Shown here in pieces: positions 1-64,000 of a DNA stretch of 64,000 nt. The notes below the pieces were generated by a model that searched no databases, was not told where the DNA came from, and was given only the letters and a program-made list of their open reading frames with translations. The position numbers were made by a program, and so were the translations under genes. Numbering within the stretch: position 1 is the stretch's first letter; each line of letters starts with the position of its first letter. Source of the DNA: Marinactinospora thermotolerans DSM 45154 (lineage in GTDB: Bacteria; Actinomycetota; Actinomycetes; Streptosporangiales; Streptosporangiaceae); assembly GCF_900167435.1 (NCBI RefSeq), contig NZ_FUWS01000017.1:1-64000 (forward strand), in the 5' to 3' direction.

Positions 1-28
1 CCCAACCTGCAAGCCCAGGAAGAGAGCT

Positions 29-346
29 ATGCGCGACCTTATCAGCCGCGTCATGGCCGCGTTCGCGGTCATGCTGCTGGCCCTCGCCCACCCCCGCACC
101 GCCGAGGCCATCACGGCGGCGTTGACCGCCACCACCGCGCCCGCACGCCCCGAAACACCACCCCCGGCCACACCCGAACCCACGCCCCCACGGCCGGGCA
201 CCGAGCGCGTGCGCCCCTACGCCACCGCCTCCCACACCCCCTACGCCTTCGGCTCCCCACAATGGTGGGACGCCCACGCCGCCACCAAACGCCCCCAGAC
301 CTTCATCCACGACGGCCCGCCCTACCGCCCCTACCTGACCGCCTGA
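29..346 (+). CDS. Small secreted Pro/Thr-rich protein of unknown function
   Basis: The 105-residue product starts with a basic N-terminus and a hydrophobic stretch to about residue 27 ending in an Ala-rich AEA site, which fits a Sec signal peptide. Residues 30-60 are a Pro/Thr/Ala-rich linker. The C-terminus carries a short aromatic segment (residues about 64-103) with Tyr, Trp and His. An AGGAAGAG-like ribosome site lies a few bases upstream of the ATG. I do not recognise the family. It reads as a short exported or cell-wall-proximal protein, and its upstream neighbour lies outside the window. Confidence 0.6.
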   Translation: MRDLISRVMAAFAVMLLALAHPRTAEAITAALTATTAPARPETPPPATPEPTPPRPGTERVRPYATASHTPYAFGSPQWWDAHAATKRPQTFIHDGPPYRPYLTA

Positions 347-542
347 CACACCCGGCGGCCGCCACGCCGCCGGGGTCCGCCGGCAGCCGAGGAGACGAGG
401 CCGGCGTGCTCCCGTTGCCGGGCGGTAAAACCTGGGTCCGGTCCGGGAGGTCCGGCGGTGGCGGGGTAGCGGCGCCCCGAACACGTGCGGCCGTCGCGAC
501 GTTTCCGGGGCGGCGGCGAACCGACCACGCCTGGAGGACTCC

Positions 543-998
543 ATGGGAGCGTTGACCCGACCCCATCACATGCCGATGCGCCTGATCACCGGCGCGTTCA
601 TCCTCAACTCCGGCCTCAGTAAGCGCAACGCCGACGAGGACACGGCCTCCTACCTGCACGGTGAGGCGTCACGGGCGTGGCCGTTCCTCAAGGACATGGA
701 GCCCAAGCGGTTCACGCAGCTGCTCAGCAACGGCGAGATCGCGCTGGGGGCGGCGCTGCTGCTGCCGGTCTTCCCCAGCGCCCTGGTCGGCACCGCCCTG
801 ACCGGCTTCGCGGGCGGCCTGCTGGGGCTGTACTTCAGCAACCCCGAAGCGCGCATGAGCGACGGCATCCGTCCCACGCCCGAGGGGCTGGCCCTGGCCA
901 AGGACAGCTGGCTGTTCGGCATCGGGCTGAGCCTGATGATGGACGGGATGGCCCCGGCCCGGTGCGGGCGGAAGCACGTCAGGAAGCACCACCACTGA
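543..998 (+). CDS. DoxX-like small membrane protein
   Basis: A 151-residue protein with hydrophobic segments near residues 60-80 (IALGAALLLPVFPSALVGTA), 82-96 and 118-132. The opening MRLITGAFILNSGLSK resembles the start of DoxX-type small integral membrane proteins of actinomycetes. The C-terminus is a His/Lys-rich tail. The function is unknown; DoxX-like proteins have been linked to redox and thiol stress, but nothing here proves that role. It converges on the lyase gene with a shared hairpin between them. Confidence 0.6.
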   Translation: MGALTRPHHMPMRLITGAFILNSGLSKRNADEDTASYLHGEASRAWPFLKDMEPKRFTQLLSNGEIALGAALLLPVFPSALVGTALTGFAGGLLGLYFSNPEARMSDGIRPTPEGLALAKDSWLFGIGLSLMMDGMAPARCGRKHVRKHHH

Positions 999-1003
999 GC
1001 GCG

Positions 1004-1034
1004 GGTTCCGGGCCGGTCCGCTCGGCCCGGAACC
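1004..1034. terminator. Bidirectional hairpin between convergent genes
   Basis: GGTTCCGGGCC at 1004-1014 pairs perfectly with GGCCCGGAACC at 1024-1034 around a 9-base loop. It fills the 39-base gap between two convergent genes. There is no U-tract, as is usual in very GC-rich actinomycetes. Confidence 0.6.
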
Positions 1035-1037
1035 GCC

Positions 1038-1994
1038 TCACTCCTCCTCGGGCACGAACTCCTTGGTCCTGCGCAGCCCCGCGGCCCGCCCCTTGGCCGC
1101 GATGACCAGGGCCATCTTGCGTGACGCCTCGTCGAGCATCTCCGCTCCGAGCATGACCGCCCCCCTGCGGCGGACCTGGGTCGCGTGGGCGTAGGCGTCC
1201 AGGATCAACTCGGCGTGGTCGTAGTCGTCCTGGTCGGGCGCGTAGACCTCGTTCGCGGCGGCGACCTGGCCGGGGTGCAGGACCCACTTGCCGTCGAACC
1301 CGAGCGCCGCGCTGCGCCGCGCGGAGCGGCGGAACGCCTCCACGTCGCGGATCTGGAGGTGGGGGCCGTCGATCGCCTGGAGGTCGTTGGCGCGGGCCGC
1401 CATGAGGATGCGCATCAGGACGTAGTGGTAGGCGTCACCGACGTCGTAGCCCGGCGGTTGCTCGCCGACCACGAGCGTCTTCATGTTGATCGAGGCCATG
1501 AAGTCGGCCGGGCCATAGACCAGGGTCTCCAACCGGGGCGAGGCGGCGGCGATCTCGTCCACGGTGACCAGGCCGCGGGCGTCCTCGATCTGGGCCTCGA
1601 TGCCGATCCGGCCGACCTCCAGCCCGTTGGCGCGTTCGATCTGGGTCAGCAGCGTGTCCAGCCAGCGGACGTGCGAGGCGTCGCTCACCTTCGGCAGGAC
1701 CAGGCAGTCCAGCATGGCTCCGGCGCCCTCCACCACGTCGATGACGTCGCGGTAGGTCCACTGGGTGGTCAGGTCGTTGACCCGGACGGTGCGGACCCGG
1801 CTTCCCCATCCCCCCTCGTTGAGCGCGGCCACGACGGCGCGGCGCGCGTTCTCCTTCTCCAGCGGGGCGACCGCGTCCTCCAGGTCCAGGAAGAAGGCGT
1901 CGGTCGGCAGCTCCCGCGCCTTCTCGATGAACCTCGGGTTGGACCCCGGAACCGCGAGCACCGACCTGCGCGGCCGTGTCTCGACCGAACCCAT
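1038..1994 (-). CDS. HpcH/HpaI aldolase / CitE-type (malyl-CoA-like) lyase
   Basis: The 318-residue product has the CitE/malyl-CoA lyase layout. It opens with RRSVLAVPGSNPRFIEKA, followed by the DAFFLDLEDAV strand that carries acidic metal ligands, the RVND segment, IEAQIEDARG and YGPADFM. These enzymes cleave or form C-C bonds in CoA thioesters such as malyl-CoA or citramalyl-CoA, using Mg2+. The substrate here cannot be read from sequence. The start was set at the ATG at 1994 because a strong GAGGAGGAGAGG ribosome site precedes it; the frame remains open further upstream. It is transcribed divergently from the molybdoenzyme gene. Confidence 0.85.
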   Translation of the reverse strand: MGSVETRPRRSVLAVPGSNPRFIEKARELPTDAFFLDLEDAVAPLEKENARRAVVAALNEGGWGSRVRTVRVNDLTTQWTYRDVIDVVEGAGAMLDCLVLPKVSDASHVRWLDTLLTQIERANGLEVGRIGIEAQIEDARGLVTVDEIAAASPRLETLVYGPADFMASINMKTLVVGEQPPGYDVGDAYHYVLMRILMAARANDLQAIDGPHLQIRDVEAFRRSARRSAALGFDGKWVLHPGQVAAANEVYAPDQDDYDHAELILDAYAHATQVRRRGAVMLGAEMLDEASRKMALVIAAKGRAAGLRRTKEFVPEEE

Positions 1995-2127
1995 GCCCAC
2001 CTCTCCTCCTCGACCGTGGTGTGGGGTCAGTCTGGCAAAGCCGGCCCTTCGGCGCCCGACCCACCTCCCCCGACCCGCGCATAAGCTGACGCGAGGGCAG
2101 CCCACCGGCCCGGGAAAGGACACGACC

Positions 2128-4464
2128 ATGACCGTCTCCGAAGACGTCACCGCCCACTCGACCAGTTCGCACTGGGGGACCTATGAGGTCCTGGTCCGTG
2201 GCGGCACCGTCGTCGGCGCGCGCCCCGACCCCGCCGACCCCGCGCCCTCCCCGCTGTACGCCAACGCGCCCGCCGCCCAGCACCACGCCACCCGGATCGC
2301 CCGTCCGGCGGTGCGACGGCGCTGGCTGGACAACGGCCCCGGCCCCGACGACCGGCGCGGTCACCCCGACGACGAGTACGTCGAGGTCGACTGGGCGACC
2401 GCGCTGGACCTGCTGGCCGGTGAGCTGGAGCGGGTCCGCCGCGAGCACGGCAACGCCGCGATCTACGGCGGCTCCTACGGGTGGGCCAGCGCCGGGCGGT
2501 TCCACCACTCCCAGAGCCAGCTGCACCGCTTCCTCAACACGATCGGCGGCTACACCCGCACGGCCAACACCTACAGCCACGCGGCCGTCGAGGTGCTGTT
2601 CCCGCACATCGTCGGCCTTCCGGGCGCCTACGACCTGCTGTACCGTCCCCCCACGTGGGAGGCCATCGCCGGGCACACCGACCTGCTGGTCACCTTCGGT
2701 GGCCTGCGCGTGTCCAACACCTGGATCGCCTCGGGCGGCCGTGCCGCGCACACCGCAGAGCCCGACATGCGGAAAGCCGCCGGGCGCGGTACCCGGTTCG
2801 TCTCGTTCAGCCCGTTGCGCGACGACACGCTCGACGAGCTCGACGCCGAGTGGCTGGCCGCGGCGCCCGGCACCGACACGGCCATCCTGCTCGCGCTGAT
2901 CCACGTGCTGTTCGACGAGGGGCTCGCCGACGAGTCCTTCCTCGACCGTTACACGGTCGGCGCCGACGTGCTGCGCGACTACGTCACGGGGGCCTCCGAC
3001 GGTGTGGCGAAGACCCCCGAATGGGCGGCCGGCATCAGCGGGGTGGACGCCGCGACCCTGCGGGATCTGGCCCGGCGGATGGCGTCCGGGCGCACCCTGG
3101 TCAACGTCGGCTGGTCGGTGCAGCGCGCGCGCTACGGCGAGCAGCCGCTGTGGGCGGGCCTCGCGCTCGCCGCCTGCCTGGGGCAGATCGGCCTGCCCGG
3201 CGGCGGGTTCGCCAGCGGGTACGGTTCGATGGGCAACTACGGCGGCGGGGCCACCCCCCACGGTCTGCCGAAACTGCCCCAGGGGTCCAACCCCGTCGAC
3301 TCCGTCGTCCCGGTGGCCCGCGTCTCCGACACGCTGCTGCGTCCCGGGGAGCCGTTCGACTTCAACGGCCGGCGGCTGACCTACCCCGACATCAGGCTGG
3401 TCTACTGGTCGGGGGGCAACCCGTTCCACCACCACCAGGACCTCCGGCGGTTGAGCCGTGCCTTCGGCCGTCCCGAGACGGTGGTCGTGCACGAGACCCA
3501 CTGGACGTCCACCGCGCGCCACGCCGACATCGTGCTGCCCTCCACCACGACGCTGGAACGTGACGACATCGCCGCGAGCCGGGGCGACCTGCGGTTGCGC
3601 GTGATGCGGCGGGTGGTGCCGGCGCACGGCGAGGCGCGCGACGAGTACGCGATCTTCACCGACCTGGCCCGGCGGCTGGGCGTGGAGAAGGCGTTCACCG
3701 AGGGGCGCTCCACCGCGGAGTGGCTGGAGCACATCTACGAGGAGTGGCGGGCCGGCCTGGCCGAACCGGTCGCGCCGTTCGCCCGCTTCTGGGAGCAGGG
3801 CGGCATCGACATGCCCGCCCGGCACGAGGCGACCGCCCTGTTCGGCGCCTTCCGCGCGGACCCGCGGGGCAACCCGCTGCACACGCCCAGCGGGCGGATC
3901 GAGCTGTTCTCCGAGACGATCGCCGGCTTCGGCTACGCCGACTGCCCGGGGCATCCGGTCTGGTTGGACCCGTGGGAGGGGGCGGACCGCGACCCCGCGC
4001 GAAAGTGGCCCCTGGTGCTGGTCGCCAACCAGCCGAAGGGTCGGTTGCACAGCCAGCAGGACATGGGCGCGCACAGCCGGTCGGAGAAGATCGCCGGCCG
4101 GGCGCCGCTGCGCGTGCACCCGCAGGACGCCGCCGCCCGCGGCCTGTCCGCGGGGGACGTGGTGCGGGTGTTCAACGATCGGGGGAGCTGCCTGGCCGGG
4201 GTGGTGATCGAGCCGGGCATCCGGCGCGGGGTCGTGCAGCTGTCGACGGGGGCGTGGTTCGACCCGTCGGCGCCGTGGGCGGCGTCGTGCGTGCACGGCA
4301 ACCCCAACGTCTTGACCGATGACGTGGGGACGTCGGCGCTGAGTCACGGCTGCACCGGGCAGCTCTCACGGGTGGAGGTCGGCCGTTTCGAGGGGGAGTT
4401 GCCGCCGGTGCGGGTGTTCGACCCGCCGCGGCTGGTGGCTGGGGAGGCCCCGGACGCCTCATGA
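2128..4464 (+). CDS. Molybdopterin oxidoreductase, BisC/TorZ-type sulfoxide reductase
   Basis: A 778-residue enzyme of the DMSO-reductase family. The segment GGSYGWASAGRFHHSQ near residues 115-130 is the Mo-ligand motif of the Ser-coordinated TorA/BisC branch, with Ser116 the predicted ligand. There is no N-terminal Cys cluster and no Tat signal, so a cytosolic biotin- or methionine-sulfoxide reductase is the best reading. A C-terminal molydop-binding domain follows (about residues 625-750). Start chosen at ATG 2128, after GGGAAAGGA. A molybdate transporter is encoded 23 kb away. The physiological substrate is not shown. Confidence 0.88.
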   Translation: MTVSEDVTAHSTSSHWGTYEVLVRGGTVVGARPDPADPAPSPLYANAPAAQHHATRIARPAVRRRWLDNGPGPDDRRGHPDDEYVEVDWATALDLLAGELERVRREHGNAAIYGGSYGWASAGRFHHSQSQLHRFLNTIGGYTRTANTYSHAAVEVLFPHIVGLPGAYDLLYRPPTWEAIAGHTDLLVTFGGLRVSNTWIASGGRAAHTAEPDMRKAAGRGTRFVSFSPLRDDTLDELDAEWLAAAPGTDTAILLALIHVLFDEGLADESFLDRYTVGADVLRDYVTGASDGVAKTPEWAAGISGVDAATLRDLARRMASGRTLVNVGWSVQRARYGEQPLWAGLALAACLGQIGLPGGGFASGYGSMGNYGGGATPHGLPKLPQGSNPVDSVVPVARVSDTLLRPGEPFDFNGRRLTYPDIRLVYWSGGNPFHHHQDLRRLSRAFGRPETVVVHETHWTSTARHADIVLPSTTTLERDDIAASRGDLRLRVMRRVVPAHGEARDEYAIFTDLARRLGVEKAFTEGRSTAEWLEHIYEEWRAGLAEPVAPFARFWEQGGIDMPARHEATALFGAFRADPRGNPLHTPSGRIELFSETIAGFGYADCPGHPVWLDPWEGADRDPARKWPLVLVANQPKGRLHSQQDMGAHSRSEKIAGRAPLRVHPQDAAARGLSAGDVVRVFNDRGSCLAGVVIEPGIRRGVVQLSTGAWFDPSAPWAASCVHGNPNVLTDDVGTSALSHGCTGQLSRVEVGRFEGELPPVRVFDPPRLVAGEAPDAS

Positions 4465-4473
4465 CCTGCGTCT

Positions 4474-4486
4474 CATAAGCCTTATG
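4474..4486. repeat. Short perfect palindrome CATAAG-C-CTTATG
   Basis: CATAAG at 4474-4479 and CTTATG at 4481-4486 flank a single C. It sits between the molybdoenzyme stop codon and the iron-regulated promoter. It could be an operator; the loop is too short for a normal terminator. Confidence 0.3.
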
Positions 4487-4502
4487 CCCCACTTCCTCCC
4501 GA

Positions 4503-4531
4503 TTGAAGGATAGGTTAGCCTTTACTAAGTT
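4503..4531 (+). promoter_or_regulatory. Promoter with IdeR/DmdR-type iron box
   Basis: TTGAAG (4503-4508), a 17-base spacer and TAAGTT (4526-4531) form a plausible housekeeping promoter. The 19 bases from 4510 to 4528 match 14 of 19 positions of the iron-box consensus TTAGGTTAGGCTAACCTAA, covering the spacer and most of the -10. Binding of an iron-loaded IdeR/DmdR1 repressor there would block the promoter. This fits the siderophore-uptake genes directly downstream. The match is read directly; regulation is inferred from the DtxR family. Confidence 0.8.
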
Positions 4532-4559
4532 CGAGCGACGTCGACACGGGAGGACCCTG

Positions 4560-4613
4560 GTGTCCCATTGGTTTCGGCGCGCCCTCCCCCCATGTCCGGG
4601 CGGCGCGCGATGA
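4560..4613 (+). CDS. Candidate 17-codon leader ORF coupled to the permease gene
   Basis: A GTG at 4560 lies 5 bases after the best ribosome site in the leader (GGGAGGA, 4548-4554). The frame encodes VSHWFRRALPPCPGGAR and stops at TGA 4611-4613, which overlaps the ATG at 4610 as ATGA. The first permease has no good ribosome site of its own, so translation of this leader could deliver ribosomes to it. Whether the peptide is made is unknown. Confidence 0.3.
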   Translation: MSHWFRRALPPCPGGAR

Positions 4614-5713
4614 CCTTGGAACGGCCCACGGCCATCGCCATCGGGACCGGGGACGGTGACGACCGCGTCGCCGCCGAGACCGCCCTCGAACAGCGCACCT
4701 CCGCCCAGGGCCGGGTCCACCTGCTGCGCACCGTGGGCCTGCTCGCGGCGCTCGGGGCGCTCGGGCTGTGCATCCTGCTCAGCATCGCGGTGGGCGCCAA
4801 GTCGATCCCGGTCTCCACCGTGTGGGCGGCCCTGTGGGACTTCGACAACGCCTCCTACGACCAGACCGTCGTGTTCGAGCTCCGGCTGCCGCGGACGATC
4901 CTGGGGCTGTTCATCGGCGCCGCGCTCGGCCTGGCCGGCGCGCTCATGCAGGCGCTCACCCGCAACCCCCTGGCCGACCCCGGTCTCCTCGGGGTCAACG
5001 CCGGGGCGTCGGCGGCGGTGGTGACCGCGATCTTCGTCTTCGGCATCACCTCGCTGACCGGTTACGTGTGGTCCGCGTTCGCCGGCGCCGGGCTGACCGC
5101 CATCGCGGTGTACTTCCTCGGCTCACGCGGCCGGGGCGGGGCCACCCCGATCCGGCTCGCGCTGGCCGGCACCGCCATCGGCGCCGTGCTCCAGGGGGTC
5201 ATCCACGGCATCATCGTGCTCGACGACTACGTCTTCGACCAGATCCGGTTCTGGCAGGTCGGTTCGCTCGTCGGGCGGGACATGGGGCTGTTCGTCCAGG
5301 TCCTGCCGTTCATCGCCATCGGCATCGTCATCGCGCTGTTCCTGGGCCCCGCCCTGAACGCGATCGCGCTCGGCGACGACCTCGCCGCGGCGCTCGGCGC
5401 CCGCATCAACCAGATCAGGGCGATCACCGCGGTGGCGATCGTGCTGCTGTGCGGCAGCGCCACCGCGGCGGCCGGCCCGATCGGCTTCGTCGGACTGACC
5501 GTGCCGCACATCGCCCGCGCGATCGTCGGCCCCGACCAGCGCTGGGTACTCCCCTACTCGGCGGTGCTGGGCGCGATCCTGCTGGTCGGCGCCGACACTC
5601 TGGGGCGGGTGGTACTGCCCAACGGGGAGCTGGAGGTCGGGATCATCACCGCCTTCGTGGGCGCCCCCGTCTTCATCGCATTGGTCCGGCGCAAGAGGAT
5701 GGCCCAGCTATGA
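4610..5713 (+). CDS. FecCD-family iron-siderophore ABC permease (first)
   Basis: A polytopic permease (about 9-10 membrane segments) of the BtuC/FepD/FecCD family. Diagnostic stretches are LRLPRTILGLFIGAALGLAG, MQALTRNPLADPGLLGVNAG and GPIGFVGLTVPHIAR. It forms half of the channel that moves ferric siderophores across the membrane. ATG 4610 was chosen because it overlaps the leader ORF stop. In-frame alternatives are ATG 4592 and TTG 4568, the latter 13 bases from the ribosome site. The gene starts a three-gene operon, and no substrate-binding lipoprotein is encoded nearby. Confidence 0.9.
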   Translation: MTLERPTAIAIGTGDGDDRVAAETALEQRTSAQGRVHLLRTVGLLAALGALGLCILLSIAVGAKSIPVSTVWAALWDFDNASYDQTVVFELRLPRTILGLFIGAALGLAGALMQALTRNPLADPGLLGVNAGASAAVVTAIFVFGITSLTGYVWSAFAGAGLTAIAVYFLGSRGRGGATPIRLALAGTAIGAVLQGVIHGIIVLDDYVFDQIRFWQVGSLVGRDMGLFVQVLPFIAIGIVIALFLGPALNAIALGDDLAAALGARINQIRAITAVAIVLLCGSATAAAGPIGFVGLTVPHIARAIVGPDQRWVLPYSAVLGAILLVGADTLGRVVLPNGELEVGIITAFVGAPVFIALVRRKRMAQL

Positions 5714-6813
5714 CCGCGTCGCTCACCGGCTCCGCGCCGCCCTCCGGCGGGACGGAGCCTCCCAAGGACGAGCAGGCCCCCGTACGGATCGTCCGCCTGT
5801 TCGGCGACCGCGTGTCCTTCCGGATGCGGACCCGCACGGTCACGGTCTACCTCGGCCTGGTCCTGGCGGCGGCGGTCGTCTTCGCGATCAGCCTCATGGT
5901 CGGCGACTACGAGATCCCGCTGCCCGACGCGCTGCTCGCGCTCACCGGCCAGGGCGAACGCCTGGACGTGTTCTTCGTCCAGGGGGTCCGGCTGCCGCGG
6001 GCGCTGACCGCCCTGCTGGTCGGCATGGCCCTGGGCGCGGCCGGCGCGGTGTTCCAGAGCCTGTCCCGCAACCCCCTGGGCAGCCCCGACATCATCGGCT
6101 TCACCAGCGGCGCGGCGACCGGCGCGGTGCTGACGATCCTCGTCTTCAACGGCACCATGGCCCAGACGTCGCTCGGCGCGATCGTCGGCGGTGTCGCCAC
6201 CGCGGCCCTGGTCTACCTGCTGGCCATGAAGAAGGGCGTGCAGGGATACCGGCTCATCCTCGTCGGCATCGGCGTCAGCGCCATGCTGGTGTCGGTGCGC
6301 GACTACCTCATCACCCGCGCCGACCTGACCGACGCGACCAACGCCCAGGTGTGGCTGGTCGGCAGTCTCAACGCCCGCGACTGGGACCAGGTCGTCGCGG
6401 TCGCGATCGGGGTCGCCGTGCTGCTCCCGGTCCTCCTCGCCCTCGGGCCCCGGATGCGCCTGATGGAGATGGGCGAGGACACCGCGCACGCGCTCGGCGT
6501 GCCCACCCAGGCCACCCAGGTCGCCGCGCTGGTCGCGGCGAGCGCGCTGACCGGCGTGGCGATCTCGGTCGCCGGCCCGATCGGCTTCATCGCGCTGGCC
6601 GCTCCCCAGCTCGTCCGGCGGCTGGCCCGGGCCGACGGCACGGTCCTGGGCGGCGCGGCCATCATGGGCGCCTTCCTGCTGGTCACCTCGGACCTGGTGG
6701 CCCAGCGGCTGCTCGCCCCCACCCAGCTTCCGGTCGGCGTGATCACCTCGGTGATCGGCGGCGGCTACCTGGTGTGGTTGCTGTATCGGGAATGGCGCAC
6801 CGGCCGCGCCTAG
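5710..6813 (+). CDS. FecCD-family iron-siderophore ABC permease (second)
   Basis: The 367-residue product is the paralogous partner of the preceding permease. It shares VRLPRALTALLVGMALGAAG, QSLSRNPLGSPDIIGFTSG and GPIGFIALAAPQLVRR. Its start codon overlaps the previous stop as ATGA, so the two are translationally coupled. About 45 N-terminal residues are cytoplasmic before the first membrane segment. FepD/FepG-type permeases form heterodimers, and this pair probably does the same. Confidence 0.92.
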   Translation: MTASLTGSAPPSGGTEPPKDEQAPVRIVRLFGDRVSFRMRTRTVTVYLGLVLAAAVVFAISLMVGDYEIPLPDALLALTGQGERLDVFFVQGVRLPRALTALLVGMALGAAGAVFQSLSRNPLGSPDIIGFTSGAATGAVLTILVFNGTMAQTSLGAIVGGVATAALVYLLAMKKGVQGYRLILVGIGVSAMLVSVRDYLITRADLTDATNAQVWLVGSLNARDWDQVVAVAIGVAVLLPVLLALGPRMRLMEMGEDTAHALGVPTQATQVAALVAASALTGVAISVAGPIGFIALAAPQLVRRLARADGTVLGGAAIMGAFLLVTSDLVAQRLLAPTQLPVGVITSVIGGGYLVWLLYREWRTGRA

Positions 6814-6858
6814 GGTTCCACCGTGACGTCCCGCAGGAAAACGCGACAAGGAGAGAAC

Positions 6859-7752
6859 ATGTCCGAACCGGCCCGGTTGTGGGGGGAGAACCTGACGCTG
6901 GCCTACGACCAGCGCGTCATCTCCCGTGAACTCGGGATCACCATCCCGGACAACTCCTTCACCGTGATCGTGGGCCCCAACGCCTGCGGAAAGTCGACGC
7001 TGCTGCGCGCGCTGTCGCGGATGCTCAAGCCCACCGCGGGGGCCGTGCACCTCGATGGACAGGTCATCAGCTCCTACCCCTCCAAGGAGGTGGCCCGGCG
7101 GCTGGGGCTGCTGCCCCAGTCCTCCATCGCGCCGGACGGCATCACCGTCGCCGACCTGGTGGCCCGCGGGCGCTACCCGCACCAGAAGTTCCTCAAGCAG
7201 TGGTCGCGCGCCGACGAGCAGATCATCACCGAGGCGATGGAGTCCACCGGGATCACCGACCTCGCCACCCGCATGGTGGACGAGCTGTCCGGCGGACAGC
7301 GCCAGCGCGTGTGGCTGGCGATGGTGCTCGCCCAGCAGACGCCGCTGCTACTGCTCGACGAGCCGACGACCTACCTCGACATCGCGCACCAGATGGACGT
7401 GCTCGACCTGTGCGCCGAGCTGCACCACGAACGCCAGTACACGCTGGTGGCGGTGTTGCACGACCTCAACCAGGCGTGCCGTTACGCCACGCACATCATC
7501 ACGATGAAGGACGGCCGCGTCGTCGCCGAGGGCGCGCCCGCCGACATCATCACCGCCGAACTGGTCGAGGACGTGTTCGGGCTGCCCTGCCGGGTCATCC
7601 CCGACCCCGAGACCGGCACCCCGCTCATCGTCGCCTCCGACCGCCGTGGCGCCATCCGGCGGCGCGGCCGGCAGGAACGTCCGCAGGAGGGTAAGGACGC
7701 CGCGGAGGGGGCCGGGGAGACCGCCGGGATCGGCGCGTCCAGCAGCGCCTGA
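6859..7752 (+). CDS. Iron-siderophore ABC transporter ATP-binding protein
   Basis: A FepC/FhuC-type ATPase of 297 residues. Visible motifs are Walker A GPNACGKST, the signature LSGGQRQR, Walker B LLLLDEPTTYLD and the switch His in AVLHDLNQ. An AAGGAGAG ribosome site fixes the start at ATG 6859. It follows the permeases by 45 bases and completes the importer. The last 40 residues are a charged, low-complexity tail beyond the usual domain. Confidence 0.93.
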   Translation: MSEPARLWGENLTLAYDQRVISRELGITIPDNSFTVIVGPNACGKSTLLRALSRMLKPTAGAVHLDGQVISSYPSKEVARRLGLLPQSSIAPDGITVADLVARGRYPHQKFLKQWSRADEQIITEAMESTGITDLATRMVDELSGGQRQRVWLAMVLAQQTPLLLLDEPTTYLDIAHQMDVLDLCAELHHERQYTLVAVLHDLNQACRYATHIITMKDGRVVAEGAPADIITAELVEDVFGLPCRVIPDPETGTPLIVASDRRGAIRRRGRQERPQEGKDAAEGAGETAGIGASSSA

Positions 7753-8581
7753 CCCGTTCGGGCGGCCTCCACGGACCGGACGGTCCCCCTCCCCGGTCCT
7801 CGCCACGCCCGCCTCGGCATGGTCCCGCGGACGCGGGCGCGCCATGAGCGCCGGCGATGTCCGGGGCGCTCCTCGGACGACCGCCGCTCGCCGTGGGCGA
7901 CCTGGCGCGCCCCGGGAGCCGGCACCACGAGCCGGCGCGGCGTGCGGCTCGGCACGTCCGCTCGGCGATGCGCCAGGACCCGGACGCCTCGAACACCGGC
8001 CGGCCCGGCCATGGGGTCGACCGCGCCCGGGGGTGTCGCCGGCGCTGAAGCCGTGGGTCATGGTGGACCCCGCCGAACCCGTCCCCGACGCCGGCGGGGT
8101 GGGCGACGCGAGGCCCCCACAGAGCGTCGCGCTGCTCAGCGCGACCGAGCGCGCGCCGGCCGCGACTCTCCCATGCCGTCGGCACGGCCCCCGGCGAGGC
8201 GGGGAACCAGGTCGGCGCCGGATTCGGAGGTCATGGCACCGGATACGCCCGCCCGGCCACACCGAAGACCGAGCAGCCCGGCAGCCGAGCGGCCCCGCAA
8301 CAGCCCCGGAACGCTCGCCCCTCCCAGCGGCACGCCAGGGAGCGCATGGACCCCCGGCACCGGCTCCCCGGCACAGCGATGACCAGAACCACGCCCTCAC
8401 AGCCGTCCCGCCGACCCCGGCCTTCGGACCTCTCGGTGAAGGCGTGCCCGCGCGGCGAGCGCGCCAGGTCGCGGGATAGGCCCGCCTCGACGTCGGCCGT
8501 ACCGGACCGTCGGCCCCGGTGCCGAGGCACCGATCGGGGCCCGGCCGGCCCCAGGCGAGGGCGACCGGCGCGCTCGGGGTG
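7753..8581. other. 829-base gap with no supported gene
   Basis: Several open frames exist on both strands here, but all translate to Arg/Pro/Ala/Gly-rich sequence without recognisable domains or clear ribosome sites. That is what random high-GC DNA gives. A short inverted repeat GGACCG-GA-CGGTCC at 7773-7786 lies just after the ATPase gene and may help termination. I see nothing else convincing. Confidence 0.5.
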
Positions 8582-9355
8582 TCACAGCGCGCGCAGGAGT
8601 CCCCCGTCGCAGCGGATCTGGCTCCCGGTCACGTAGGAGGCCGGGGCCCCGGCCAGGAACGTGACCACCGCGGCGAACTCCTCGGGCGTTCCCAGGCGGC
8701 CGACGGGGATGCGGGCGACGGAGTCCGCGCGCACCTGCTCGGGGGTGCGTCCGCTCCGGCGCGCCGCCTCCCGGTCCAGGTGCGCCACCCGGTCGGTGTC
8801 GATCCGGCCGGGCAGCACCATGTTCACGGTGACGCCGTCCGCGGCGACCTCGGCGGCCAGCGTCTTGAGGTAGGCGGCCAGCGCCGCGCGCCCGGTGTTG
8901 GAGCCGACCATGTTCGGCGCGGGTTCCTGGACGAACGCCGACCCGACGGCGACCAGACGCCCCCAGCCCCGTTCGCGCATCCCCGGAAGCACCGCCGCGG
9001 CCAGGCGCTGGTGGGTGAGCAGCTGGGTCTCGACGGCGCGGAGGAGGTCGGCGTCGGTCGCCTCCAGCGCGGTGCCCGGGGCCGGGCCACCGCCGTTGAG
9101 CACGCAGACGTCCACCTGACCGAACCTCTCGACGGCGGCCCCGACCAGCCGCCGCGCCGCGTCCGGGGCGGTGATGTCGATCTCGACGGCCAGCGCCGAG
9201 GGCAGCTCGGCGGCGTGGCGGCGCAGCAGGTCGCCGCGGCGCGCCGCCATGACGACGTTCGCCCCCTCGGCGGCGAGCGCCCGGGCGATGGCCAGCCCCA
9301 GGCCGCTGCTCGCCCCCGGTACGAGCGCGGTGCGTCCGGCGAGTCCGATGTCCAT
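8582..9355 (-). CDS. SDR-family oxidoreductase with altered catalytic motif
   Basis: The 257-residue Rossmann protein has the NAD(P) turn GASSGLG, the NGGG strand signature (LNGGGPAPG) and the C-terminal GSQIRCDGG of FabG-like SDRs. Where the catalytic YxxxK should be, the sequence is PNMVGSNTGRAAL, so Tyr and Lys are replaced by Ser and Arg. A minority branch of FabG-like SDRs carries this SN-x-x-R type motif, and their reactions are poorly defined. The start at ATG 9355 has a GGAAGGGGC ribosome site. It diverges from the MocR gene. Confidence 0.82.
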   Translation of the reverse strand: MDIGLAGRTALVPGASSGLGLAIARALAAEGANVVMAARRGDLLRRHAAELPSALAVEIDITAPDAARRLVGAAVERFGQVDVCVLNGGGPAPGTALEATDADLLRAVETQLLTHQRLAAAVLPGMRERGWGRLVAVGSAFVQEPAPNMVGSNTGRAALAAYLKTLAAEVAADGVTVNMVLPGRIDTDRVAHLDREAARRSGRTPEQVRADSVARIPVGRLGTPEEFAAVVTFLAGAPASYVTGSQIRCDGGLLRAL

Positions 9356-9540
9356 CTCGTGCCCCTTCCGTGCGGGCCCCCGCCCTCGCGGAGGAACCGT
9401 CGAACATTGTCGCCCTCCCCCGCCCACCGCCGGACCCGAGGCCGGCCGCGGAGACGTCCGCCGGTCCGCACGGGTCCTCGCTCACGCGTCGATCGCCCCG
9501 GCGGGACACCGTCGAGGAGGGCCGGCCGGCGCGGTGGCCG

Positions 9541-9580
9541 TGACACGGCCGGCGGCGCGGCTCGGGGATAATGCGGACCA
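9541..9580 (+). promoter_or_regulatory. Promoter reading a possibly leaderless mRNA
   Basis: TGACAC (9541-9546) and GATAAT (9567-9572) are separated by 20 bases, which is longer than ideal. A start 7-8 bases after the -10 would fall on the ATG at 9580. There is no ribosome site before that ATG. Confidence 0.4.
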
Positions 9581-10893
9581 TGGTCATCACCGGGCGTGGA
9601 TCGCATGAGATCGCGGACAGTGTGGAACGGGCGATCGCCACCGGGGAACTGACCGTCGACGCCGTCCTGCCCCCGATCCGGGATCTGGCCAGGGAGCTCG
9701 GCGTCAACCCCAACACGGTCGCCTCGGCCTACCGGCTGTTGCGCGACCGCGGCCTGGTCGAGACCGCCGGCCGGCGCGGAACCCGGGTGCGGGCCCAGCC
9801 GCCCGAAGCGCCGCGCGAGCCCGTGACCGGGGTGCTGCCCCCTGGTGTGCGCGACGCCGCCAGCGGCAACCCCGACCCCCGGCTGCTGCCCGACCTCGGT
9901 GACGCGCTCGCCGCCGTCGCCGCCCGGCGGCGCGGACGCCACCGGCTCTATGACGCTCCCCCCGTCCTGCCGGAGATGACCGAGGTGGCTCGCGCCTGCC
10001 TGGGCGGTGACGGCGTGGACAGCGCCGAGACGACCGTGACCTCCGGAGCGCTCGACGGAATCGACCGGCTCCTGCGTTCGGGGCTGCGTCCCGGCGACGC
10101 GGTGGCGGTGGAGGATCCCGGCTGGCACAGCGAGCTCGACCTGGTGGCCTCCCTCGGCCTGCGCCGGCTGCCCGTGCGCGTGGACGACGAGGGACCGCTC
10201 CCCGACGCGCTGGCCGCGGCGCTGCGGGCCGGCGCCCGCGCCGCCGTGCTGACCTGCCGCGCCCAGAACCCCACCGGAGCGGCGCTGGGCCGCGAACGCG
10301 CCGCGGAGCTGCGGGAGCTGCTGCGCGGGCACCCTCACGTGCTGACGGTCGAGGACGATCACGGTTTCGGGTTCGTCGACACGCCGTTTTGGTGTGTCGC
10401 CGGGGCCACCGACCGCTGGGCGGTGGTGCGCTCGGTGGCCAAGGGGTACGGCCCCGACCTCCGGCTGGCGATGCTCGCCGGTGATCCGGTGACCGTCGAC
10501 CGGGTGCGGGCGGGCCAGCGCCTGGGACCGGGCTGGGTGAGCCACGTCCTCCAGGAGACGTTCGTGGAGCTGTGGCGTTCGGGGGTGGTGGACGCCGGCC
10601 GGGCCGCGCGCTCCTACACCGATCGCCGTGACGCGCTGATCGCGGAACTCGCCCGTTACGGGATGGCGGCCCACGGCCGGTCCGGTGTCAACGTGTGGGT
10701 CCGGGTCGCCGACGAGGCGATCGCGGTCGCCCAACTGCTGGCGCGGGGCTGGGCGACCTCGCCGGGAAGCCGGTTCCGGACCGAGAGCGAGCCGGGGATC
10801 CGGGTCACCGTCTCGGAGTTGACGGTGGCCGACATGCCGGCCCTGGCCGCCGACATCGCCGCCTCGGGCGGTCTGGCCGGTCCGCACGTCTGA
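9580..10893 (+). CDS. MocR-type GntR regulator with aminotransferase-like domain
   Basis: Residues 1-70 form a GntR winged helix (PIRDLARELGVNPNTVASAYRLL). The rest is a fold-type I aminotransferase domain with a PLP Schiff-base Lys in VRSVAKGYG (about residue 288), a PNPTG-like QNPTGAAL and EDDHGFGF. Proteins of this architecture (MocR, PdxR, GabR) sense PLP or amine ligands and control PLP or amino-acid genes. No PLP-synthesis gene lies nearby; the divergent SDR may be the target. An ATG at 9571 is also possible, but 9580 fits the promoter spacing better. Confidence 0.88.
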   Translation: MVITGRGSHEIADSVERAIATGELTVDAVLPPIRDLARELGVNPNTVASAYRLLRDRGLVETAGRRGTRVRAQPPEAPREPVTGVLPPGVRDAASGNPDPRLLPDLGDALAAVAARRRGRHRLYDAPPVLPEMTEVARACLGGDGVDSAETTVTSGALDGIDRLLRSGLRPGDAVAVEDPGWHSELDLVASLGLRRLPVRVDDEGPLPDALAAALRAGARAAVLTCRAQNPTGAALGRERAAELRELLRGHPHVLTVEDDHGFGFVDTPFWCVAGATDRWAVVRSVAKGYGPDLRLAMLAGDPVTVDRVRAGQRLGPGWVSHVLQETFVELWRSGVVDAGRAARSYTDRRDALIAELARYGMAAHGRSGVNVWVRVADEAIAVAQLLARGWATSPGSRFRTESEPGIRVTVSELTVADMPALAADIAASGGLAGPHV

Positions 10894-10984
10894 CCTCAAA
10901 GCGATATCACCCTATGTTACGAGCTGTAAACAGGGGGTATTGGGGCGTGTGACCGTGTTCGGCGCCGTATCGGGGGGTAACGGC

Positions 10985-11614
10985 ATGAGCGGAAACGGCT
11001 ACGGCGACAGTAGACGGCGGCTCAACGCCGCCCGGTTGTGGTCGGGCGGGTTGGCGACCGCGGTGGTGGCCGGCCTGGTGGTCCTGGTCGGCGCACTCGT
11101 GGCACGGGGCGTCCTGGGCGTTCCCGTCCTCGCGCCGGAGGAGGCGGGGTACTTCGGCGACGCCGGAACCGGCGTGTACGCCGCGCTGGCCGCCCTGTCG
11201 GCCCTGCTGGCCACCGCGCTCCTGCACCTGTTGCTGGTCAGCGCGCCGCGTCCACTGGCGTTCTTCGGCTGGATCATCGGACTGGCCGTGGTGATAGCGG
11301 CCGTCGGCCCCTTCGCCCAGGAGGCCCCGCTGGCCACCCAGGTCACCACCGCCACCATCAACCTCGTCGCCGGCCTGGCGATCGCGTCCCTGCTGGGCAG
11401 CGTGGGCGCCGGCGCCCGGACACGGCGGCCGGGGTCCCACGCGCCCGACGGTGTCGGACCGGCCGGAGGCGCGCGGCAGCGCCCCAGGCGCGGGGACGGG
11501 ACGCTGCCCGGCACCGGTTACACCACGCAGCCCGCGGGGACGCCGATCCCGCAGCAGCGCAGCGGGCGCCACCGCGGCCCCGCCGACCCGACCCTCCGGC
11601 TGCCCCGCGACTGA
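10985..11614 (+). CDS. DUF6069-like four-helix membrane protein
   Basis: Four hydrophobic segments are visible (approximate residues 17-40, 60-80, 85-105 and 118-138). They include LWSGGLATAVVAGLVVLVGALVA and RPLAFFGWIIGLAVVIAAVGPF. A basic, Pro/Gly-rich C-terminal tail follows, probably cytoplasmic. The pattern matches small actinobacterial membrane proteins annotated as DUF6069. The start at ATG 10985 follows a G-rich stretch (GGGGGG); a GTG at 10940 is in frame. The function is unknown. Confidence 0.65.
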   Translation: MSGNGYGDSRRRLNAARLWSGGLATAVVAGLVVLVGALVARGVLGVPVLAPEEAGYFGDAGTGVYAALAALSALLATALLHLLLVSAPRPLAFFGWIIGLAVVIAAVGPFAQEAPLATQVTTATINLVAGLAIASLLGSVGAGARTRRPGSHAPDGVGPAGGARQRPRRGDGTLPGTGYTTQPAGTPIPQQRSGRHRGPADPTLRLPRD

Positions 11615-11632
11615 CCCGCCCCTTCTCACCGG

Positions 11633-11666
11633 CGCGCGGGCGGGCTCCGGGGAGCCCGCCCGCGCG
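11633..11666. terminator. Bidirectional hairpin, 16-bp perfect stem
   Basis: CGCGCGGGCGGGCTCC (11633-11648) pairs with GGAGCCCGCCCGCGCG (11651-11666) across two bases. It fills the gap between the DUF6069-like gene and the oppositely oriented paaN. Confidence 0.7.
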
Positions 11667-11675
11667 GGGTCGGAT

Positions 11676-13358
11676 TCAGACGGGCCGGCGCGACTGCACG
11701 AAGGAGAAGCGGCCGGCGACGAACGCCGGGTCGGTGAGCGAGGCCGTGGCCGCCGGGTTGGCGCCGGTCCCGTGGTAGTCGCTGAACGCCGCGGACTGGT
11801 TGACGAAGACCTGCCCGGTGAGGTTCTCCGAGAGGTTCACCCCGGCCTCCAGCGCCGTCCGCCGCGCCGCGTCGAGGACGCGCTCGTCGGTGGAGTGGAC
11901 CGACGCGGTGAGCGCGCCGCTCTCGCCCACGGTCGAGCGGACCAGGCGCAGCGCGTGGTCGGTGTCGTCGGTGGCGACGACGAAGGAGACCGGGCCGAAG
12001 TGCTCGCGGCCGAACACGTCGTCGCGTCCGGCGTCCACGCGCACGATCGCCGGCGTCCGGACCGTCGCCTTCTCGAAGTCGGGGTGGGCGACGGGGCGCG
12101 GCGCCAGAACCGTCTCGCCGAGGGACCCGGCGTTCTCCAGCCGCGCCAGGATCTCGTCGCTGGCGATGGCCCCGAGGATCCCGACGGCGCGCGCGGGATC
12201 GGCGAGCAGGCGTTCGACCGCGGCGGCGAGGTCGGCGGCGAACGCGGCGGGCGACTTGACCCCCTCGTCGGTGGCGATCCCCCCGCTCGGAACGAACAGG
12301 TTCTGCGGGGTCGTGCACATCTGCCCGCTGTACAGCGACAGGGAGAAGGCGAGATTGCCCAGCATGCCGGCGTAGGCGTCGGTGGAGTCGATCACGACGG
12401 GGTTGACGCCGGCCTTCTCGGTGTTGACGAACGCCTGGGTGGCGTTGGCCTCCAGCCAGTTCCCGAAGGCGGTCGAACCGGTGAAGTCGATGACCCGCAC
12501 CTCCGGGCGGGTGGCGAGGTCGGCCGCGAGCCGTTCCTCGGGCCGTTCGGCCGCCAGCAGCACGGTGTCGGGGTCGAGTCCGGCCTCGGCCAGCACCTCG
12601 CGGGCCACCGCGACGGTGATCGCCAGCGGCAGCACGGCGCGCGGGTGGGGTTTGACGATGACCGGGTTGCCGGTGACGAGGCTGGCGAACAGGCCGGGGT
12701 AGGAGTTCCAGGTCGGGAAGGTCGCGCAGCCGATGACGAGCGCGAGCCCCCGCGGCGCCACGGCGAACCGCTTGTCCATCACCAGCGGCCCCCCCTTGCG
12801 CTGGGGTTTCTCCCAGCGCACCGTCTCGGCGTAGTGGGTGATCATGTCGTAGGCGTAGGCGACGGCCTCCAGGCCGCGGTCCTGCGCCTGGGGGCCGCCC
12901 GCCTGGAAGGCCATGACGAACGCCTGTCCGGTGGTGTGCTGGACGGCGTGGGCCATTTCGAACGAGCGCGCGTTGAGCCGGTGCAGGATCTCCAGGCACA
13001 CGCCGGTGCGCGCCCGGACGCCGGCGTCGCGCCAGGAGGGCAGCGCCTTCGAGGCGGCCGAGATCAGCGCGTCGGCGCCGGCGTGCGGGTAGCCGACGCC
13101 CAGTTCGACGCCGTAGGGGGAGCGTTCGGTGACGACGCGCTCGTCCCGGCCCGGCCCGTCGAGGGGGAAGTCGCGGTCGAGGTGGGCCTCGAACGCGGCC
13201 CGCCCCTGTTCGGCCGCTTCCGCGCCGTAGACCTTCGGGCTGGGCGACTCGGGGTAGGGCGTCCAGAAGTGCCGGCCGCGGATCGCGGCGACGGCCTGCT
13301 CCAGGGTGCCGCCGTGCCGCTCGAAGAACTCGGCCGGTGTGGTGATGACGTTGCCCAC
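11676..13358 (-). CDS. paaN: PaaN-type aldehyde dehydrogenase of phenylacetate degradation
   Basis: The 560-residue product has the aldehyde dehydrogenase fold. It shows YPGLFASLVTGNPVIVKPHP, FTGSTAFGNWLE and the catalytic Cys in SGQMCTTPQN. Length and motifs match the short PaaN form, which lacks the MaoC-like hydratase domain of PaaZ. PaaN/PaaZ enzymes oxidise the semialdehyde formed after ring opening. The start GTG at 13358 is preceded by GGAGAC at good spacing. It is divergent from paaI/paaK, and a TetR-type operator lies between them, supporting the pathway assignment. Confidence 0.9.
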   Translation of the reverse strand: MGNVITTPAEFFERHGGTLEQAVAAIRGRHFWTPYPESPSPKVYGAEAAEQGRAAFEAHLDRDFPLDGPGRDERVVTERSPYGVELGVGYPHAGADALISAASKALPSWRDAGVRARTGVCLEILHRLNARSFEMAHAVQHTTGQAFVMAFQAGGPQAQDRGLEAVAYAYDMITHYAETVRWEKPQRKGGPLVMDKRFAVAPRGLALVIGCATFPTWNSYPGLFASLVTGNPVIVKPHPRAVLPLAITVAVAREVLAEAGLDPDTVLLAAERPEERLAADLATRPEVRVIDFTGSTAFGNWLEANATQAFVNTEKAGVNPVVIDSTDAYAGMLGNLAFSLSLYSGQMCTTPQNLFVPSGGIATDEGVKSPAAFAADLAAAVERLLADPARAVGILGAIASDEILARLENAGSLGETVLAPRPVAHPDFEKATVRTPAIVRVDAGRDDVFGREHFGPVSFVVATDDTDHALRLVRSTVGESGALTASVHSTDERVLDAARRTALEAGVNLSENLTGQVFVNQSAAFSDYHGTGANPAATASLTDPAFVAGRFSFVQSRRPV

Positions 13359-13446
13359 GATCCGTCTCCTGCAATCTCCGGTGCCTCGGCGGACGGTGCC
13401 GCCCCTTGACAGATCACCTGCCGGGGATGTTTCCCTTAGGTGTATT

Positions 13447-13468
13447 ACTAACCGACCGTTCGTTAAGT
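13447..13468. promoter_or_regulatory. TetR-type operator between paaN and paaIK
   Basis: An imperfect 22-base palindrome (16 of 22 positions symmetric) whose core is AACCGACCGTTCGTT. It sits in the 145-base divergent region, 36 bases before the paaI start. TTGACA at 13406-13411 is a possible -35 element, but no good -10 is spaced to it. The TetR gene downstream of paaK is the obvious candidate to bind. Confidence 0.65.
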
Positions 13469-13503
13469 ACGCAAGGGACGGCGGACACGGGAGGCGGGTG
13501 CGC

Positions 13504-13950
13504 GTGGCAGTGGACACGAGGACGACGGACCCACGACGAGCGGCCGAGACGGCGGTCGCGGCGATGCTGGCCCGCGACGCCGCCTCCACCGGGCTGGGCA
13601 TCGACGTCCACGACGTCGCCCCCGGCCGGGCCCGCGCCACGATGCGGGTCGGCGCGGGCATGCTCAACGGGCACGGCACCTGCCACGGCGGATACGTCTT
13701 CCTCCTCGCCGACACCGCCTTCGCCGCCGCCTGCAACAGCCACGGGACGACAACGGTCGCGGCCGGCGCCGACATCGTCTTCGCCGCCCCCGTCCACGGT
13801 GGCGACCTCCTCGTCGCCACGGCCACCGAACGCACCCGCTACGGCCGCAACGGCGTCTACGACGTCACGGTCGCGCGCGACGACGGCGCCGTCGTCGCCG
13901 AGTTCCGGGGCCGCAGCCGAGAACTCCCCCGGAGGGTGGAAGGTCGATGA
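13504..13950 (+). CDS. paaI: PaaI-type hotdog thioesterase
   Basis: A 148-residue hotdog protein with the PaaI signature GHGTCHGGYVFLLADTAFAAACNSHG, including the Asp and the Asn/His positions expected in the active site. PaaI removes CoA from stalled ring-hydroxylated phenylacetyl-CoA intermediates. Three GTG codons (13498, 13504, 13510) follow GGGAGGCGGG; 13504 has the best spacing. The stop overlaps the paaK start as ATGA, so the pair is translationally coupled. Confidence 0.9.
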   Translation: MAVDTRTTDPRRAAETAVAAMLARDAASTGLGIDVHDVAPGRARATMRVGAGMLNGHGTCHGGYVFLLADTAFAAACNSHGTTTVAAGADIVFAAPVHGGDLLVATATERTRYGRNGVYDVTVARDDGAVVAEFRGRSRELPRRVEGR

Positions 13951-15287
13951 CCGAGCAGGCCACCCCGCGCGCCGTCGTCCCCCCGCTTCCCCGCCCCGCC
14001 CCCGCGGCCGGCGGCGCCGACCCGCTGGAGACCGCGCCGCCGGAGGTCCTACGCGAGCACCAGCTCCGGCTTCTGCGTCGAACACTGCGCCGGGCCTACG
14101 ACGCCCAGCCCTTCTACCGGCGCAAGTGCGAGGCCGCCGGGGTGGTCCCCGAGGACTGCCGTGAGCTCGACGACATCGCCCGCTTCCCCTTCACCACCAA
14201 ACAGGACCTGCGCGACGCCTATCCTTTCGACGCCTTCGCCGTCCCCATGGACCAGGTGGCGCGCGTCCACGCCTCCAGCGGCACCACCGGGCAGGCCACC
14301 GTCGTCGGCTACACCCGGGGCGACCTGGAGACGTGGGCGGAACTCGTCGCGCGCTGCATCCGCGCGGCCGGCGGGCGGCCCGGCGAGAAGGTCCACGTCG
14401 CCTACGGTTACGGCCTGTTCACCGGCGGCCTGGGGGCGCACTACGGCGCCGAACGGCTGGGCTGCACCGTCATCCCGATGTCGGGCGGTCAGACCGCCCG
14501 CCAGGTGCAACTCATCCAGGACCTGCGCCCCGAGACGATCATGGTCACCCCCTCCTACCTGCTGACGATCGCCGACGAGTTCCGCCGGCAGGGGATCGAC
14601 CCCCGCACGACGTCGTTGCGCACCGCGATCCTCGGCGCGGAGCCGTGGACCGAGGACATGCGCGCCGAGATCGAGGAGACGTTCGCCCTGGACGCGGTGG
14701 ACATCTACGGGCTCTCAGAGGTCCTGGGCCCCGGGGTGGCCGGCGAGTGCGTGGAGACCAAGGACGGTCCCCACGTGTGGGAGGACCACTTCCTGCCCGA
14801 GATCGTCGACCCGCTGGGCGACACCCCGCTCCCCGACGGGCAGACCGGCGAACTCGTGTTCACCTCCCTCACCAAGGAGGCGCTGCCGATCGTCCGCTAC
14901 CGGACCCGCGACCTCTCGCGCCTGCTCCCGGGCACGGCCCGGCCGTCGATGCGGCGCATGGGCCGGGTGGCCGGGCGCAGCGACGACATGCTGATCGTGC
15001 GCGGGGTCAACCTCTTCCCCAGCCAGATCGAGGAACTGGTGCTGCGCGTGCCCGCGCTCGCCCCGCACTTCCAGCTCGTGCTGACCCGGCCGGACCGGAT
15101 GGACGAGCTGACCGTGCGGGTGGAGCACCGCCCGGACGCGGGCGACGCGGACGCGGCCGGCCCCGCGCTGCGGCACGCGATCAAGGAGCACCTGGGGGTG
15201 ACCGCGGACGTCGAGGTCGTCGCCCCGCAGACGCTGGAACGCTCGGTGGGCAAGCTCCGCCGCGTCGTGGACCACCGCCACCGTTGA
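13947..15287 (+). CDS. paaK: Phenylacetate-CoA ligase
   Basis: A 446-residue adenylate-forming enzyme that activates phenylacetate to phenylacetyl-CoA with ATP and CoA. The P-loop HASSGTTGQATVVGYT is near residues 109-124. Other PaaK landmarks are YGYGLFTGGLGAHYGAE, MSGGQTARQ, DIYGLSEVLGPGVAGEC and YRTRDLS. The C-terminal domain (from about residue 345) carries GRSDDMLIVRGVNLFPSQIEE. The rest of the aerobic ring-epoxidase set (paaABCDE) is not in the window. Confidence 0.95.
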   Translation: MTEQATPRAVVPPLPRPAPAAGGADPLETAPPEVLREHQLRLLRRTLRRAYDAQPFYRRKCEAAGVVPEDCRELDDIARFPFTTKQDLRDAYPFDAFAVPMDQVARVHASSGTTGQATVVGYTRGDLETWAELVARCIRAAGGRPGEKVHVAYGYGLFTGGLGAHYGAERLGCTVIPMSGGQTARQVQLIQDLRPETIMVTPSYLLTIADEFRRQGIDPRTTSLRTAILGAEPWTEDMRAEIEETFALDAVDIYGLSEVLGPGVAGECVETKDGPHVWEDHFLPEIVDPLGDTPLPDGQTGELVFTSLTKEALPIVRYRTRDLSRLLPGTARPSMRRMGRVAGRSDDMLIVRGVNLFPSQIEELVLRVPALAPHFQLVLTRPDRMDELTVRVEHRPDAGDADAAGPALRHAIKEHLGVTADVEVVAPQTLERSVGKLRRVVDHRHR

Positions 15288-15350
15288 CCCGCCCCGGTGC
15301 CCGGCTCGGCCGGCCACGCCAGGGCACCGTGTTTGAGAACATGGGGAGCT

Positions 15351-15962
15351 GTGTCCGTCTCTCCCGCCTCAGGTCCCCTCCGCCGACGCTCCGGCCGCCC
15401 CGGCCACGACGCCGAATCCGTGCTGCGCGTGGCCGTCCGGGTGTTCAACGAACGCGGCTACGACGGCACCAGCATGGAGGACCTCGCCCGCGCGCTGGGC
15501 GTGACGAAGTCGGCGATCTACCACCACGTCGCCGGCAAGGAGGAGCTGCTGCGCCAGTCGCTGGACCGGGCGCTGGACGCCCTGTTCGCGGTGACCCGCG
15601 AACCCGGCGCGACCGACGGCCCGGCGATCAGCCGGCTGGACCACGTCCTGCGCGGCAGCGTCCGGGTCCTCGTCGAGGAGCTGCCCCACGTCACCCTCCT
15701 GTTGCGGGTGCGGGGCAACACCGGGGTGGAGCGGCGGGCGCTGGAGCGGCGGCGCGAGTTCGACCACTTCGTCGGCGCCCTGATGCGCCAGGGGGTCGCC
15801 GAGGGCGACATCCGCCCCGACATCGACCCGGCCCTGGCGGGCCGGCTGCTGTTCGGCATGGTGAACTCGATCGTCGAGTGGTACCGGCCGGAACGCGGCC
15901 TGGACGCGACCGCGCTCGCCGAGGCGCTCGCGTCGGTCGCCTTCGACGGATTGCGCGTCTAG
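15351..15962 (+). CDS. TetR-family regulator, probable PaaR
   Basis: The N-terminal TetR helix-turn-helix reads VFNERGYDGTSMEDLARALGVTKSAIYHHVAGKEELL. The C-terminal half is an all-helical ligand domain. It follows paaK by 63 bases on the same strand, so it is the likely regulator of the paa genes, binding the palindrome at 13447-13468 and released by phenylacetyl-CoA in known PaaR systems. GTG 15351 was chosen because VSVSPASGP precedes the domain closely. The GGGGAG before it is only two bases away, so the start is uncertain. Confidence 0.82.
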   Translation: MSVSPASGPLRRRSGRPGHDAESVLRVAVRVFNERGYDGTSMEDLARALGVTKSAIYHHVAGKEELLRQSLDRALDALFAVTREPGATDGPAISRLDHVLRGSVRVLVEELPHVTLLLRVRGNTGVERRALERRREFDHFVGALMRQGVAEGDIRPDIDPALAGRLLFGMVNSIVEWYRPERGLDATALAEALASVAFDGLRV

Positions 15963-16039
15963 GGCTCATCCCCCGGTCACCTCGTCCCGGCGGTTAGTGT
16001 GGGACGGGGACTGCCGGGAACGCGGAGGGGGTTCGCTCG

Positions 16040-18316
16040 GTGACGCATCGGAAGAGGTGGTCTCGGCTCTCGGTCGTCCTGGCGGCGCTGCTGACCGCGC
16101 TGTCGTCGATCGCCGCCCCCGCCCTGGCCAGAGACCCCGTGGCCGACCCCCCGGTCGGCCCGGTCGTGCTCGTCGGCGTGCCCGGGCTGATGTGGGAGGA
16201 GATCGACGCCGACACCATGCCGCACCTGTGGCGGCTCGCCCAGGACAGCGCCATCGGCAACATGTCGATCCGCACGGCGACCTCGCGCACGTGCCCCGTG
16301 GACGGCTGGCTGAGCGTCTCGGCCGGTCAACGCGCCTCCAGCGAACGCCAGACCTACTCCATCTGCGAGCTGCCCCGCGTCCCCGAACGCGAGGGCGAGG
16401 GCGCGTTCATCCCCGACTACACCGAGCACATCGCCTACAACGCCGACTCCAAGTTCGCCGCGCGGGTCGGCCTCCTCGGCGACACCGTGCACGCGGCCGG
16501 CGGGACCACGATGGCCGTGGGTCCCGGAGCCGCCCTGGCCGTCGCGGACAGCGAGGGACGGGTCGACCGCTATTTCAACGGTGTCGGATCCCTGCGGGCC
16601 CAGGACTGGGAGGGCCCCGCCCTCGTCGTCATCGAGCTCGACGACCTGGCCGACCTCTACCTCGACCTGCCGGTCAACCCCGACGCCGAGGTCGACGCCG
16701 AGGACGCCGCCGCCAGCGACGCCGAGGAACCCGAACCCGACCCCGTCCAAGACGCCGACCGGCTGGAACGGCTCGCCTCGGTCGACGAGCAGCTGGGGAC
16801 GGTCCTGGCGGACCTGCCCCCCGGTTCCACCCTCGCCGTGGCGGGCGTGTCCGTCGAGGCGGGGGCCTCCAACCTGAACGCGGCGCTGTTGCACGGGATC
16901 GGCCCGAACGGGGAGGACTACGACCGCGGTTACCTGACGTCGGAGTCCACCCGCCGCGCGGGCCTGGTGACCCTCACCGACCTGACCACCACGCTGTTGC
17001 ACGCGCTGGGGTTGGAGGCGCCGTCGCGGATGGTCGGACGCGCCTGGGACGAGACCGCCAGCCCGGGGGACTTCGAGGCGGCGGTGGAGTCGCTGGTGGA
17101 GTTCAACACCGCCGCCAAGGTCGTCGAGTCGTTGATGGCGGGCTTCTTCAGCGGCCTGGTGGCGCTCCAGCTGCTCATCTACGCTGCGGCGGCCCTGTCC
17201 CTCAAGCGCTACGGTGGCCGCGACCGCAAGAAACGCGCCCTGGCGCTGTCGGTGACGCGGGTGGTCGCGCTGGGCGGCGCGGCGTTCCCGGTGTCGAGCT
17301 ACCTCGCCAACCTGATCCCCTGGTGGTCGGCGGCGGTCCCCGAACTGGCGTTGCCGGCCTGTGTGCTGCTGGCCGACGTGTTGGTCGTGTCGGTGGCGAT
17401 GGCCGGGCCGTGGCGGCGCGACATCCTCGCGCCGACCACGATCGTGGCGGCGATCACCACGGTGGTGCTCTTCGTCGACATGTGCACCGGCGCGAACCTC
17501 CAGATGAACTCGCCGACCGGCTACACCCCGATCGTGGCCGGACGCTTCTACGGCCTGGGCAACATCGCCTTCGCGACCTTCGCCACGGGCATGCTGATGA
17601 CCGTCGCCGGGATCGCGCACATCCTGCTGGCCCGCGGACACCGCACGTGGGCGGTGGCGGTGGCGATCACGGTGGGCCTCGCGACGCTGTTCGTCATCGG
17701 CTGGCCGGGGCTGGGAACCGACTTCGGCGGTGTGATCGCGCTGGTCCCCGGCCTGGCGGTGACCGTCCTGATGATCGCGGGCCGCCGGGTCACGGCGCTG
17801 CGGCTGCTCACCGTCAGCAGCATGGCGGTCGTGGTGATCGCCGCGCTGTCCTACCTGGACTACCTGCGCCCGGCCAACCAGCGCAGCCACTTCGGCCTGT
17901 TCGCGGCGCAGGTGGTCGAGGGCGAGGCGTGGACGGTGGTGTCGCGCAAGCTCGGCGCCATGCTGGGGACGCTGGGCAACTGGCAGATGACCCTGTTGTC
18001 GGCGTGCGCGCTGCTGTTCCTGTTCGCGGTGTTGAACAAGCCGACGGACTGGCGGATGGGGGCGCTCCAGCGTGTCTACGAGTACGCCCCGACGCTGCGG
18101 GCCGGGCTGACCGGTTCCCTGGTGACCGCGTTGGCCGGGTTCGCGGTCAACGACTCGGGGATCGCGATCCCGGCGCTGGCGTTGACCGTCGCGGTCCCCC
18201 TCACCCTGGCCGCGTGCACGTGGGTCCTGCGACGCGAGTGTCCACCCGCCTCGGCCCCCGATGAGGAGGTCCGATCGGGGTTAGAAGCGGAGTCGTCGAA
18301 TTCACGGATCCATTGA
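16040..18316 (+). CDS. Alkaline-phosphatase-like polytopic membrane protein of unknown function
   Basis: A 758-residue protein. Residues 1-30 form a signal peptide ending PALA. Residues about 38-350 resemble an alkaline-phosphatase-superfamily domain: VVLVGVPGLMWEEI, a TSRTCPVDGWLSVSAGQR segment where the nucleophile Thr/Ser would sit, LGDTVHAAGG, VVIELDDLADLYLDL, and LTDLTTTLLHALGLEAP. From about residue 365 onward there are roughly eleven membrane segments to the end. Similar proteins occur across actinomycetes without an assigned role. A lipid- or cell-wall-glycan headgroup transferase is possible, by analogy only. The acidic stretch at residues 215-240 is low complexity. It is not in an obvious operon. 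Confidence 0.75.
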   Translation: MTHRKRWSRLSVVLAALLTALSSIAAPALARDPVADPPVGPVVLVGVPGLMWEEIDADTMPHLWRLAQDSAIGNMSIRTATSRTCPVDGWLSVSAGQRASSERQTYSICELPRVPEREGEGAFIPDYTEHIAYNADSKFAARVGLLGDTVHAAGGTTMAVGPGAALAVADSEGRVDRYFNGVGSLRAQDWEGPALVVIELDDLADLYLDLPVNPDAEVDAEDAAASDAEEPEPDPVQDADRLERLASVDEQLGTVLADLPPGSTLAVAGVSVEAGASNLNAALLHGIGPNGEDYDRGYLTSESTRRAGLVTLTDLTTTLLHALGLEAPSRMVGRAWDETASPGDFEAAVESLVEFNTAAKVVESLMAGFFSGLVALQLLIYAAAALSLKRYGGRDRKKRALALSVTRVVALGGAAFPVSSYLANLIPWWSAAVPELALPACVLLADVLVVSVAMAGPWRRDILAPTTIVAAITTVVLFVDMCTGANLQMNSPTGYTPIVAGRFYGLGNIAFATFATGMLMTVAGIAHILLARGHRTWAVAVAITVGLATLFVIGWPGLGTDFGGVIALVPGLAVTVLMIAGRRVTALRLLTVSSMAVVVIAALSYLDYLRPANQRSHFGLFAAQVVEGEAWTVVSRKLGAMLGTLGNWQMTLLSACALLFLFAVLNKPTDWRMGALQRVYEYAPTLRAGLTGSLVTALAGFAVNDSGIAIPALALTVAVPLTLAACTWVLRRECPPASAPDEEVRSGLEAESSNSRIH

Positions 18317-18677
18317 TCCCCATTGTGGTAATGTCCGGGGACGGATGCTTGTTTCGAGTGTCCTAGGAATCAACGGGCGAACGCTTGTAACACACAAGCC
18401 GTCTACTGGGCCTTCCCGCCGGAGTCAGACCGGACCTGGCCGCCCGAGCCACAGTCGAGAGCCACATCGGCCGACGACGATGACTTCACACGTGTCCGAC
18501 ACATCCTCGATGTCGGCATGAGGGGTACCAGGAAACATGAGAAAGCATCCCCGCCCTAACGGCGCGCCCGTGGACACGTTGTCCCGCGGCCCCGCCGGAC
18601 GCCCCCGCAGGGGCCGTGTTCGGACCGCCTCGCCATCTGGCCGGGCAACGGCATTGGCGTACCACCCCGGAGCGAGC
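18317..18677. other. 361-base intergenic region with a small inverted repeat
   Basis: GCTTGT (18383-18388) and ACAAGC (18394-18399) form a short hairpin in comparatively AT-rich DNA, perhaps an operator for the STAS gene. An open frame runs from 18537 into the STAS gene, but its N-terminal part is Arg/Pro-rich and lacks a domain. I see no other gene here. Confidence 0.35.
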
Positions 18678-19043
18678 ATGCCCGCGCTGAAGATCACCAG
18701 CCGTACCCATGACGACGGGACCGTTCTCGTCCTGGAGGGAGAGGTCGACATCGCCACCGAGGACGAGTTCCGCACCGCGGTGCTGGACGCGGTCTCGGAA
18801 CGCCCCCACGGGCGTGTCGTCCTCGACTGTGACCTGTTGAGGTTCATCGACTCCAGCGGACTGCGCGTACTCATCCAGTGCCACAAGGCGGCGAAGGAGC
18901 GGCACAGCCGCCTGTTCGTCGCCTCGGCCTCCGAGCGTGTCGCGCAGATCCTGCACGTCACCGCCCTGGACACGCGCATCCCCGTGGTCCCCACGGTGGA
19001 CAGCGCGCTGGCCGAGCCCCTGGACGCCCCCGGACAGGGCTGA
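18678..19043 (+). CDS. STAS-domain anti-sigma factor antagonist
   Basis: The 121-residue product has the SpoIIAA/RsbV pattern: VLEGEVDIATEDEFR, VVLDCDLLRFIDSSGLRVLIQCHKAAKE. The Ser in DSSG is the site normally phosphorylated by an RsbW-type kinase. Unphosphorylated, it would bind the anti-sigma factor and free a stress sigma factor. The start at ATG 18678 follows CCGGAGCGAGC. No cognate kinase is adjacent; one RsbW-like ATPase is encoded at 59.4 kb. Confidence 0.85.
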   Translation: MPALKITSRTHDDGTVLVLEGEVDIATEDEFRTAVLDAVSERPHGRVVLDCDLLRFIDSSGLRVLIQCHKAAKERHSRLFVASASERVAQILHVTALDTRIPVVPTVDSALAEPLDAPGQG

Positions 19044-19052
19044 GATCGCGCC

Positions 19053-19084
19053 GAGGGCGCCGCGGGAGCTCCCGTGGCGCCCTC
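19053..19084. terminator. Bidirectional hairpin between convergent genes
   Basis: GAGGGCGCC..CGGGAG pairs with CTCCCG..GGCGCCCTC (19053-19084), broken only by one G-T wobble. It sits between the STAS gene and the M50B peptidase gene. Confidence 0.7.
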
Positions 19085-19097
19085 CCCGCCCCCACGG

Positions 19098-19808
19098 TCA
19101 CAGCAGGAGCAGCCACCCGCCGAACGCCAGCACCGCGACGTTGACCAGCCCGAACACCATCACCCACGCGGTCCCCGGCAGTCCGGTCAGCCGGGCGAGC
19201 TGGTCGGCGTCGGAGTGGGGCGAGGGTTGCCTGCGGCGCTGGGCCTGGAGCTCGAACACCGGACGCACCCCCGCGAACAGGAGGAACCAGGTGAAGAGAT
19301 AGGCGAACGCGCCCTGCACCTCCTCGGGTGTGAACCACGAGATCAGGAAGACCAGCGCCCCGGTGGCCACCACCGAGATCACGCCGTAGACGTTGCGGAT
19401 GAGCAGCAGCATCGCGGCGAGCAGCAGGATGCTGATCCACAGCAGCGCGGTGATGCGGTCGGCGAGCAGGAGGAGCAGCCCGCCCAGTCCGACCAGCGAG
19501 GGGGTCACGTACCCCGCGGCGACGGTGAGCACCATCCCGATCCCCTCGGGGCGCCCGCGCGAGACCGTCACCCCCGACGTGTCGGAGTGCAGGCGGATCC
19601 CGGTGAGCTGGCGTCCGCTGAGCAGGGCCACCAGAGCGTGGCCGCCCTCGTGGGCGATCGTCACCACGTTGCGGGCGATCCGCCAGGGTCCCCGGACCAG
19701 TACCGCGGCCAGCGCGACCGCGGCCGAGGCGATCACCACCCACTGCGGGGGCGGGCTCTGGGTGAGGAAGACGTCCTGCCAGACCTCTGCGAGCGTCGTT
19801 GCTTCCAT
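19098..19808 (-). CDS. M50B-like membrane metallopeptidase
   Basis: A 236-residue membrane protein with a zinc-binding HEGGH (VVTIAHEGGHALVALLSGRQ) followed by LRLHSDTSGVTVSRG-like sequence, as in the PF13398-type peptidase M50B-like family of actinomycetes. About six membrane segments follow. Site-2-protease relatives cleave membrane-embedded substrates, but the substrate here is unknown. The start at ATG 19808 follows a weak GCGGGGGCC. Confidence 0.82.
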   Translation of the reverse strand: MEATTLAEVWQDVFLTQSPPPQWVVIASAAVALAAVLVRGPWRIARNVVTIAHEGGHALVALLSGRQLTGIRLHSDTSGVTVSRGRPEGIGMVLTVAAGYVTPSLVGLGGLLLLLADRITALLWISILLLAAMLLLIRNVYGVISVVATGALVFLISWFTPEEVQGAFAYLFTWFLLFAGVRPVFELQAQRRRQPSPHSDADQLARLTGLPGTAWVMVFGLVNVAVLAFGGWLLLL

Positions 19809-19963
19809 GGCCCCCGCTATCCGAGTCGGTTCCGCACGCGCTAACGAACTGTAGGACATACCACCGCGACCCGAAATTCGGTTGAGAAGAATATGGCCCG
19901 TCGGCTCGCCGTAAAGGCGTCCGGTACAGCAGAATGACAGAGGACGAACGCCCCTCCCCTCGG

Positions 19964-20058
19964 GGAGGCGTACCCGGTCTGGTGACCGGCGCGGTCTTCA
20001 AAACCGTTGAGCGACAGCACCTGCCGCTGGCGGGTTCGATTCCCGTCCGCCTCCGCCA
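19964..20058 (+). tRNA. selC: tRNA-Sec (anticodon TCA)
   Basis: The 95-base sequence folds as a selenocysteine tRNA. The acceptor is GGAGGCG/CGCCTCC with an encoded GCCA end. There is a 6-bp D stem (CCGGTC/GACCGG) with a 4-base loop, an anticodon loop CTTCAAA with TCA, a long variable arm (AGCG-CAG/CTG-CGCT) and a GCGGG-TTCGATT-CCCGT T arm. The eighth acceptor pair appears to be a T-C mismatch, and the outer anticodon pair is G-T. It lies 22 bases before selA. This tRNA reads in-frame UGA as Sec. Confidence 0.95.
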
Positions 20059-20080
20059 TCCCTTCCCGGGAGCAACCGTC

Positions 20081-21427
20081 GTGACCGACCTTCGCAGACG
20101 TGTCCCGCGCACCGACGCCGTGCTCGCCGATCCCCGCCTCGCCGAGGCCGAACGGATCCTGGGGCGTTCCACGGTGAAGTCCGCGGTCGCCGCCGCGCAG
20201 CGGCGTGCCCGGGCCGGCGAGATCCCGCCCGAGGAGGTCGTCGCGGCGGCCGTCGCGGCCCTGCCGGCCACCGCGGCGTCCCTGCGCCCCGTCATCAACG
20301 CCACCGGTGTCCTCGTCCACACCAACCTGGGCCGCGCACCGCTCTCCCGCGCGGCGCGGGAGGCCGTCGCCGCCGCCGCGGGCGCCTGCGACGTCGAGTT
20401 CGACCTGGCCAGCGGCGAACGCGCCCGGCGCGGCCGGGGCGCCCTGGCCGCCCTGGCCGAGGCCGTGCCCGAGGCCGCCGCGGTGCACGTGGTCAACAAC
20501 AACGCCGCCGCGCTGCTGCTGTGCGCGCTCGCGCTCGCCGGCGACGGCGGTGAGATCGTCGTGAGCCGCGGCGAGATGGTCGAGATCGGTGACGGCTTCC
20601 GGCTGCCCGACCTCCTGACCGGCGCGGGCGCCGTGCTGCGCGAGGTCGGCACGACCAACCGCACGACCGTGGACGACTACGCGGCGGCCGTCACAACGCG
20701 GACCGCGTTCGTCCTGCGGGTCCACCCGTCGAACTTCCGGATCACCGGGTTCACGTCGGCCCCGGAGACCGCCGAGCTGGCCGGGCTGGGCGTCCCGCTC
20801 GTGGTCGACGTCGGCTCGGGCCAGCTGACCCCCGACCCGCTACTGCCCCGGGAGCCCGATGTCACCTCGGCGCTGCGCTCCGGTGCCGCGCTGGTGACCG
20901 CGAGCGGGGACAAACTCCTCGGCGGCCCCCAGTGCGGCCTGCTGTTCGGAGCCGCCGACCTGGTCGAACGGCTACGGCGGCACCCCACCGCGCGTGCCCT
21001 GCGCGTGGACAAGCTGACGCTGGCCGCGCTCGAAGCAACGCTGCGCGGCCCCGCGCCCCCCGTACGCGCCCGGCTGGAAACGCCCGTCGCCGAGTTGTCC
21101 GCGCGCGCCGCCGCGCTCGCCACCCGGTTCCGGCGCGCGGGACTGGACGCCCGCGCCGAACGCTCTCAGGCGGCCGTGGGCGGCGGCGGGGCCCCCGGAG
21201 TGGAGCTGCCCAGCGCGGCCGTGAGCCTGCCGGCCGCCTTCGCCGCCCCCTTGCGCGCGTCCCGCCCGGTCCCCGTCGTGGGACGGGTCCGGCGCTCCCG
21301 TTGCCTACTCGATCTGCGCACGGTGGCGCCGGCCGAAGAGGAGGACCTGGCCGCCGCGGTGCTGGCGGCGGGCCGCCACCTCGCCCCTGTCTCTGTCTCC
21401 CCCGTCGCCGTGGACGGTAGCGCCTGA
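20081..21427 (+). CDS. selA: L-seryl-tRNA(Sec) selenium transferase
   Basis: The 448-residue PLP enzyme converts seryl-tRNA(Sec) to selenocysteinyl-tRNA(Sec) using selenophosphate. Landmarks: VINATGVLVHTNLGRAPLS, VNNNAAALLL, RGEMVEIGDGFRLPDLL, HPSNFRITGF, VDVGSGQL, and the PLP Lys in TASGDKLLGGPQCG at about residue 278. Start GTG 20081 follows GGGAG. The reading frame extends upstream through the tRNA gene but cannot be coding there. selD is not in the window. Confidence 0.95.
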   Translation: MTDLRRRVPRTDAVLADPRLAEAERILGRSTVKSAVAAAQRRARAGEIPPEEVVAAAVAALPATAASLRPVINATGVLVHTNLGRAPLSRAAREAVAAAAGACDVEFDLASGERARRGRGALAALAEAVPEAAAVHVVNNNAAALLLCALALAGDGGEIVVSRGEMVEIGDGFRLPDLLTGAGAVLREVGTTNRTTVDDYAAAVTTRTAFVLRVHPSNFRITGFTSAPETAELAGLGVPLVVDVGSGQLTPDPLLPREPDVTSALRSGAALVTASGDKLLGGPQCGLLFGAADLVERLRRHPTARALRVDKLTLAALEATLRGPAPPVRARLETPVAELSARAAALATRFRRAGLDARAERSQAAVGGGGAPGVELPSAAVSLPAAFAAPLRASRPVPVVGRVRRSRCLLDLRTVAPAEEEDLAAAVLAAGRHLAPVSVSPVAVDGSA

Positions 21428-21880
21428 TGTCCGCTGTCCACGGTCCTCGTCCCTTCCGCCCCCGACCCGACCCCACGGACCCGCGATGACCCTCATCACC
21501 GCGCCCCCCGGCGCCTCCCGGTCCCTCCTCCCTTCGACCACGCTGGGAGCGTGGGCCGCGTGAGCCGCAACTTCGTCCACGGTTCGCGCCTGCCCGACCA
21601 GCGACTGCCCTGGTGCTCCCGGCACGGCGGCCTCCCCCACCGCGCCGCCGCCCGCACCCCCCACCCCCTCGCGACGGCCCCGCACGCCGGTCACCGTCGC
21701 CTTCCCCGCGGCCACGACCACGCCCCCCGTTGCCGGCTGTCCCGCGGCCACCTCCCCCACCCGGCCGGCCCGCGAAGGCTCACCCGGGCCGGGAGCGGCC
21801 TGGACCTGTGCGGGCGTACCACCCCCACCGCGGCCGTCACCGCGCCGGCCGACCAGCCCCAACGGCTCCGGCCGTCCCGG
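21428..21880. other. 453-base gap inside the sel cluster, no supported gene
   Basis: Frames here give Pro/Arg/His-rich translations. A 25-codon frame from ATG 21486 stops at a TGA (21561), and reading through that TGA as Sec yields only Pro/Ala-rich sequence. I see no SECIS-like reason to call it a selenoprotein. The segment may be the promoter region for the YrdB and selB genes. Confidence 0.4.
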
Positions 21881-22243
21881 GTGGTGGCGCGCGCGCTCAA
21901 CTCCACGTTGCGTTTCACCCTGGAGCTGTGCGCCATGGTCGCCCTCGCCTTCTGGGGGTTCGAGGCCGGCGACGGCATCCCCGGCAAGGTCGGGCTGGCC
22001 ATGGCCACCCCCTTGATGGCCGCCGTCGCCTGGGCCATGTTCGTCGCTCCGGGCGCCGAGATGTTCCTGCCGCTGCCGGGACGGCTCCTCATCGAACTCC
22101 TCGTGTTCGGCGGTGCCACCGCCGGCCTGGCCGCCATCGGCGAACCCGTTCTGGCCGGTGTGTTCGGCGCGCTCGCGGTGGGTAACAGCGTCCTCGTGCA
22201 CGTCTGGCGCCAGGACGTGCGGACACGCCCCGTCCCCCTCTGA
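21881..22243 (+). CDS. YrdB-family (DUF2568) membrane protein
   Basis: A 120-residue protein with about four membrane segments: ALNSTLRFTLELCAMVALAFWGF, a KVGLAMATPLMAAVAWAMF segment, LLIELLVFGGATAGLAAIG and LAGVFGALAVGNSVLVHVW. This matches the YrdB/DUF2568 pattern of small membrane proteins with unknown function. Start GTG 21881 is set by domain length; the frame is open further upstream, with no obvious ribosome site. It sits between selA and selB, 22 bases before selB. Confidence 0.7.
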   Translation: MVARALNSTLRFTLELCAMVALAFWGFEAGDGIPGKVGLAMATPLMAAVAWAMFVAPGAEMFLPLPGRLLIELLVFGGATAGLAAIGEPVLAGVFGALAVGNSVLVHVWRQDVRTRPVPL

Positions 22244-22265
22244 GGGGGCGACCCGAGGGGGGCCG

Positions 22266-24155
22266 ATGCACGTCGTCGCGACCGCGGGCCACGTCGACCA
22301 CGGCAAGTCCACGCTGGTCCGCGCCCTGACCGGAATGGAACCGGACCGCTGGCGGGCCGAACGCGAACGGGGTCTGACCATCGACCTCGGGTTCGCCTGG
22401 ACCCGGCTGCCGTCGGGACGCCGGGTCGCGTTCGTGGACGTGCCCGGGCACGAGCGGTTCGTCCCGAACACGCTCGCGGGCCTGGGGCCGGTCCCCGCCG
22501 TCCTGTTCGTGGTCGCCGCGGACGGCGGGTGGATGCCGCAGTCCGCCGAGCACCTGGCCGCGCTCGACGCGCTGGGGGTGGGGCACGGACTGCTCGTGGT
22601 GACCCGGGCCGACCTCGCCGACCCCACTCCCGCGCGCCGCGTGGCGCTGGAGCGGATCGCGGCGACGACGCTGGGCGAGATCCCCTCCGTCGTGGTCAGC
22701 GGGGTCACCGGCGAGGGGATGGCCGAGCTGCGCGCCGGCGTGGACGCGCTGGTGGGGCGGCTTCCCCCCGCCGATCCGGACGCGGACGTGCGACTGTGGG
22801 TGGACCGGTCGTTCACCGTCGGCGGCTCGGGGACCGTGGTCACCGGCACGCTGGGCGCCGGGACGGTGCGCGCGGGTGACACGCTGCTGCTCTCCTCCAC
22901 CGGCGAGCAGGTCCGGGTCCGCGCGGTGGAGTCGCTGGGCGAGGCCGTCGCCGAGCAAAGGGCGGTGGCCCGGGTCGCGTTGAACCTGCGCGGCGTCGAA
23001 CGGTCCCGCGTGCGGCGGGGCGACGCCCTGCTCTCCCCGGGGGTCTGGCGGTTGACCGACGCTATCGACGTGGAGCTGCGCGGCTCTGCGGAGGCGCCCC
23101 CGCCCCGGCAGGCGATGCTGCACGTGGGGTCGGCGGCGGTCCCGGTGGAGACGCGCCCCCTGGGCGCGGCGTGGGCACGGCTGCGGTTGGCCCGGCCGCT
23201 GCCACTGCGCTTCGGCGACACCGCTCTCCTGCGCGACCCGGGCGCGCACCGGATCGTGGCCGGGGTCCGGGTGCTGGACGTCGACCCGCCGCCGTTGCGC
23301 CACCGTGGCGCCCCGGCCCGGCGCGCCGCCGAGCTGGCGGCGATCGTGGCGGGCGGCGCGCGCGAGGCCGCGCGCTCCCGGCTGCTCCGGTCGGGGTTCG
23401 TCCCGGTCGGCGAGCCCCGGGTGCTGGGGTTGCCCGCGCTGGGCGAGGTGCGCGCCGGCTTCCACGTCGCCCCCGAGGCGTGGGCGCGGCTGCGGTCGCG
23501 TCTGGGGTCCGTGGTCGCGGCCTGGCGGGGGCACCGCCCCCTGGAGCCGGGGCCGCCCGTCGAACAGGTGCGGCGCGAGCTGGGGCTGCCCGCCCCGCGT
23601 CTGGTGACGCTCCTGGCCCGGGAGTGCGGGCTGGAGGTGCGCGAGGGCCGGGTGCTGTCCCCCGACGCCGTGGGGGACCTGCCGCCCCGGGTGCGCGGGA
23701 GCCTGGAACGGCTCGCCCGCGACCTGCGCCGCGCCCCCTTCGCGGCGCCCGACACGCCCCGGTTGGCCGAGCTCGGGTTGGGTCCCCGCGAGATCGCGGC
23801 GTCGGTGCGGGCCGGACGGTTGATGCGCGTCGCCGAGGGGGTCGTCCTGCTGCCCGGGGCCGTCGAGCAGGCGCACGCCGAACTGTCCCGCCTCCCGCAG
23901 CCGTTCACCGTGAGCGCCGCCCGCCGCGCCCTGGCGACGTCGCGCCGGGTCGCCGTCCCCCTGCTGGAACTGCTGGACCGGCGCGGTCTCACCCGTCGGC
24001 TCGACGCCGACCTGCGCGAGGTGGTCGGCGAACCGGGGCGAGTGGGGACGGCCTTCCCCCGGCCGGAAGAGGCGTCCGCCCGGCCGGGGCCGCGACGCGG
24101 CCCGGCCCGGTGCGCGCCGCCCCCACCGGGACGGGACCGCGGACCGGCCGCCTAG
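22266..24155 (+). CDS. selB: Selenocysteine-specific elongation factor
   Basis: A 629-residue translational GTPase that delivers Sec-tRNA to the ribosome at UGA codons with a SECIS hairpin. G1 is AGHVDHGKST at residues 7-16, G3 DVPGHE, and G4 VTRADLAD (TRAD replaces the usual NKxD; SelB proteins often vary here). EF-Tu-like domains 2-3 follow. The C-terminal region from about residue 370 has winged-helix modules (ELGLPAPRLVTLLARECGLEV, AARRALATSRRVAVPLLELLDRRGLTRR) that would bind mRNA. The last 45 residues are a low-complexity Arg/Pro tail. ATG 22266 follows GGGGGG. Confidence 0.94.
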   Translation: MHVVATAGHVDHGKSTLVRALTGMEPDRWRAERERGLTIDLGFAWTRLPSGRRVAFVDVPGHERFVPNTLAGLGPVPAVLFVVAADGGWMPQSAEHLAALDALGVGHGLLVVTRADLADPTPARRVALERIAATTLGEIPSVVVSGVTGEGMAELRAGVDALVGRLPPADPDADVRLWVDRSFTVGGSGTVVTGTLGAGTVRAGDTLLLSSTGEQVRVRAVESLGEAVAEQRAVARVALNLRGVERSRVRRGDALLSPGVWRLTDAIDVELRGSAEAPPPRQAMLHVGSAAVPVETRPLGAAWARLRLARPLPLRFGDTALLRDPGAHRIVAGVRVLDVDPPPLRHRGAPARRAAELAAIVAGGAREAARSRLLRSGFVPVGEPRVLGLPALGEVRAGFHVAPEAWARLRSRLGSVVAAWRGHRPLEPGPPVEQVRRELGLPAPRLVTLLARECGLEVREGRVLSPDAVGDLPPRVRGSLERLARDLRRAPFAAPDTPRLAELGLGPREIAASVRAGRLMRVAEGVVLLPGAVEQAHAELSRLPQPFTVSAARRALATSRRVAVPLLELLDRRGLTRRLDADLREVVGEPGRVGTAFPRPEEASARPGPRRGPARCAPPPPGRDRGPAA

Positions 24156-24185
24156 GCCGGCCCCGAAAGGCAACGGCGCGTTCGT

Positions 24186-24221
24186 CCCCGTCCCCGTCCG
24201 GCGCGCCGGACGGGGACGGGG
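24186..24221. terminator. Bidirectional hairpin, 36-base perfect palindrome
   Basis: CCCCGTCCCCGTCCGGCG (24186-24203) is followed directly by its reverse complement (24204-24221). It ends both the sel cluster and the convergent kinase/regulator/DUF4097 operon. Confidence 0.75.
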
Positions 24222-24229
24222 AACAGGCG

Positions 24230-25147
24230 TCAGTCGGTCTCGACGGTGACCGACCCGGTGCTCGTGGAGGCGTCGATCACCTGCTCCGCGTTGCGGTCCA
24301 CGCGCACGTGGATGTCGCGGTCACCGGTCCCGGAGTCGCCGATGACGTCGTACTCGCCCGCGGGCACCTGGACCATGACGTCACCGGTCGTGGTCTGAAC
24401 CGAGATCCGCTCGAAGGGCGACGCCGTGCCGACGTGGACCTCCCCGGTCGTGGCCGCGACGGTGAGGGTGGTGAAGCCGCCGGGCGCGTCGATGTTGCCG
24501 GTCGTGGCGCGCACCTCGGCGGTGGTGGCGGTGAAATCCTCCAGGTCGATGTCACCGGTCGTGCTCGTGGCGCGGACCACCTCGCCACGGCCCTCGGCGC
24601 TGATCTCGCCAGTGGTGGTCCGCAGATCCAGGTCGCCCTCGACACCGGACAGCTCGACCTCGCCGGTTCCGGCGGTGACGGTGATGTTGGCGGCGACCCC
24701 CTCGACCTCGACGTCGCCGGTCTCGCTCTCCACCACCACCTCGACGCCCTCGGGCACCTCGACGGAGTAGTCGACGGCGCAGCCCCCGAACATCTGCCAC
24801 CCGTCGCAGTTCGCGGTGGCCCGCACCTCGTCGCCCTCCATGCCGACCCGCTCCGCGACCTCGGTGACGGGCGACTCGCGGGCCTCCCGCCCGACGACGA
24901 CCTGGTCGCCGCTGGTTCCGGTGATCTCCACGTCGCCGTTGGTCCGGTTCTGGATGACCACCCGCGCGGCCCCGTCGAAGGAGTCGACGCGCTCGGCGTG
25001 GTTGGTGGAGAAGGAGGACAGGACGCTGGCCGCGGCGACGATCAGCGCCACGACGCCGACGACCGCGCCGATGAACAGCCAGCCGCTCCTGCGCCCGCGT
25101 GGTTCCTTGCTGGAGGAGGCGTACAGCCCCCGACCGGTGAACGTCAT
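24230..25147 (-). CDS. DUF4097 membrane-anchored beta-repeat protein
   Basis: A 305-residue protein with one N-terminal membrane segment (residues 22-45, SGWLFIGAVVGVVALIVAA) and an exported region of repeating short strands. The repeats centre on TGD/TGE turns (SETGDVEVEGV, GTGEVELSGV, TTTGEISAEG, STTGDIDLEDF, TTGNIDAP, TTGEVHVG, TTTGDVMVQ). This is the DUF4097/YvlB adhesin-like beta-helix pattern. The start codon overlaps the response-regulator stop as ATGA, so it is the third gene of that operon and probably an output or signal partner of the two-component system. Confidence 0.88.
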   Translation of the reverse strand: MTFTGRGLYASSSKEPRGRRSGWLFIGAVVGVVALIVAAASVLSSFSTNHAERVDSFDGAARVVIQNRTNGDVEITGTSGDQVVVGREARESPVTEVAERVGMEGDEVRATANCDGWQMFGGCAVDYSVEVPEGVEVVVESETGDVEVEGVAANITVTAGTGEVELSGVEGDLDLRTTTGEISAEGRGEVVRATSTTGDIDLEDFTATTAEVRATTGNIDAPGGFTTLTVAATTGEVHVGTASPFERISVQTTTGDVMVQVPAGEYDVIGDSGTGDRDIHVRVDRNAEQVIDASTSTGSVTVETD

Positions 25148-25866
25148 GGTCTCCCCTGCCTCGGGTCCGTCGGGAACGCGCCCCCGGGGCCGGCGGGCGC
25201 GGAATCTGGGTCGTGCGGGGCGCCCCCGCGCAGGTATTGCAGGACCGCCAGTACGCGGCGGTGCTCGTGGTCGTCGTGGCCCAGGTCGAGTTTGGTGAAG
25301 ATGGCCCTGATGTGTTTCTCGACGGCGCGCTCCGAGACGAAGAGCCGGGCCGCGACGCCGGCGTTGTTGAGTCCCTCGGCCATCGCGGCCAGCACCTCGC
25401 CCTCGCGCGGGCTGAGCCGGTCGAGGGCGCTGTCCCGGTTACGGCTGAGCAGCTGTGCCACCACCTCCGGGTCGATGGCCGCGCCTCCCGAGGCGACGCG
25501 GCGCAGGGTCACGACGAACTCCTCGATGTCGGCGACCCTGTCCTTGAGCAGGTAGCCGATCCGGCCGGAGCCGCCGCCCAGTAGTTCGGCGGCGTAGCGT
25601 TCGACCACGTGCTGGGAGAGCATCACCACCGCCACCCCGGGATGCTCGCGGCGGATGCGGACCGCGGCGTGCATGCCCTCCTCGGAGTAGGTGGGGGGCA
25701 TCCGGATGTCGACGATGCACAGGTCCACGTCGGGGTGCCGCTCGACGGCGGCGAGCAGTTCCTCGGCGTCCCCCACGGCGGTGACGACCTCGATCCCCTC
25801 GTCCTCCAGGAGCTTGACCATGCCGCTGCGCAGCAGCACGGAGTCCTCCGCGACGATGACGCGCAC
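25144..25866 (-). CDS. NarL/LuxR-family response regulator
   Basis: A 240-residue two-domain regulator. The receiver domain (residues 1-120) has the acidic pocket AEDS and phospho-acceptor Asp53 in CIVDIRMPP. The C-terminal LuxR helix-turn-helix reads LSPREGEVLAAMAEGLNNAGVAARLFVSERAVEKHIRAIF. Start GTG 25866 follows GGGAGG and lies two bases after the kinase stop. It is the partner of the kinase, and it also overlaps the downstream DUF4097 gene, making a three-gene coupled unit. Confidence 0.93.
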   Translation of the reverse strand: MRVIVAEDSVLLRSGMVKLLEDEGIEVVTAVGDAEELLAAVERHPDVDLCIVDIRMPPTYSEEGMHAAVRIRREHPGVAVVMLSQHVVERYAAELLGGGSGRIGYLLKDRVADIEEFVVTLRRVASGGAAIDPEVVAQLLSRNRDSALDRLSPREGEVLAAMAEGLNNAGVAARLFVSERAVEKHIRAIFTKLDLGHDDHEHRRVLAVLQYLRGGAPHDPDSAPAGPGGAFPTDPRQGRP

Positions 25867-25868
25867 GT

Positions 25869-27233
25869 CTATGCCTCCCAGGGGATGTCGGCGGTGAGGA
25901 CGGTCCCTCCGCCCTCGGGGCTGTCGACGCTCAGCGCGCCGTCGACCGCGTCGACCCGGTCCCACAGGCCGTACAGCCCGGTCCCGCGGTCGGGGTCGGC
26001 GCCGCCCCGCCCGTCGTCGGTGACGGTGAGCCGCAGCAGGTCGCCGGCGCGCCGGCGCACGCGCTCGGCGCGGACCGTGATTGTGGACGCGTCCGCGTGC
26101 TTGGCGACGTTGGTGAGCGCCTCGCAGGCGACGTAGTAGGCGACCCCCTCGGCGCGCGCCGAGGGGCGGGTGGGCAGATCGACCTCGACCCGCACCGGGA
26201 TCGGGCAGCGCCCGGCGGCCACGGGCAGGGCGGCCTCCAGCCCGTGGTCGGTGAGGACCCTGGGGTGCAGGCCGCGCGCGACCTCGCGCAGTTCGGCCAT
26301 GACGGCCTTGGTCTCCTGGCGCGCCTCTTCGACCAGGGCCCGCGCCTGGTCGGGGTCGCGGTCGAACTTGGCCCGCGCCCGGGTCAGCGTCATGGTGACG
26401 GCGAGCAGCCGTTGCTGGGCGCCGTCGTGGAGGTCGCGTTCGATGCGGCGGCGTTCGGCTTCGGCGGCGTCGACCATCCGCAGCCGGCTGTCGCGCAGCT
26501 GGAGCAGGCGGCGGCGCACCCGCGCCTCGGGGGCGTCGAAGAGCGGACTGCGGACGACCAGGTTCTCCAGGTCCACCAGCGCCGGGGCGACCCGCACGCC
26601 GACGAACGCGGCCGCCGGGCCGACGACGAGGACGGCGAGCGGGCCGGTGATCAGGGGGTCGCCGAGGGCCGTCGCCAGGGAGTCGTACACCACCGCGTAG
26701 CCGACGCCCATGAGGGCGCCCAGCGTCGCGCCGGTCCCGTAGGCGGCCAGGCCGAGCGCGAGCGCCCCCGCGGCCAGCCCGTAGGCGCCGATGACGGTGC
26801 TGTGCAGGACGCACGACCACGCCTCGCGGCCGTAGAGGAGGACCAGCCATCGCCAGGGGGCGACCGGCGTGGGCGAGAGGGGCTCGGTGACGACGGGAAG
26901 CGGCGTGTCGCCCAGGCGGACCCGCTGGATCCAGCGGTTGATCCGGGCCAGCAGAGTGGCGGCGGGGGCCAGGACCCCGCCCCACAACATGAGGATGTTG
27001 GCCAGGATCCCCCAGCGCCACTCTCCGCCGGGCGGGGCGAACAGCTCGCGGGAGAACATGTCGGCGCCGACCAGGAGCAGCAGCGCGGGAAACAGGTAGA
27101 GCAGGGACAGCGCCAGCGAGGTGAGCAGGTGCAGCACCGCGACGAGCCGCTCGCGGGGGGACCGGTGCGCCGTGATCCCGTCGAACACCGGTTTCAGCCA
27201 CGTCATGGCCGTCACCGGTCGCGTGGTCGCCAT
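25869..27233 (-). CDS. HisKA_3 sensor histidine kinase
   Basis: A 454-residue kinase with six or so membrane segments in two groups (residues 30-100 and 130-215), then a HisKA_3 dimerisation motif ERRRIERDLHDGAQQRLL with phospho-His269. An ATPase domain follows with the N box YYVACEALTNVAKHA and a G box TDDGRGGADPDRGTGLYGL. The membrane part has only short external loops, so the stimulus is probably sensed in or at the membrane. DUF4097-type partners are common in envelope-stress circuits. Confidence 0.92.
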   Translation of the reverse strand: MATTRPVTAMTWLKPVFDGITAHRSPRERLVAVLHLLTSLALSLLYLFPALLLLVGADMFSRELFAPPGGEWRWGILANILMLWGGVLAPAATLLARINRWIQRVRLGDTPLPVVTEPLSPTPVAPWRWLVLLYGREAWSCVLHSTVIGAYGLAAGALALGLAAYGTGATLGALMGVGYAVVYDSLATALGDPLITGPLAVLVVGPAAAFVGVRVAPALVDLENLVVRSPLFDAPEARVRRRLLQLRDSRLRMVDAAEAERRRIERDLHDGAQQRLLAVTMTLTRARAKFDRDPDQARALVEEARQETKAVMAELREVARGLHPRVLTDHGLEAALPVAAGRCPIPVRVEVDLPTRPSARAEGVAYYVACEALTNVAKHADASTITVRAERVRRRAGDLLRLTVTDDGRGGADPDRGTGLYGLWDRVDAVDGALSVDSPEGGGTVLTADIPWEA

Positions 27234-27426
27234 GCGCCCCGTCCTCCCTCCGATCCTCCTCCACGTTAGGTCTTCGGTGGAAGGACGGCGATGACACGAC
27301 CACGTGGAGGCGGAGTAGTGCTGGCACGACCCCGAGGTGACATGGCGTGACGTGCGGCGTTCGCTGGGAGCCGGTGCCCGTCCGCGTCACGGGGACGCCC
27401 TGGGCACACGCGAGGGCTTTTCCCCC

Positions 27427-27455
27427 TTTCCATAGGCATCTGCGAGGGATACGTT
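27427..27455 (+). promoter_or_regulatory. Promoter of the molybdate operon, likely leaderless
   Basis: TTTCCA (27427-27432), 17 bases, TACGTT (27450-27455). A start 6-7 bases later falls on the GTG at 27462, which lacks a ribosome site. The predicted mRNA would begin with its start codon. Confidence 0.5.
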
Positions 27456-27461
27456 TGCCTC

Positions 27462-27872
27462 GTGCCGAATTTCCGTATCAGCGAGGTCGCCGAACTCGTC
27501 GGCGTGAGCGGTGACACGGTCCGCCGCTGGGTGGACTCCGGGCGCCTGTCCGCCGTGCGCGACGAACACGGGCACCGGCTCGTCGACGGCGCCGCCCTGG
27601 CCGCCTTCATGCGTGAGGGCGCGGACGAGGATCCGGCCCGGCGCTCCTCCTCCGCGCGCAACCGCTTCCGCGGTCTGGTGACGGACGTGCGCCGGGACGG
27701 GGTCATGGCGCACGTGGAGATCCAGGCCGGCCCTCACCGGGTGGTGTCGCTCATGAGCCGTGAGGCGGCCGACGAGTTGGGGTTGGAGGTGGGGGCCCCG
27801 GCCACCGCGATCGTCAAGTCGACCGCCGTCATCGTGGAAACCGGCTCGTCCTCGGGAGCGCGCCATGCCTGA
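27462..27872 (+). CDS. HTH-TOBE molybdate-binding regulator
   Basis: A 136-residue protein. Residues 1-55 are a MerR/excisionase-type HTH (ISEVAELVGVSGDTVRRWVDSGRLSAVRDEHGHR). Residues 65-130 are a single TOBE/Mop domain (RNRFRGLVTDVRRDGVMAHVEIQAG, IVKSTAVIVE), which binds molybdate or tungstate oxyanion. It overlaps modA by 8 bases, so it heads the operon. It is presumably a compact ModE-like one-component sensor of intracellular molybdate. Confidence 0.88.
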   Translation: MPNFRISEVAELVGVSGDTVRRWVDSGRLSAVRDEHGHRLVDGAALAAFMREGADEDPARRSSSARNRFRGLVTDVRRDGVMAHVEIQAGPHRVVSLMSREAADELGLEVGAPATAIVKSTAVIVETGSSSGARHA

Positions 27873-28674
27873 CCGCTCCGGCTCCCCCGCCCCTGGCCGC
27901 CGCGCGGCGCTCGCCGCCGCCCTCCTGCTGTCCGTGGTGGCGGCCTGCGCCCCGGTCGAGGAGGGCGCGGACGGCGCCACCTCAACGGACGCCTCCGCCG
28001 AGCGCACGCTGACGGTGTTCGCGGCGGCGTCGTTGACCGGCTCCTTCGAGGAACTGGCCGAACGGTTCGAGGACGGCCACGCCGGCACCCGCGTCGAGTT
28101 CAACTTCGCCGGCAGCTCCGACCTGGCCGCGCAGATCGCCGCGGGGGCGCCCGCCGACGTGTTCGCCTCCGCGAACACGTCCACCATGCGGCGCGCCGTC
28201 GAGACCGGCGCCATCGCGGGAGAACCGGAGGTCTTCGCCCGTAACGTCATGGAGATCGCCGTCCCCGCGGGCAACCCCGCCCGGATCGAGGACCTGGACG
28301 ACCTGGCGCGCGCGGACGTGAAGGTCGCCCTCTGCGCGGAGGAGGTGCCCTGCGGCACCGCGGCGCGCACCGCCCTGGAGGAGGCCGGGGTGCAGGTCGA
28401 CCCGGTCACCCTGGAACAGGACGTCAAGGCGGCGTTGACCAAGGTCCGCCTGAACGAGGTGGACGCGGCACTGGTGTACCGGACCGACGTGCGGGAGGCC
28501 GGCGACGCGGTCGAGGGGATCTCCTTCCCCGAAGCGCGGTCCGCCGTCAACGACTACCCGATCGCGGTCGTGGCCGAGTCCGCCCAGGCCGACCTCGCCG
28601 AGGCGTGGGTGGGGCTGGTGACCTCCGACGAAGGGCGCGCGGTCCTCCTCGACGCGGGGTTCCAGGCACCGTGA
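27865..28674 (+). CDS. modA: Molybdate ABC transporter substrate-binding lipoprotein
   Basis: A 269-residue lipoprotein with a basic start, hydrophobic core and lipobox VVAAC (Cys28). The mature part has ModA features: LTVFAAASLTGSFEELAERFE, FNFAGSSDLAAQIAAGAPADVFASAN, and VDAALVYRTDV. It captures molybdate outside the membrane for ModBC. It overlaps its regulator upstream and modB downstream (GTGA). Confidence 0.94.
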   Translation: MPDRSGSPAPGRRAALAAALLLSVVAACAPVEEGADGATSTDASAERTLTVFAAASLTGSFEELAERFEDGHAGTRVEFNFAGSSDLAAQIAAGAPADVFASANTSTMRRAVETGAIAGEPEVFARNVMEIAVPAGNPARIEDLDDLARADVKVALCAEEVPCGTAARTALEEAGVQVDPVTLEQDVKAALTKVRLNEVDAALVYRTDVREAGDAVEGISFPEARSAVNDYPIAVVAESAQADLAEAWVGLVTSDEGRAVLLDAGFQAP

Positions 28675-29504
28675 CCGGGACGGGCCCGACGTCCGGACCG
28701 CCGCGCCGGGGGCGGCCGGCGGCCCGACGGCGCTTCCCCTGGCTCCTGGCGGTACCGGCGGCGCTGGGGTTCGCGTTCCTGATCCTGCCGTTCCTGGGGC
28801 TGCTGGCGCGCACCCCGTGGTCCACGCTCGGCACGCGCCTGCTGATGCCCGAGGTCCGCGACGCCCTGCTGCTGTCGTTGGGGACGGCGACCGTGACGAC
28901 GGCGATCGCGCTGGTGCTGGGGGTGCCCTTGGCCTGGCTGCTGGCGCGGACCGAGTTTCCCGGGCGGGGGATCGTGCGCGCCTTGGTGACGGTCCCCCTG
29001 GTCATTCCTCCGGTGGTGGGCGGTGTGGCGCTGCTGCTCGCCCTCGGCCGCAACGGCGTCGTCGGCCGTCCCCTCTACGAGTGGACGGGCTACTCCCTGC
29101 CCTTCACCACGGCGGCGGTCGTGGTGGCGCAGCTGTTCGTCGCCATGCCGTTCCTGGTCATCAGCGTCGAGGGGGCGTTGCGCGGCGCGGATCGGCGCTA
29201 CGAGGAGGCGGCGGCGACATTGGGCGCGTCGCGCGCGACGATCTTTCGGCGGGTGACCCTGCCGATGGTCGGGCCGGGCGTGCTGGCGGGCGCCGTGCTG
29301 TGCTGGTCGCGGGCGCTCGGCGAGTTCGGGGCGACGATCATGTTCGCCGGCAACTTCCCGGGCCGCACCCAGACCATGCCCCTCGCGGTCTACCTGGCGA
29401 TGCAGCAGAGCCCCGAGGGCGCGGTCGTGCTCAGCCTGGTCCTGCTGGTGGTGTCGCTGGCGATCCTGATCGGGTTGCGCGACCGCTGGGTGGGCACGCC
29501 GTGA
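28671..29504 (+). CDS. modB: Molybdate ABC transporter permease
   Basis: A 277-residue permease with about six membrane segments. The EAA loop EEAAATLGASRATIFRRVTLPMV contacts ModC. The ModB-type ending ALGEFGATIMFAGNFPGRTQTMPLAVY is diagnostic. GTG 28671 overlaps the modA stop; the first 22 residues are a basic cytoplasmic tail. Confidence 0.95.
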   Translation: MTGTGPTSGPPRRGRPAARRRFPWLLAVPAALGFAFLILPFLGLLARTPWSTLGTRLLMPEVRDALLLSLGTATVTTAIALVLGVPLAWLLARTEFPGRGIVRALVTVPLVIPPVVGGVALLLALGRNGVVGRPLYEWTGYSLPFTTAAVVVAQLFVAMPFLVISVEGALRGADRRYEEAAATLGASRATIFRRVTLPMVGPGVLAGAVLCWSRALGEFGATIMFAGNFPGRTQTMPLAVYLAMQQSPEGAVVLSLVLLVVSLAILIGLRDRWVGTP

Positions 29505-30559
29505 GGCCCGACGCCGCCCTGTCGGCCCGCCTGGTCGTGGAGCGCGCGGGTTTCCGCCTGGACGCCGGGCTGGAGGCGGACCCGGGGGAGGTGGTGGCCC
29601 TGCTGGGCCCCAACGGCGCGGGCAAGTCCACGGCGCTGCGGGCCCTGGCCGGGCTGGTCCCCCTGTCGTCGGGGCACGTCACCGTGGAGGGGACGGACCT
29701 GACCACCACCCCGACCGAGCACCGGCCGATCGGCATGGTCTTCCAGGACTACCTGCTGTTCGGCCACATGAGCGCGTTGGACAACGTCGCGTTCGGGCCG
29801 CGCTGTCAGGGGGTGGGCCGGGCCCGCGCACGCGCGTTGGCGGCCGACCTGCTCGACCGGTTCGGGCTGTCCGACCAGGCCCGGCTCCGGCCGCGCGAGC
29901 TGTCGGGCGGTCAGGCGCAACGGGTGGCGTTGGCCCGCGCGCTGGCGGCACGGCCGCGGCTCCTGCTCTTGGACGAGCCGCTGGCCGCGTTGGACGCGCA
30001 CACCCGTGTAGCGGTCCGCTCCCGCCTGCGCGGGGACCTGGCGGACTTCGACGGCGCGACCGTTCTCGTCACGCACGATCCGCTGGACGCGATGGTGCTG
30101 GCCGACCGGGTGACGGTCATCGAGAACGGCGCGGTCGTGCAGCAGGGCCGGCCCGCCGACATCGCCCGGCGTCCGCGTACCGCTTATGTGGCCCGGCTGG
30201 TCGGGCTGAACCTGTATCGGGGTGTCGCCTCGGGAACGCGGGTGGAGGTGCGGGTGGCCGACGGAGGGCCGGTCGAGGTGACGATCGCCGAAAGGCGGTA
30301 CGGCGACGTGTTCGTCGCCTTTGCTCCGCGCGCGGTGGCCCTGTATCGGGAGCGTCCTGGCGGTTCGCCGCGTAACGCCTGGCCGGCGCGGATCGACGGC
30401 GTCGAGCGTTTCGGCGACCAGGTCCGGGTGCACCTCGACGGCGATCTCCCCTTGAGCGCCGACGTCACCCCGGCGGCCCTGGCCGAACTGGGTCTGGGGG
30501 TCGGTGACCGGATCTGGGCGGGGGTCAAGGCGATGGAGATCGCGGCATATCAAGCCTGA
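29501..30559 (+). CDS. modC: Molybdate ABC transporter ATP-binding protein
   Basis: A 352-residue ATPase. Walker A GPNGAGKST at about residues 35-43, signature LSGGQAQR, Walker B LLLLDEPLAALD and the switch His in VTHDP. A C-terminal TOBE/Mop domain (about residues 285-350) may sense molybdate and lock the transporter when Mo is plentiful, as shown for some ModC proteins. It overlaps modB by 4 bases. Imported Mo would feed the BisC-type enzyme here and others. Confidence 0.94.
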   Translation: MRPDAALSARLVVERAGFRLDAGLEADPGEVVALLGPNGAGKSTALRALAGLVPLSSGHVTVEGTDLTTTPTEHRPIGMVFQDYLLFGHMSALDNVAFGPRCQGVGRARARALAADLLDRFGLSDQARLRPRELSGGQAQRVALARALAARPRLLLLDEPLAALDAHTRVAVRSRLRGDLADFDGATVLVTHDPLDAMVLADRVTVIENGAVVQQGRPADIARRPRTAYVARLVGLNLYRGVASGTRVEVRVADGGPVEVTIAERRYGDVFVAFAPRAVALYRERPGGSPRNAWPARIDGVERFGDQVRVHLDGDLPLSADVTPAALAELGLGVGDRIWAGVKAMEIAAYQA

Positions 30560-30620
30560 ATCGCCCACCAGTCCACTTTTCACCGTAAAAGACCGGCCAT
30601 AGAACCGCGTGTCGATGCGC

Positions 30621-30665
30621 TTCTGATCACGGGAGGGCTGGGGTACGCTTCCCGCGAGTGATCAC
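30621..30665 (+). promoter_or_regulatory. Promoter flanked by two TGATCAC repeats
   Basis: TTCTGA (30621-30626), 17 bases, TACGCT (30644-30649) would start transcription near 30656. TGATCAC occurs at 30624-30630, overlapping the -35, and again at 30659-30665 just after the start, 35 bases apart. That arrangement could be a pair of regulator half-sites. Confidence 0.4.
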
Positions 30666-30703
30666 TCTACGCAACAATTCAGTTACATAGCGAGAGGAAC
30701 AGC

Positions 30704-31078
30704 ATGTCCCTGCAGCGCATCGTCGCGTCCGCTCTGCTCACCGCCGTCGCCGGCGCCTCCTTCGGCCTCCTGGGCGGCGCGCCCGCTTTCGCCGCGGAGG
30801 GCGCCCACACCTCCGACGGTTACTGCGCGAAGGCCGAGGAAGAGCGGAAGAAGGGCTACTGCGAGGAGAAGGACAAGGAGGAGGACAAGGACAAGGGCCA
30901 CCACGGTCACGGCAAGGAAGAGGACAAGGGCAAGGACAAGGGCCACCACGGCTACGACAAGGACAAGGCCGAACACGACAAGGACAAGGGCAAGGGCAAG
31001 GAAGACGACAAGAAGGGCAAGGACAAGGGCCACCACGGTTACGGCCACGACCACGACCACGAGCACAGCCACTCCTGA
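30704..31078 (+). CDS. Secreted Lys/Asp/His-rich repeat peptide
   Basis: A 124-residue protein. The first 30 residues are a classical signal peptide ending GGAPAFA. The mature part has two Cys (residues 41 and 53) followed by a highly charged tail built from DKDKG and KGHHG(H/Y) units and ending in a His-rich run (GHDHDHEHSHS). An exact 20-base direct repeat encodes the KDKGHHG unit three times. No known domain. His/Asp clusters suggest metal binding outside the cell, which is inference. The ribosome site is GAGAGGA. Confidence 0.72.
   Translation: MSLQRIVASALLTAVAGASFGLLGGAPAFAAEGAHTSDGYCAKAEEERKKGYCEEKDKEEDKDKGHHGHGKEEDKGKDKGHHGYDKDKAEHDKDKGKGKEDDKKGKDKGHHGYGHDHDHEHSHS
30887..31038 (+). 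repeat. Three exact 20-base direct repeats
   Basis: The same 20 bases, starting AAGGACAAGGGCC, occur at 30887-30906, 30932-30951 and 31019-31038. They encode KDKGHHG each time in the same frame. Such repeats can expand or contract by slippage. Confidence 0.85.
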
Positions 31079-31208
31079 GACACCCTGCCCCGGGGTACCG
31101 GCGGAAACTCCCCGGTGACGTCCGCGACGCCGCCGCACGCGGCCATCGATCCCTGAAAGACGGCTCGCACCGACGTCACGCCCATGAGCCCGGCCCCCAG
31201 CGCGCAAC

Positions 31209-31247
31209 GGCCCCGGTGCCGAGGTCGATGACCTCGGCACCGGGGCC
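31209..31247. terminator. First of two tandem hairpins, 18-bp perfect stem
   Basis: The arm at 31209-31226 (starting GGCCCCGGTGCC) pairs perfectly with 31230-31247 across a GAT loop. It lies between the secreted-peptide gene and the convergent SRPBCC gene. Confidence 0.8.
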
Positions 31248-31250
31248 GCC

Positions 31251-31281
31251 GCCGTCTGCGGTCCGCCGGACCGCAGACGGC
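31251..31281. terminator. Second tandem hairpin, 14-bp perfect stem
   Basis: GCCGTCTGCGGTCC (31251-31264) pairs with GGACCGCAGACGGC (31268-31281) across a GCC loop. Its last base is also the last base of the SRPBCC stop codon. Confidence 0.75.
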
Positions 31282-31715
31282 TAGTCGCCCTCGACGAGGC
31301 GCTTGAGACGCGGAAGGGTCCGTTCGATCCCGCGCGCGTTGCGCGCCGGAGCGCCGATCAGCTGGTAGACGAAGGCGCCGGCGTAGGAGTAGTCGAAGGT
31401 CTCGGTCACCAGCGTGCCGCCCTCCTCCAGCGGCTCCAGCCGCCAACGCCAACGGTGCGGTCCCGCGTGCCGCCAGGCGATGAGCCGCCCCTCCTCGAAC
31501 TCCACCACGCGGTTGGTCATGCGGTAGGGGAGCCCGAGCCGCATCTCCATCCCGAACGTGTCGTCGAGGGCGAGCCGTTGCGGGCCGTGCACCACGCCCT
31601 GCACACTGCCCGAACCGTCGAAACGGGGGTGCTGTCGGGGGTCGGCGAGGAGGTCGAAGATCTTCTCCGCCGGGGCATCGACCACGATGCTCCGCGAAAC
31701 CTGGTGTCTGGCCAT
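31281..31715 (-). CDS. SRPBCC-fold (START/polyketide cyclase-like) protein
   Basis: A 144-residue protein with the typical opening SRSIVVDAPAEKIFDLLADPRQHPRFDGSGSVQG and internal strands RWRWRLEPLEEGGTLVTETFDYS. These small helix-grip proteins bind hydrophobic ligands. No ligand or partner is evident. The start at ATG 31715 has GGAGAA upstream. Confidence 0.85.
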   Translation of the reverse strand: MARHQVSRSIVVDAPAEKIFDLLADPRQHPRFDGSGSVQGVVHGPQRLALDDTFGMEMRLGLPYRMTNRVVEFEEGRLIAWRHAGPHRWRWRLEPLEEGGTLVTETFDYSYAGAFVYQLIGAPARNARGIERTLPRLKRLVEGD

Positions 31716-31811
31716 GTCTGCACGTTCTCCGGTCGGTGCGTCCGGGACCGCGGGCCGGGCCCGGCTCGTCGCCACTCTATCGACGGCGATCCCGAGCGCC
31801 CCCACGCCCCG

Positions 31812-32738
31812 TCACTCCCGGGGACCGTACCGTTCGAGTCCGGCGAGCCCTCCTCCCGCCGCCGGAAGGTGCACCACCCAGAACGCCCCCTTCGCGAGTT
31901 CGGGATCGGCGGGCGGGGTGGTACCGGCCGTCGCCTCGGCCACCAGGTCGGGAACCAGCTCGCCGTGCGTGCAGACCAGCACGGGGGTGCGCCGCGCGAG
32001 GAGCGCCGCGAAGGCGGCGCGGGCCGCGGCGCGGTCGAACGGGTCGCGGGCATCGCCCGTCCCCACCGTGAACGCCGGCTCGCCCCGGACCGTCGCGGCG
32101 GTACGGGCCTGGTAGGGCCGGACCGTCTCGACGCAGCGCGACGCGGTCGAGGTGACGACGGGCGGCGCGCCGAAGGTCTCCAGCACCTCGGCCAGCCTCC
32201 GCGCGTCGTCCCGGCCGGTGTCGTCCAGGGGACGCCTGAGGTCGTCGCCGTCCCAGGCGCGCTTGTCGCCGGCCGAGGCGTGTCGGAGCAGGATGACGGG
32301 GACGGTCGCGCTGGGCCGGGCCGCGAGGTCGGCGAGGACCTCCCGCTCCGCCGCCGTCACCCGGTCGCGGGCCGCGGTCAACGGCGTCCAGACGGCCTCG
32401 CCGCCGCGCCCGACGACGGTGGGGCGGGCGGGCGGCGCCGCAGCCGACCACCACCTGACCGGAGCGGACCGCCCCAGCGAGACGGCGGGGGACAGCCTCG
32501 GCCCCAGGACCGGCCGGACCCCGGCCTGCTCGGCGAGCACCCGCGCCACGGCGGTGAGCGGGTGCTCGTGCCGGCCGGACGCGCCGCGCGGCAGCGCCCA
32601 TCCGCCGCGACCGGGACGGCGCACGAGCGCCACCTCGCGTTCGGCCGCGCCCGGACGCCACAGAACCGCGCCGACCTCGCGCGCGGGCGACGGGCGCGAA
32701 GCCGTCCCCGCCACGGCGGACCCGCGCGGATCACCCAT
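31812..32738 (-). CDS. MutT1-like Nudix + histidine phosphatase, Nudix box degenerate
   Basis: A 308-residue two-domain protein. Residues 18-140 form a Nudix domain, but its box reads [23 protein letters not shown], with REUxEE changed to RVLAEQ, so Mg-binding acids are missing. Residues 145-305 form a histidine phosphatase domain with intact [20 protein letters not shown] and CTHGELV. Mycobacterial MutT1 has the same architecture and the same ppk neighbour. The start codon lies inside the end of ppk (8-base overlap). The phosphatase half may be the active part. Confidence 0.85.
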
Positions 32739-34818
32739 CGACGACCCGGAGATGGCGGTCGCGGCGCAACGTGTTCTGAAGGTCCAGCAGGGGCACCCCC
32801 GAGGCGCCGAGGGTGTGCCGGGTCCAGCTTCCGTCGGGGTTCATGTGCCACGTCGAGGTGGTGTCGGCCATCGCGAGATCCATCATCCCGACCAGCCGTG
32901 TCCGCTGCCCGGAGTCGATGACCCGGACCAGGGCCTCGACCCGGCGGTCGAGGTTGCGCGGCATCAGGTCGGCACTGCCGATCCACACCTCCGGGTCCCC
33001 GCCGTTCTCGAAGAGGAAGACACGGGAGTGCTCCAGGAAGCGGCCGAGGACACTGCGGACCCGCACGGTCTCGGACAGGCCGGGCACGCCCGGACGCAGC
33101 ACGCAGCTTCCCCTCACCCACAGGTCGATGGGGACGCCCACGCGCGACGCCTCGTACAGCACGTCGATGAGCTCCTCGTCGACCAGGGAGTTGACCTTGA
33201 TGCGGATGCGCGCGGGCTCGCCCTTGATCTGGTTGGCCATCTCGTGCCGGATCCGCCGGGTCAGGCTCTCACGCAGCGCGTCGGGGGCGACGAGCAGCCG
33301 CCGGTAGTGCTTCTTGCGGGAGAAGCCCGTGAGGTGGTTGAACAGGTCGCTCAGGTCCTCGCCGAGCTTGGGGTCGGCGCTGAACAGGCCGAAGTCCTCG
33401 TAGGTGCGAGCGGTACGCGGGTTGTAGTTTCCGGTCCCCACATGACAGTAGCGGCGTAGCACGCCGTCGTTGTCCTGGCGGACGACCAGGGCGAGCTTGC
33501 AGTGGGTCTTCAGCCCCACCACCCCGTAGACGACGTGACAGCCGGCGTCCTCCAGCTTGCGCGCCCACTCGATGTTGTTGCGCTCGTCGAAGCGCGCCCG
33601 GATCTCGACGAGCGCGACGACCTCTTTCCCCGCCCGAGCCGCCTCGATCAGCGCCTCGACGATCGGGGAGTCCCCGCTCGTGCGGTACAGCGTCTGCTTG
33701 ATGGCGAGGACGTCGGGATCGGCGGCGGCCAGCGCGAGGAAGCGTTCGGTGGTCGTCGCGAACGACTCGTAGGGGTGGTGGACGAGGAGGTCGCGTTCGC
33801 GGATCGCGGCGAAGAAGTCCTCCTGGGCCAGTGCCCGCGGCTCGGCCGGGACCATCGGCGGGTAGGACAGCTCGGGCCGGTCGAGGTCGGCGATCTGGTG
33901 GAGGCCGGCCAGGTTCAACGGCCCCGGCACGCAGTAGACCTCCTCCTCTTCGGCGCCCAGCTCCTCGCGCAGGATCTCCAGCACCGAATCGGAGATCGTC
34001 TCCTCGACCTCCAGCCGGACCAGGGGGCCGAACCTGCGGCGCAGCAGCTCGTTCTCCAACGACTGCACCAGGTCGTCGGTCTCGTCCTCGTCGACCTCCA
34101 GGTCGGCGTTGCGGGTGACCCGGAAGGCGTGGTGCTCCAGCACCTCCATGCCCTCGAACAGTTGGGGCAGGTGCGCGGCGATCACGTCCTCGACGGGGAC
34201 GAACCGCTCGGAGCAGGCTTCGAGGAACCGGGGGAGCACCGAGGGGACCTTGATCCGGGCGAAGGCGCGGCGGCCCGTGTGCGGGTCGCGGACGGTCACC
34301 GCGAGGTTGAGCGACCGCCCGGAGATGTAGGGGAACGGGTGGGCCGGATCGACGGTGAAGGGGGTGAGGACCGGATAGATCGAGTCCCGGAAGAAACGGT
34401 GCATGCGGCGCCGCTCGTGCTCCTCCAGCTCCTCCCAGCGCACGATGGCGATCCCCGACTTGGCCAGGGCCGGGGCCACGGAGCCGCGGAAGCAGTCGGC
34501 CTGGCGCACCACCAGCTCGTGGGTGACCTCGGCGATGCGCTCCAGGAGGGCCTGGGGAGGGTGGCCGCTGGGCGAGACGACCGCGACACCGGTGGCCATG
34601 CGCCGTTTCAGCCCGGCGACGCGCACCATGAAGAACTCGTCGAGGTTACTGGAGAAGATCGCGAGGAAGCGGACACGTTCGAGCAACGGGATGTCGGTGT
34701 CCTCGGCGAGTTCGAGGACACGCTGGTTGAAGCGGAGCCAGCCCTCCTCCCGATCCAGGAAGCGATCAGCGGGGAGGTTCTCTCCGCCCCGGGCCATGGG
34801 AACCGGTTCCACACTCAC
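32731..34818 (-). CDS. ppk: Polyphosphate kinase
   Basis: A 695-residue PPK1, which builds polyphosphate from ATP. The N domain opens with [21 protein letters not shown] and [13 protein letters not shown]. The autophosphorylated His is in [20 protein letters not shown] (His459 by codon position), and the second conserved His is in [22 protein letters not shown] and the PLD-like C-terminal domains follow. GTG 34818 has a GGGAG upstream; ATG at residue 8 is an alternative. It is co-transcribed with the Nudix/phosphatase gene. Confidence 0.95.
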
Positions 34819-34985
34819 AGCTCGCAGACTCCCCCATCACCATGAACGACGCCGGAAGGGACGGTTTCCGCCCCGTTACGGACCCGAGTGGTCCATACCC
34901 GTTCCCCAGGAGTTTTGAGCAATCCGGAACGCCCTATCGACCGACGGCAAGGCGCCACGCCGGGCGACCCCTCACCTGAAGGTCG

Positions 34986-35912
34986 CTACACCGACCCCGT
35001 CCAGCCGAGGAACGGGAGCAGTGCGACGGCGTTGACACCGGTGTGCAGCAGGAAGTTCAACCACAGGTTGTGGTAGCGCGACCACAGGTAGCCGTACATC
35101 AGCCCGGCGGCGCCCTGCACCGAGACCACCATCGCGACGAGGACCAGCGGGTTGGTGTCGACGCCGAGCCCGATGGCGCTGGAGACCGCGTAGATCAACG
35201 ACGTGAGCACGATCCCCGGCCAGCGCCCGTACAGCAGCGCCAGCCGGGACTGCAGCATCACCCGGTAGAACGCCTCTTCCAGCAGCGACACCGTCGCGAA
35301 GGTGAGCAGCACCGACAGCAACGGCTGGTAGTCGTCGGGGAGCCGGTCGTAGGTCGGCACGGGCGCGGTCCAGGGCGGGAAGACCGCGAAGTAGAGGTAG
35401 GCGGCGACCGCGAACAGCCCACCCCAGCGCCACCCCTGCGGCACCCACAGCGCGAGCCGGGGCAGGTCCGGCCCCGTCGCCCTGCGCAGCACCCCCGATG
35501 ACCCGACCAGCATCACCGGAACGAACAGCAGGAAGAAGACCTTGGCCGTGTGATAGGAGAGGTCGACGAGGGAGGGGCTGATCAGCCCGAACACGATCTG
35601 GAGCACCCGCTCGCCCACGGCGAAACCGAGGATGCAGGCGAACAGCACCATCACCTCGCGCCCCAGCGAGTGCCCTTTGAGCGCGGTGCGCAGCCGTTCC
35701 TCGAAGTCGTCGGCGGGAGTCCGCCAGGGGAAGAGCCGCACGCACACCATCCCGGCGACGACCGGAATCCACAGGGACCACAGCTCCCCCCGGGCGTACT
35801 CCTCGCCCGGGCGGATCCGGGTGTTACCCGTGGCGTAGAGCAGGACGGCCGAGGCGACGTAGACCGCGGCGCCCGCGACGAGCACCCGGCGTTGGGCGGC
35901 GATCGAGAGCAT
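34986..35912 (-). CDS. CPBP-family membrane protein, copy 1 (motif-2 His missing)
   Basis: A 308-residue protein with about eight membrane segments of the CPBP (Abi/CAAX prenyl protease-like) family. Motif 1 EExxxR is present (LLEEAFYRVMLQSRL) and motif 3 HxxxN is present (LLHTGVNAV). At the motif 2 position FxxxH it reads IYAVSS, without the His. A GYLWSRYHNLWLN stretch links it to its two neighbours. It is the third of three tandem paralogs on this strand, ending just upstream of ppk. Confidence 0.88.
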   Translation of the reverse strand: MLSIAAQRRVLVAGAAVYVASAVLLYATGNTRIRPGEEYARGELWSLWIPVVAGMVCVRLFPWRTPADDFEERLRTALKGHSLGREVMVLFACILGFAVGERVLQIVFGLISPSLVDLSYHTAKVFFLLFVPVMLVGSSGVLRRATGPDLPRLALWVPQGWRWGGLFAVAAYLYFAVFPPWTAPVPTYDRLPDDYQPLLSVLLTFATVSLLEEAFYRVMLQSRLALLYGRWPGIVLTSLIYAVSSAIGLGVDTNPLVLVAMVVSVQGAAGLMYGYLWSRYHNLWLNFLLHTGVNAVALLPFLGWTGSV

Positions 35913-35922
35913 CCGCGCCCCC

Positions 35923-36852
35923 TCACTCCAGGATCGACACGGCGGGACCCGTGATCAGGGTGATCACACCGGCCCGTAGGAGGATGTTGAGCCAGATGTT
36001 GCGGTAGCGCGACCACAGGTAGCCGTACATCAGCGAGGACACCCCGAAGGTGGCCAGCGACAGCAGGAGGTTGCTCGCGCCGAGGGTCCAGGGGTCCCCG
36101 CGCGCGACGTCCTCGTAACCGCCCATCAGCGCGTAGACCAGTCCGAACACGGCCGCGGCGAGGACGATCCCACCGTGCCGTCCGAACAGGCATTCCAGCC
36201 GGCTCTGCAACATGCCCCGGTAGAAGATCTCCTCCGGGAGGGCGACCGCGAACAGGATGCCGAACAGGGTGATCAGCCACTCCAGGGAGAACGGGAGGAA
36301 ACCGTCCCACTGGCCGGCCAGGATGAGGGCGAGGACACCGGCCACGGCGACGGCGCCGCTCCAGCGCCACGGCTCGTCGATCCGCATCGCGATGCCCGCC
36401 ATGGTGTCGCCCTGCTCGGACCTGATCATGCCGGCGCGGTCCACCAGCAGCACCGGTAAGAGGAGCAGGAAGATGAAGCGCACCGCGGGGGCGGCCAGCC
36501 AGGGAAAGCCCTCGCTCACCAGACCGAACACGTAGGACATGATGGCCAGCCCCAGGAGGAAGCCCGCCAGGCACAGGCCGAGGAGCGCGGTCTCCCGGAC
36601 GATGGGATGGGGCTTGAGGGTGTCCTGGACACGCCGGTCCAGCGCCTGGTGACGCCGCGATGGGGTGAGCATGCGCAGCAGGAGAATGCCCGCGCCCATC
36701 GGAATCCAGGTCACCCAGAACGGGGATGGCCCCTCCTCGATGAGGGATCCCTCGACCGCGGTGATCTCCATGGTGGCCGTCGCGACCAAGGCGACGGCGA
36801 ACAGGGCGATTCCCGCCCACAACACCGCCCGTCGCGCCATGTCCACCGGCAT
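35923..36852 (-). CDS. CPBP-family membrane protein, copy 2 (both motif His missing)
   Basis: A 309-residue paralog of copy 1 starting ten bases upstream of it, so co-transcription is likely. Motif 1 is kept (LPEEIFYRGMLQSRL). Motif 2 reads VFGLVYAL, Tyr in place of His. Motif 3 reads LLRAGVITL, with both His and Asn lost. The GYLWSRYRNIWLN stretch is conserved. Catalytic loss is likely, and a structural or regulatory role is possible. Confidence 0.87.
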   Translation of the reverse strand: MPVDMARRAVLWAGIALFAVALVATATMEITAVEGSLIEEGPSPFWVTWIPMGAGILLLRMLTPSRRHQALDRRVQDTLKPHPIVRETALLGLCLAGFLLGLAIMSYVFGLVSEGFPWLAAPAVRFIFLLLLPVLLVDRAGMIRSEQGDTMAGIAMRIDEPWRWSGAVAVAGVLALILAGQWDGFLPFSLEWLITLFGILFAVALPEEIFYRGMLQSRLECLFGRHGGIVLAAAVFGLVYALMGGYEDVARGDPWTLGASNLLLSLATFGVSSLMYGYLWSRYRNIWLNILLRAGVITLITGPAVSILE

Positions 36853-37018
36853 CCTCCCAGTTCAGGGTCCCAGTTTGCCCCGATCGGAACATTCAGTAGG
36901 AGAATGAATGTGGAATGTCGCGATTTCTTTTCCGGTCCATCGGAAATGGGCGGCACTGGGCATGGGCCCTCTGCCCTGGACGGCCGTCCACAACCACGGC
37001 GGGACGCCCCGCCGCAGG

Positions 37019-37960
37019 TCAGGCGGCCCCCAGCAGGAACGGGACCAGGCCGAGCGCGTTCGTACCGCCGTGCAGCAGGATCAGCAGCCACAGGTTGCGG
37101 TAACGGCTCCACAGGTAGCCGAAAAGCAGGCCCGCCGTCCCCTGGACGGTCACCACGACGGCGAGGTCGAGGCCCAGGTGGCCGATGGCGCCATGGCTGA
37201 CGACGTGCATCGACGCGAACACCAGCGCGGACAGCACGATCCCGGCCCACCGCCCGAACAGGACCTCCAGCCGGCTCTGCAACCACAGCCGGTAGAAGAA
37301 CTCCTCCAGCACGCTCGCGGTGAGGAAGGTGACCGTCATGACCACGACCGTGACCGCGTAGGGCGGCAGCTGTTCGGCGGTGGGCGGAGCGGGCGCCCAC
37401 GGGGAGAAGACGGTCGCCCACAGGTAGACCACCACCGCGACCAGACCGCCCCAGCGCCACCCCCGTCCCGGACGCGCGCCCAGGGCTGTCGGCCCGGGGG
37501 CGAGACGACGGTCGGGCCGCCACAGGCGCATCAGGACGAGCGGCACGACCAGCAGGAACACGACCTTGGTCAACGGATAGACCAGTGACGCCTCCTCGTC
37601 GCCGAGCACCAGGCCGGCCGACGCCTGCGCCGCCACGAACAGCGCCGAACAGGCCAGCAGGCCGAGCGTCTCGCGGCCGACCGGACGGCCGTGCAGACCG
37701 AGGCGGAGGGCGGGATCGAGGTCGGGGACCCGCGGCGGCACCGACCGGACCAGCAGCAGTCCGACGGCGACCGGTCCGAGCAGGGTCCACAGTGGTTGCG
37801 CGCCGTACTCATCGGCGGAACGTTCCGCCTCGGTGTGTCCGGTCAGCACGAGGGCGAGCAGCGCGGCGGCGAAGACCGCGACGCCACCGGCCGGCCATAT
37901 CCGGCCGGCACGGGCGGGACCGGTGCGCGCGTGCCGCGCCGCCTCCGGGGAATCGGCCAT
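37019..37960 (-). CDS. CPBP-family intramembrane metalloprotease, copy 3 (motifs intact)
   Basis: A 313-residue member with all three CPBP motifs: EEFFYR in SVLEEFFYRLWLQSRL, FxxxH in LVFASMHVV and HxxxN in LLHGGTNAL. Members of this family include CAAX proteases and bacteriocin self-immunity proteins. ATG 37960 is preceded by AAGGGG. Residues about 20-40 form the first membrane segment, and a soluble loop precedes the R-rich GWRWGG stretch shared with copy 1. The substrate is unknown. Confidence 0.88.
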   Translation of the reverse strand: MADSPEAARHARTGPARAGRIWPAGGVAVFAAALLALVLTGHTEAERSADEYGAQPLWTLLGPVAVGLLLVRSVPPRVPDLDPALRLGLHGRPVGRETLGLLACSALFVAAQASAGLVLGDEEASLVYPLTKVVFLLVVPLVLMRLWRPDRRLAPGPTALGARPGRGWRWGGLVAVVVYLWATVFSPWAPAPPTAEQLPPYAVTVVVMTVTFLTASVLEEFFYRLWLQSRLEVLFGRWAGIVLSALVFASMHVVSHGAIGHLGLDLAVVVTVQGTAGLLFGYLWSRYRNLWLLILLHGGTNALGLVPFLLGAA

Positions 37961-38516
37961 GGGAGCCCCTTCGTCGCCGTGGGCGGAACCCCCATCATCG
38001 AACGGGGCGGTCCGGGGCTCCTCCTCCCAGAGAAGGAAACCGGTGTCGTCGGTTCGGCGCACCATTCGCCTCCCCGCCGCGGTCGCCGGCCCGAAGGCGA
38101 GGACGTCCCGGTCCGCAGCGGCCACGGTGGCGGACACCGCGTCCGAAACGTCGTCGAGGGCGCGAAGGTCCGCGCGGCCTCTCCCCGCACGGGCCGGCCG
38201 GCCCGGCCGGCGTCTCCGGCTCTTCGCCAGGGGCACGGCGCGATTCACCGCGGAGTCAGGCCGGCCGGCGGCGACCACGACCGGCAGCCCGGCGGGCACC
38301 AAGGAGAGGCCCGCACCAACCCGCCGACCACCACCGCCGTAGGCAGCAGCCAGGGCGATCGCGTGGACCGGAACAGCAGGAGTAAGCGGCGCGACAGCGC
38401 CGGCCCGGCCGCGGTCCCACCCGGCGGGACGGAGGGGACGCACGTCGAGGTTCGCTGCCGGTGGACGTCGACGGGCAGGTCGGCGAGTGGCGGGACCGCG
38501 CCGGCCCGTGGCGCGG
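37961..38516. other. 556-base gap, no supported gene
   Basis: The CPBP copy-3 frame stays open upstream but encodes no recognisable domain. Other frames are low-complexity. I see no clear promoter or hairpin. The pentapeptide-repeat gene ends at 38517. Confidence 0.4.
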
Positions 38517-40193
38517 CTACGTGGTGGTGTCCCACCCCGCCGTGTCGGTCCGCCACCCGTCCGGCAGGGCGACCCCGCCGGGCCCGCCCCGCGTCAACGC
38601 CTCCCCCAGTCCCCTGGGACAGGGCCCCTTGGCGGCACGGACGCCGTCGGTGAAGGCCACCTGGGCGCCCGTGAACGCGGCCCCGGCGAAGGAGACCCCC
38701 TCGCTCGTGAAGTCGGCGTCGGTGAAGGACACCCGGTCCCCTCCGAACCCGGCGCGTTCGAACGACACCCCCTCCCCCGCGAACCTGACGCCGCCGAATG
38801 ACACCCAGTCGCCCGTGAACACGGCGCCCTCGAAGGCGGCCCGTCCGCCATCGAACGCGGCGCTGCCGAAGGACACCCAGGTACCGACGAACTCGGTGCC
38901 GGTGAAGGAGACCACGGCCCCGCGAAACCCGGTCCCGTTGAAGGACACCTGGTCACCCGCGAACACGGCACCGTCGAAGGACGTCCGGTCGCCGGCGAAC
39001 ACGGCGCCGTCGAACGACATCCGGTTCCCCGTGAACCTGAGGTCGTCGAAGGACACCAGCGCCCCGGAGAACGCGGCCCCGTTGAAGGAGACCCGGTTCC
39101 CGGCGAAACCGGCGCTGGTGAAGGTCACCTCGTCGCCGACGAACTCGGCCCCGGCGAAGGAGACCCGGTCGCCCGCGAACTCGGCGCCGTCGAAGGAGAC
39201 CCGGCCGGCGAAGACGGCGCGGACGAAGGAGACCTGTCCTCCGGTGAAGCGGGCGCCGTGGAAGCCGCCGCCGTCGAAGCGCACGCCGGTGAAGTCATAG
39301 TTCCTGCCGCGCCAGCGGGTGTCGGCGCGCAGGTGGTCGCCGATGACGCGGACGATGGTGTAACGGACCTCGCGCAGGGCGGCGAACTCCAGTCCGGCCG
39401 CGCGGTGTTCGCGGACCTGGTCGGGGTCGGCGTCGGCGGGGAGGGGACCGGGGGCCGGGGCGTAGGGCATGCGCAGGTAGGCGCAGAGCACGTCGACGAC
39501 CATCTGCACCAGTTCGTCGCGGCCCTGGGGGGCGTCGTCGGCGAGGTGGGCCAGGGCGTGCACGCCGGCGAGCTTGACGGCGGGCTCGGGGTCGCCCAAC
39601 TGGGCGGAGGCGGTGGTGAAGCGCTCGGTGAACAACCGGGTGTCCTCGCGCACCACCGCGAGCTCGGCGCGGGCGTCCTCGGCCTCGGTGGTGCGCTGAC
39701 GCCGGTAGTTGATGACCAGCAGCGCCACCCCGCCCAGCCCGGCCACGATCGCGAAGGCTCGGGTGGCGATGGAGTCCAGCGCCTTGGGCGTCAGACTGGC
39801 CGGCGGATCCCACGCCGGGGTCCCCAGCACCCACCAGGCCCCCACCACCAACGCGGCCACCACCCCCACGGCGACCGCCCACGCCCCCAGGATCAGCCGG
39901 CCCAGCCACACCGGTCCGTCGCGTTCGCCGCGCAGCCGCGCCAGCCCGGCCGAGGCCGCTATCAGGCAGACGATCACCCCCACGGCGCGGAGCACCTGGG
40001 CGGTGGGAGGGGCCAACGACTCCCACGCCGCGACCGCGACCGGCCAGGCCAGGACGGCCGCGCCCGTGATCGGCACGCCCACCGCCGACACCGACAGGAG
40101 GAAGGTCCGGCGCCCCGCGCGCGGGAACACGGTTGTGAGGCGAGCACGTGGACGTTCGTGTTCGGGGGATCCGGGGGTCTGCTCCGCGCTCAT
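38517..40193 (-). CDS. Membrane-anchored pentapeptide-type repeat protein
   Basis: A 558-residue protein. N-terminal half: four membrane segments (about residues 29-55, 65-90, 98-125 and 145-165), then a cytoplasmic helical region to about residue 290. The C-terminal half has about 17 units of a 12-residue repeat with F spaced alternately 5 and 7 (GDRVSFAGAEFV, GNRVSFNGAAFS and so on), as in the Pentapeptide_3 group. Such repeats fold as right-handed beta helices. The role is unknown. ATG 40193 has no strong ribosome site, and in-frame GTGs exist. Confidence 0.85.
   Translation of the reverse strand: MSAEQTPGSPEHERPRARLTTVFPRAGRRTFLLSVSAVGVPITGAAVLAWPVAVAAWESLAPPTAQVLRAVGVIVCLIAASAGLARLRGERDGPVWLGRLILGAWAVAVGVVAALVVGAWWVLGTPAWDPPASLTPKALDSIATRAFAIVAGLGGVALLVINYRRQRTTEAEDARAELAVVREDTRLFTERFTTASAQLGDPEPAVKLAGVHALAHLADDAPQGRDELVQMVVDVLCAYLRMPYAPAPGPLPADADPDQVREHRAAGLEFAALREVRYTIVRVIGDHLRADTRWRGRNYDFTGVRFDGGGFHGARFTGGQVSFVRAVFAGRVSFDGAEFAGDRVSFAGAEFVGDEVTFTSAGFAGNRVSFNGAAFSGALVSFDDLRFTGNRMSFDGAVFAGDRTSFDGAVFAGDQVSFNGTGFRGAVVSFTGTEFVGTWVSFGSAAFDGGRAAFEGAVFTGDWVSFGGVRFAGEGVSFERAGFGGDRVSFTDADFTSEGVSFAGAAFTGAQVAFTDGVRAAKGPCPRGLGEALTRGGPGGVALPDGWRTDTAGWDTTT
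38650..39285 (-). repeat. Tandem 36-base coding repeats
   Basis: The repeat part of the pentapeptide-type protein shows at DNA level as degenerate 36-base units carrying the recurring phrase GTCTCCTTC (antisense gaaggagac). They are diverged, so they are ancient rather than a recent expansion. Unit edges are approximate. Confidence 0.7.
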
Positions 40194-40837
40194 GAACGCA
40201 CCGTAGCCAGGATCGCCCCTCGCCTCGAAGGCGGTATCCGCAACCGGCCGGACACGCCCCATGGCGTTGCGACGGACGACCGGGGCGTTCCACGCGTTCC
40301 CCCTCGCCGCGCCGGCCGTCCGGGGTGACGGCCATCGCCGTCCCGCCAGGTGCCGGGGGCGGTGTGGCGGGCGGGGCGGCGCGACGGGTTTTCCCGTCCT
40401 CCGTTCCGGCCTGCTCCGGCGCGTCCTGGATCGTCCGTGACGGCGTGGAGGTGGTCGGGCTCGTCGCGGAAGGAGCGGGGACGAGCGTGTCCGGTCCCGA
40501 CACGCCGCAGACGGTGGGGCGGGGCGTCACGGCAGGGCGCGTTTCTCCCCGAGGTGCCAGGAACAGGTCCGACGCGGATGCGCCGCCTCCGTGGCCGTTC
40601 CCTGAGAGGAGCGCCGGTCGCGCCGTTTCCTCGGGTCTTCACGGTGGCCGGGTACGGCCAGGCCGCCTTCTCCGGCGCCGCGGAGTGGCCGACGGCCCCG
40701 ATCACCCTCTGGTGAAATGTCGCTTTTCTAGAGAAAAGGAGTGTTTGGTCGTTTTTTCGGCGAAGGTGATGAGAAGCCGCGGGCCGAAGGGCGGGTGAAG
40801 CCGTCGAAGGACCTCACCACACTCCGAAGGGACGGCC
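40194..40837. other. 644-base gap with an AT-rich palindrome
   Basis: No frame here gives a recognisable protein. CTTTTCTAGAGAAAAG (40723-40738) is a perfect inverted repeat with a 2-base centre, followed by TTGGTCGTTTTTTCGG. The palindrome could be an operator or a T-tract terminator for an unrecognised short transcript. Confidence 0.4.
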
Positions 40838-40945
40838 ATGGCACGGGGCTACTCGATGTTCGCGCCCAGGCAGGCCGGCGGTGAGCAGGGTGACGGCGCC
40901 CCGGCAAAGCGTCAGGAGGCGAAACGGATCACGAGCCGCCGTTGA
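40838..40945 (+). CDS. Candidate 35-residue basic peptide
   Basis: A short frame starting MARGYSMFAPRQAGGEQ and ending KRITSRR, after a GAAGGGACGG ribosome site at good spacing. It is rich in Arg, Lys and Gln. The composition differs from the Pro/Ala noise around it. There is no homology I can name. It may be a real small protein in otherwise gene-poor DNA. Confidence 0.3.
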   Translation: MARGYSMFAPRQAGGEQGDGAPAKRQEAKRITSRR

Positions 40946-41655
40946 GCCGGCGGACGCGCCGCGAGGGACCGGCCCCGGGGCGACGCACCCGGGAGAGGGA
41001 GGAGCGGGGACCCTTCCCCGTCCCCGCTCCCCCACGTGGCCGGGGACCGCCGGCCGGAACCGCCGGCCGGATGTCCTCGGCCCCGGCTCCGCCTGGCCCA
41101 GGCGTGGGGGTGCCTCGGCCGGCTCCGGGACGCGAACGATCGCGGACGCGGCCGGAGACCGCCGGGTACGGAGCCCGAGAGGAGGCGGACACCGGTCCCG
41201 AAAGCACCACCCGTCCCCGTCCACCCCGTCCCGTACCGGCCGACGCGGCCCCCTCCCGCCACGACCACAATCGGCCAGGGCGTTTCCGACCTTCGTCCCT
41301 GGCCTCCTTCCCCTTCGTCTCTTCACCAGGTCGCCCCCCGGACTCCCACGGCCGGTTTCCGCCGGCGCGCCCCCGCTGACCACGGTTCCTTCCCTTCTCC
41401 GCGCTGACCTAGGGGAGAGGGATGTTTACCCTCCGCAGGCGGGGCATCGAAAGGGCACGCGCCGCCCGGACGGCGCGCGGAGCGGGCCCTCGCCCCCCTC
41501 CTCCCGATACGGCGCCTTTCTCCCCTCCGGGCGCCTGAGGGCCCGCTCTCCCATAACAACCCGCTTTGCCCTCACTCCGACCACAGTGCAACGATGACGG
41601 CGACGAATCGCGACTCGCCCTCCTCGTCCTTCGGAGCTGGAAGGTCTCCGCCCAC
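40946..41655. other. 710-base gap upstream of a STAS gene
   Basis: Frames translate to Pro/Arg/Gly-rich sequence on both strands. A stretch of CCGGCCGG-type inverted repeats lies near 41036-41085. A sigma-B-like promoter is at 41424-41447. No gene is supported. Confidence 0.4.
41424..41447 (+). promoter_or_regulatory. Sigma-B/SigF-type promoter candidate
   Basis: GTTT (41424-41427), 14 bases, GGGCAT (41442-41447). The stress-sigma consensus in actinomycetes is GTTT-N14-16-GGGTAT, so one base differs. It lies about 200 bases before the STAS gene, a typical target. Confidence 0.4.
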
Positions 41656-41982
41656 ATGCACGCGCCCTGCGCCCACGACGCCCCACTCCTGGTCCCCGCT
41701 CCCGTGGAGATCGACATGGACGTGGCCGATGAGTTCGGGAGGCATCTCACCGAAGCCATCGCGGCCGGTCCACGCCGCGTCATCGTGGACATGACCCGCA
41801 CGGTCTTCTGCGACTCCTCCGGCATCTCCGCGATCATGGCCGCGTTCAACCGGATCCACGCCGGCGGACCGCTCCTGTGCCTGGCCGCGCCCCACCCCCG
41901 GGTCCGCCGGGTCCTCACCATCGTCGGCCTCGACCTGCTCATGCCCGTCCACGCCGACCTGGACGAGGCCTTGACCGGTTGA
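41656..41982 (+). CDS. STAS-domain anti-sigma factor antagonist
   Basis: A 108-residue STAS protein with VIVDMTRTVFCDSSGISAIMAAFNRI. The Ser of DSSG is the likely phosphorylation site. VLTIVGLDLLMPVHADLDEAL closes the domain. The start at ATG 41656 gives a short N-terminus; an open frame extends to 41566. It stands alone with a hairpin behind it. Confidence 0.8.
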   Translation: MHAPCAHDAPLLVPAPVEIDMDVADEFGRHLTEAIAAGPRRVIVDMTRTVFCDSSGISAIMAAFNRIHAGGPLLCLAAPHPRVRRVLTIVGLDLLMPVHADLDEALTG

Positions 41983-41998
41983 CGAGGCGTTTCCACGT

Positions 41999-42041
41999 GG
42001 GAGCGCGGACACCCTGATCCGGGCGCCCGCCCCGCGCTCCC
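41999..42041. terminator. Hairpin with 10-bp stem after the STAS gene
   Basis: GGGAGCGCGG (41999-42008) pairs with CCGCGCTCCC (42032-42041). The 23-base loop is long, so it is only moderately convincing. Confidence 0.4.
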
Positions 42042-42395
42042 GGGAGACGGCCCCTCACCGGGCCGGTCCTCCCCGGAGAGGATCCGGGGGGCGACGCCGC
42101 TCTCGGACGGCCGCTCTCAGGGGGATCGGCCCGGATCACCCGTCGCGGGCCTCGCGTCCGTGCCGACGGCACCGGGCCGCGCCCTGGACGGCCGTGTCCG
42201 CTCGGCGGCGGTGCCGACGCCTCCCCGAAACCGCCCAGCGGGCGGGGACCGCCGACCTCCTTCGGTGAGCCGACCGCCACGTTCCCCTCACCATGGGCGA
42301 GGCGTTCTCCGACGTCACACCCCCGTGACGTGGCTCGTGGTGCCGGCGTTCTCGGGGCGTGGGCGGGCCGGGCGCCGGTCCGGGAGCAGGGGCGC
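42042..42395. other. 354-base convergent gap
   Basis: It lies between the STAS gene and the TetR gene, which face each other. No gene or further strong hairpin is visible. Confidence 0.35.
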
Positions 42396-43034
42396 TCAGG
42401 AGCCGAGACCCGCGAACAGCACCTCGGCCGCGGCGTTCCACTCCTCGACGAGATCGGTGGTCTCGGGCGCGCGCAGCCACTGGGTCTGGAGGCCGTCCAT
42501 CATCGCGACGAGCTGCCGGGCCAGCGACTCCGGCCGGTCGGTGAGGTCCCTGGCGAGCGCGGCGAGCACGGTGACCACCCGCTCCTGCCGGGCCACGAAA
42601 TAGGCGTGGGCGGGGTGGCCGGGGTTCAGGGACTCGGCGTCCAAGACGGTGAACAGCCGCACGATCTCGGGCTGGGACGCGTTGCGGCGCACCAGGGCGG
42701 AGCACATGCGCCGCAGGTCGACGCCTGAGGGGGGCCCGGCGGACAGGTCGCCGGGCAGGTCGTGCTCGTCGACGCCGAGCTGTTCGGCGAGGGCCCGGGC
42801 GTCCTCGGCGTCGCGGTGGTCCAGGACCGCGATGAGCAGCCCGTCCTTGGAGCCGACGTGGTGCAGCAGCCCGGGGACGGTCAGCCCGCAGCCGTCGGCG
42901 ACGTCCTGCATCGACAGTCCCCAGAAACCCCGTTCGGCGATCAGGCGGGTCGTCACCTCGACGATCTGCCGGCGTCGCTGCTCCGCCGGCAGACGCGGCC
43001 GATCCCGTCTATAGGTCGGCGCGCTCTCGGCCAT
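42396..43034 (-). CDS. TetR-family repressor facing the GH3 gene
   Basis: A 212-residue regulator. The HTH (RRRQIVEVTTRLIAERGFWGLSMQDVADGCGLTVPGLLHHVGSKDGLL) is followed by a helical ligand domain. It is divergent from the GH3 glycosidase, and the intervening palindrome at 43095-43131 overlaps a promoter, so it most likely represses the glycosidase and itself. The inducer is probably a sugar or glycoside, by inference. Confidence 0.88.
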   Translation of the reverse strand: MAESAPTYRRDRPRLPAEQRRRQIVEVTTRLIAERGFWGLSMQDVADGCGLTVPGLLHHVGSKDGLLIAVLDHRDAEDARALAEQLGVDEHDLPGDLSAGPPSGVDLRRMCSALVRRNASQPEIVRLFTVLDAESLNPGHPAHAYFVARQERVVTVLAALARDLTDRPESLARQLVAMMDGLQTQWLRAPETTDLVEEWNAAAEVLFAGLGS

Positions 43035-43063
43035 GTTCGAGCACCTCTCCCACCGGATACCTC

Positions 43064-43093
43064 TTGCCTGGTCAGCACCAGGATGGCTAGATT
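43064..43093 (+). promoter_or_regulatory. Promoter toward the GH3 gene
   Basis: TTGCCT (43064-43069), 18 bases, TAGATT (43088-43093). The predicted start near 43100 falls inside the left arm of the operator. The leader to the GH3 start would be about 435 bases. Confidence 0.55.
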
Positions 43094-43094
43094 A

Positions 43095-43131
43095 ACGTCT
43101 ACCTACTAACTACTAGGTAGTAGGTAGACGT
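43095..43131. promoter_or_regulatory. Large palindromic operator
   Basis: ACGTCTACCTACT (43095-43107) and AGTAGGTAGACGT (43119-43131) are perfect 13-base arms around an 11-base centre. The centre itself repeats CTACTAGGT, so overlapping half-sites exist. It lies on the predicted transcription start of the GH3 promoter. Confidence 0.75.
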
Positions 43132-43534
43132 CGTGGTCCCGTCCACCGAGCAGGGGGCGATCGCACAGCATGGCCCGAACACCAGCGGTCCGACCGTCCC
43201 ACGGCCCGCCCGGCGCGAGCGCCGCTCCCCTCCTCGCGCCCCGGACTCCGGGAGGACGGAGGGCCCGCCCGTGAGGGCCCGCCCGCTCCGGCCCCCGCCG
43301 GCGCCCTCCCCGCCACGCGACCCCGCCCGCCCAGACGCCTCCCCGCCCGCTCGACAGGGCCGGACCGTGGACGCGGCGGGAGCGGCGGGGCGCCCGGGAA
43401 CCGGCGTCCGCGGCCCTTCCCAGGCCACACGACGCCCGCGCGCGGCGGTTCCGCGTCCGGACAGGGCCGCGTCCACCGCGGGCGTCCCGTTCCTTTCCGG
43501 CACCCCGTCCGACCACCAGTCACGAGAGGAAGCC
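43132..43534. other. 403-base leader between operator and GH3 gene
   Basis: The GH3 frame stays open upstream to 43133, but its translation here is Pro/Arg-rich. The strong GAGAGGA site at the ATG 43535 argues that this is untranslated. I see no further gene. Confidence 0.4.
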
Positions 43535-45814
43535 ATGAGCGAAACCACCGACCTCAGCCTGGAGGAGAGGGCCGCGCTCGGCAGCGGCGCCGACTTCTGG
43601 ACCACGAAGGCCGTCGGCCCCGTCCCGGCGATCTCACTGACCGACGGGCCGCACGGCGTGCGCAAGCAGACCGGCGCGTCGGACCACCTGGGGCTTTCGG
43701 CGAGCATCCCCGCGACGTGCTTCCCGCCCGCGGTCGGGCTCGGCCAGTCCTGGGACCCCGAACTCGTCGAGCGCGTCGGCGCGGCCCTGGGCGACGAAAG
43801 CCGGGCCGCCGGGGTGAACGTGCTGCTCGGCCCCGGTGTGAACATCAAGCGCGACCCGCGCTGTGGCCGCAACTTCGAGTACTACTCGGAGGACCCGCTC
43901 GTCTCCGGCGTTCTCGGCGCGGCCTGGGTGAAGGGACTGCAGAGCCGCGGCGTGGGCGCCTCGGTGAAGCACTTCGCGGCCAACAACGCCGAGCATGACC
44001 GGATGCGTTCGAGTTCCGACATCGACCCCCGCACGCTGCGCGAGATCTACCTGCGCGCGTTCCAGCGGGTCGTCGAGGAGGCGCGCCCCTGGACGGTGAT
44101 GTGCTCCTACAACCGGATCAACGGGACCTACGCCGGTGAGAACGCGTGGCTGTTGACATCGGTCCTGCGCGACGAGTGGGGTTTCGACGGCGTCGTGGTC
44201 AGCGACTGGGGTGCCGTGCGGGACCGGGTCGCCTCGGTGGCGGCCGGCCTGGATCTTGAGATGCCGGCGACCGGTGGCGTGTCGGACGCGCGCGTGGTGG
44301 CCGCGGTCGCCGCCGGCGAGCTGGACGCGGCGGCCGTCGACCGTTCCGCGCGGCGCGTCGCGCGGCTCGCCGCCCGGGCCGCCGAGGGGGCGCGCGAGGG
44401 GGCGACGTTCGACGTCGACGCCCACCACGCCCTCGCCCGCGAGGCGGCCGGGCGCGGCGTCGTCCTGCTCAAGAACGACGGCGCGCTGCTTCCGCTCGCG
44501 CCCGGCGGCTCGATCGCCGTCATCGGCGAGTTCGCGCAGGCGCCGCGCTACCAGGGCGGCGGCAGTTCGCACGTGAACCCCACCCGCCTGGACGTTCCGC
44601 TCGACGAGGTGCGCCGGCTCGCCGGCGACGGCGACGTCTCCTTCTCCCCCGGTTTCACGACGGACGGGTCCGGCGACGCCGAGGCGTTGCGCGCCGAGGC
44701 GGTGCGGGCCGCGGCCGCCGCGCGGACCGCCGTCGTCTTCCTCGGGCTGGCCGCGCGGCAGGAGTCGGAGGGCTTCGACCGGGAGCACATCGAGCTGCCC
44801 CGGGAGCAGGTCGAACTGCTGGAGGCCGTCGTGCGGGCGCAGCCGCGCACCGTCGTCGTCCTCTCCCACGGGGGCGTGCTGCGGCTCGCCCCGGTCGCCG
44901 AGCTGGCGCCCGCGATCCTCGACGGCGCCCTGCTCGGGCAGGCGGGCGGCGGCGCGATCGCCGACGTGCTGTTCGGTGTCGTCAACCCGTCGGGGCGGTT
45001 GACGGAGACCGTCCCGGTGCGGTTGGAGGACTCCCCCGCCTACCTGTCCTTCCCCGGCGAGCACGGGCACGTGCTGTACGGTGAGCGGATCTTCGTCGGC
45101 TACCGCTGGTACGACGCCCGCGGCCTGGAGGTCACCTTCCCGTTCGGGCACGGCCTGTCCTACACCGAGTTCACCTACTCCGGCCTGGAGCTGGCGCCCT
45201 CCGAGGCGGGGGTGGCCGTGCGGCTCACGGTGTCGAACACGGGGACGCGGGCCGGGCGCGAGGTGGTGCAGGTCTACGCGGGGCTGCCGGCCTCGGAGGT
45301 GGCCCGGGCGCCGCGCTGGCTCGCCGGGTTCGCGGGGGTCACGTTGGACCCCGGCGAGAGCCGCACCGTCGAGCTGCTGCTCCGCCGGGAGGACCTCGCC
45401 TATTGGGATGTGCGGCAGGACCGTTGGGTGGTCGAGGGCGGCGACTACGTGATCTCGGTGGGCGCCTCCAGCCGCGACCTGCGCCTGACGGGGACCGTGG
45501 CCCTCGACGGCGACGGCGTCCGTCCGCCGCTCACCCTGGAGTCGACTCTCGGCGAGGTGCTCGCCGACCCCGTGGCCGGCCCGGTGCTGATGGAGGCCAT
45601 GAGCGGCAGCGCCCTTCCCGGTGTAGCCGGCGATGAGGGGGCCGACCTGGGCATGGACATGCAGCGGATGATGGCGTCGATCCCGATCGACCGGATGGTC
45701 GCCTTCTCCGGCGGCCGGGTGGACCGCGCCCGGCTGGAGCAGCTGCTGGAGCACGCCAACGCGCGGCGCTCGACCGGTGCCCCCGCCGCGACCGGGACCG
45801 GGAAGGACTCCTGA
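43535..45814 (+). CDS. GH3-family beta-glucosidase, cytoplasmic
   Basis: A 759-residue glycoside hydrolase family 3 enzyme. Substrate Asp in LTDGPHGVR, then KHFAANNAEHDR, and nucleophile Asp224 in GVVVSDWGAV. The second alpha/beta sandwich follows (GRGVVLLKNDGALLPL, GGGSSHVNPTRLD, FLGLAARQESEGFDR). The last third has a PA-free fibronectin-III-like domain (EVVQVYAGLPASEVARAPRWLAGFAGVTLDPGES). There is no signal peptide, so it acts on imported glycosides. Start ATG 43535 has GAGAGGA. Confidence 0.93.
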   Translation: MSETTDLSLEERAALGSGADFWTTKAVGPVPAISLTDGPHGVRKQTGASDHLGLSASIPATCFPPAVGLGQSWDPELVERVGAALGDESRAAGVNVLLGPGVNIKRDPRCGRNFEYYSEDPLVSGVLGAAWVKGLQSRGVGASVKHFAANNAEHDRMRSSSDIDPRTLREIYLRAFQRVVEEARPWTVMCSYNRINGTYAGENAWLLTSVLRDEWGFDGVVVSDWGAVRDRVASVAAGLDLEMPATGGVSDARVVAAVAAGELDAAAVDRSARRVARLAARAAEGAREGATFDVDAHHALAREAAGRGVVLLKNDGALLPLAPGGSIAVIGEFAQAPRYQGGGSSHVNPTRLDVPLDEVRRLAGDGDVSFSPGFTTDGSGDAEALRAEAVRAAAAARTAVVFLGLAARQESEGFDREHIELPREQVELLEAVVRAQPRTVVVLSHGGVLRLAPVAELAPAILDGALLGQAGGGAIADVLFGVVNPSGRLTETVPVRLEDSPAYLSFPGEHGHVLYGERIFVGYRWYDARGLEVTFPFGHGLSYTEFTYSGLELAPSEAGVAVRLTVSNTGTRAGREVVQVYAGLPASEVARAPRWLAGFAGVTLDPGESRTVELLLRREDLAYWDVRQDRWVVEGGDYVISVGASSRDLRLTGTVALDGDGVRPPLTLESTLGEVLADPVAGPVLMEAMSGSALPGVAGDEGADLGMDMQRMMASIPIDRMVAFSGGRVDRARLEQLLEHANARRSTGAPAATGTGKDS

Positions 45815-45818
45815 GCGA

Positions 45819-45864
45819 CGCGGCGGGCGCCCCACCGGACCCACCGGCCGGGGCGCCCGCCGCG
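45819..45864 (+). terminator. Hairpin with 15-bp stem after GH3
   Basis: CGCGGCGGGCGCCCC (45819-45833) pairs with GGGGCGCCCGCCGCG (45850-45864) around a 16-base loop, starting just five bases after the stop codon. Confidence 0.65.
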
Positions 45865-46043
45865 CCGTGATCTCCCACGGAGGAACGGCACGGCCCCCGT
45901 GAAGAGGGCGCCGAGCTCCCCCGCCACGTGCCCCGGCACGATGCGGAGGATCGACGACGGCGCAGGCCGAGCGTCCGGACCGCGGCGACCGCGTGGTCCC
46001 TCGTCGGGCCGGACGCTCGCCGCGAGGACCGCGAACGCGTCCC

Positions 46044-46505
46044 CTAACCGACCCGTTCCAGGGTGGCGAGCGCGCTCAGCGCACCCAGCTCCCAGCACGC
46101 CTCGCGGGCCGCGGCGTCCGGGGCGCCGGTGACGCTGACCGGGGGACGGTGCCGGTGCCAGGACATGCCCTTGGCGATCGCCTCGACGGCGCGGACCGCG
46201 CCCGCGGTGTCGTCGTTGCCGTGCACGTACAGCGCGTAGGGCAGGCCGGCCGTGTCGGTCAGGCACGGGTAGTAAACACCGTCGAAGAAATGTTTGAGGG
46301 CGCCGGACATGTAGCCGATGTTGGCGGGCGTGCCGAGGACGACGCCGTCCGCGGCCAGGACATCGACGGCCGTCGCCGCGAGCGCGGGACGGGTGACCAC
46401 CTCGACGCCCTCGATCTCGTCGGTGCGCGCCCCCTCCAGCACGGCCTCCAACAGGACCTGCGTGGCCGGTGACGGGGTGTGGTGCACGATCAGCAGTCGG
46501 GCCAT
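46044..46505 (-). CDS. Flavodoxin-like NAD(P)H-dependent FMN protein
   Basis: A 153-residue flavodoxin fold. The FMN phosphate loop reads HHTPSPATQVLLEAV, and GVVLGTPANIGYMSGALKHFFDGVYY is the isoalloxazine-side loop, as in WrbA/flavodoxin-like reductases. The start at ATG 46505 has only a weak GGTGG. It is the last gene before the ehu transporter. The redox partner is unknown. Confidence 0.82.
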   Translation of the reverse strand: MARLLIVHHTPSPATQVLLEAVLEGARTDEIEGVEVVTRPALAATAVDVLAADGVVLGTPANIGYMSGALKHFFDGVYYPCLTDTAGLPYALYVHGNDDTAGAVRAVEAIAKGMSWHRHRPPVSVTGAPDAAAREACWELGALSALATLERVG

Positions 46506-46582
46506 GCCACCAGCTTCGCAGAGGAGCCGCCGCGCCGGGGAGAACCGGGCCGGCCGGGCCTGCGCGGCCGGCCCGGCGGGTC

Positions 46583-47404
46583 TCACCCCTCCAGGACCGC
46601 GTGCAGGAACTCCTTGGTGCGTTCCTCGTGGGGGTCGCCGAAGATCTGTTCCGGCGGCCCCTCCTCGACGATCCGGCCCTGGTCGAACATCAGCACCCGG
46701 TGAGAGACGTCCTTGGCGAAGGCCATCTCGTGGGTCACCGACAGCATCGTGATGTCGGTGGTGCGCGCGATCTCGCGCAGCACGTCCAAGACCCCCGCGA
46801 CCAGCTCGGGGTCCAGGGCCGAGGTCACCTCGTCGAGCAGCAGGATCTGCGGGCGCATCGCCAGCGCCCGGGCGATCGCGACCCGTTGCTGCTGCCCTCC
46901 GGAGAGCTGGGTGGGGTGGGCGTCGATCTTCTGCCGCAGCCCCACCATGTCCAGCAGCTCCTCCGCCCGCTGGTCGGCCTCCTCCCGGGAGATCCCCAGC
47001 GTGTGGACGGGCGCCTCGGTGATGTTGCGGCGCACGCTCATGTTCGGGAACAGGTTGAACTGCTGGAAGACCATCCCGATCTTCTTACGCACCTCACGCT
47101 GGTGCTTCTCGTTGGCCGGGACGAGCCGCCCGTTACGCCGCATGTGGCTGAGCGAATCGCCGTTGACCCAGATGACGCCGCCGTTGACCCGCTCCAACGT
47201 CATCAACAGCCGCAGGATCGTGGTCTTACCCGAACCGCTGGGACCGATCAGGGTGACCCGTTCGCCCGCGTCCACGGTGAAGTCGAGTTCACGCAGGACG
47301 ACGTTGCGGCCGAACCTCTTGACCACCTTGTCGAACCGGATCAGCGGCTCCTCACCGGGGGCGTGACCCGCGGCGCCGGCCGGGAGGTTGTCAGATTGCG
47401 GCAT
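46583..47404 (-). CDS. ehuA: Ectoine/hydroxyectoine ABC transporter ATP-binding protein
   Basis: A 273-residue polar-amino-acid-type ATPase. Walker A GPSGSGKTT, Q-loop VFQQFNLFPNMSV, signature LSGGQQQR, Walker B ILLLDEVTSALD and the switch His in VTHEM. The gene order ehuB-ehuC-ehuD-ehuA directly behind ectABCD identifies it as the Ehu importer. It overlaps ehuD by 14 bases. Confidence 0.92.
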   Translation of the reverse strand: MPQSDNLPAGAAGHAPGEEPLIRFDKVVKRFGRNVVLRELDFTVDAGERVTLIGPSGSGKTTILRLLMTLERVNGGVIWVNGDSLSHMRRNGRLVPANEKHQREVRKKIGMVFQQFNLFPNMSVRRNITEAPVHTLGISREEADQRAEELLDMVGLRQKIDAHPTQLSGGQQQRVAIARALAMRPQILLLDEVTSALDPELVAGVLDVLREIARTTDITMLSVTHEMAFAKDVSHRVLMFDQGRIVEEGPPEQIFGDPHEERTKEFLHAVLEG

Positions 47405-48044
47405 AGCGTCGCTCCAGGAATCGGATCAGGATCGCGGCCGGCACGCTCACGCAGATGAAGAGCAGGCCGACCACCGTCATCATTTCGAGGTACTTGAAGT
47501 ACTGGCCACCCAGGCGGTTGGCCTCGAACAGCAGCTCGGGCACGGTGATCGCGAACAGCAGCGGGGTGTCCTTGAACATCGAGATCAGGTAGTTGCCCAG
47601 CGCCGGGATCACCCTGCGCACCGCCTGCGGCAGGACCACCGCCGTCCAGGTGCGGCGGGCCGGCAGGCTCAGCGCCCGGGCCGCCTCCCACTGGCCGCGC
47701 GGCACCCCCTCCAGACCCGAGCGGTACACCTCGGCGGTGTAGGCCGCGTAGTGGACGCCCAGTCCGATGATGCCCGCCGTCAACGGCGAGAGCTGGACCC
47801 CCACAGATGGCAGCACGTAGAAGACGAAGAAGAGCTGGACCAGCAGCGGCGTGCAGCGGATGAACTCCATGACCCAGTGCACGACGGCGGCCACCGGACG
47901 CGGCGCCGCGCGCCGGACCATCGCCACGACCAACCCCAGGACCAGCGCGAACGCATAGGAGACGACCGTGGCCAACAAGGTGTAGCGCAGGCCCAGCAGC
48001 AGGTCGGGCAGGACCTCGCCGACGAATCCCCAGTCGAACGTCAC
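47391..48044 (-). CDS. ehuD: Ectoine ABC transporter permease
   Basis: A 217-residue HisM-type permease with about five membrane segments. The EAA loop reads GQWEAARALSLPARRTWTAVVLPQAVRRVIPALGN. It overlaps ehuC by 4 bases. With EhuC it forms the channel for ectoine and hydroxyectoine uptake. Confidence 0.9.
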   Translation of the reverse strand: MTFDWGFVGEVLPDLLLGLRYTLLATVVSYAFALVLGLVVAMVRRAAPRPVAAVVHWVMEFIRCTPLLVQLFFVFYVLPSVGVQLSPLTAGIIGLGVHYAAYTAEVYRSGLEGVPRGQWEAARALSLPARRTWTAVVLPQAVRRVIPALGNYLISMFKDTPLLFAITVPELLFEANRLGGQYFKYLEMMTVVGLLFICVSVPAAILIRFLERRYAAI

Positions 48045-48754
48045 GCTCCACCGCCCTTCACCGCGGCGGCGATCCGGCCGCCGCGCCTCGTCGGCTTCGC
48101 CGGAGCCCGGCCCAGCCGCCGGTCGGCCCGGCGCTCGGCCATCCGCACGAAGAACAGCAGGACCTGGGCGATGATGAAGTACATGACCAGGGCCGCGGTG
48201 AACGCCAGCGCCGTGTCACCGGAGAAGGTGCGCAGCTGCTGGGCGACGAACGTCAGGTCCGACACCGCGATGAGCGAGACGACCGCGCTGCCCTTCATCA
48301 GCTCGATCGCCAGGTTGCCGAACGTGGGCAGCATCTGCGCCCACGCCTGCGGCAGGATCACCATGCGCATCCGCTGCACGGGGGTCATGTTCAACGCCAC
48401 CGTGGCCTCGTACTGGGCCCGGGGCACGGCCTTGATCGCGCCGCGCACGTTCTCGGCGCCATAGGCCCCGACGTTGAGCCCGAGCGCGAGGATCGCGGCG
48501 AACACCGGTTCCACCCGGTAGCCGGTGACCAGCGGCAGGGCGTAGAACAGCCAGAACATCAGCACCAGCGCCGCCACACCGCGGAACACCTCGACGTAGA
48601 CGGCCGCGGCCGCGCGCAGCACCGGGTTGCGGACGCTGCCCACGATGCCGACCGTCATCGCGATGACGAACGCCAGGGCGCAGCCGCCGAGCGTGATCAG
48701 CAGGGTGTACCAGGCGCCGTTGAGGTACAACGGCAGGAGGTCGAAGAAGGTCAT
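48041..48754 (-). CDS. ehuC: Ectoine ABC transporter permease
   Basis: A 237-residue permease of the same family. The EAA loop reads AQYEATVALNMTPVQRMRMVILPQAWAQMLPTFGN, and FRGVAALVLMFWLFYALP lies in the first half. The C-terminus is a basic tail. It follows ehuB by ten bases. Confidence 0.9.
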   Translation of the reverse strand: MTFFDLLPLYLNGAWYTLLITLGGCALAFVIAMTVGIVGSVRNPVLRAAAAVYVEVFRGVAALVLMFWLFYALPLVTGYRVEPVFAAILALGLNVGAYGAENVRGAIKAVPRAQYEATVALNMTPVQRMRMVILPQAWAQMLPTFGNLAIELMKGSAVVSLIAVSDLTFVAQQLRTFSGDTALAFTAALVMYFIIAQVLLFFVRMAERRADRRLGRAPAKPTRRGGRIAAAVKGGGA

Positions 48755-48764
48755 CGTGGTCTCC

Positions 48765-49673
48765 TCACGCCCGGCACAGACGGTCGGCGGTCAGATCGCC
48801 GGGGAGTTCCTCCTCGGTGAACCCGAACGGTTCGATGATCTCCAGCAGGCGCCCGCTGTCCTTGAAGTCGGCCAGGACACCGTTGAAGGCGTCCCGCAGG
48901 TCGGTGTCGGCCGGGCGCACCGCGAACCCCCCGCCGCCGATGATCTCCTCGCCCGTCTCCTGATCGATCGGGAAGAACCCCTCGGTCACCTCGAAAGGGC
49001 CGCCCCGCTGGTCCAGCATCCAGCGCAGTGAGATCGCGGTCAGCGCGACCGCGTCGATCCGGCCGGTCTCCAGCAGCTCATAGGCGCTGGGCGTGTCCGG
49101 GGCGGTCTGGATCTGGGCGGCGGGAACCCCCTGCCCCTCGGCCATCTGCTGTTCGACGGTCGCGTTCATGACGCACAACACGGCGTCGGGGTTGTCGGCG
49201 ACGTCGCCGAACGTGGTGATGCCGAGCGGGTTGCCCTCGCGGACCAGGAAGGCGGTGCGGCTGAGGTAGTCCGGGTCGGTGAACGCGACCTGCTCGCAGC
49301 GTTCGGGGGTGATCGCCATCCCGGCGGCCACCATGTCGAACTGGCCGCCCACCAGGCCCGGGATCAGGCCGCTGAACTGGACCGGGACGCCGCGGATCTC
49401 CTCGATCCCCAGCTCGGCGAAGATCGCCTTGGCGAGTTCGGGGGCCTCGCCGGTGAGTTCACCGGTGGCCAGGTCGGTGTAGCCGTAGGGGGCCTCGTTG
49501 GCGAATCCGACGTTGATGTACCCCTGTTCGCGGATCCGGTCGAAGGTGTTGCCGGTACCGACCTTCGAACAGCCGCTCAACAGCGGCGGTGCAAGGAGCG
49601 CGGCCAGACCGGCGCCGCCCGCGCTCGCGAAGAAGCGCCGGCGGTCCGGACCGCTTCCTCGAATCCTCGTCAT
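48765..49673 (-). CDS. ehuB: Ectoine-binding lipoprotein, Tat-exported
   Basis: A 302-residue solute-binding protein. A twin-Arg motif DRRRFFASAGG and lipobox LLSGC (Cys35) indicate Tat export followed by lipid anchoring. The mature domain has ANEAPYGYTD, FSGLIPGLVGGQFDMVAAGMAITPERCEQVAFTDPDY, as in EhuB and related family-3 binding proteins. It heads the ehu genes, separated from ectD by 215 bases that carry two hairpins. Confidence 0.92.
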   Translation of the reverse strand: MTRIRGSGPDRRRFFASAGGAGLAALLAPPLLSGCSKVGTGNTFDRIREQGYINVGFANEAPYGYTDLATGELTGEAPELAKAIFAELGIEEIRGVPVQFSGLIPGLVGGQFDMVAAGMAITPERCEQVAFTDPDYLSRTAFLVREGNPLGITTFGDVADNPDAVLCVMNATVEQQMAEGQGVPAAQIQTAPDTPSAYELLETGRIDAVALTAISLRWMLDQRGGPFEVTEGFFPIDQETGEEIIGGGGFAVRPADTDLRDAFNGVLADFKDSGRLLEIIEPFGFTEEELPGDLTADRLCRA

Positions 49674-49694
49674 GCTCTTCTCCTCGGGGAACCA

Positions 49695-49729
49695 CGCGGC
49701 GCCCCCTCCCCGAGGGAGGGGGCGCCGCG
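49695..49729. terminator. Hairpin between ectD and ehuB, 16-bp stem
   Basis: Arms 49695-49710 and 49714-49729 pair perfectly across a CGA loop. A second inverted repeat GGGGGTGGGG / CCCCACCCCC lies at 49745-49786. Both would be transcribed between ectD and ehuB and could partly uncouple transport from synthesis. Confidence 0.65.
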
Positions 49730-49888
49730 CGTCTTGTGCGGGATGGGGGTGGGGTGGCCCGGTGGAACCGGTCCCGCCCCACCCCCGTGCCCCGCCGGGC
49801 GGACGGTACCCGGCCGGTCACGGGCGCGTGCCCGCCAAGCGGGCGTGCCCGCGATCGGCCGGTCCTAACATCCGCTCCGGCGAAGGCG

Positions 49889-50800
49889 TCAGATCACCGG
49901 CGTGAAATCACGCGCGCCGACGAACGTGGGCCGCGGGCTGGGCGCCGCGAAAGGCTCCCCGCACGTGTTGTCGACGCTGTTGAAGACGATGAACACGTTG
50001 GAACGGGGATAGGGCGAGATGTTGCCGCTGGACCCGTGCATGCAGTTGCAGTCGAAGAAAAGGCCGGTACCGGCCGGTCCGGTGATCATGTCGATGCCGT
50101 GCTTGTCGGCCAGGATCGTCAGGCTGCTCGGATCGGGAGTGCCGATCTCCTGCTTCTTCAGCGAGTCGCGATAATGCCCCTCGGGCGTCTCGCCGACACA
50201 GCTCACATAGGTCTTGTGCGACCCCGGCATGATCATCAGGCACCCGTTGTAGGGGTGGTTGTCGGTCAGCGCCAGCGAGAGGCTGACCGCCCGCGGCCGG
50301 GGCATGCCGTCCTCGGCGTGCCAGGTCTCGAAGTCGGAGTGCCAGTAGAAGTCACCCCCGCCGAAGCCCGGCTTGTAGTTCACCCGGCTCTGGTGGACGT
50401 AGACGTCGGAGCCGAGGATCTGGCGGGCGCGGCCCACCACGCGCGGGTCGCGGACCAGCTTCGCGAACACCTCGCTGATCTTGTGCACCTCGAAGATGGA
50501 ACGGACCTCGTCGGAGGAACGCTCGACGATGGTGCGCTCGTCCCGCTTGATCGCCTCGTCACCGGCGAGCCGGTCCAGCTCGGCGCGGTAGATGGCGAGC
50601 TCCTCGGCGGTCACCAGCGCCTCGGCCTGGTAGTAGCCCTTGGTGTCGAAGGAGTCCAGCTCCTCCTGGGACATCGGGCCGTCGGCCGCGGTCCCCCAGA
50701 CCGCGGGGTCCCTGCGGTAGAGCAGTGCGGGTTCGGTTCCCTTGCGCGTCGGGTAGTCGTCCGTGGTCGGCTGTTCGAAGTCGGTCGTGATCAGTGTCAT
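49889..50800 (-). CDS. ectD: Ectoine 5-hydroxylase
   Basis: A 303-residue Fe(II)/2-oxoglutarate dioxygenase that makes 5-hydroxyectoine. The signature FYWHSDFETWHAEDGM gives His154 and Asp156, and His255 in MHGSSGN completes the iron triad. These positions match the spacing in studied EctD enzymes. Start ATG 50800 follows GGAGGGGG. It is last in ectABCD. Confidence 0.96.
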   Translation of the reverse strand: MTLITTDFEQPTTDDYPTRKGTEPALLYRRDPAVWGTAADGPMSQEELDSFDTKGYYQAEALVTAEELAIYRAELDRLAGDEAIKRDERTIVERSSDEVRSIFEVHKISEVFAKLVRDPRVVGRARQILGSDVYVHQSRVNYKPGFGGGDFYWHSDFETWHAEDGMPRPRAVSLSLALTDNHPYNGCLMIMPGSHKTYVSCVGETPEGHYRDSLKKQEIGTPDPSSLTILADKHGIDMITGPAGTGLFFDCNCMHGSSGNISPYPRSNVFIVFNSVDNTCGEPFAAPSPRPTFVGARDFTPVI

Positions 50801-50855
50801 CTTCGAGCCCCCTCCAGGGATCTCTGTCCTGCGCTGTGCCCGGACCGGTCGCGCC

Positions 50856-51260
50856 CTACCTCTGTGCCGCGGGCTCCTCGTGCAACAACGGGTAGACCCC
50901 GTTCTCATCGTGAACCTCGCGGCCCGTCACCGGCGGGTTGAACACGCACAGCACCCGGAAGTCGGTCTTGGGACGGACCGTGTGGTGCTCGTGCCCGTCG
51001 AGGAGGTAGAGCGTGCCGGGCGTGATCAGATGGGTCTCGCCCGTCTCCTCGTTGGTGACCTCCGCCTCGCCCTCGATGCAGTGCACGAGCTCGATGTGGT
51101 TGGCGTACCACATGCGCGTCTCGGTGCCCGCGTACAAGACGGTCTCGTGGAACGAGAAACCAACACCGTCCCTGGCGAGCACGACGCGGCGGCTGCGCCA
51201 GGTCTCGGTCTTGATGTCGGCGTCGGTGTCGTTGACGTCGTCCAGGCTGCGAACGATCAC
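50856..51260 (-). CDS. ectC: Ectoine synthase
   Basis: A 134-residue cupin that cyclises N-acetyl-diaminobutyrate to ectoine. It starts [20 protein letters not shown] and has the metal-site strand [35 protein letters not shown] and [27 protein letters not shown] 51260 has GAGGAGA upstream. The mature length is standard. Confidence 0.96.
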
Positions 51261-51313
51261 GGCGGTCGCGTCTCCTCTTCCTTCTCTCGCGGTGGGGACG
51301 GTGTCCCCGAGTA

Positions 51314-51340
51314 CGGGGCCCGGATTCGCTCCGGGCCCCG
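51314..51340. other. Intra-operon hairpin between ectB and ectC
   Basis: CGGGGCCCGGA (51314-51324) pairs with TCCGGGCCCCG (51330-51340) around a 5-base loop. In the minus-strand transcript it lies in the 101-base ectB-ectC gap and may act as an attenuator or RNA stabiliser. Confidence 0.55.
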
Positions 51341-51361
51341 GGTCCTTCTGCCGGCCGCGGC

Positions 51362-52627
51362 TCAGGCCGGCTGCGGCACCTTGACGGCGGCGCGCACGGA
51401 TTCGGCGATGATGTCCAGGCCCTGTTCCAGCTCCTCGCGGGAGGTGGTCAGCGGCGGCAGGAGCTTGGCGACCTCGTCCTCGGGACCGGAGGTCTCCATG
51501 AGCAGGCCGCGCTGGAACGCCTCGGCGCACACGGACTTGGCCAGGCCCTCCTCGGTGAAGGCGAGGCCGCGAGCCATCCCCCGGCCGCGGGCGTGGGCGC
51601 CCGTCTGCGGGTGCTCCTCGGCGATGGCCTCCAGGCGGGAGCCGATCAGCTCGCCCTTGGCGACGGTCTCCCGCTGCAACTCGTCGTCGCGCCAGAAGGT
51701 GGTCAGGGCCGCGGTGCCGGTGACGAAGGCGGGGTTGGGGCCCCGGAAGGTGCCGTTGTGCTCGCCCGGCTCCCACACGTCCAGCTCGCGCTTGAACAGG
51801 GTGAGGGCCATCGGCAGGCCATAGCCGCTGATGGACTTCGACAGCGTGACGATGTCCGGCTCGATACCGGCCTCCTCGAAGGAGAAGAACGGCCCGGTCC
51901 GGCCACAGCCCATCTGGATGTCGTCGACGATGAGGAGCATCTCGTACTCCTTGCACAGCGCGGCCAGGCCGCGCAGCCACCCGGCGCTGGCGACGTTGAT
52001 GCCGCCCTCCCCCTGCACCGTCTCGACGATGACCGCCGCCGGCTTGTCCAGGCCGCTGCCGCTGTCCTCCAGCAGGCTGCGCAGCCACAGGAAGTCCGGC
52101 GTCCGGCCGTCCATGTAGCCGTCGAACGGCATGGTCGCGGCGTGGCCCAGCGGAACGCCGGCGCCGCCGCGCTTCATCGAGTTGCCGGTGACCGCGAGCG
52201 CGCCCAGGGTCATGCCGTGGAAGCCGTTGGTGAAGCTGATGACGGTCTCGCGGCCGGTGTACTTGCGGGCGAGCTTGAGCGCCGCCTCGACCGCGTTGTT
52301 GCCGGCCGGGCCGGGGAACTGGACCTTGTAGTCCAGCCCGCGGGGGGCGAGGATCACCTCGCCGAAGGTTTTCAGGAAATCGCGTTTGGCCGTGGTGTAG
52401 GCGTCCAGGCTGTGGACGATGGAGTCCCCGATGAGATAGTCGAGGAGCTCGGTTTTGAGGCGGGGATTGTTATGCCCGTAGTTGAGCGATCCCGCGCCCG
52501 CGAAGAAGTCGAGATAGGGACGGCCGGATTCGTCGTAGACGTGACTGCCGCGCGCCTCGTTGAAGACGACCGGCCAGCCACGGCAGTAACTACGGACTTC
52601 CGATTCGAGGCGTTCGAAGATCTCCAT
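51362..52627 (-). CDS. ectB: Diaminobutyrate-2-oxoglutarate transaminase
   Basis: A 421-residue class-III aminotransferase that makes L-2,4-diaminobutyrate from aspartate semialdehyde. The PLP Lys264 lies in [16 protein letters not shown]. Others: [59 protein letters not shown]. It follows ectA by 98 bases. Confidence 0.96.
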
Positions 52628-52725
52628 CGTTTCCCCTTGTGTCCTTTCCGCAATCCACCGCGTGCGGGGCGGCGGGGTCGGGATGAGTCGGGCGTCGCTG
52701 TGAACGTCGAGTCGGGTGGAACGGG

Positions 52726-53301
52726 TCAGCCGATCGGACCGATGCGCACGAGTTCCTCCGGTTCGTGCCCGTCAGGGCCGTCGGCGGGGAAGTGCTCGCG
52801 TCCGAACAGGGGAGTCCAGGCGATGTGGGCGCCACGGTCGCGGGCGAACGAGGCGAACAGCGCGCGCGAGGCCGTGTTGCCGGGGGTGACGGTCGCCTCC
52901 AGGCGGGTGAGGCCAGTGGCGACGACGCGATCGGCGATGTGGTCGAGCATCCTCCGGGCCAGCCGGCGGCCGCGGAACGCGGGGTCGACGCCGACCTGCC
53001 ACAGGAAGTAGGTCTCGGGGGAGTCCGGGCGGACGTAGCCGGTGACGAAACCGCGGACGACGCCCTCGGCGTCGTAGGCGACCAGCGAGGTCCGCGCGAA
53101 GTCGCGGCACCACAGGGCGTAGGCGTACGGGGAGTTCACGTCGAGCCCGCAGTCACCCGCCAGGCGCCACAGGTGCCGTCCGTCCTCCAACGATGGCGCG
53201 GCCAGACGCACCCCGTCGGGGTCCACGGGAGCGTCCACGCGACGGTCGTGGACGTATCCGGAATCGTCTCGGTCGGCTGGAGCTGTTCGTTGAAGAGGCA
53301 C
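52726..53301 (-). CDS. ectA: Diaminobutyrate acetyltransferase
   Basis: A 191-residue GNAT enzyme. The acetyl-CoA loop reads WQVGVDPAFRGRRLARRMLDHI, and EctA-specific stretches are LAGDCGLDVNSPYAYALWCRDFARTS and ATVTPGNTASRALFASFARDRGA. GTG 53301 lacks a good ribosome site; GTG 53253 is an in-frame alternative. It is the first gene of ectABCD. Confidence 0.94.
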   Translation of the reverse strand: MPLQRTAPADRDDSGYVHDRRVDAPVDPDGVRLAAPSLEDGRHLWRLAGDCGLDVNSPYAYALWCRDFARTSLVAYDAEGVVRGFVTGYVRPDSPETYFLWQVGVDPAFRGRRLARRMLDHIADRVVATGLTRLEATVTPGNTASRALFASFARDRGAHIAWTPLFGREHFPADGPDGHEPEELVRIGPIG

Positions 53302-53829
53302 GTCGCAGGAATTTAGCGAACGTTCCTGAGCGAAATTTCCGGGATTTCAGTGGTGAATGTTTCGGCGATGTTGCACCGGGTAGGGCTCGTTCATTTAAAA
53401 ACGCGGTTCCCGGCGTCGCCGCGCTGGTCACGGCCGCTCTCGGGGTCGCTCCGCGCCGGCCCTCGGTTGCCACCAGGGGGTTCGAAACGCCTCGGGCGCG
53501 GCCGTGGAAACGGGCCGCGCGGATCGCGTTCCACCCTTCGCGTGGAACCACAGCCAAACATAGGGCCTCACACACGGAACTTTAAGGGTGGCATAGATCA
53601 CACGGAATCTATCGAAGTAGGGATATTCATCGCCATTATCGACACCCTCTGTTCCACATGAGGCAACACGCCCCCCTCGCCCCGGACCGCGCGCACCTCC
53701 CGCGACGACCACCGCCGGGACCGCCCCCGCCCGCCCCGCGACCGCCCCATCCTCGTGTGAGCTTTTGCACCGTATGCACGAAAAGTGCCATAACAGCGGC
53801 GCTTCCAGGGGAATTTTCTCGCTGACCTT
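53302..53829. other. Divergent region upstream of ectA and whiB, partly AT-rich
   Basis: About 740 bases separate ectA from whiB. The stretch 53570-53665 is much richer in A/T than the rest. ATAGAT (53593-53598) and ATCTAT (53607-53612) form an inverted repeat with an 8-base centre. I see no gene. It probably holds the osmotically controlled ect promoter and possible regulator sites. Confidence 0.45.
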
Positions 53830-53858
53830 CTGTAGTACGACCCGGCGTAGTACTACAA
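53830..53858 (+). promoter_or_regulatory. whiB promoter overlapped by a palindrome
   Basis: TGTAGTAC (53830-53837) and GTACTACA (53849-53856) are perfect arms. TACAAT (53853-53858) is a good -10, with TGTAGT 17 bases before it as a weak -35. The palindrome therefore covers both promoter elements. The leader to the start codon is about 175 bases. Confidence 0.5.
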
Positions 53859-54041
53859 TCGGTCGAGACGCGACGGTGCTTCCCTGGCACATCCACGGGT
53901 AGCCCGCGCGCGGGCCCCGTCGCCCTTCGACGGGACCCGAGGTCCGCCCGCGGTGCAGCGAACGGCCATCCGCGGCCACCTCATCCCACGGTGGATCACC
54001 GTGGGTTCCGAGGACACGAGCCAGGGATTCGGAGGCACCTG

Positions 54042-54305
54042 GTGAACCGCCTTTACCACGAAAGCGAAGACTGGGTCGCGCAGGGCGCCTGCCGCAGCTA
54101 CGACCCCGAACTGTTCTTCCCGGTGAGCACGACCGGGCCTGGGCGGCATGACGCGGAGCTCGCCAAGGCCATCTGCCGTACGTGTACTGTTCGCCAAGAG
54201 TGCCTGCGGTGGGCACTGCGCGCCGGGGAGGCGCATGGGATCTGGGGTGCGACAACGCCCGAGGAACGCCGCTACATGCGCCGCGAGCTGGTCCCCGCCA
54301 GCTGA
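54042..54305 (+). CDS. WhiB-family iron-sulfur regulator
   Basis: An 87-residue WhiB protein. The four cluster Cys are GACRSYDPELFF, AICRTCTVRQECLRWAL (C..CxxC..C). The GIWGATTPEERR turn and basic end follow. It is a 4Fe-4S protein that binds the primary sigma factor and senses redox or NO in studied members. GTG 54042 follows TTCGGAGGC. It is nearest to the WhiB1/WblE group by eye, which is not certain. Confidence 0.92.
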   Translation: MNRLYHESEDWVAQGACRSYDPELFFPVSTTGPGRHDAELAKAICRTCTVRQECLRWALRAGEAHGIWGATTPEERRYMRRELVPAS

Positions 54306-54322
54306 CCCGGCCATGCGCCATC

Positions 54323-54350
54323 GGCCGTCAGACCCTCCGGTCTGACGGCC
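54323..54350 (+). terminator. Hairpin with 12-bp stem after whiB
   Basis: GGCCGTCAGACC (54323-54334) pairs with GGTCTGACGGCC (54339-54350) around CTCC, then CTTCGCTTCC. Confidence 0.75.
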
Positions 54351-54411
54351 CTTCGCTTCCGCGGTACCGGTTCTCGGCCGGTCCCTTGGTCACCTGTTAG
54401 GTTCTGAGACC

Positions 54412-55623
54412 GTGCACCTGCCTACCCGGGGCCCCCTGTGGCTCCTGCGGACGGCCGTCCTGGCCCTGGCGTGCACCGGCCTGTCCTGGTCCGGCCACGC
54501 CGCGTGGTCGGACGGTACCGCCCCGCCCGGGACCCTGGCGCTCGCGACGCTGTTCATGGCGTTCGCGCTCACCCCATTCACCCGGGCCCGGCGCGGCCCC
54601 GGCGAGATCTTCGCGGTCCTGGCCCTCGCCCAGGCGGGGCTGCACCTGCTGTTCCAGTCCCCCCAGGCGGGGCCGGCGAGCACGTCGCTCGCGCACATCG
54701 GCCACTTCTGCCTGGCCGGGTACTCCCCCGGCATGCTGGCCGGCCACCTGTGGGCCGCGCTGCTCGCCACGGCCCTGCTCTCCCACGGCGAAACCGGGCT
54801 GTGGGCGCTGGCCACCCTCGTCCTGCGCGCGCTTCCCCGCCCGGTGGCGGCGCCCCTTCCGCCCCTGCCCCCGCGCCCCCTCCTCCCCATCCGGCCGCCC
54901 GCCATGCGCCCTCGCTCGGGTCTGGCGCGCCGGTCCCGCCCCCGCGGGCCACCATCCGTTGTTCGTCGTCCCCGTCCGAAACGAATCCGACGAGCACCGG
55001 AAAGGTCTCTCATGGCATCCACCATCACGTCCCGGCGCAGGTCCCGCCTGCCGATCGCGTTCGGCCTCTCGTTGCTGCTGGCCCTGGCACCGGCGCAGAG
55101 CGCGCTGGCCCACAACGTCTTGCTGTCGTCCTCCCCCGAGGACGGGGCGACCCTCGACGAGGCGCCCCAGGAGGTGGTCCTCACCTTCAACGCCGAGGTC
55201 AACGAGGGCGGTAACGGCATCGTCGTCTCCGACCCCAACGGGGAGAACGTCGCCGAGGGCGAGGTCCGTCTCGACGGCGAGAAGGCCGCGATCGACCTGG
55301 TCCCCCTGACGGAGTCCGGCGAGTACACGATCAACTACCGGATCATCTCGGCCGACGGCCACCCGCTGGAGGACGAACTGGCCTTCACCCTCTCCGAGGA
55401 GGCCGTCGCCGCGGCGTCCCCCGAGGCCGAGGAGAGCCCGGCCACCCAGACATCCCCCACCGCCGAGGAGAGCCCCACCTCCGAGGAGGGGCCGGTCGCC
55501 AATCCCACCTCCACCGCGGGACCGTGGGGTCCGGCGCTGGCGGTGGTCGGCGCCCTGGCCGTGGTCGGCCTGATCGTCATCGTCATCGTCCGGCTGCGCA
55601 GGCGCCCCGGCGGGCAGGGCTGA
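54412..55623 (+). CDS. Membrane protein fused in frame to a CopC-domain protein
   Basis: One 403-residue frame. Residues 1-140 hold four to five membrane segments with conserved-looking His (AHIGHFCLAGYSPGMLAGHLW). Residues 141-200 are an Arg/Pro-rich linker. From residue 201 the sequence looks like an independent exported protein: signal peptide ending SALA, mature HNVLLSSSPEDGATLDEAPQEVVLTFNAEV as in CopC, FRIISADGHPLEDELAF-like end, an acidic Pro/Thr linker and a membrane anchor. CopC proteins bind copper outside the membrane. It may be a genuine fusion or two genes sharing a frame without a stop. Confidence 0.75.
   Translation: MHLPTRGPLWLLRTAVLALACTGLSWSGHAAWSDGTAPPGTLALATLFMAFALTPFTRARRGPGEIFAVLALAQAGLHLLFQSPQAGPASTSLAHIGHFCLAGYSPGMLAGHLWAALLATALLSHGETGLWALATLVLRALPRPVAAPLPPLPPRPLLPIRPPAMRPRSGLARRSRPRGPPSVVRRPRPKRIRRAPERSLMASTITSRRRSRLPIAFGLSLLLALAPAQSALAHNVLLSSSPEDGATLDEAPQEVVLTFNAEVNEGGNGIVVSDPNGENVAEGEVRLDGEKAAIDLVPLTESGEYTINYRIISADGHPLEDELAFTLSEEAVAAASPEAEESPATQTSPTAEESPTSEEGPVANPTSTAGPWGPALAVVGALAVVGLIVIVIVRLRRRPGGQG
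55012..55623 (+). other. Probable internal start giving a separate CopC protein
   Basis: ATG 55012 is preceded by GGAAAGG at good spacing and begins MASTITSRRRSRLPIAFGLS, a textbook signal peptide. Initiation here would yield a 203-residue secreted, C-terminally anchored CopC protein independent of the upstream membrane part. Confidence 0.6.
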
Positions 55624-55641
55624 TCCCCGGCTGAAAAACAC

Positions 55642-55678
55642 CGCGGCCCCGCGGGGGAATCCTCCCCGCGGGGCCGCG
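55642..55678. terminator. Bidirectional hairpin, 15-bp stem
   Basis: CGCGGCCCCGCGGGG (55642-55656) pairs with CCCCGCGGGGCCGCG (55664-55678) with a 7-base loop, between the CopC gene and the convergent PP2C gene. A short A-run precedes it, useful for the minus strand. Confidence 0.75.
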
Positions 55679-55701
55679 CGCGTTCCCGTGCCGCCGGGGT
55701 C

Positions 55702-56463
55702 TCAGCCGCGGCGCACGAGCAGAATGCTGATGTTGTCGCGTCCGGAGGCGTCCATGGCGGCCTGCCACAGGTTGAACACGGCCGCCTCGTCACTGCCGGA
55801 GCCCGCGATGATGCGCTCCATCTCCTCCAGCGCCACGAGGTCGGACAGGCCGTCGCTGCACATCAACCACGCCCCGGGACCGGGTTCGGGGTCGCGGCCG
55901 ACGTGGGGCTCCATCGGGCTGGCGCCGCTGCCGCCGAGCGACTGGGTGATGAAGTTCGTGGTGACCGGCTTGCCGTCCTCGGAAGGGGGCAGCGCCGGCG
56001 AGTCGTCCTGGGAGAGCTGGTAGAGCCGGCCGTCTTGGAGACGGTAGGTGCGCGAGTCGCCGACGTTGAACCAGTAGTTGCCGTCGGCGGTCAGCAGCAT
56101 GCCCGCGACCGTCGTGCCCATGCCGGAGAACTCGGTGTGCTGGCTGGCGTGCTCCTTGATCTCCTCGTCGATGTGCTTGAGGAGTTGTTCCACCGCCTCG
56201 GGGCCGACCAGGTCGGCGCCGCTCTCGGCCATGCGATGGACGGCGTGCTCGGAGGCGATCTCTCCCGCGGCGTGTCCGCCGAGGCCGTCGGCGACGGCGA
56301 CGACGAGGGGCTCGGCCAGGGGGAGCACGCAGCGCGCGGGCATCTTCATGTCGGCGCCGGCCACCGTGAGCGCGCCCATCACCACGGCGTCCTCATTGGC
56401 CTGGCGAACAGCGCCCCGGTGCGTGAGGGCCGTTACCGCGACTGCCCCGCCATCGACACCCAT
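55702..56463 (-). CDS. PP2C-family Ser/Thr phosphatase
   Basis: A 253-residue PPM phosphatase with all metal motifs: RGAVRQANEDAV, VADGLGGHAAGE, FSGMGTTVAGML, FNVGDSRTYRL, MCSDGLSDLV and GRDNISILLV. It would dephosphorylate Ser/Thr on proteins, opposing Ser/Thr kinases or acting on STAS antagonists. ATG 56463 has AGGAGGT upstream, better than the in-frame ATGs above it. Confidence 0.93.
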   Translation of the reverse strand: MGVDGGAVAVTALTHRGAVRQANEDAVVMGALTVAGADMKMPARCVLPLAEPLVVAVADGLGGHAAGEIASEHAVHRMAESGADLVGPEAVEQLLKHIDEEIKEHASQHTEFSGMGTTVAGMLLTADGNYWFNVGDSRTYRLQDGRLYQLSQDDSPALPPSEDGKPVTTNFITQSLGGSGASPMEPHVGRDPEPGPGAWLMCSDGLSDLVALEEMERIIAGSGSDEAAVFNLWQAAMDASGRDNISILLVRRG

Positions 56464-56627
56464 GCACCCTACCTCCTGTTTCATCGGCAGTACCTGCCGA
56501 ACAGTCCCAAGCGGCGCCTCTGCCGGACGGTGGCGAGGCGCGTTGATCATGTAACCGTATCGGGGGACGGTCGGCCACGGCTAAAACCCGCGTACATCAT
56601 GGCGGAAATCGCCACGATGCGCAGTTC

Positions 56628-57548
56628 CTATCCTGCCCCCGCTTCGCGCCGATCCGCATCCGGCCACCCGTGAGGAGCACGCCGGGGCACCTCCGGCCGC
56701 CTCCGCGTGATCCCCGCCACGGACAGCACCGCGCCCGTCCCCAGGTCCACCCCCTCGCGGGCGAGGTCCACGTAGGCCGCCGCGACGTCGTGGGGGTCGT
56801 CCTCCTCGGCGGGGACCAGACAGTTGATCCGCACCCCGCGATCGGCCAGGATGCCGGCCAGGGAGCGGGGCAGGGACATGACGCCGGCCGCGCCGGCCGC
56901 GTGGTCGATGTGCTCGGGGGAGCCGTGGTCGCCCGACGGGGCACCGGTGAGGACGATCGAGGCGCCCGCGGGCAGGAACACCCGTGCCGCCTGGATCAGC
57001 CATAGCGCACTGTAGAAGGTCGCGCGCAGGGTGCGGTCGAGCCGGTCGGTGGTGATGTCCATGAGCCCGTCGTGGTCGCGCGGGCCCGGGCCGCACACGA
57101 CCAGCAGGTCGATGCCGCCGAACTCCAGGGTGGTGTGCGCCACCGCCCCGCGGCAGTCGGCCTCGCGCGTGGGGTCACAGCGGACGGGCAGCGCGCAGGC
57201 CCCCAGGTCGGCGAGCATCCGTGCCGTCGTGTGCAGGGGATCGGCGGGGACGCCGTTCGCGGCGGGGGTCGCCCGTCTCCATCCCTGCGGTGCCGCGGGT
57301 TTCGAGGGGCCTCCGGGGTCGTCGGCGACGGCGACCGCCGCCCCCTCCTTGGCCAGTGCCGCGGCGACCTCGCGTCCCGGGCCGGTGCCGTCGACCAGGC
57401 CGCCGACCACGAGGGCGCGCCGTCCCGTCAGCCGACCGCGGCCGGTGTAGTGGGGGATCGGGTCGTGCGGCACCGTCGTGCGTGCGGGGAACGCCCTGTC
57501 GGCCGGCCAGCGTGACGCTTTTGACCCTTTCATCACGTTTTCTCCCAT
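56628..57548 (-). CDS. SDR-fold protein lacking the catalytic Tyr and Lys
   Basis: A 306-residue protein related to YghA/YhdG-type SDRs (PHYTGRGRLTGRRALVVGG opening). The cofactor turn is altered (GGLVDGTGPGR). At the active site, where iDYaaTK is expected, it reads IDHAAGAAGV: Tyr to His and Lys to Ala. The Ser region (LTGAPSGDHGS) and the C-terminus are also diverged. It probably lacks dehydrogenase activity; a binding or regulatory role or decay are both possible. Start ATG 57548 has GGAGGT upstream; 57533 is an alternative. Confidence 0.75.
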   Translation of the reverse strand: MGENVMKGSKASRWPADRAFPARTTVPHDPIPHYTGRGRLTGRRALVVGGLVDGTGPGREVAAALAKEGAAVAVADDPGGPSKPAAPQGWRRATPAANGVPADPLHTTARMLADLGACALPVRCDPTREADCRGAVAHTTLEFGGIDLLVVCGPGPRDHDGLMDITTDRLDRTLRATFYSALWLIQAARVFLPAGASIVLTGAPSGDHGSPEHIDHAAGAAGVMSLPRSLAGILADRGVRINCLVPAEEDDPHDVAAAYVDLAREGVDLGTGAVLSVAGITRRRPEVPRRAPHGWPDADRREAGAG

Positions 57549-57965
57549 CCGGGACCTCCGCCCCTGTGTCGCTGCCGGAGCGTGCCCGAGAAGATCACCC
57601 GCAAACCGCTCCCGGCCTGCCGGAGCGCCGGGTTCCGCCATCGGCACAGGTAATCGGGCGTTGTCTTTATCGCAAACCTCTGACACAATGACGGCGTTGG
57701 GTGTCTAAGACGCAGACACACCTTCGCCTTCGTGCGCTCGCACCTGGCCGCAACGGCCGGAGTGTTCTCGAGCGCTTTTCGTGTTTCTCCGAACGGCCAA
57801 AGGTGTGATTCTCATGCGTCTGCCCTCCCCTCTTCTTTCTCTCCCCCGTCCCGTACGGCTCCCGTCGGCCTGGCCGCTCCCCTTTCCCTGCACCGAAGGG
57901 GTCCTTCGCCATGGGCGCACGTCGATCGACTCTCCGGGTCGCCGTCTCACCACGAGGAGTTTCAC
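57549..57965. other. 417-base divergent region holding the GT4 promoter
   Basis: It separates the SDR-like gene from the glycosyltransferase. It contains the promoter at 57661-57719 described separately and an AT-richer patch around it. No small gene is supported. Confidence 0.4.
57661..57719 (+). promoter_or_regulatory. GT4 promoter with operator at the start site
   Basis: TTGTCT (57661-57666), 17 bases, CACAAT (57684-57689) predicts a start near 57696. GTGTCT (57701-57706) and AGACAC (57714-57719) form an inverted repeat just after it, a typical repressor position. The leader is about 270 bases. Confidence 0.5.
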
Positions 57966-59207
57966 GTGAAGATCGCCTTGGTTTCCGAGCACGCCACCCC
58001 GCTTCCCGCCCACAAGGGTGAGCCGACCTGCGGTGACAGCGTCCACGTCGCCGCCCTGGCCCGCCACCTCGCCAAGAACGGCCACCGTGTCACCGTCTAC
58101 GCCCGTTGCTCCGACGCCGAATCGGCCGGCCGCTCCCGCATGGGCCGCGGCGTCGCGGTCGAGCACCTGACCGCCGGCCCGGCCCGCCCGCTGGGGACCG
58201 ACGAGGAGGCCGAGCACACCGGCGCCTTCGCCAAGGCGCTGGCCGGCGCGCTCGCCGAGGACACCCCCGACGTCGTGCACGCCTTCGGCTGGACCAGCGG
58301 CCTGGCCGCGCTGTCGGCGCTGCGCGGTCTGACCGAGCAGCGCCCGCCGCTGGTGCAGACGTTCCACTCGCTCAACGTCGCCGAGCAGCGCGCCGGCCTG
58401 CCCGGCCGGACCGAGCGCGTCCGCCTGGAGGCCGCGATCGCCGGGCGCGCCGACGCCGTTGTCGTCGACTCCGCCGACCAGCGCTTCGAGCTGGCCCGCA
58501 TGGGGCTGCCCCGGCCGCGCGTCAGCGTGGTGCCCTACGGCGTCGACACCGACCAGTTCCTGCCCGAGGGCGGAACCGCGGCGGGCCCCTGGCGCGGCCG
58601 CCGTGAGCAGCGCACCCGCATCATCTCGGTCACCGGCCTGGGGCCCGAGAGTGGCGCCGACACCCTCATCCGTTCCATGGCGCGGGTCCCCGACGCCGAG
58701 CTCGTCATCGTCGGCGGCCCCTCCTCCGAGAACCTGGCCATCGACCCCGACGCCCGCCGGCTGGAGCTGGTCGCCAAGGAGGCCGGCGTGGACGAGCGGG
58801 TGACGCTCCTCGGCTCCGTCGACCGCAAGGAGCTGCCGCGTCTGCTGCGCTCGGCCGACGTCTACGCCTCGGCCGCCCTGTACGACCCCTACGGCGGCGC
58901 GGTGCTGGAGGCCATGGCGTGCGGGCTTCCGGTTGTGGCCACCGCCGTTGGAGGCGTCACCGGCGCCGTGCTCGACGGCACCACCGGCGTGTTGCTGCGC
59001 CAGGCCCGGCCCGACTCGCTGGCGCGTGTGCTGCGTCACCTGGCCGCCGACTCCACCACGCGCACCGCCTACGGAATCGCCGGGGCCGACCGCGCCGCCT
59101 CCCGCTTCGGCTGGCAGCGCGTCGCCGCGGAGACCGAGCGGGTCTACTCCCGGGTGCTGCCGATGGAGGAGGAGATGCCCATGGCGGTCGGCGATGATGC
59201 ACACTAG
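57966..59207 (+). CDS. GT4-family glycosyltransferase
   Basis: A 413-residue GT-B enzyme. The N domain opens KIALVSEHATPLP with GGDSVHVAALARHLAKNGHRVTVY-like sequence. The C domain has VVPYGVDTDQFLP, VTLLGSVDRKELPRLLRSADVY and the E-x7-E motif region DPYGGAVLEAMACGLPVVAT. The acceptor is unknown; cell-envelope glycan or small-molecule glycosides are options. GTG 57966 follows GAGGAG. The frame is open upstream but noncoding by composition. Confidence 0.9.
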   Translation: MKIALVSEHATPLPAHKGEPTCGDSVHVAALARHLAKNGHRVTVYARCSDAESAGRSRMGRGVAVEHLTAGPARPLGTDEEAEHTGAFAKALAGALAEDTPDVVHAFGWTSGLAALSALRGLTEQRPPLVQTFHSLNVAEQRAGLPGRTERVRLEAAIAGRADAVVVDSADQRFELARMGLPRPRVSVVPYGVDTDQFLPEGGTAAGPWRGRREQRTRIISVTGLGPESGADTLIRSMARVPDAELVIVGGPSSENLAIDPDARRLELVAKEAGVDERVTLLGSVDRKELPRLLRSADVYASAALYDPYGGAVLEAMACGLPVVATAVGGVTGAVLDGTTGVLLRQARPDSLARVLRHLAADSTTRTAYGIAGADRAASRFGWQRVAAETERVYSRVLPMEEEMPMAVGDDAH

Positions 59208-59408
59208 TCCGCGTACGACCTCCTAGGTCATATCCGGCGAATGTCGCGGCAACGACTTTCCGCCTCCACCCCCAGGGGGGTGAGGGCCGTCCTCCCCGGC
59301 CGGTCCCCGCGCCCTGCCCAGCAGAGCGGGATGAGAGGTTCGCCGAACGTGGCCTCGGCGGTGAGAGAGTCATTCCCGGCTGGGAGGACGAGCGCCCGGG
59401 GTGATGCG

Positions 59409-60362
59409 ATGAGTTCACGTGCGGTACCCGACAACGCCGGATTCGAGGGATTCGAGCACCACGGTGTGCTGTTCCACTCGGCCCGGGAGCTGTGCGACGT
59501 CGTCGTACCCCGGATCCGTGCCGGCCTGGCCAGTGGCGACCACGTGGTGGTGGCCCTGCGGCCGGGCCACGCCACCGCCGTGCGCGCGGCCCTGACGCCC
59601 TCCGAGAGCGACTCCGTCCACTTCGTCGACCACGACACCTGGTACGAGGCGCCCGGTCGGACGCTGGCCGCCCTGCACAGGCTCACCCTGCTCCACCCCG
59701 ACCGCCACATCACCGTGGTCGGCGAGCCCGCGCTCCCCTTGGACAACCCGTTGGAGCTGCGCGAGTGGCACCGGCTGGACTCGGTCCTGGGGGCCTCCCT
59801 CGCGGGCAGCAGACTCCGGCTGATGTGCCTGCACGACACGGACGCGCTTCCCCGATCCGTCCTGGAACGGGTGTGGCACACCCACCCGGTGATGATCATC
59901 GGGGGCACCCCACGGCACAGCCCCGACTACCGTGACGCCGCCGCCTACAGCGCCGCCGACGCGCTCGAGCCCCTGCCTCCCCCCGACGGCCCCGTCGAGT
60001 CGCTGGAGATCGTGCCCGACCTGCCCGCCCTGCGTGACGAGCTCACCGCGCTGGCCAAGCGCCTGGGGGCGCCACGCGAGCGCGTCAACGATCTGGTCGT
60101 CGCGGTGAACGAAATGGCGGCCAACGTCTTGGAGCACGGAGCGGGCAAGGGGATGATCTCGCTGTGGCTGGCCCCCGGACGGCTCATGTGCGACGTGTTC
60201 GACGAGGGCGGCGACCTCACCGACCCGCTGAGCGGCTACTTCCCCGCCGACGCGCTGAGCGTCCGTGGGTACGGCCTGTGGATCACCCGGCAGATCTGCG
60301 ACTTCATGGAGGTGCGCGGCAACGCCGGCGGGTCGCTGGTACGGCTGCACTTCAAGGCCTGA
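59409..60362 (+). CDS. MEDS-domain sensor with RsbW-like ATPase
   Basis: A 317-residue protein. Residues about 14-180 form a MEDS (DcmR sensory) domain (HHGVLFHSARELCDVVVPRIRAGLASGDHVVVAL). Residues 210-317 form a HATPase_c_2 domain with N box VAVNEMAANVLEHG and G box RGYGLWITRQICD. Such proteins act as anti-sigma or STAS kinases that respond to a small ligand through MEDS. It converges on a STAS gene, its probable partner. Confidence 0.88.
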   Translation: MSSRAVPDNAGFEGFEHHGVLFHSARELCDVVVPRIRAGLASGDHVVVALRPGHATAVRAALTPSESDSVHFVDHDTWYEAPGRTLAALHRLTLLHPDRHITVVGEPALPLDNPLELREWHRLDSVLGASLAGSRLRLMCLHDTDALPRSVLERVWHTHPVMIIGGTPRHSPDYRDAAAYSAADALEPLPPPDGPVESLEIVPDLPALRDELTALAKRLGAPRERVNDLVVAVNEMAANVLEHGAGKGMISLWLAPGRLMCDVFDEGGDLTDPLSGYFPADALSVRGYGLWITRQICDFMEVRGNAGGSLVRLHFKA

Positions 60363-60368
60363 GCCCCT

Positions 60369-60396
60369 CGCCGCGCGAACCCGGAGAGGCGCGGCG
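60369..60396. terminator. Bidirectional hairpin, 8-bp stem
   Basis: CGCCGCGC (60369-60376) pairs with GCGCGGCG (60389-60396) in the gap between the MEDS-ATPase gene and the STAS gene. Confidence 0.5.
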
Positions 60397-60399
60397 GAG

Positions 60400-60750
60400 T
60401 CAGGTCAGCGCGGCCTTGAGCGCCCGGTTCATGTCGTCCTCGATGGTGATGACCTGGTCAATGCCGGCGATGACGAACAGGCGCTGCACCGTGCGCTGCG
60501 GCGAGGCCACGACGAAACCGATGGACCGGTCGCGGGCCTGGCGGTAGCAGGCGACCAGGACCCCGATACAGCGGGAGTCGCAGAAGTCGACGCCGGAGAA
60601 GTCGACGACGACCCCTCGGGGCGGGGAGTCGGCGCTCAGGAAGCCGTCGAGCTCACGGGCGAGCTCGGGTGAGGTGATGGCGTCGAGGTCTCCCCGTGGG
60701 AGCACCACGACGACATCGCCCTCGGTTCGGGTCGAGATCTCGGCTGTCAC
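60400..60750 (-). CDS. STAS-domain antagonist with a DSRC site
   Basis: A 116-residue STAS protein: VVVLPRGDLDAITSPELARELD and VVVDFSGVDFCDSRCIGVLVACYRQARDR. The Ser is kept, but the usual following Ser-Gly is Arg-Cys, so the phospho-site loop differs from both other STAS proteins here. GTG 60750 has GAGGAG upstream. It converges on the MEDS-ATPase gene and is probably its partner. Confidence 0.85.
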   Translation of the reverse strand: MTAEISTRTEGDVVVVLPRGDLDAITSPELARELDGFLSADSPPRGVVVDFSGVDFCDSRCIGVLVACYRQARDRSIGFVVASPQRTVQRLFVIAGIDQVITIEDDMNRALKAALT

Positions 60751-60949
60751 GCACGCACTCCTCGCTCGTCACGCCTTTGGCGGGAGATGGGGGTTGGGGA
60801 GGTGGGGGATCGGCGTTTCCGCTCCGCACCACCGTCGCGTCCACGCCGGCCGTACACTCCGCTACTCCGTCACCTTAGCGCCATTCGGCACACCCGGTCG
60901 GGCCCGCACACCTTCCGTCATCGGACCGGTACCAAGCGTGCCCCTCGGT

Positions 60950-61720
60950 TCACCGGACGGCCACCCTGCGGGGTCCCGTCGTCGTGCCGGCGGCGTGCTC
61001 CTCCACGAGCTTGCGGGCGACCTCGGCCACCTTCATCCGGTTGCGCTGGGCGACCCTGCGCAGTTCCCGGAACGCCTCGTCGGCGTCGCACCCGCGCGCG
61101 TGCATGATGATGCCCTTGGCCTGGTCGATGACGCCGCGCGACGACATGGCGCGCCGCATATGCGCGGCCTCGCGCTCGGCGTCGCTGTAGCGGCCCGCCT
61201 GGAGCAGCATCGCGGTGGCCTGCTCGGCGAGCAGCTCGATGAGCGGCTGCACGATCACCGGGTCGAAGGCGTCGGCCCGGCCCGAATGCACTCCGAGGGT
61301 CAAAACCTCATCGCCGAAGGCGCGCGGCAGCGTCACCGAGGAACGGTCACCGCACTGCACCGCCATGCTGGTGTAGCGCGGCCAGCGATCCCCGCGCAGC
61401 ACGTCTCCCACCGAGACCGGCCGCATCTCGCGCACCGCCTCCACCGCGGGCCCCTGATCGGTGGCGTACTGGTGCTCGAAGGCCGCCGCCAGGTCGGAGT
61501 GGGAGGCGCCGTAGTCGACGACGACGTGCCCGCCGGGGTGTTCCGCGACATCGTCGCCGTCACCGCGTTCCACCGCCCGCCAGACCACCACCAGGGCCGC
61601 CGAGCAGCCGGGGACCCCGCGCGCGGCCACCGTGCTCAACCGGTCCACCGCCCGTTCCGGGGTGCTGCTGCCCTCCTGCCCCAGCGCGCCGATCTCCCGC
61701 GCGAGACGCTCGATCCACAT
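60950..61720 (-). CDS. GAF-ANTAR RNA-binding regulator
   Basis: A 256-residue protein. Residues 20-180 form a GAF domain (ATDQGPAVEAVREMRPVSVGDV). Residues 190-245 form an ANTAR domain (RRAMSSRGVIDQAKGIIMHARGCDADEAFRELRRVAQRNRMKVAEVARKLV). ANTAR proteins bind tandem RNA hairpins and prevent termination. The signal sensed by GAF is unknown. It diverges from the PAS-GAF gene. Confidence 0.9.
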   Translation of the reverse strand: MWIERLAREIGALGQEGSSTPERAVDRLSTVAARGVPGCSAALVVVWRAVERGDGDDVAEHPGGHVVVDYGASHSDLAAAFEHQYATDQGPAVEAVREMRPVSVGDVLRGDRWPRYTSMAVQCGDRSSVTLPRAFGDEVLTLGVHSGRADAFDPVIVQPLIELLAEQATAMLLQAGRYSDAEREAAHMRRAMSSRGVIDQAKGIIMHARGCDADEAFRELRRVAQRNRMKVAEVARKLVEEHAAGTTTGPRRVAVR

Positions 61721-61903
61721 GTCCGTGCCCCCCGTCCCGTTCTCGTCCGGTCACCGCTACTCCACCGTAACCACCGTCGGCTCCACTGGGGTCATGCGTT
61801 AGCTTCATATGCGGGGCCGTTCCCGCGGGCGACCCCCGGGGCCCACGGCGGCGGAGGGCACTCCCACACCCCTGGGCCTCCCCATCCTCACACGTCAGGA
61901 GCC

Positions 61904-63073
61904 ATGAGCTTGCCGGAGAACCTCGCCGACCTCGAACGCGAGATCACCGAGTTGGGCGAACGCGCGGCGGCGTTGCGCAGCACGCACGCCATGTATCCCG
62001 GTGACGCCGCGAGCACCCTCGAAGCCGCGCTCGCCGAACTCGACTTCGCCGAACGGTTGCTGCGCGACTGTGGGCGCAGGATGGCCAGCGAGGTCGACGC
62101 GAGCGCGTCCCGCCGCGCCGCCAACGACGACGACCGCGCCGTGCTGCGGGCCGTCTTCACCGAGCTGAGCATCCCCGTCGTCCTGCTCGACCACGAGGGC
62201 TACATCCGCCGCATCAACGCGATCGGGGCCGAACGGCTGGGCAGCACCAGCGGCTACCTCACCGGAAAGCCGCTGTCGATCTTCGTCGACCTGCGCCGCC
62301 GCGCCGCCATGCGCTCGCGGCTGGCCGCGGTGCTGCGCGGCGGGGAGCCCGCGTCGTTCGACTCGCGGCTGGCCCGCCGCGGCTGGGCCGAGGACGTCCA
62401 CCTCACCCTGACCCGCCTGGACGTGCCCACCGAGGCCAACCCGCTCGTCCTCGTCGTCATGTCGCCGCCGCTGGACAGCAGCGCCGACGAGGGGCCCGCC
62501 CCGTTGGAGGCCGAGGTCGAGGACCAGGTCGTCGTGCTCGCCGCGCGCCGACTGGACGTGCTCACCCGCATGACCCGGCTGCTGCTGCGCAGCGCCGGCC
62601 CCGGCGGCGCGGGCAGCCCGCTCGCCCTCGACGACGCCGCGGCCCTGCTCGCGGACTCCTACGCCGACTGGGTCATCATCGACGTCTGCGACCTGCCCTC
62701 CGACGCCTCCGAACCGCGGCGCGCGGTGGTGGCCGGCCCCGAGGGCGACGAGGCGCGCAAAATGCTGGAAGGGCTCGACCCGCTCTCGTCCGAGGTCCCC
62801 CGCGACGTGCTGGGCACCGGCCAGTCCGTCCTGCACCAGCTCATCGAGGACGGGGGCGTGCTCGGCCACGACCCCAACGGGGTCCCGGTCCTCGGCGCGC
62901 TCGGCGCGGGTTCACTGCTGTGCGTCCCCCTGCGCGGAAGCAGGGGCGTGCGCGGAGCGCTCACCCTGATCCGGCGCAGCAACCGCGGCTCCTTCCGGCT
63001 CGCCGACCTGGGCCTGATCGAGGAGATCGGCGAGCACATCGGGCTGGCCCTGCCGCCGCGTTCGGCGGGCTGA
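61904..63073 (+). CDS. PAS-GAF sensor without an output domain
   Basis: A 389-residue protein: an N-terminal coiled-coil (residues 1-65), PAS domain (about 80-195; IPVVLLDHEGYIRRINAIGAERLG) and GAF domain (about 215-385; LLCVPLRGSRGVRGALTLIRR). Related actinobacterial proteins usually end in a PP2C/SpoIIE phosphatase; here the stop comes right after GAF. It may act by protein contact with the nearby STAS or kinase proteins. ATG 61904 follows TCAGGAG. Confidence 0.85.
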   Translation: MSLPENLADLEREITELGERAAALRSTHAMYPGDAASTLEAALAELDFAERLLRDCGRRMASEVDASASRRAANDDDRAVLRAVFTELSIPVVLLDHEGYIRRINAIGAERLGSTSGYLTGKPLSIFVDLRRRAAMRSRLAAVLRGGEPASFDSRLARRGWAEDVHLTLTRLDVPTEANPLVLVVMSPPLDSSADEGPAPLEAEVEDQVVVLAARRLDVLTRMTRLLLRSAGPGGAGSPLALDDAAALLADSYADWVIIDVCDLPSDASEPRRAVVAGPEGDEARKMLEGLDPLSSEVPRDVLGTGQSVLHQLIEDGGVLGHDPNGVPVLGALGAGSLLCVPLRGSRGVRGALTLIRRSNRGSFRLADLGLIEEIGEHIGLALPPRSAG

Positions 63074-63093
63074 GCCGGCCGCGTCCCGGCTCA
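63071..63093. terminator. Hairpin built from two stop codons
   Basis: TGAGCCGG (63071-63078) pairs with CCGGCTCA (63086-63093). The first TGA is the PAS-GAF stop and the TCA is the stop of the convergent small gene. Confidence 0.6.
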
Positions 63094-63249
63094 GGACCAC
63101 CCCGAGACGGTCATGCGGCCCGTCCCGGCACAACCACGGCACTCCCGGGGCACCAGCATCTCGCCGGTCAGGTCACTGCCCGCATAACCCACGACGGTGA
63201 TCCGGTAACCACTGCCGTGGCAGTCGGGACACACGATCACGACGTCCAT
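63091..63249 (-). CDS. 52-residue zinc-motif protein (DnaJ zinc-finger-like)
   Basis: A short gene encoding MDVVIVCPDCHGSGYR at the start and CRGCAGTGRM near the end. The two CxxCxGxG units match those of the DnaJ central zinc finger and would form one zinc site, while the J domain is absent. It starts at ATG 63249 with GGTGG upstream and ends inside the hairpin it shares with the PAS-GAF gene. Proteins of this size are common in actinomycetes but uncharacterised. Confidence 0.8.
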   Translation of the reverse strand: MDVVIVCPDCHGSGYRITVVGYAGSDLTGEMLVPRECRGCAGTGRMTVSGWS

Positions 63250-63304
63250 GCCACCAGCGTATGCGCCACCGGCCTCCGATGTGGGCGGATGCCACGGCCT
63301 CGGG

Positions 63305-63937
63305 TCACGAGGATCCGCGCAGCGCCGAGACGAACTCGGCGAGCCGCGCCACCGAACGGTCGAGGTCGCGCAGCGCGGCGGCGGTCCGCCCGTCGGCGTC
63401 GGTGGCGAGAACCCGCTCCCGCACCCGTTCCACCCCCTCGGAGACCTCGGCGGTGCGCTCGGACAGCCGGGTCACGACCGAGCGGACCGGGCCGTCGACC
63501 TCGGCGCCCAGCTCGCGCTGGAGCATCCGCGACTGCTCCTGGAGCCGGCGCTTGGTGTGGTAGAGGTCGACGAACACCTCGACCTTGGCCCGCAGCACCC
63601 AGGGGTCGAACGGTTTGGTGAGGTAGTCGATCGATCTGGAGGCGTACCCCCGGAAGACCTGGTGGCGGTCGATGTCGGCCCCGGTCAGGAAGATGATCGG
63701 GATGTCCTTGGTCTTCTCGCGCTGCTTGATGTGCGCGGCCGTCTCGAAGCCGTCCATCCCCGGCATCATCACGTCGAGCAGGATGACCGCGAAGTCGTCC
63801 TCCAGCAACGCCTTGAGCGCGGCCTCGCCCGAACTGGCCCGCACCAGGTTCTGGTCGAGGGAGGTGAGGATCGCCTCCAGGGTCGTGAGGTTGTCGTCGC
63901 GGTCGTCGACGAGGAGGATATTGGCCTTGTGCGGCAC
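63305..63937 (-). CDS. Response regulator with helical C-terminal extension
   Basis: A 210-residue protein. Residues 1-130 are a receiver domain: ILLVDDRDDN, phospho-Asp55 in VILLDVMMPG, conserved Thr in IIFLTG and Lys in YLTKPF. The C-terminal 80 residues are helical with no DNA-binding motif (RMLQRELGAEVDGPVRSVVTRL). It resembles regulators paired with hybrid kinases. GTG 63937 has AGGAGT upstream. A partner kinase probably lies beyond the window edge. Confidence 0.88.
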   Translation of the reverse strand: MPHKANILLVDDRDDNLTTLEAILTSLDQNLVRASSGEAALKALLEDDFAVILLDVMMPGMDGFETAAHIKQREKTKDIPIIFLTGADIDRHQVFRGYASRSIDYLTKPFDPWVLRAKVEVFVDLYHTKRRLQEQSRMLQRELGAEVDGPVRSVVTRLSERTAEVSEGVERVRERVLATDADGRTAAALRDLDRSVARLAEFVSALRGSS

Positions 63938-64000
63938 GTCTACGACTCCTGCCCATCTTCTTCTGCGCGGTGCGTACGGTTGTCCCGATCCAACCACGTT

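Follow-up and report, generated by a model that had tools for sequence, protein, structure and literature searches.

Putative non-proteolytic CPBP proteins at a conserved actinobacterial locus, with an intact paralogue alongside in Marinactinospora thermotolerans

Three tandem CPBP genes

The window analysed here, a 64,000-nucleotide stretch of Marinactinospora thermotolerans DSM 45154 (contig NZ_FUWS01000017.1), contains three CPBP genes arranged head-to-tail on the minus strand in the order copy 3 (37019–37960; 313 aa), copy 2 (35923–36852; 309 aa) and copy 1 (34986–35912; 308 aa), with gaps of 166 nt between copies 3 and 2 and 10 nt between copies 2 and 1. All three belong to the family PF02517, scoring 60.6, 46.2 and 46.5 bits for copies 3, 2 and 1, respectively, against a cut-off of 22.4, and all lie far under every listed cut-off for the NCBIfam myxosortase, MrtJ/MrtS and Rv0804 CPBP equivalogs. 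The motifs of active CPBP glutamic proteases, EExxxR, FxxxH and HxxxN, are complete in copy 3 (E219, E220, R224; H252; H297, N301). The motif-2 His is replaced by Ser in copy 1, the tandem partner of copy 2, where the other motif residues are retained (E212, E213, R217; S245; H290, N294); copy 2, described here as a conserved CPBP pseudoprotease, retains motif 1 (E207, E208, R212) and carries Y240 for the motif-2 His, R293 for the motif-3 His and I297 for the motif-3 Asn. A GYLWSRY stretch is common to the three proteins. An earlier note on this DNA had described three tandem CPBPs with graded motif loss, each preserving EExxxR and GYLWSRY, and the coordinates, family scores and residues agree with that description.

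Pairwise identity among the copies is 32–39%, indicating that the duplications are old. Four of the eight other CPBPs encoded in the same genome deviate from the strict EExxxR / [FW]xxxH / HxxxN set when their translations are read by eye, so that degenerate CPBPs are in themselves common; each of 10 relatives has 6–13 PF02517 matches.

Distribution and residue pattern of copies 2 and 1

The copy 2 clade comprises 70 genes in 68 genomes, spanning 15 genus codes of one bacterial family and occupying nearly always the same chromosomal site; two more copy 2-like matches (G095:C1:584854 and G106:C1:5984857) were left out. When 394 genomes sampled across the class were searched at E ≤ 1e-12, copy 2 had matches in 23; 22 of these (the source genome included) fall within this family and one, a weak match, lies outside it. 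Within the clade the Glu-Glu-Arg of motif 1 is present in 70/70 genes; the motif-2 position holds Tyr in 56/70, Ser in six, Gln in three and His in five; the motif-3 His position holds Arg in 61/69, Tyr in two and His in six; and the motif-3 Asn is found in 0/69. One of the five genes with a motif-2 His also has the motif-3 His, and a complete catalytic set occurs in none of the 70 copy 2 clade genes and in none of the 16 copy 1 clade genes; the intact relatives, copy 3 among them, have the motif residues in 10 of 10 cases. Among the 312 columns ranked by conservation in this copy 2 clade, those of the two Glu, the Arg, the motif-2 position and the motif-3 His position hold ranks 5, 6, 27, 21 and 39, respectively. 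One relative (G133, locus L077) carries a frame-broken copy 2, which is therefore dispensable or decaying in that genome; a third ORF listed at this locus is the final part of the broken gene, read in a different frame.

In 14 of the 68 genomes, the source genome counted, copy 1 comes directly after copy 2; in the remaining 54, copy 2 has no adjoining copy 1. The motif-2 His is absent throughout the copy 1 clade (0/16) and the motif-3 Asn is kept solely by the copy 1 of this genome (1/16); in several genera copy 1 has also lost motif-1 residues and is strongly degraded. Because each of copies 1 and 2 has a clade of relatives in other genomes that shows a residue pattern of its own, their substitutions reflect more than chance. 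A strain-specific duplication with random substitutions, which the earlier note had named as the outcome that would count against its reading, is contradicted for both copies. The conservation of the block in relatives, proposed there as a check, holds in part: copy 2 and the copy 2–copy 1 pair recur with recurrent substitutions, and the three-gene block was found in none of 67 stretches from relatives.

Phylogeny and selection

In a tree from which the seven motif columns were excluded, the copy 2 clade is recovered with support of 100/100, the copy 1 clade with 97/93, and the two together with 100/98; an AU test rejects the grouping of copy 1 with copy 3 (p 0.0186). The copies nest among intact CPBPs from the same bacterial family. 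Of 96 rows, 66 entered the tree; genus code g34 was represented by 10 of its 40 rows from the main locus. Two long branches were flagged.

The median dN/dS of copy 2 is 0.121 over 83 pairs; values for copy 1, 0.058–0.155, come from only three pairs, and the intact CPBPs contributed one pair. Pairs were >70% identical with 0.05 < dS < 3, the source genome and the broken L077 gene being left out of the copy 2 set; the stretches compared extend some residues beyond the profile match and may include upstream bases.

Predicted folds and comparison with known CPBP proteins

AlphaFold2 models of copies 2 and 1 have mean pLDDT values of 86.0 and 87.8. Structural alignment with VIA-align, in which unrelated helical models can reach Z ~13–14 and what counts is the distance to the following row, placed the copy 2 model with Rce1 (PDB 4cad; Z 14.4, rmsd 3.5, 205 aligned) and SpdC (PDB 6u0o; Z 13.4, rmsd 3.8, 204 aligned) ahead of a next row at Z 5.8, and the copy 1 model with SpdC (Z 14.8, rmsd 4.0, 209 aligned) and Rce1 (Z 14.4, rmsd 2.9, 196 aligned) ahead of a next row at Z 6.5. 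A Foldseek search with the copy 2 model gave no matches at E ≤ 0.001, with 4cad appearing at E ~1, and a sequence search of solved structures with an alignment (A1) gave one match, at chance level. From these models, copies 1 and 2 are both predicted to adopt the Rce1-like membrane fold and, with catalytic residues missing from it, to resemble SpdC.

The glutamic CAAX protease Rce1 (MmRce1) shares this predicted fold with copies 1 and 2, and its motif residues are all present in copy 3; copies 1 and 2 have no equivalent of His173, and copy 2 also none of His227 and Asn231. The His173 equivalent is reported as essential in the CPBP enzyme DidK (PMC10811503). Staphylococcus aureus SpdC/LyrA, of which 6u0o is the SagB-SpdC structure, has the same fold and is likewise reported to be missing key catalytic residues (PMC7387801); it differs from copies 1 and 2 in sequence (10–11% identity in the structural alignment), in the ~80-residue N-terminal stretch that the copies carry beyond the aligned core, and in the Glu-Glu-Arg retained in copy 2. 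Since the tree places the copies amid intact CPBPs from their own family, the likeness to SpdC is more probably one of function than of recent common descent. SpdC/LyrA and LnsB are described as protease-independent CPBPs (PMC7387801, PMC12214887), and SpdC/LyrA is reported to act through membrane-protein binding, for example to SagB (PMC12214887). For S. aureus LnsB, CPBP-like with divergent catalytic motifs, a non-catalytic role has been proposed (PMC7387801); it resembles copies 1 and 2 as a divergent CPBP but, unlike them, works with LnsA in lipoprotein N-acylation, and no LnsA-like (NlpC/P60) family is seen among the neighbours identified at the present locus. Abx1 of group B Streptococcus is a CPBP family member like copy 2 which, in contrast to it, retains the motif residues; it is reported to function without them as protease residues and to bind the histidine kinase CovS (PMC3578759). 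APH-1 is a CPBP homologue said to keep some polar motif residues and to perform no proteolysis of its own (PMC6588880, PMC7387801); it differs in being eukaryotic and complexed with an aspartyl protease, and its alignment with copy 1 (5a63_C; Z 4.4, rmsd 6.0, 113 aligned) is too weak to count alone.

Genomic neighbourhood and the position of copy 3

In relatives, copy 2 or the copy 2–copy 1 pair is usually followed downstream by the polyphosphate kinase gene ppk1 (32731–34818, minus strand), and further conserved neighbours encode a NUDIX and histidine phosphatase protein (31812–32738, minus strand) and a polyketide cyclase/lipid transport (SRPBCC-like) protein (31281–31805, minus strand). The gene for the ectoine importer ATPase, ehuA (46583–47404, minus strand), lies immediately upstream of copy 2 in many relatives, whereas in this genome ~8.6 kb separate it from copy 3. 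None of the conserved neighbours suggests itself as a partner of copy 2. A functional partnership with ppk1 is weakened by the retention of copy 2 in eight genomes without detectable ppk1, where a genome-wide search at E ≤ 0.001 gave no poly_P_kin matches (one of them, G105, is only 85% complete) and a parallel search of genomes G000 and G134 did find matches. A role in ectoine import is likewise weakened, as 16 of the 67 stretches yielded no same-strand ehuA upstream, with 60% identity required and some stretches ending at contig ends.

No third CPBP gene turned up in the 67 stretches flanking copy 2 in relatives, six of which span <5 kb on one side, and copy 3 at the copy 1/2 locus has been seen in this genome only. 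Its nearest relatives, at L086 and L087, lie elsewhere, with neither copy 1 nor copy 2 alongside, and in a search at E ≤ 1e-25, with at most six candidates scored per genome, genus code g34, the largest copy 2 group, has no listed copy 3 match. Membership of copy 3 in a conserved unit is rejected on the lack of a third CPBP gene in the 67 stretches, and the suggestion that an intact copy is retained together with damaged ones is not upheld for the three as a unit. The best reading of copy 3 is an ordinary intact CPBP paralogue that joined copies 2 and 1 in this lineage.

Interpretation

The evidence points, with a probability of about 0.62, to copies 2 and 1 being ancient, conserved non-proteolytic CPBPs serving as membrane scaffolds or regulators, with copy 3 an intact paralogue beside them; the grounds are that catalytic residues have been lost in a clade-specific manner, that the fold is predicted to be intact, that dN/dS is low and that the position is conserved. 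The preference of the earlier note for pseudoproteases over simple decay gains support, the substitutions being clade-specific and conserved, the folds predicted to be intact and dN/dS being ~0.1. Judged from its residues, copy 2 is presumably unable to hydrolyse peptide bonds, because it carries other residues in place of the MmRce1 His173 counterpart and of the His/Asn oxyanion pair. It would keep a polar intramembrane site, made up of Glu-Glu-Arg plus Tyr and Arg, that holds helices and a partner-binding surface together, perhaps through a buried ion pair between Glu and Arg, and may bind another membrane protein and set its activity, as reported for SpdC/LyrA with SagB and Abx1 with CovS. 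In the genomes that have it, copy 1 is probably a further relaxed, accessory partner of copy 2, and a putative complex of the two is possible.

The retained Glu-Glu-Arg of copy 2 could support other chemistry, and copies 1 and 2 have been considered as repurposed enzymes whose Glu-Glu-Arg-Tyr-Arg site carries out some other reaction or serves to bind a ligand or an ion. The invariance of motif 1 across the copy 2 clade and its stereotyped replacements favour this, with a precedent in DidK, reported as a CPBP with esterase activity (PMC10811503), although the range of residues at motif 2 (Tyr, Ser, His, Gln) and motif 3 (Arg, His, Tyr) is loose for catalysis and copy 1 has lost motif-1 residues in several genera; the idea is unlikely. 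A related reading, with a re-tooled intramembrane site in copy 2 and its relatives (Glu-Glu-Arg, with Tyr and Arg for the two catalytic His) acquiring a new ligand-binding or chemical function and copy 1 a dedicated partner where paired, is likewise unlikely. A single obligate hetero-complex, with copy 3 as its catalytic subunit under the regulation of copies 1 and 2, would suit tandem same-strand genes of one subfamily, the 10-nt gap and the 14 of 68 genomes where copies 2 and 1 lie side by side, but encounters the lack of a third CPBP gene in the 67 stretches from relatives, the g34 result and the isolated L086 and L087 genes, and is distinctly improbable; a complex requiring copy 3 is itself unlikely because those stretches show no third CPBP gene and L086 and L087 lie away from the locus. 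Intact CPBPs of other types, present in relatives, could serve in place of copy 3; the motif survey of these other CPBPs was read up to L160 in a set running to L175.

Slow neutral decay, with redundant copies kept awhile by chance, might account for the frame-broken copy 2 of one genome and the strong degradation of copy 1 in several genera, in genomes already rich in CPBPs, yet it sits poorly with dN/dS of ~0.1, good predicted folds and the same site and residues over 15 genus codes; as an account of the locus it is very improbable, and for copy 2 it is already contradicted. Least probable is a role in bacteriocin or toxin self-immunity: some CPBPs are reported to confer bacteriocin self-immunity (PMC12214887), as the earlier note had also pointed out, whereas the conserved neighbours identified here are ectoine genes, ppk1, the NUDIX/phosphatase gene and the polyketide cyclase-like gene, with no bacteriocin gene among them.

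Literature matched to CPBP pseudoproteases, to Nocardiopsis CAAX protease/polyphosphate kinase and to actinobacterial CPBPs includes, among the matches listed, no title covering the copy 1/2 group; in PMC4603692 the matching terms are confined to the reference list. Non-proteolytic CPBPs are already known (SpdC/LyrA, LnsB, APH-1), those in the papers considered here being single Firmicutes proteins plus APH-1; what is new is a stereotyped Tyr/Arg site across one family. The same Tyr/Arg replacements with Glu-Glu-Arg kept over 68 genomes, a tandem partner in which loss has advanced further and intact relatives to set against them form a natural series for asking what role the motif-1 residues play once proteolysis is gone; if copy 2 does bind a membrane partner, the known range of scaffold-type CPBPs would come to include the actinobacteria.

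Three tandem CPBP genes in differing motif states

A tandem of three CPBP (PF02517) genes occupies the minus strand at 34986–37960, comprising copy 3 (37019–37960), copy 2 (35923–36852) and copy 1 (34986–35912), with 166 nt between copies 3 and 2 and 10 nt between copies 2 and 1. Three motifs are catalytic in CPBP proteases: EExxxR (motif 1), [FW]xxxH (motif 2) and HxxxN (motif 3). Copy 3 carries E219 E220 R224, H252, and H297 N301. In copy 1 the motif-2 His is replaced by S245; in copy 2 both His are replaced, by Y240 and R293, and the Asn by I297. The motif states given for the three copies in the earlier note proved exact at residue level. Pairwise identity among the copies is only 32–39%, indicating that they are old.

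Two old clades with stereotyped substitutions

Copy 2 was used as the query against 341 genomes of the same bacterial family, 78 of which contained a match at E ≤ 1e-10; all CPBP ORFs scoring 50 bits or more were taken from 80 stretches around copy 2 matches and related matches, giving 96 genes with the window included. Copy 2 genes were found in 68 of the 78 genomes (the window's genome counted), spanning 15 genus codes; the other 10 comprise one with a copy 3-like gene, one with two copy 1-like genes, one with an intact outgroup gene, and seven with weak matches to the query only, outside the fetched stretches. A class-wide sample of 394 genomes gave one match outside the family, a weak one. 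In a tree of 66 of the 96 genes, built with the seven motif columns omitted, the copy 2 clade (100/100) and the copy 1 clade (97/93) are recovered as sister groups (100/98) within a background of relatives whose motifs are all intact; two of the branches were flagged as long, and the grouping of copy 3 with genes in the stretches L086 and L087 is weakly supported (82/30). Grouping of copy 1 with copy 3 was rejected at AU p 0.0186, a moderate value.

Within the copy 2 clade, motif 1 (Glu, Glu, Arg) is complete in 70/70 genes, and the motif-2 His position is occupied by Tyr (56), Ser (6), His (5) or Gln (3). At motif 3 (69 genes, the frame-broken L077 gene being blank at that column) the His position holds Arg in 61, His in 6 and Tyr in 2, and Asn is found in none; among the residue combinations, Tyr-Arg-Phe (39) is the most frequent, followed by Tyr-Arg-Leu (8). 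Ranked by conservation among 312 copy 2 columns, the two Glu stand at 5 and 6, the motif-2 position at 21, Arg at 27, the motif-3 His position at 39 and the Asn column at 140. None of the 16 copy 1 genes retains the motif-2 His (Ser in 12), the second Glu and the Arg are each lost in 9, and 9 genes retain the motif-3 His; the motif-3 Asn survives only in the window's copy, which is less degraded than any other member of the clade. The graded motif loss described earlier is thus real, as a property of two old clades, on per-gene counts from 70 copy 2 and 16 copy 1 genes. Parsimony requires at least 4 changes at the motif-2 His, 6 at the motif-3 His and 2 at the Asn, so that losses, or losses and returns, occurred more than once.

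Chromosomal neighbourhood

Conservation of the block with the same substitutions, the point that the earlier note asked to have checked, extends to the copy 2 and copy 1 clade patterns but not to three genes: no third CPBP gene was found in the relatives' stretches, 6 of the copy 2 stretches covering less than 5 kb on one side. The closest relatives of copy 3 (53% and 50% identical) lie in L086 and L087, whose fetched stretches lack ppk1 (polyphosphate kinase), copy 1 and copy 2. Neighbours were counted over the relatives' 67 main loci, excluding from 69 rows the paralogues elsewhere in the genome (L101 and L102). Copy 1 directly follows copy 2 in 13 of the 67, and ehuA, encoding the ATPase of an ectoine importer, lies upstream on the same strand in 51; family identification in L070 and L103 marks the upstream block as ectoine synthesis and import. 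Downstream on the same strand, at least one of ppk1, a NUDIX/histidine-phosphatase gene and a polyketide cyclase-like gene occurs within the fetched stretch at 67/67 loci, with ppk1 at most 3.5 kb away in 59. Eight genomes that have copy 2 but no ppk1 at this locus (L063, L072, L073, L078, L113, L124, L136 and L139, from several genus codes) gave zero matches to TIGR03705, for which G000 and G134 were positive; both copy 2 and its polyketide cyclase-like neighbour are still in place there, so copy 2 appears to be independent of ppk1.

In the window, pentapeptide-repeat, STAS, TetR and glycosyl hydrolase family 3 genes separate ehuA (46583–47404) from copy 3, which adjoins this stretch; for the first three, the fetched stretches yielded no match at E ≤ 1e-15. 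The pentapeptide-repeat protein (38517–40262), directly upstream of copy 3, has a hydrophobic N-terminal part, and the glycosyl hydrolase (43133–45814) lies between the CPBP block and ehuA. In several genera copy 2 is preceded, often directly, by a small FMN-reductase-like gene (L070:6129–6935 and similar; 18/69 rows). A small ORF at 30704–31078 has a signal-like start and a tail strongly rich in Lys, Glu, Asp and His, with no Pfam match.

Selection, fold and proposed role

Median pairwise dN/dS is 0.121 for copy 2 (83 pairs), with 0.091, 0.058 and 0.155 for three copy 1 pairs and 0.09 for one intact CPBP pair; in one relative, copy 2 is frame-broken (L077:7201–8110) and the copy 1 frame is open. 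AlphaFold2 models reached mean pLDDT 86.0 (copy 2) and 87.8 (copy 1). Foldseek alone, run with the copy 2 model against solved structures, fell short of significance; structural alignment matched both models to Rce1 (4cad; copy 2 Z 14.4, rmsd 3.5, 205 aligned; copy 1 Z 14.4, rmsd 2.9, 196 aligned) and to SpdC (6u0o; copy 2 Z 13.4, rmsd 3.8, 204 aligned; copy 1 Z 14.8, rmsd 4.0, 209 aligned), the next row lying at Z 5.8 for copy 2 and 6.5 for copy 1. These alignments begin near residue 80, leaving an N-terminal stretch of three predicted helices outside the aligned core.

In the CPBP enzyme DidK, the counterpart of MmRce1 His173 is reported to be essential, and activity to fall by more than half when the motif-3 pair is altered (PMC10811503). 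With the His173 position replaced in copies 1 and 2, and the motif-3 pair in copy 2, neither would be expected to cleave peptide bonds. CPBPs that act without proteolysis, scaffold-type ones included, are already known: Abx1 is reported to work with its motif residues changed and to bind the kinase CovS (PMC3578759), while SpdC/LyrA is said to be without key residues (PMC7387801) and to bind WalK (PMC5854430), with modulation of SagB suggested (PMC12214887); a comparable role has been proposed for LnsB, modelled on APH-1 (PMC7387801; PMC6588880). The best reading of copy 2 is a probable membrane scaffold or regulator of the Abx1/SpdC/LnsB sort, with copy 1 a probable accessory to it in some genera; a repurposed site is a less probable alternative.

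Degenerate CPBPs are common: 4 of the 8 other CPBPs in the window's genome deviate from the strict motif set when their translations are read by eye, and each of 10 relatives has 6–13 PF02517 matches. Less ordinary are the stereotyped Tyr/Arg replacement beside an invariant Glu-Glu-Arg in one family at one chromosomal site, and likewise the tandem partner of copy 2, in which loss is more advanced. Another CPBP type, with EEVIVVG for EExxxR and hence no Arg (G000:C33:334089–334367 in L005; similar in L152 and L154), recurs in relatives and is another candidate conserved CPBP of non-standard type.
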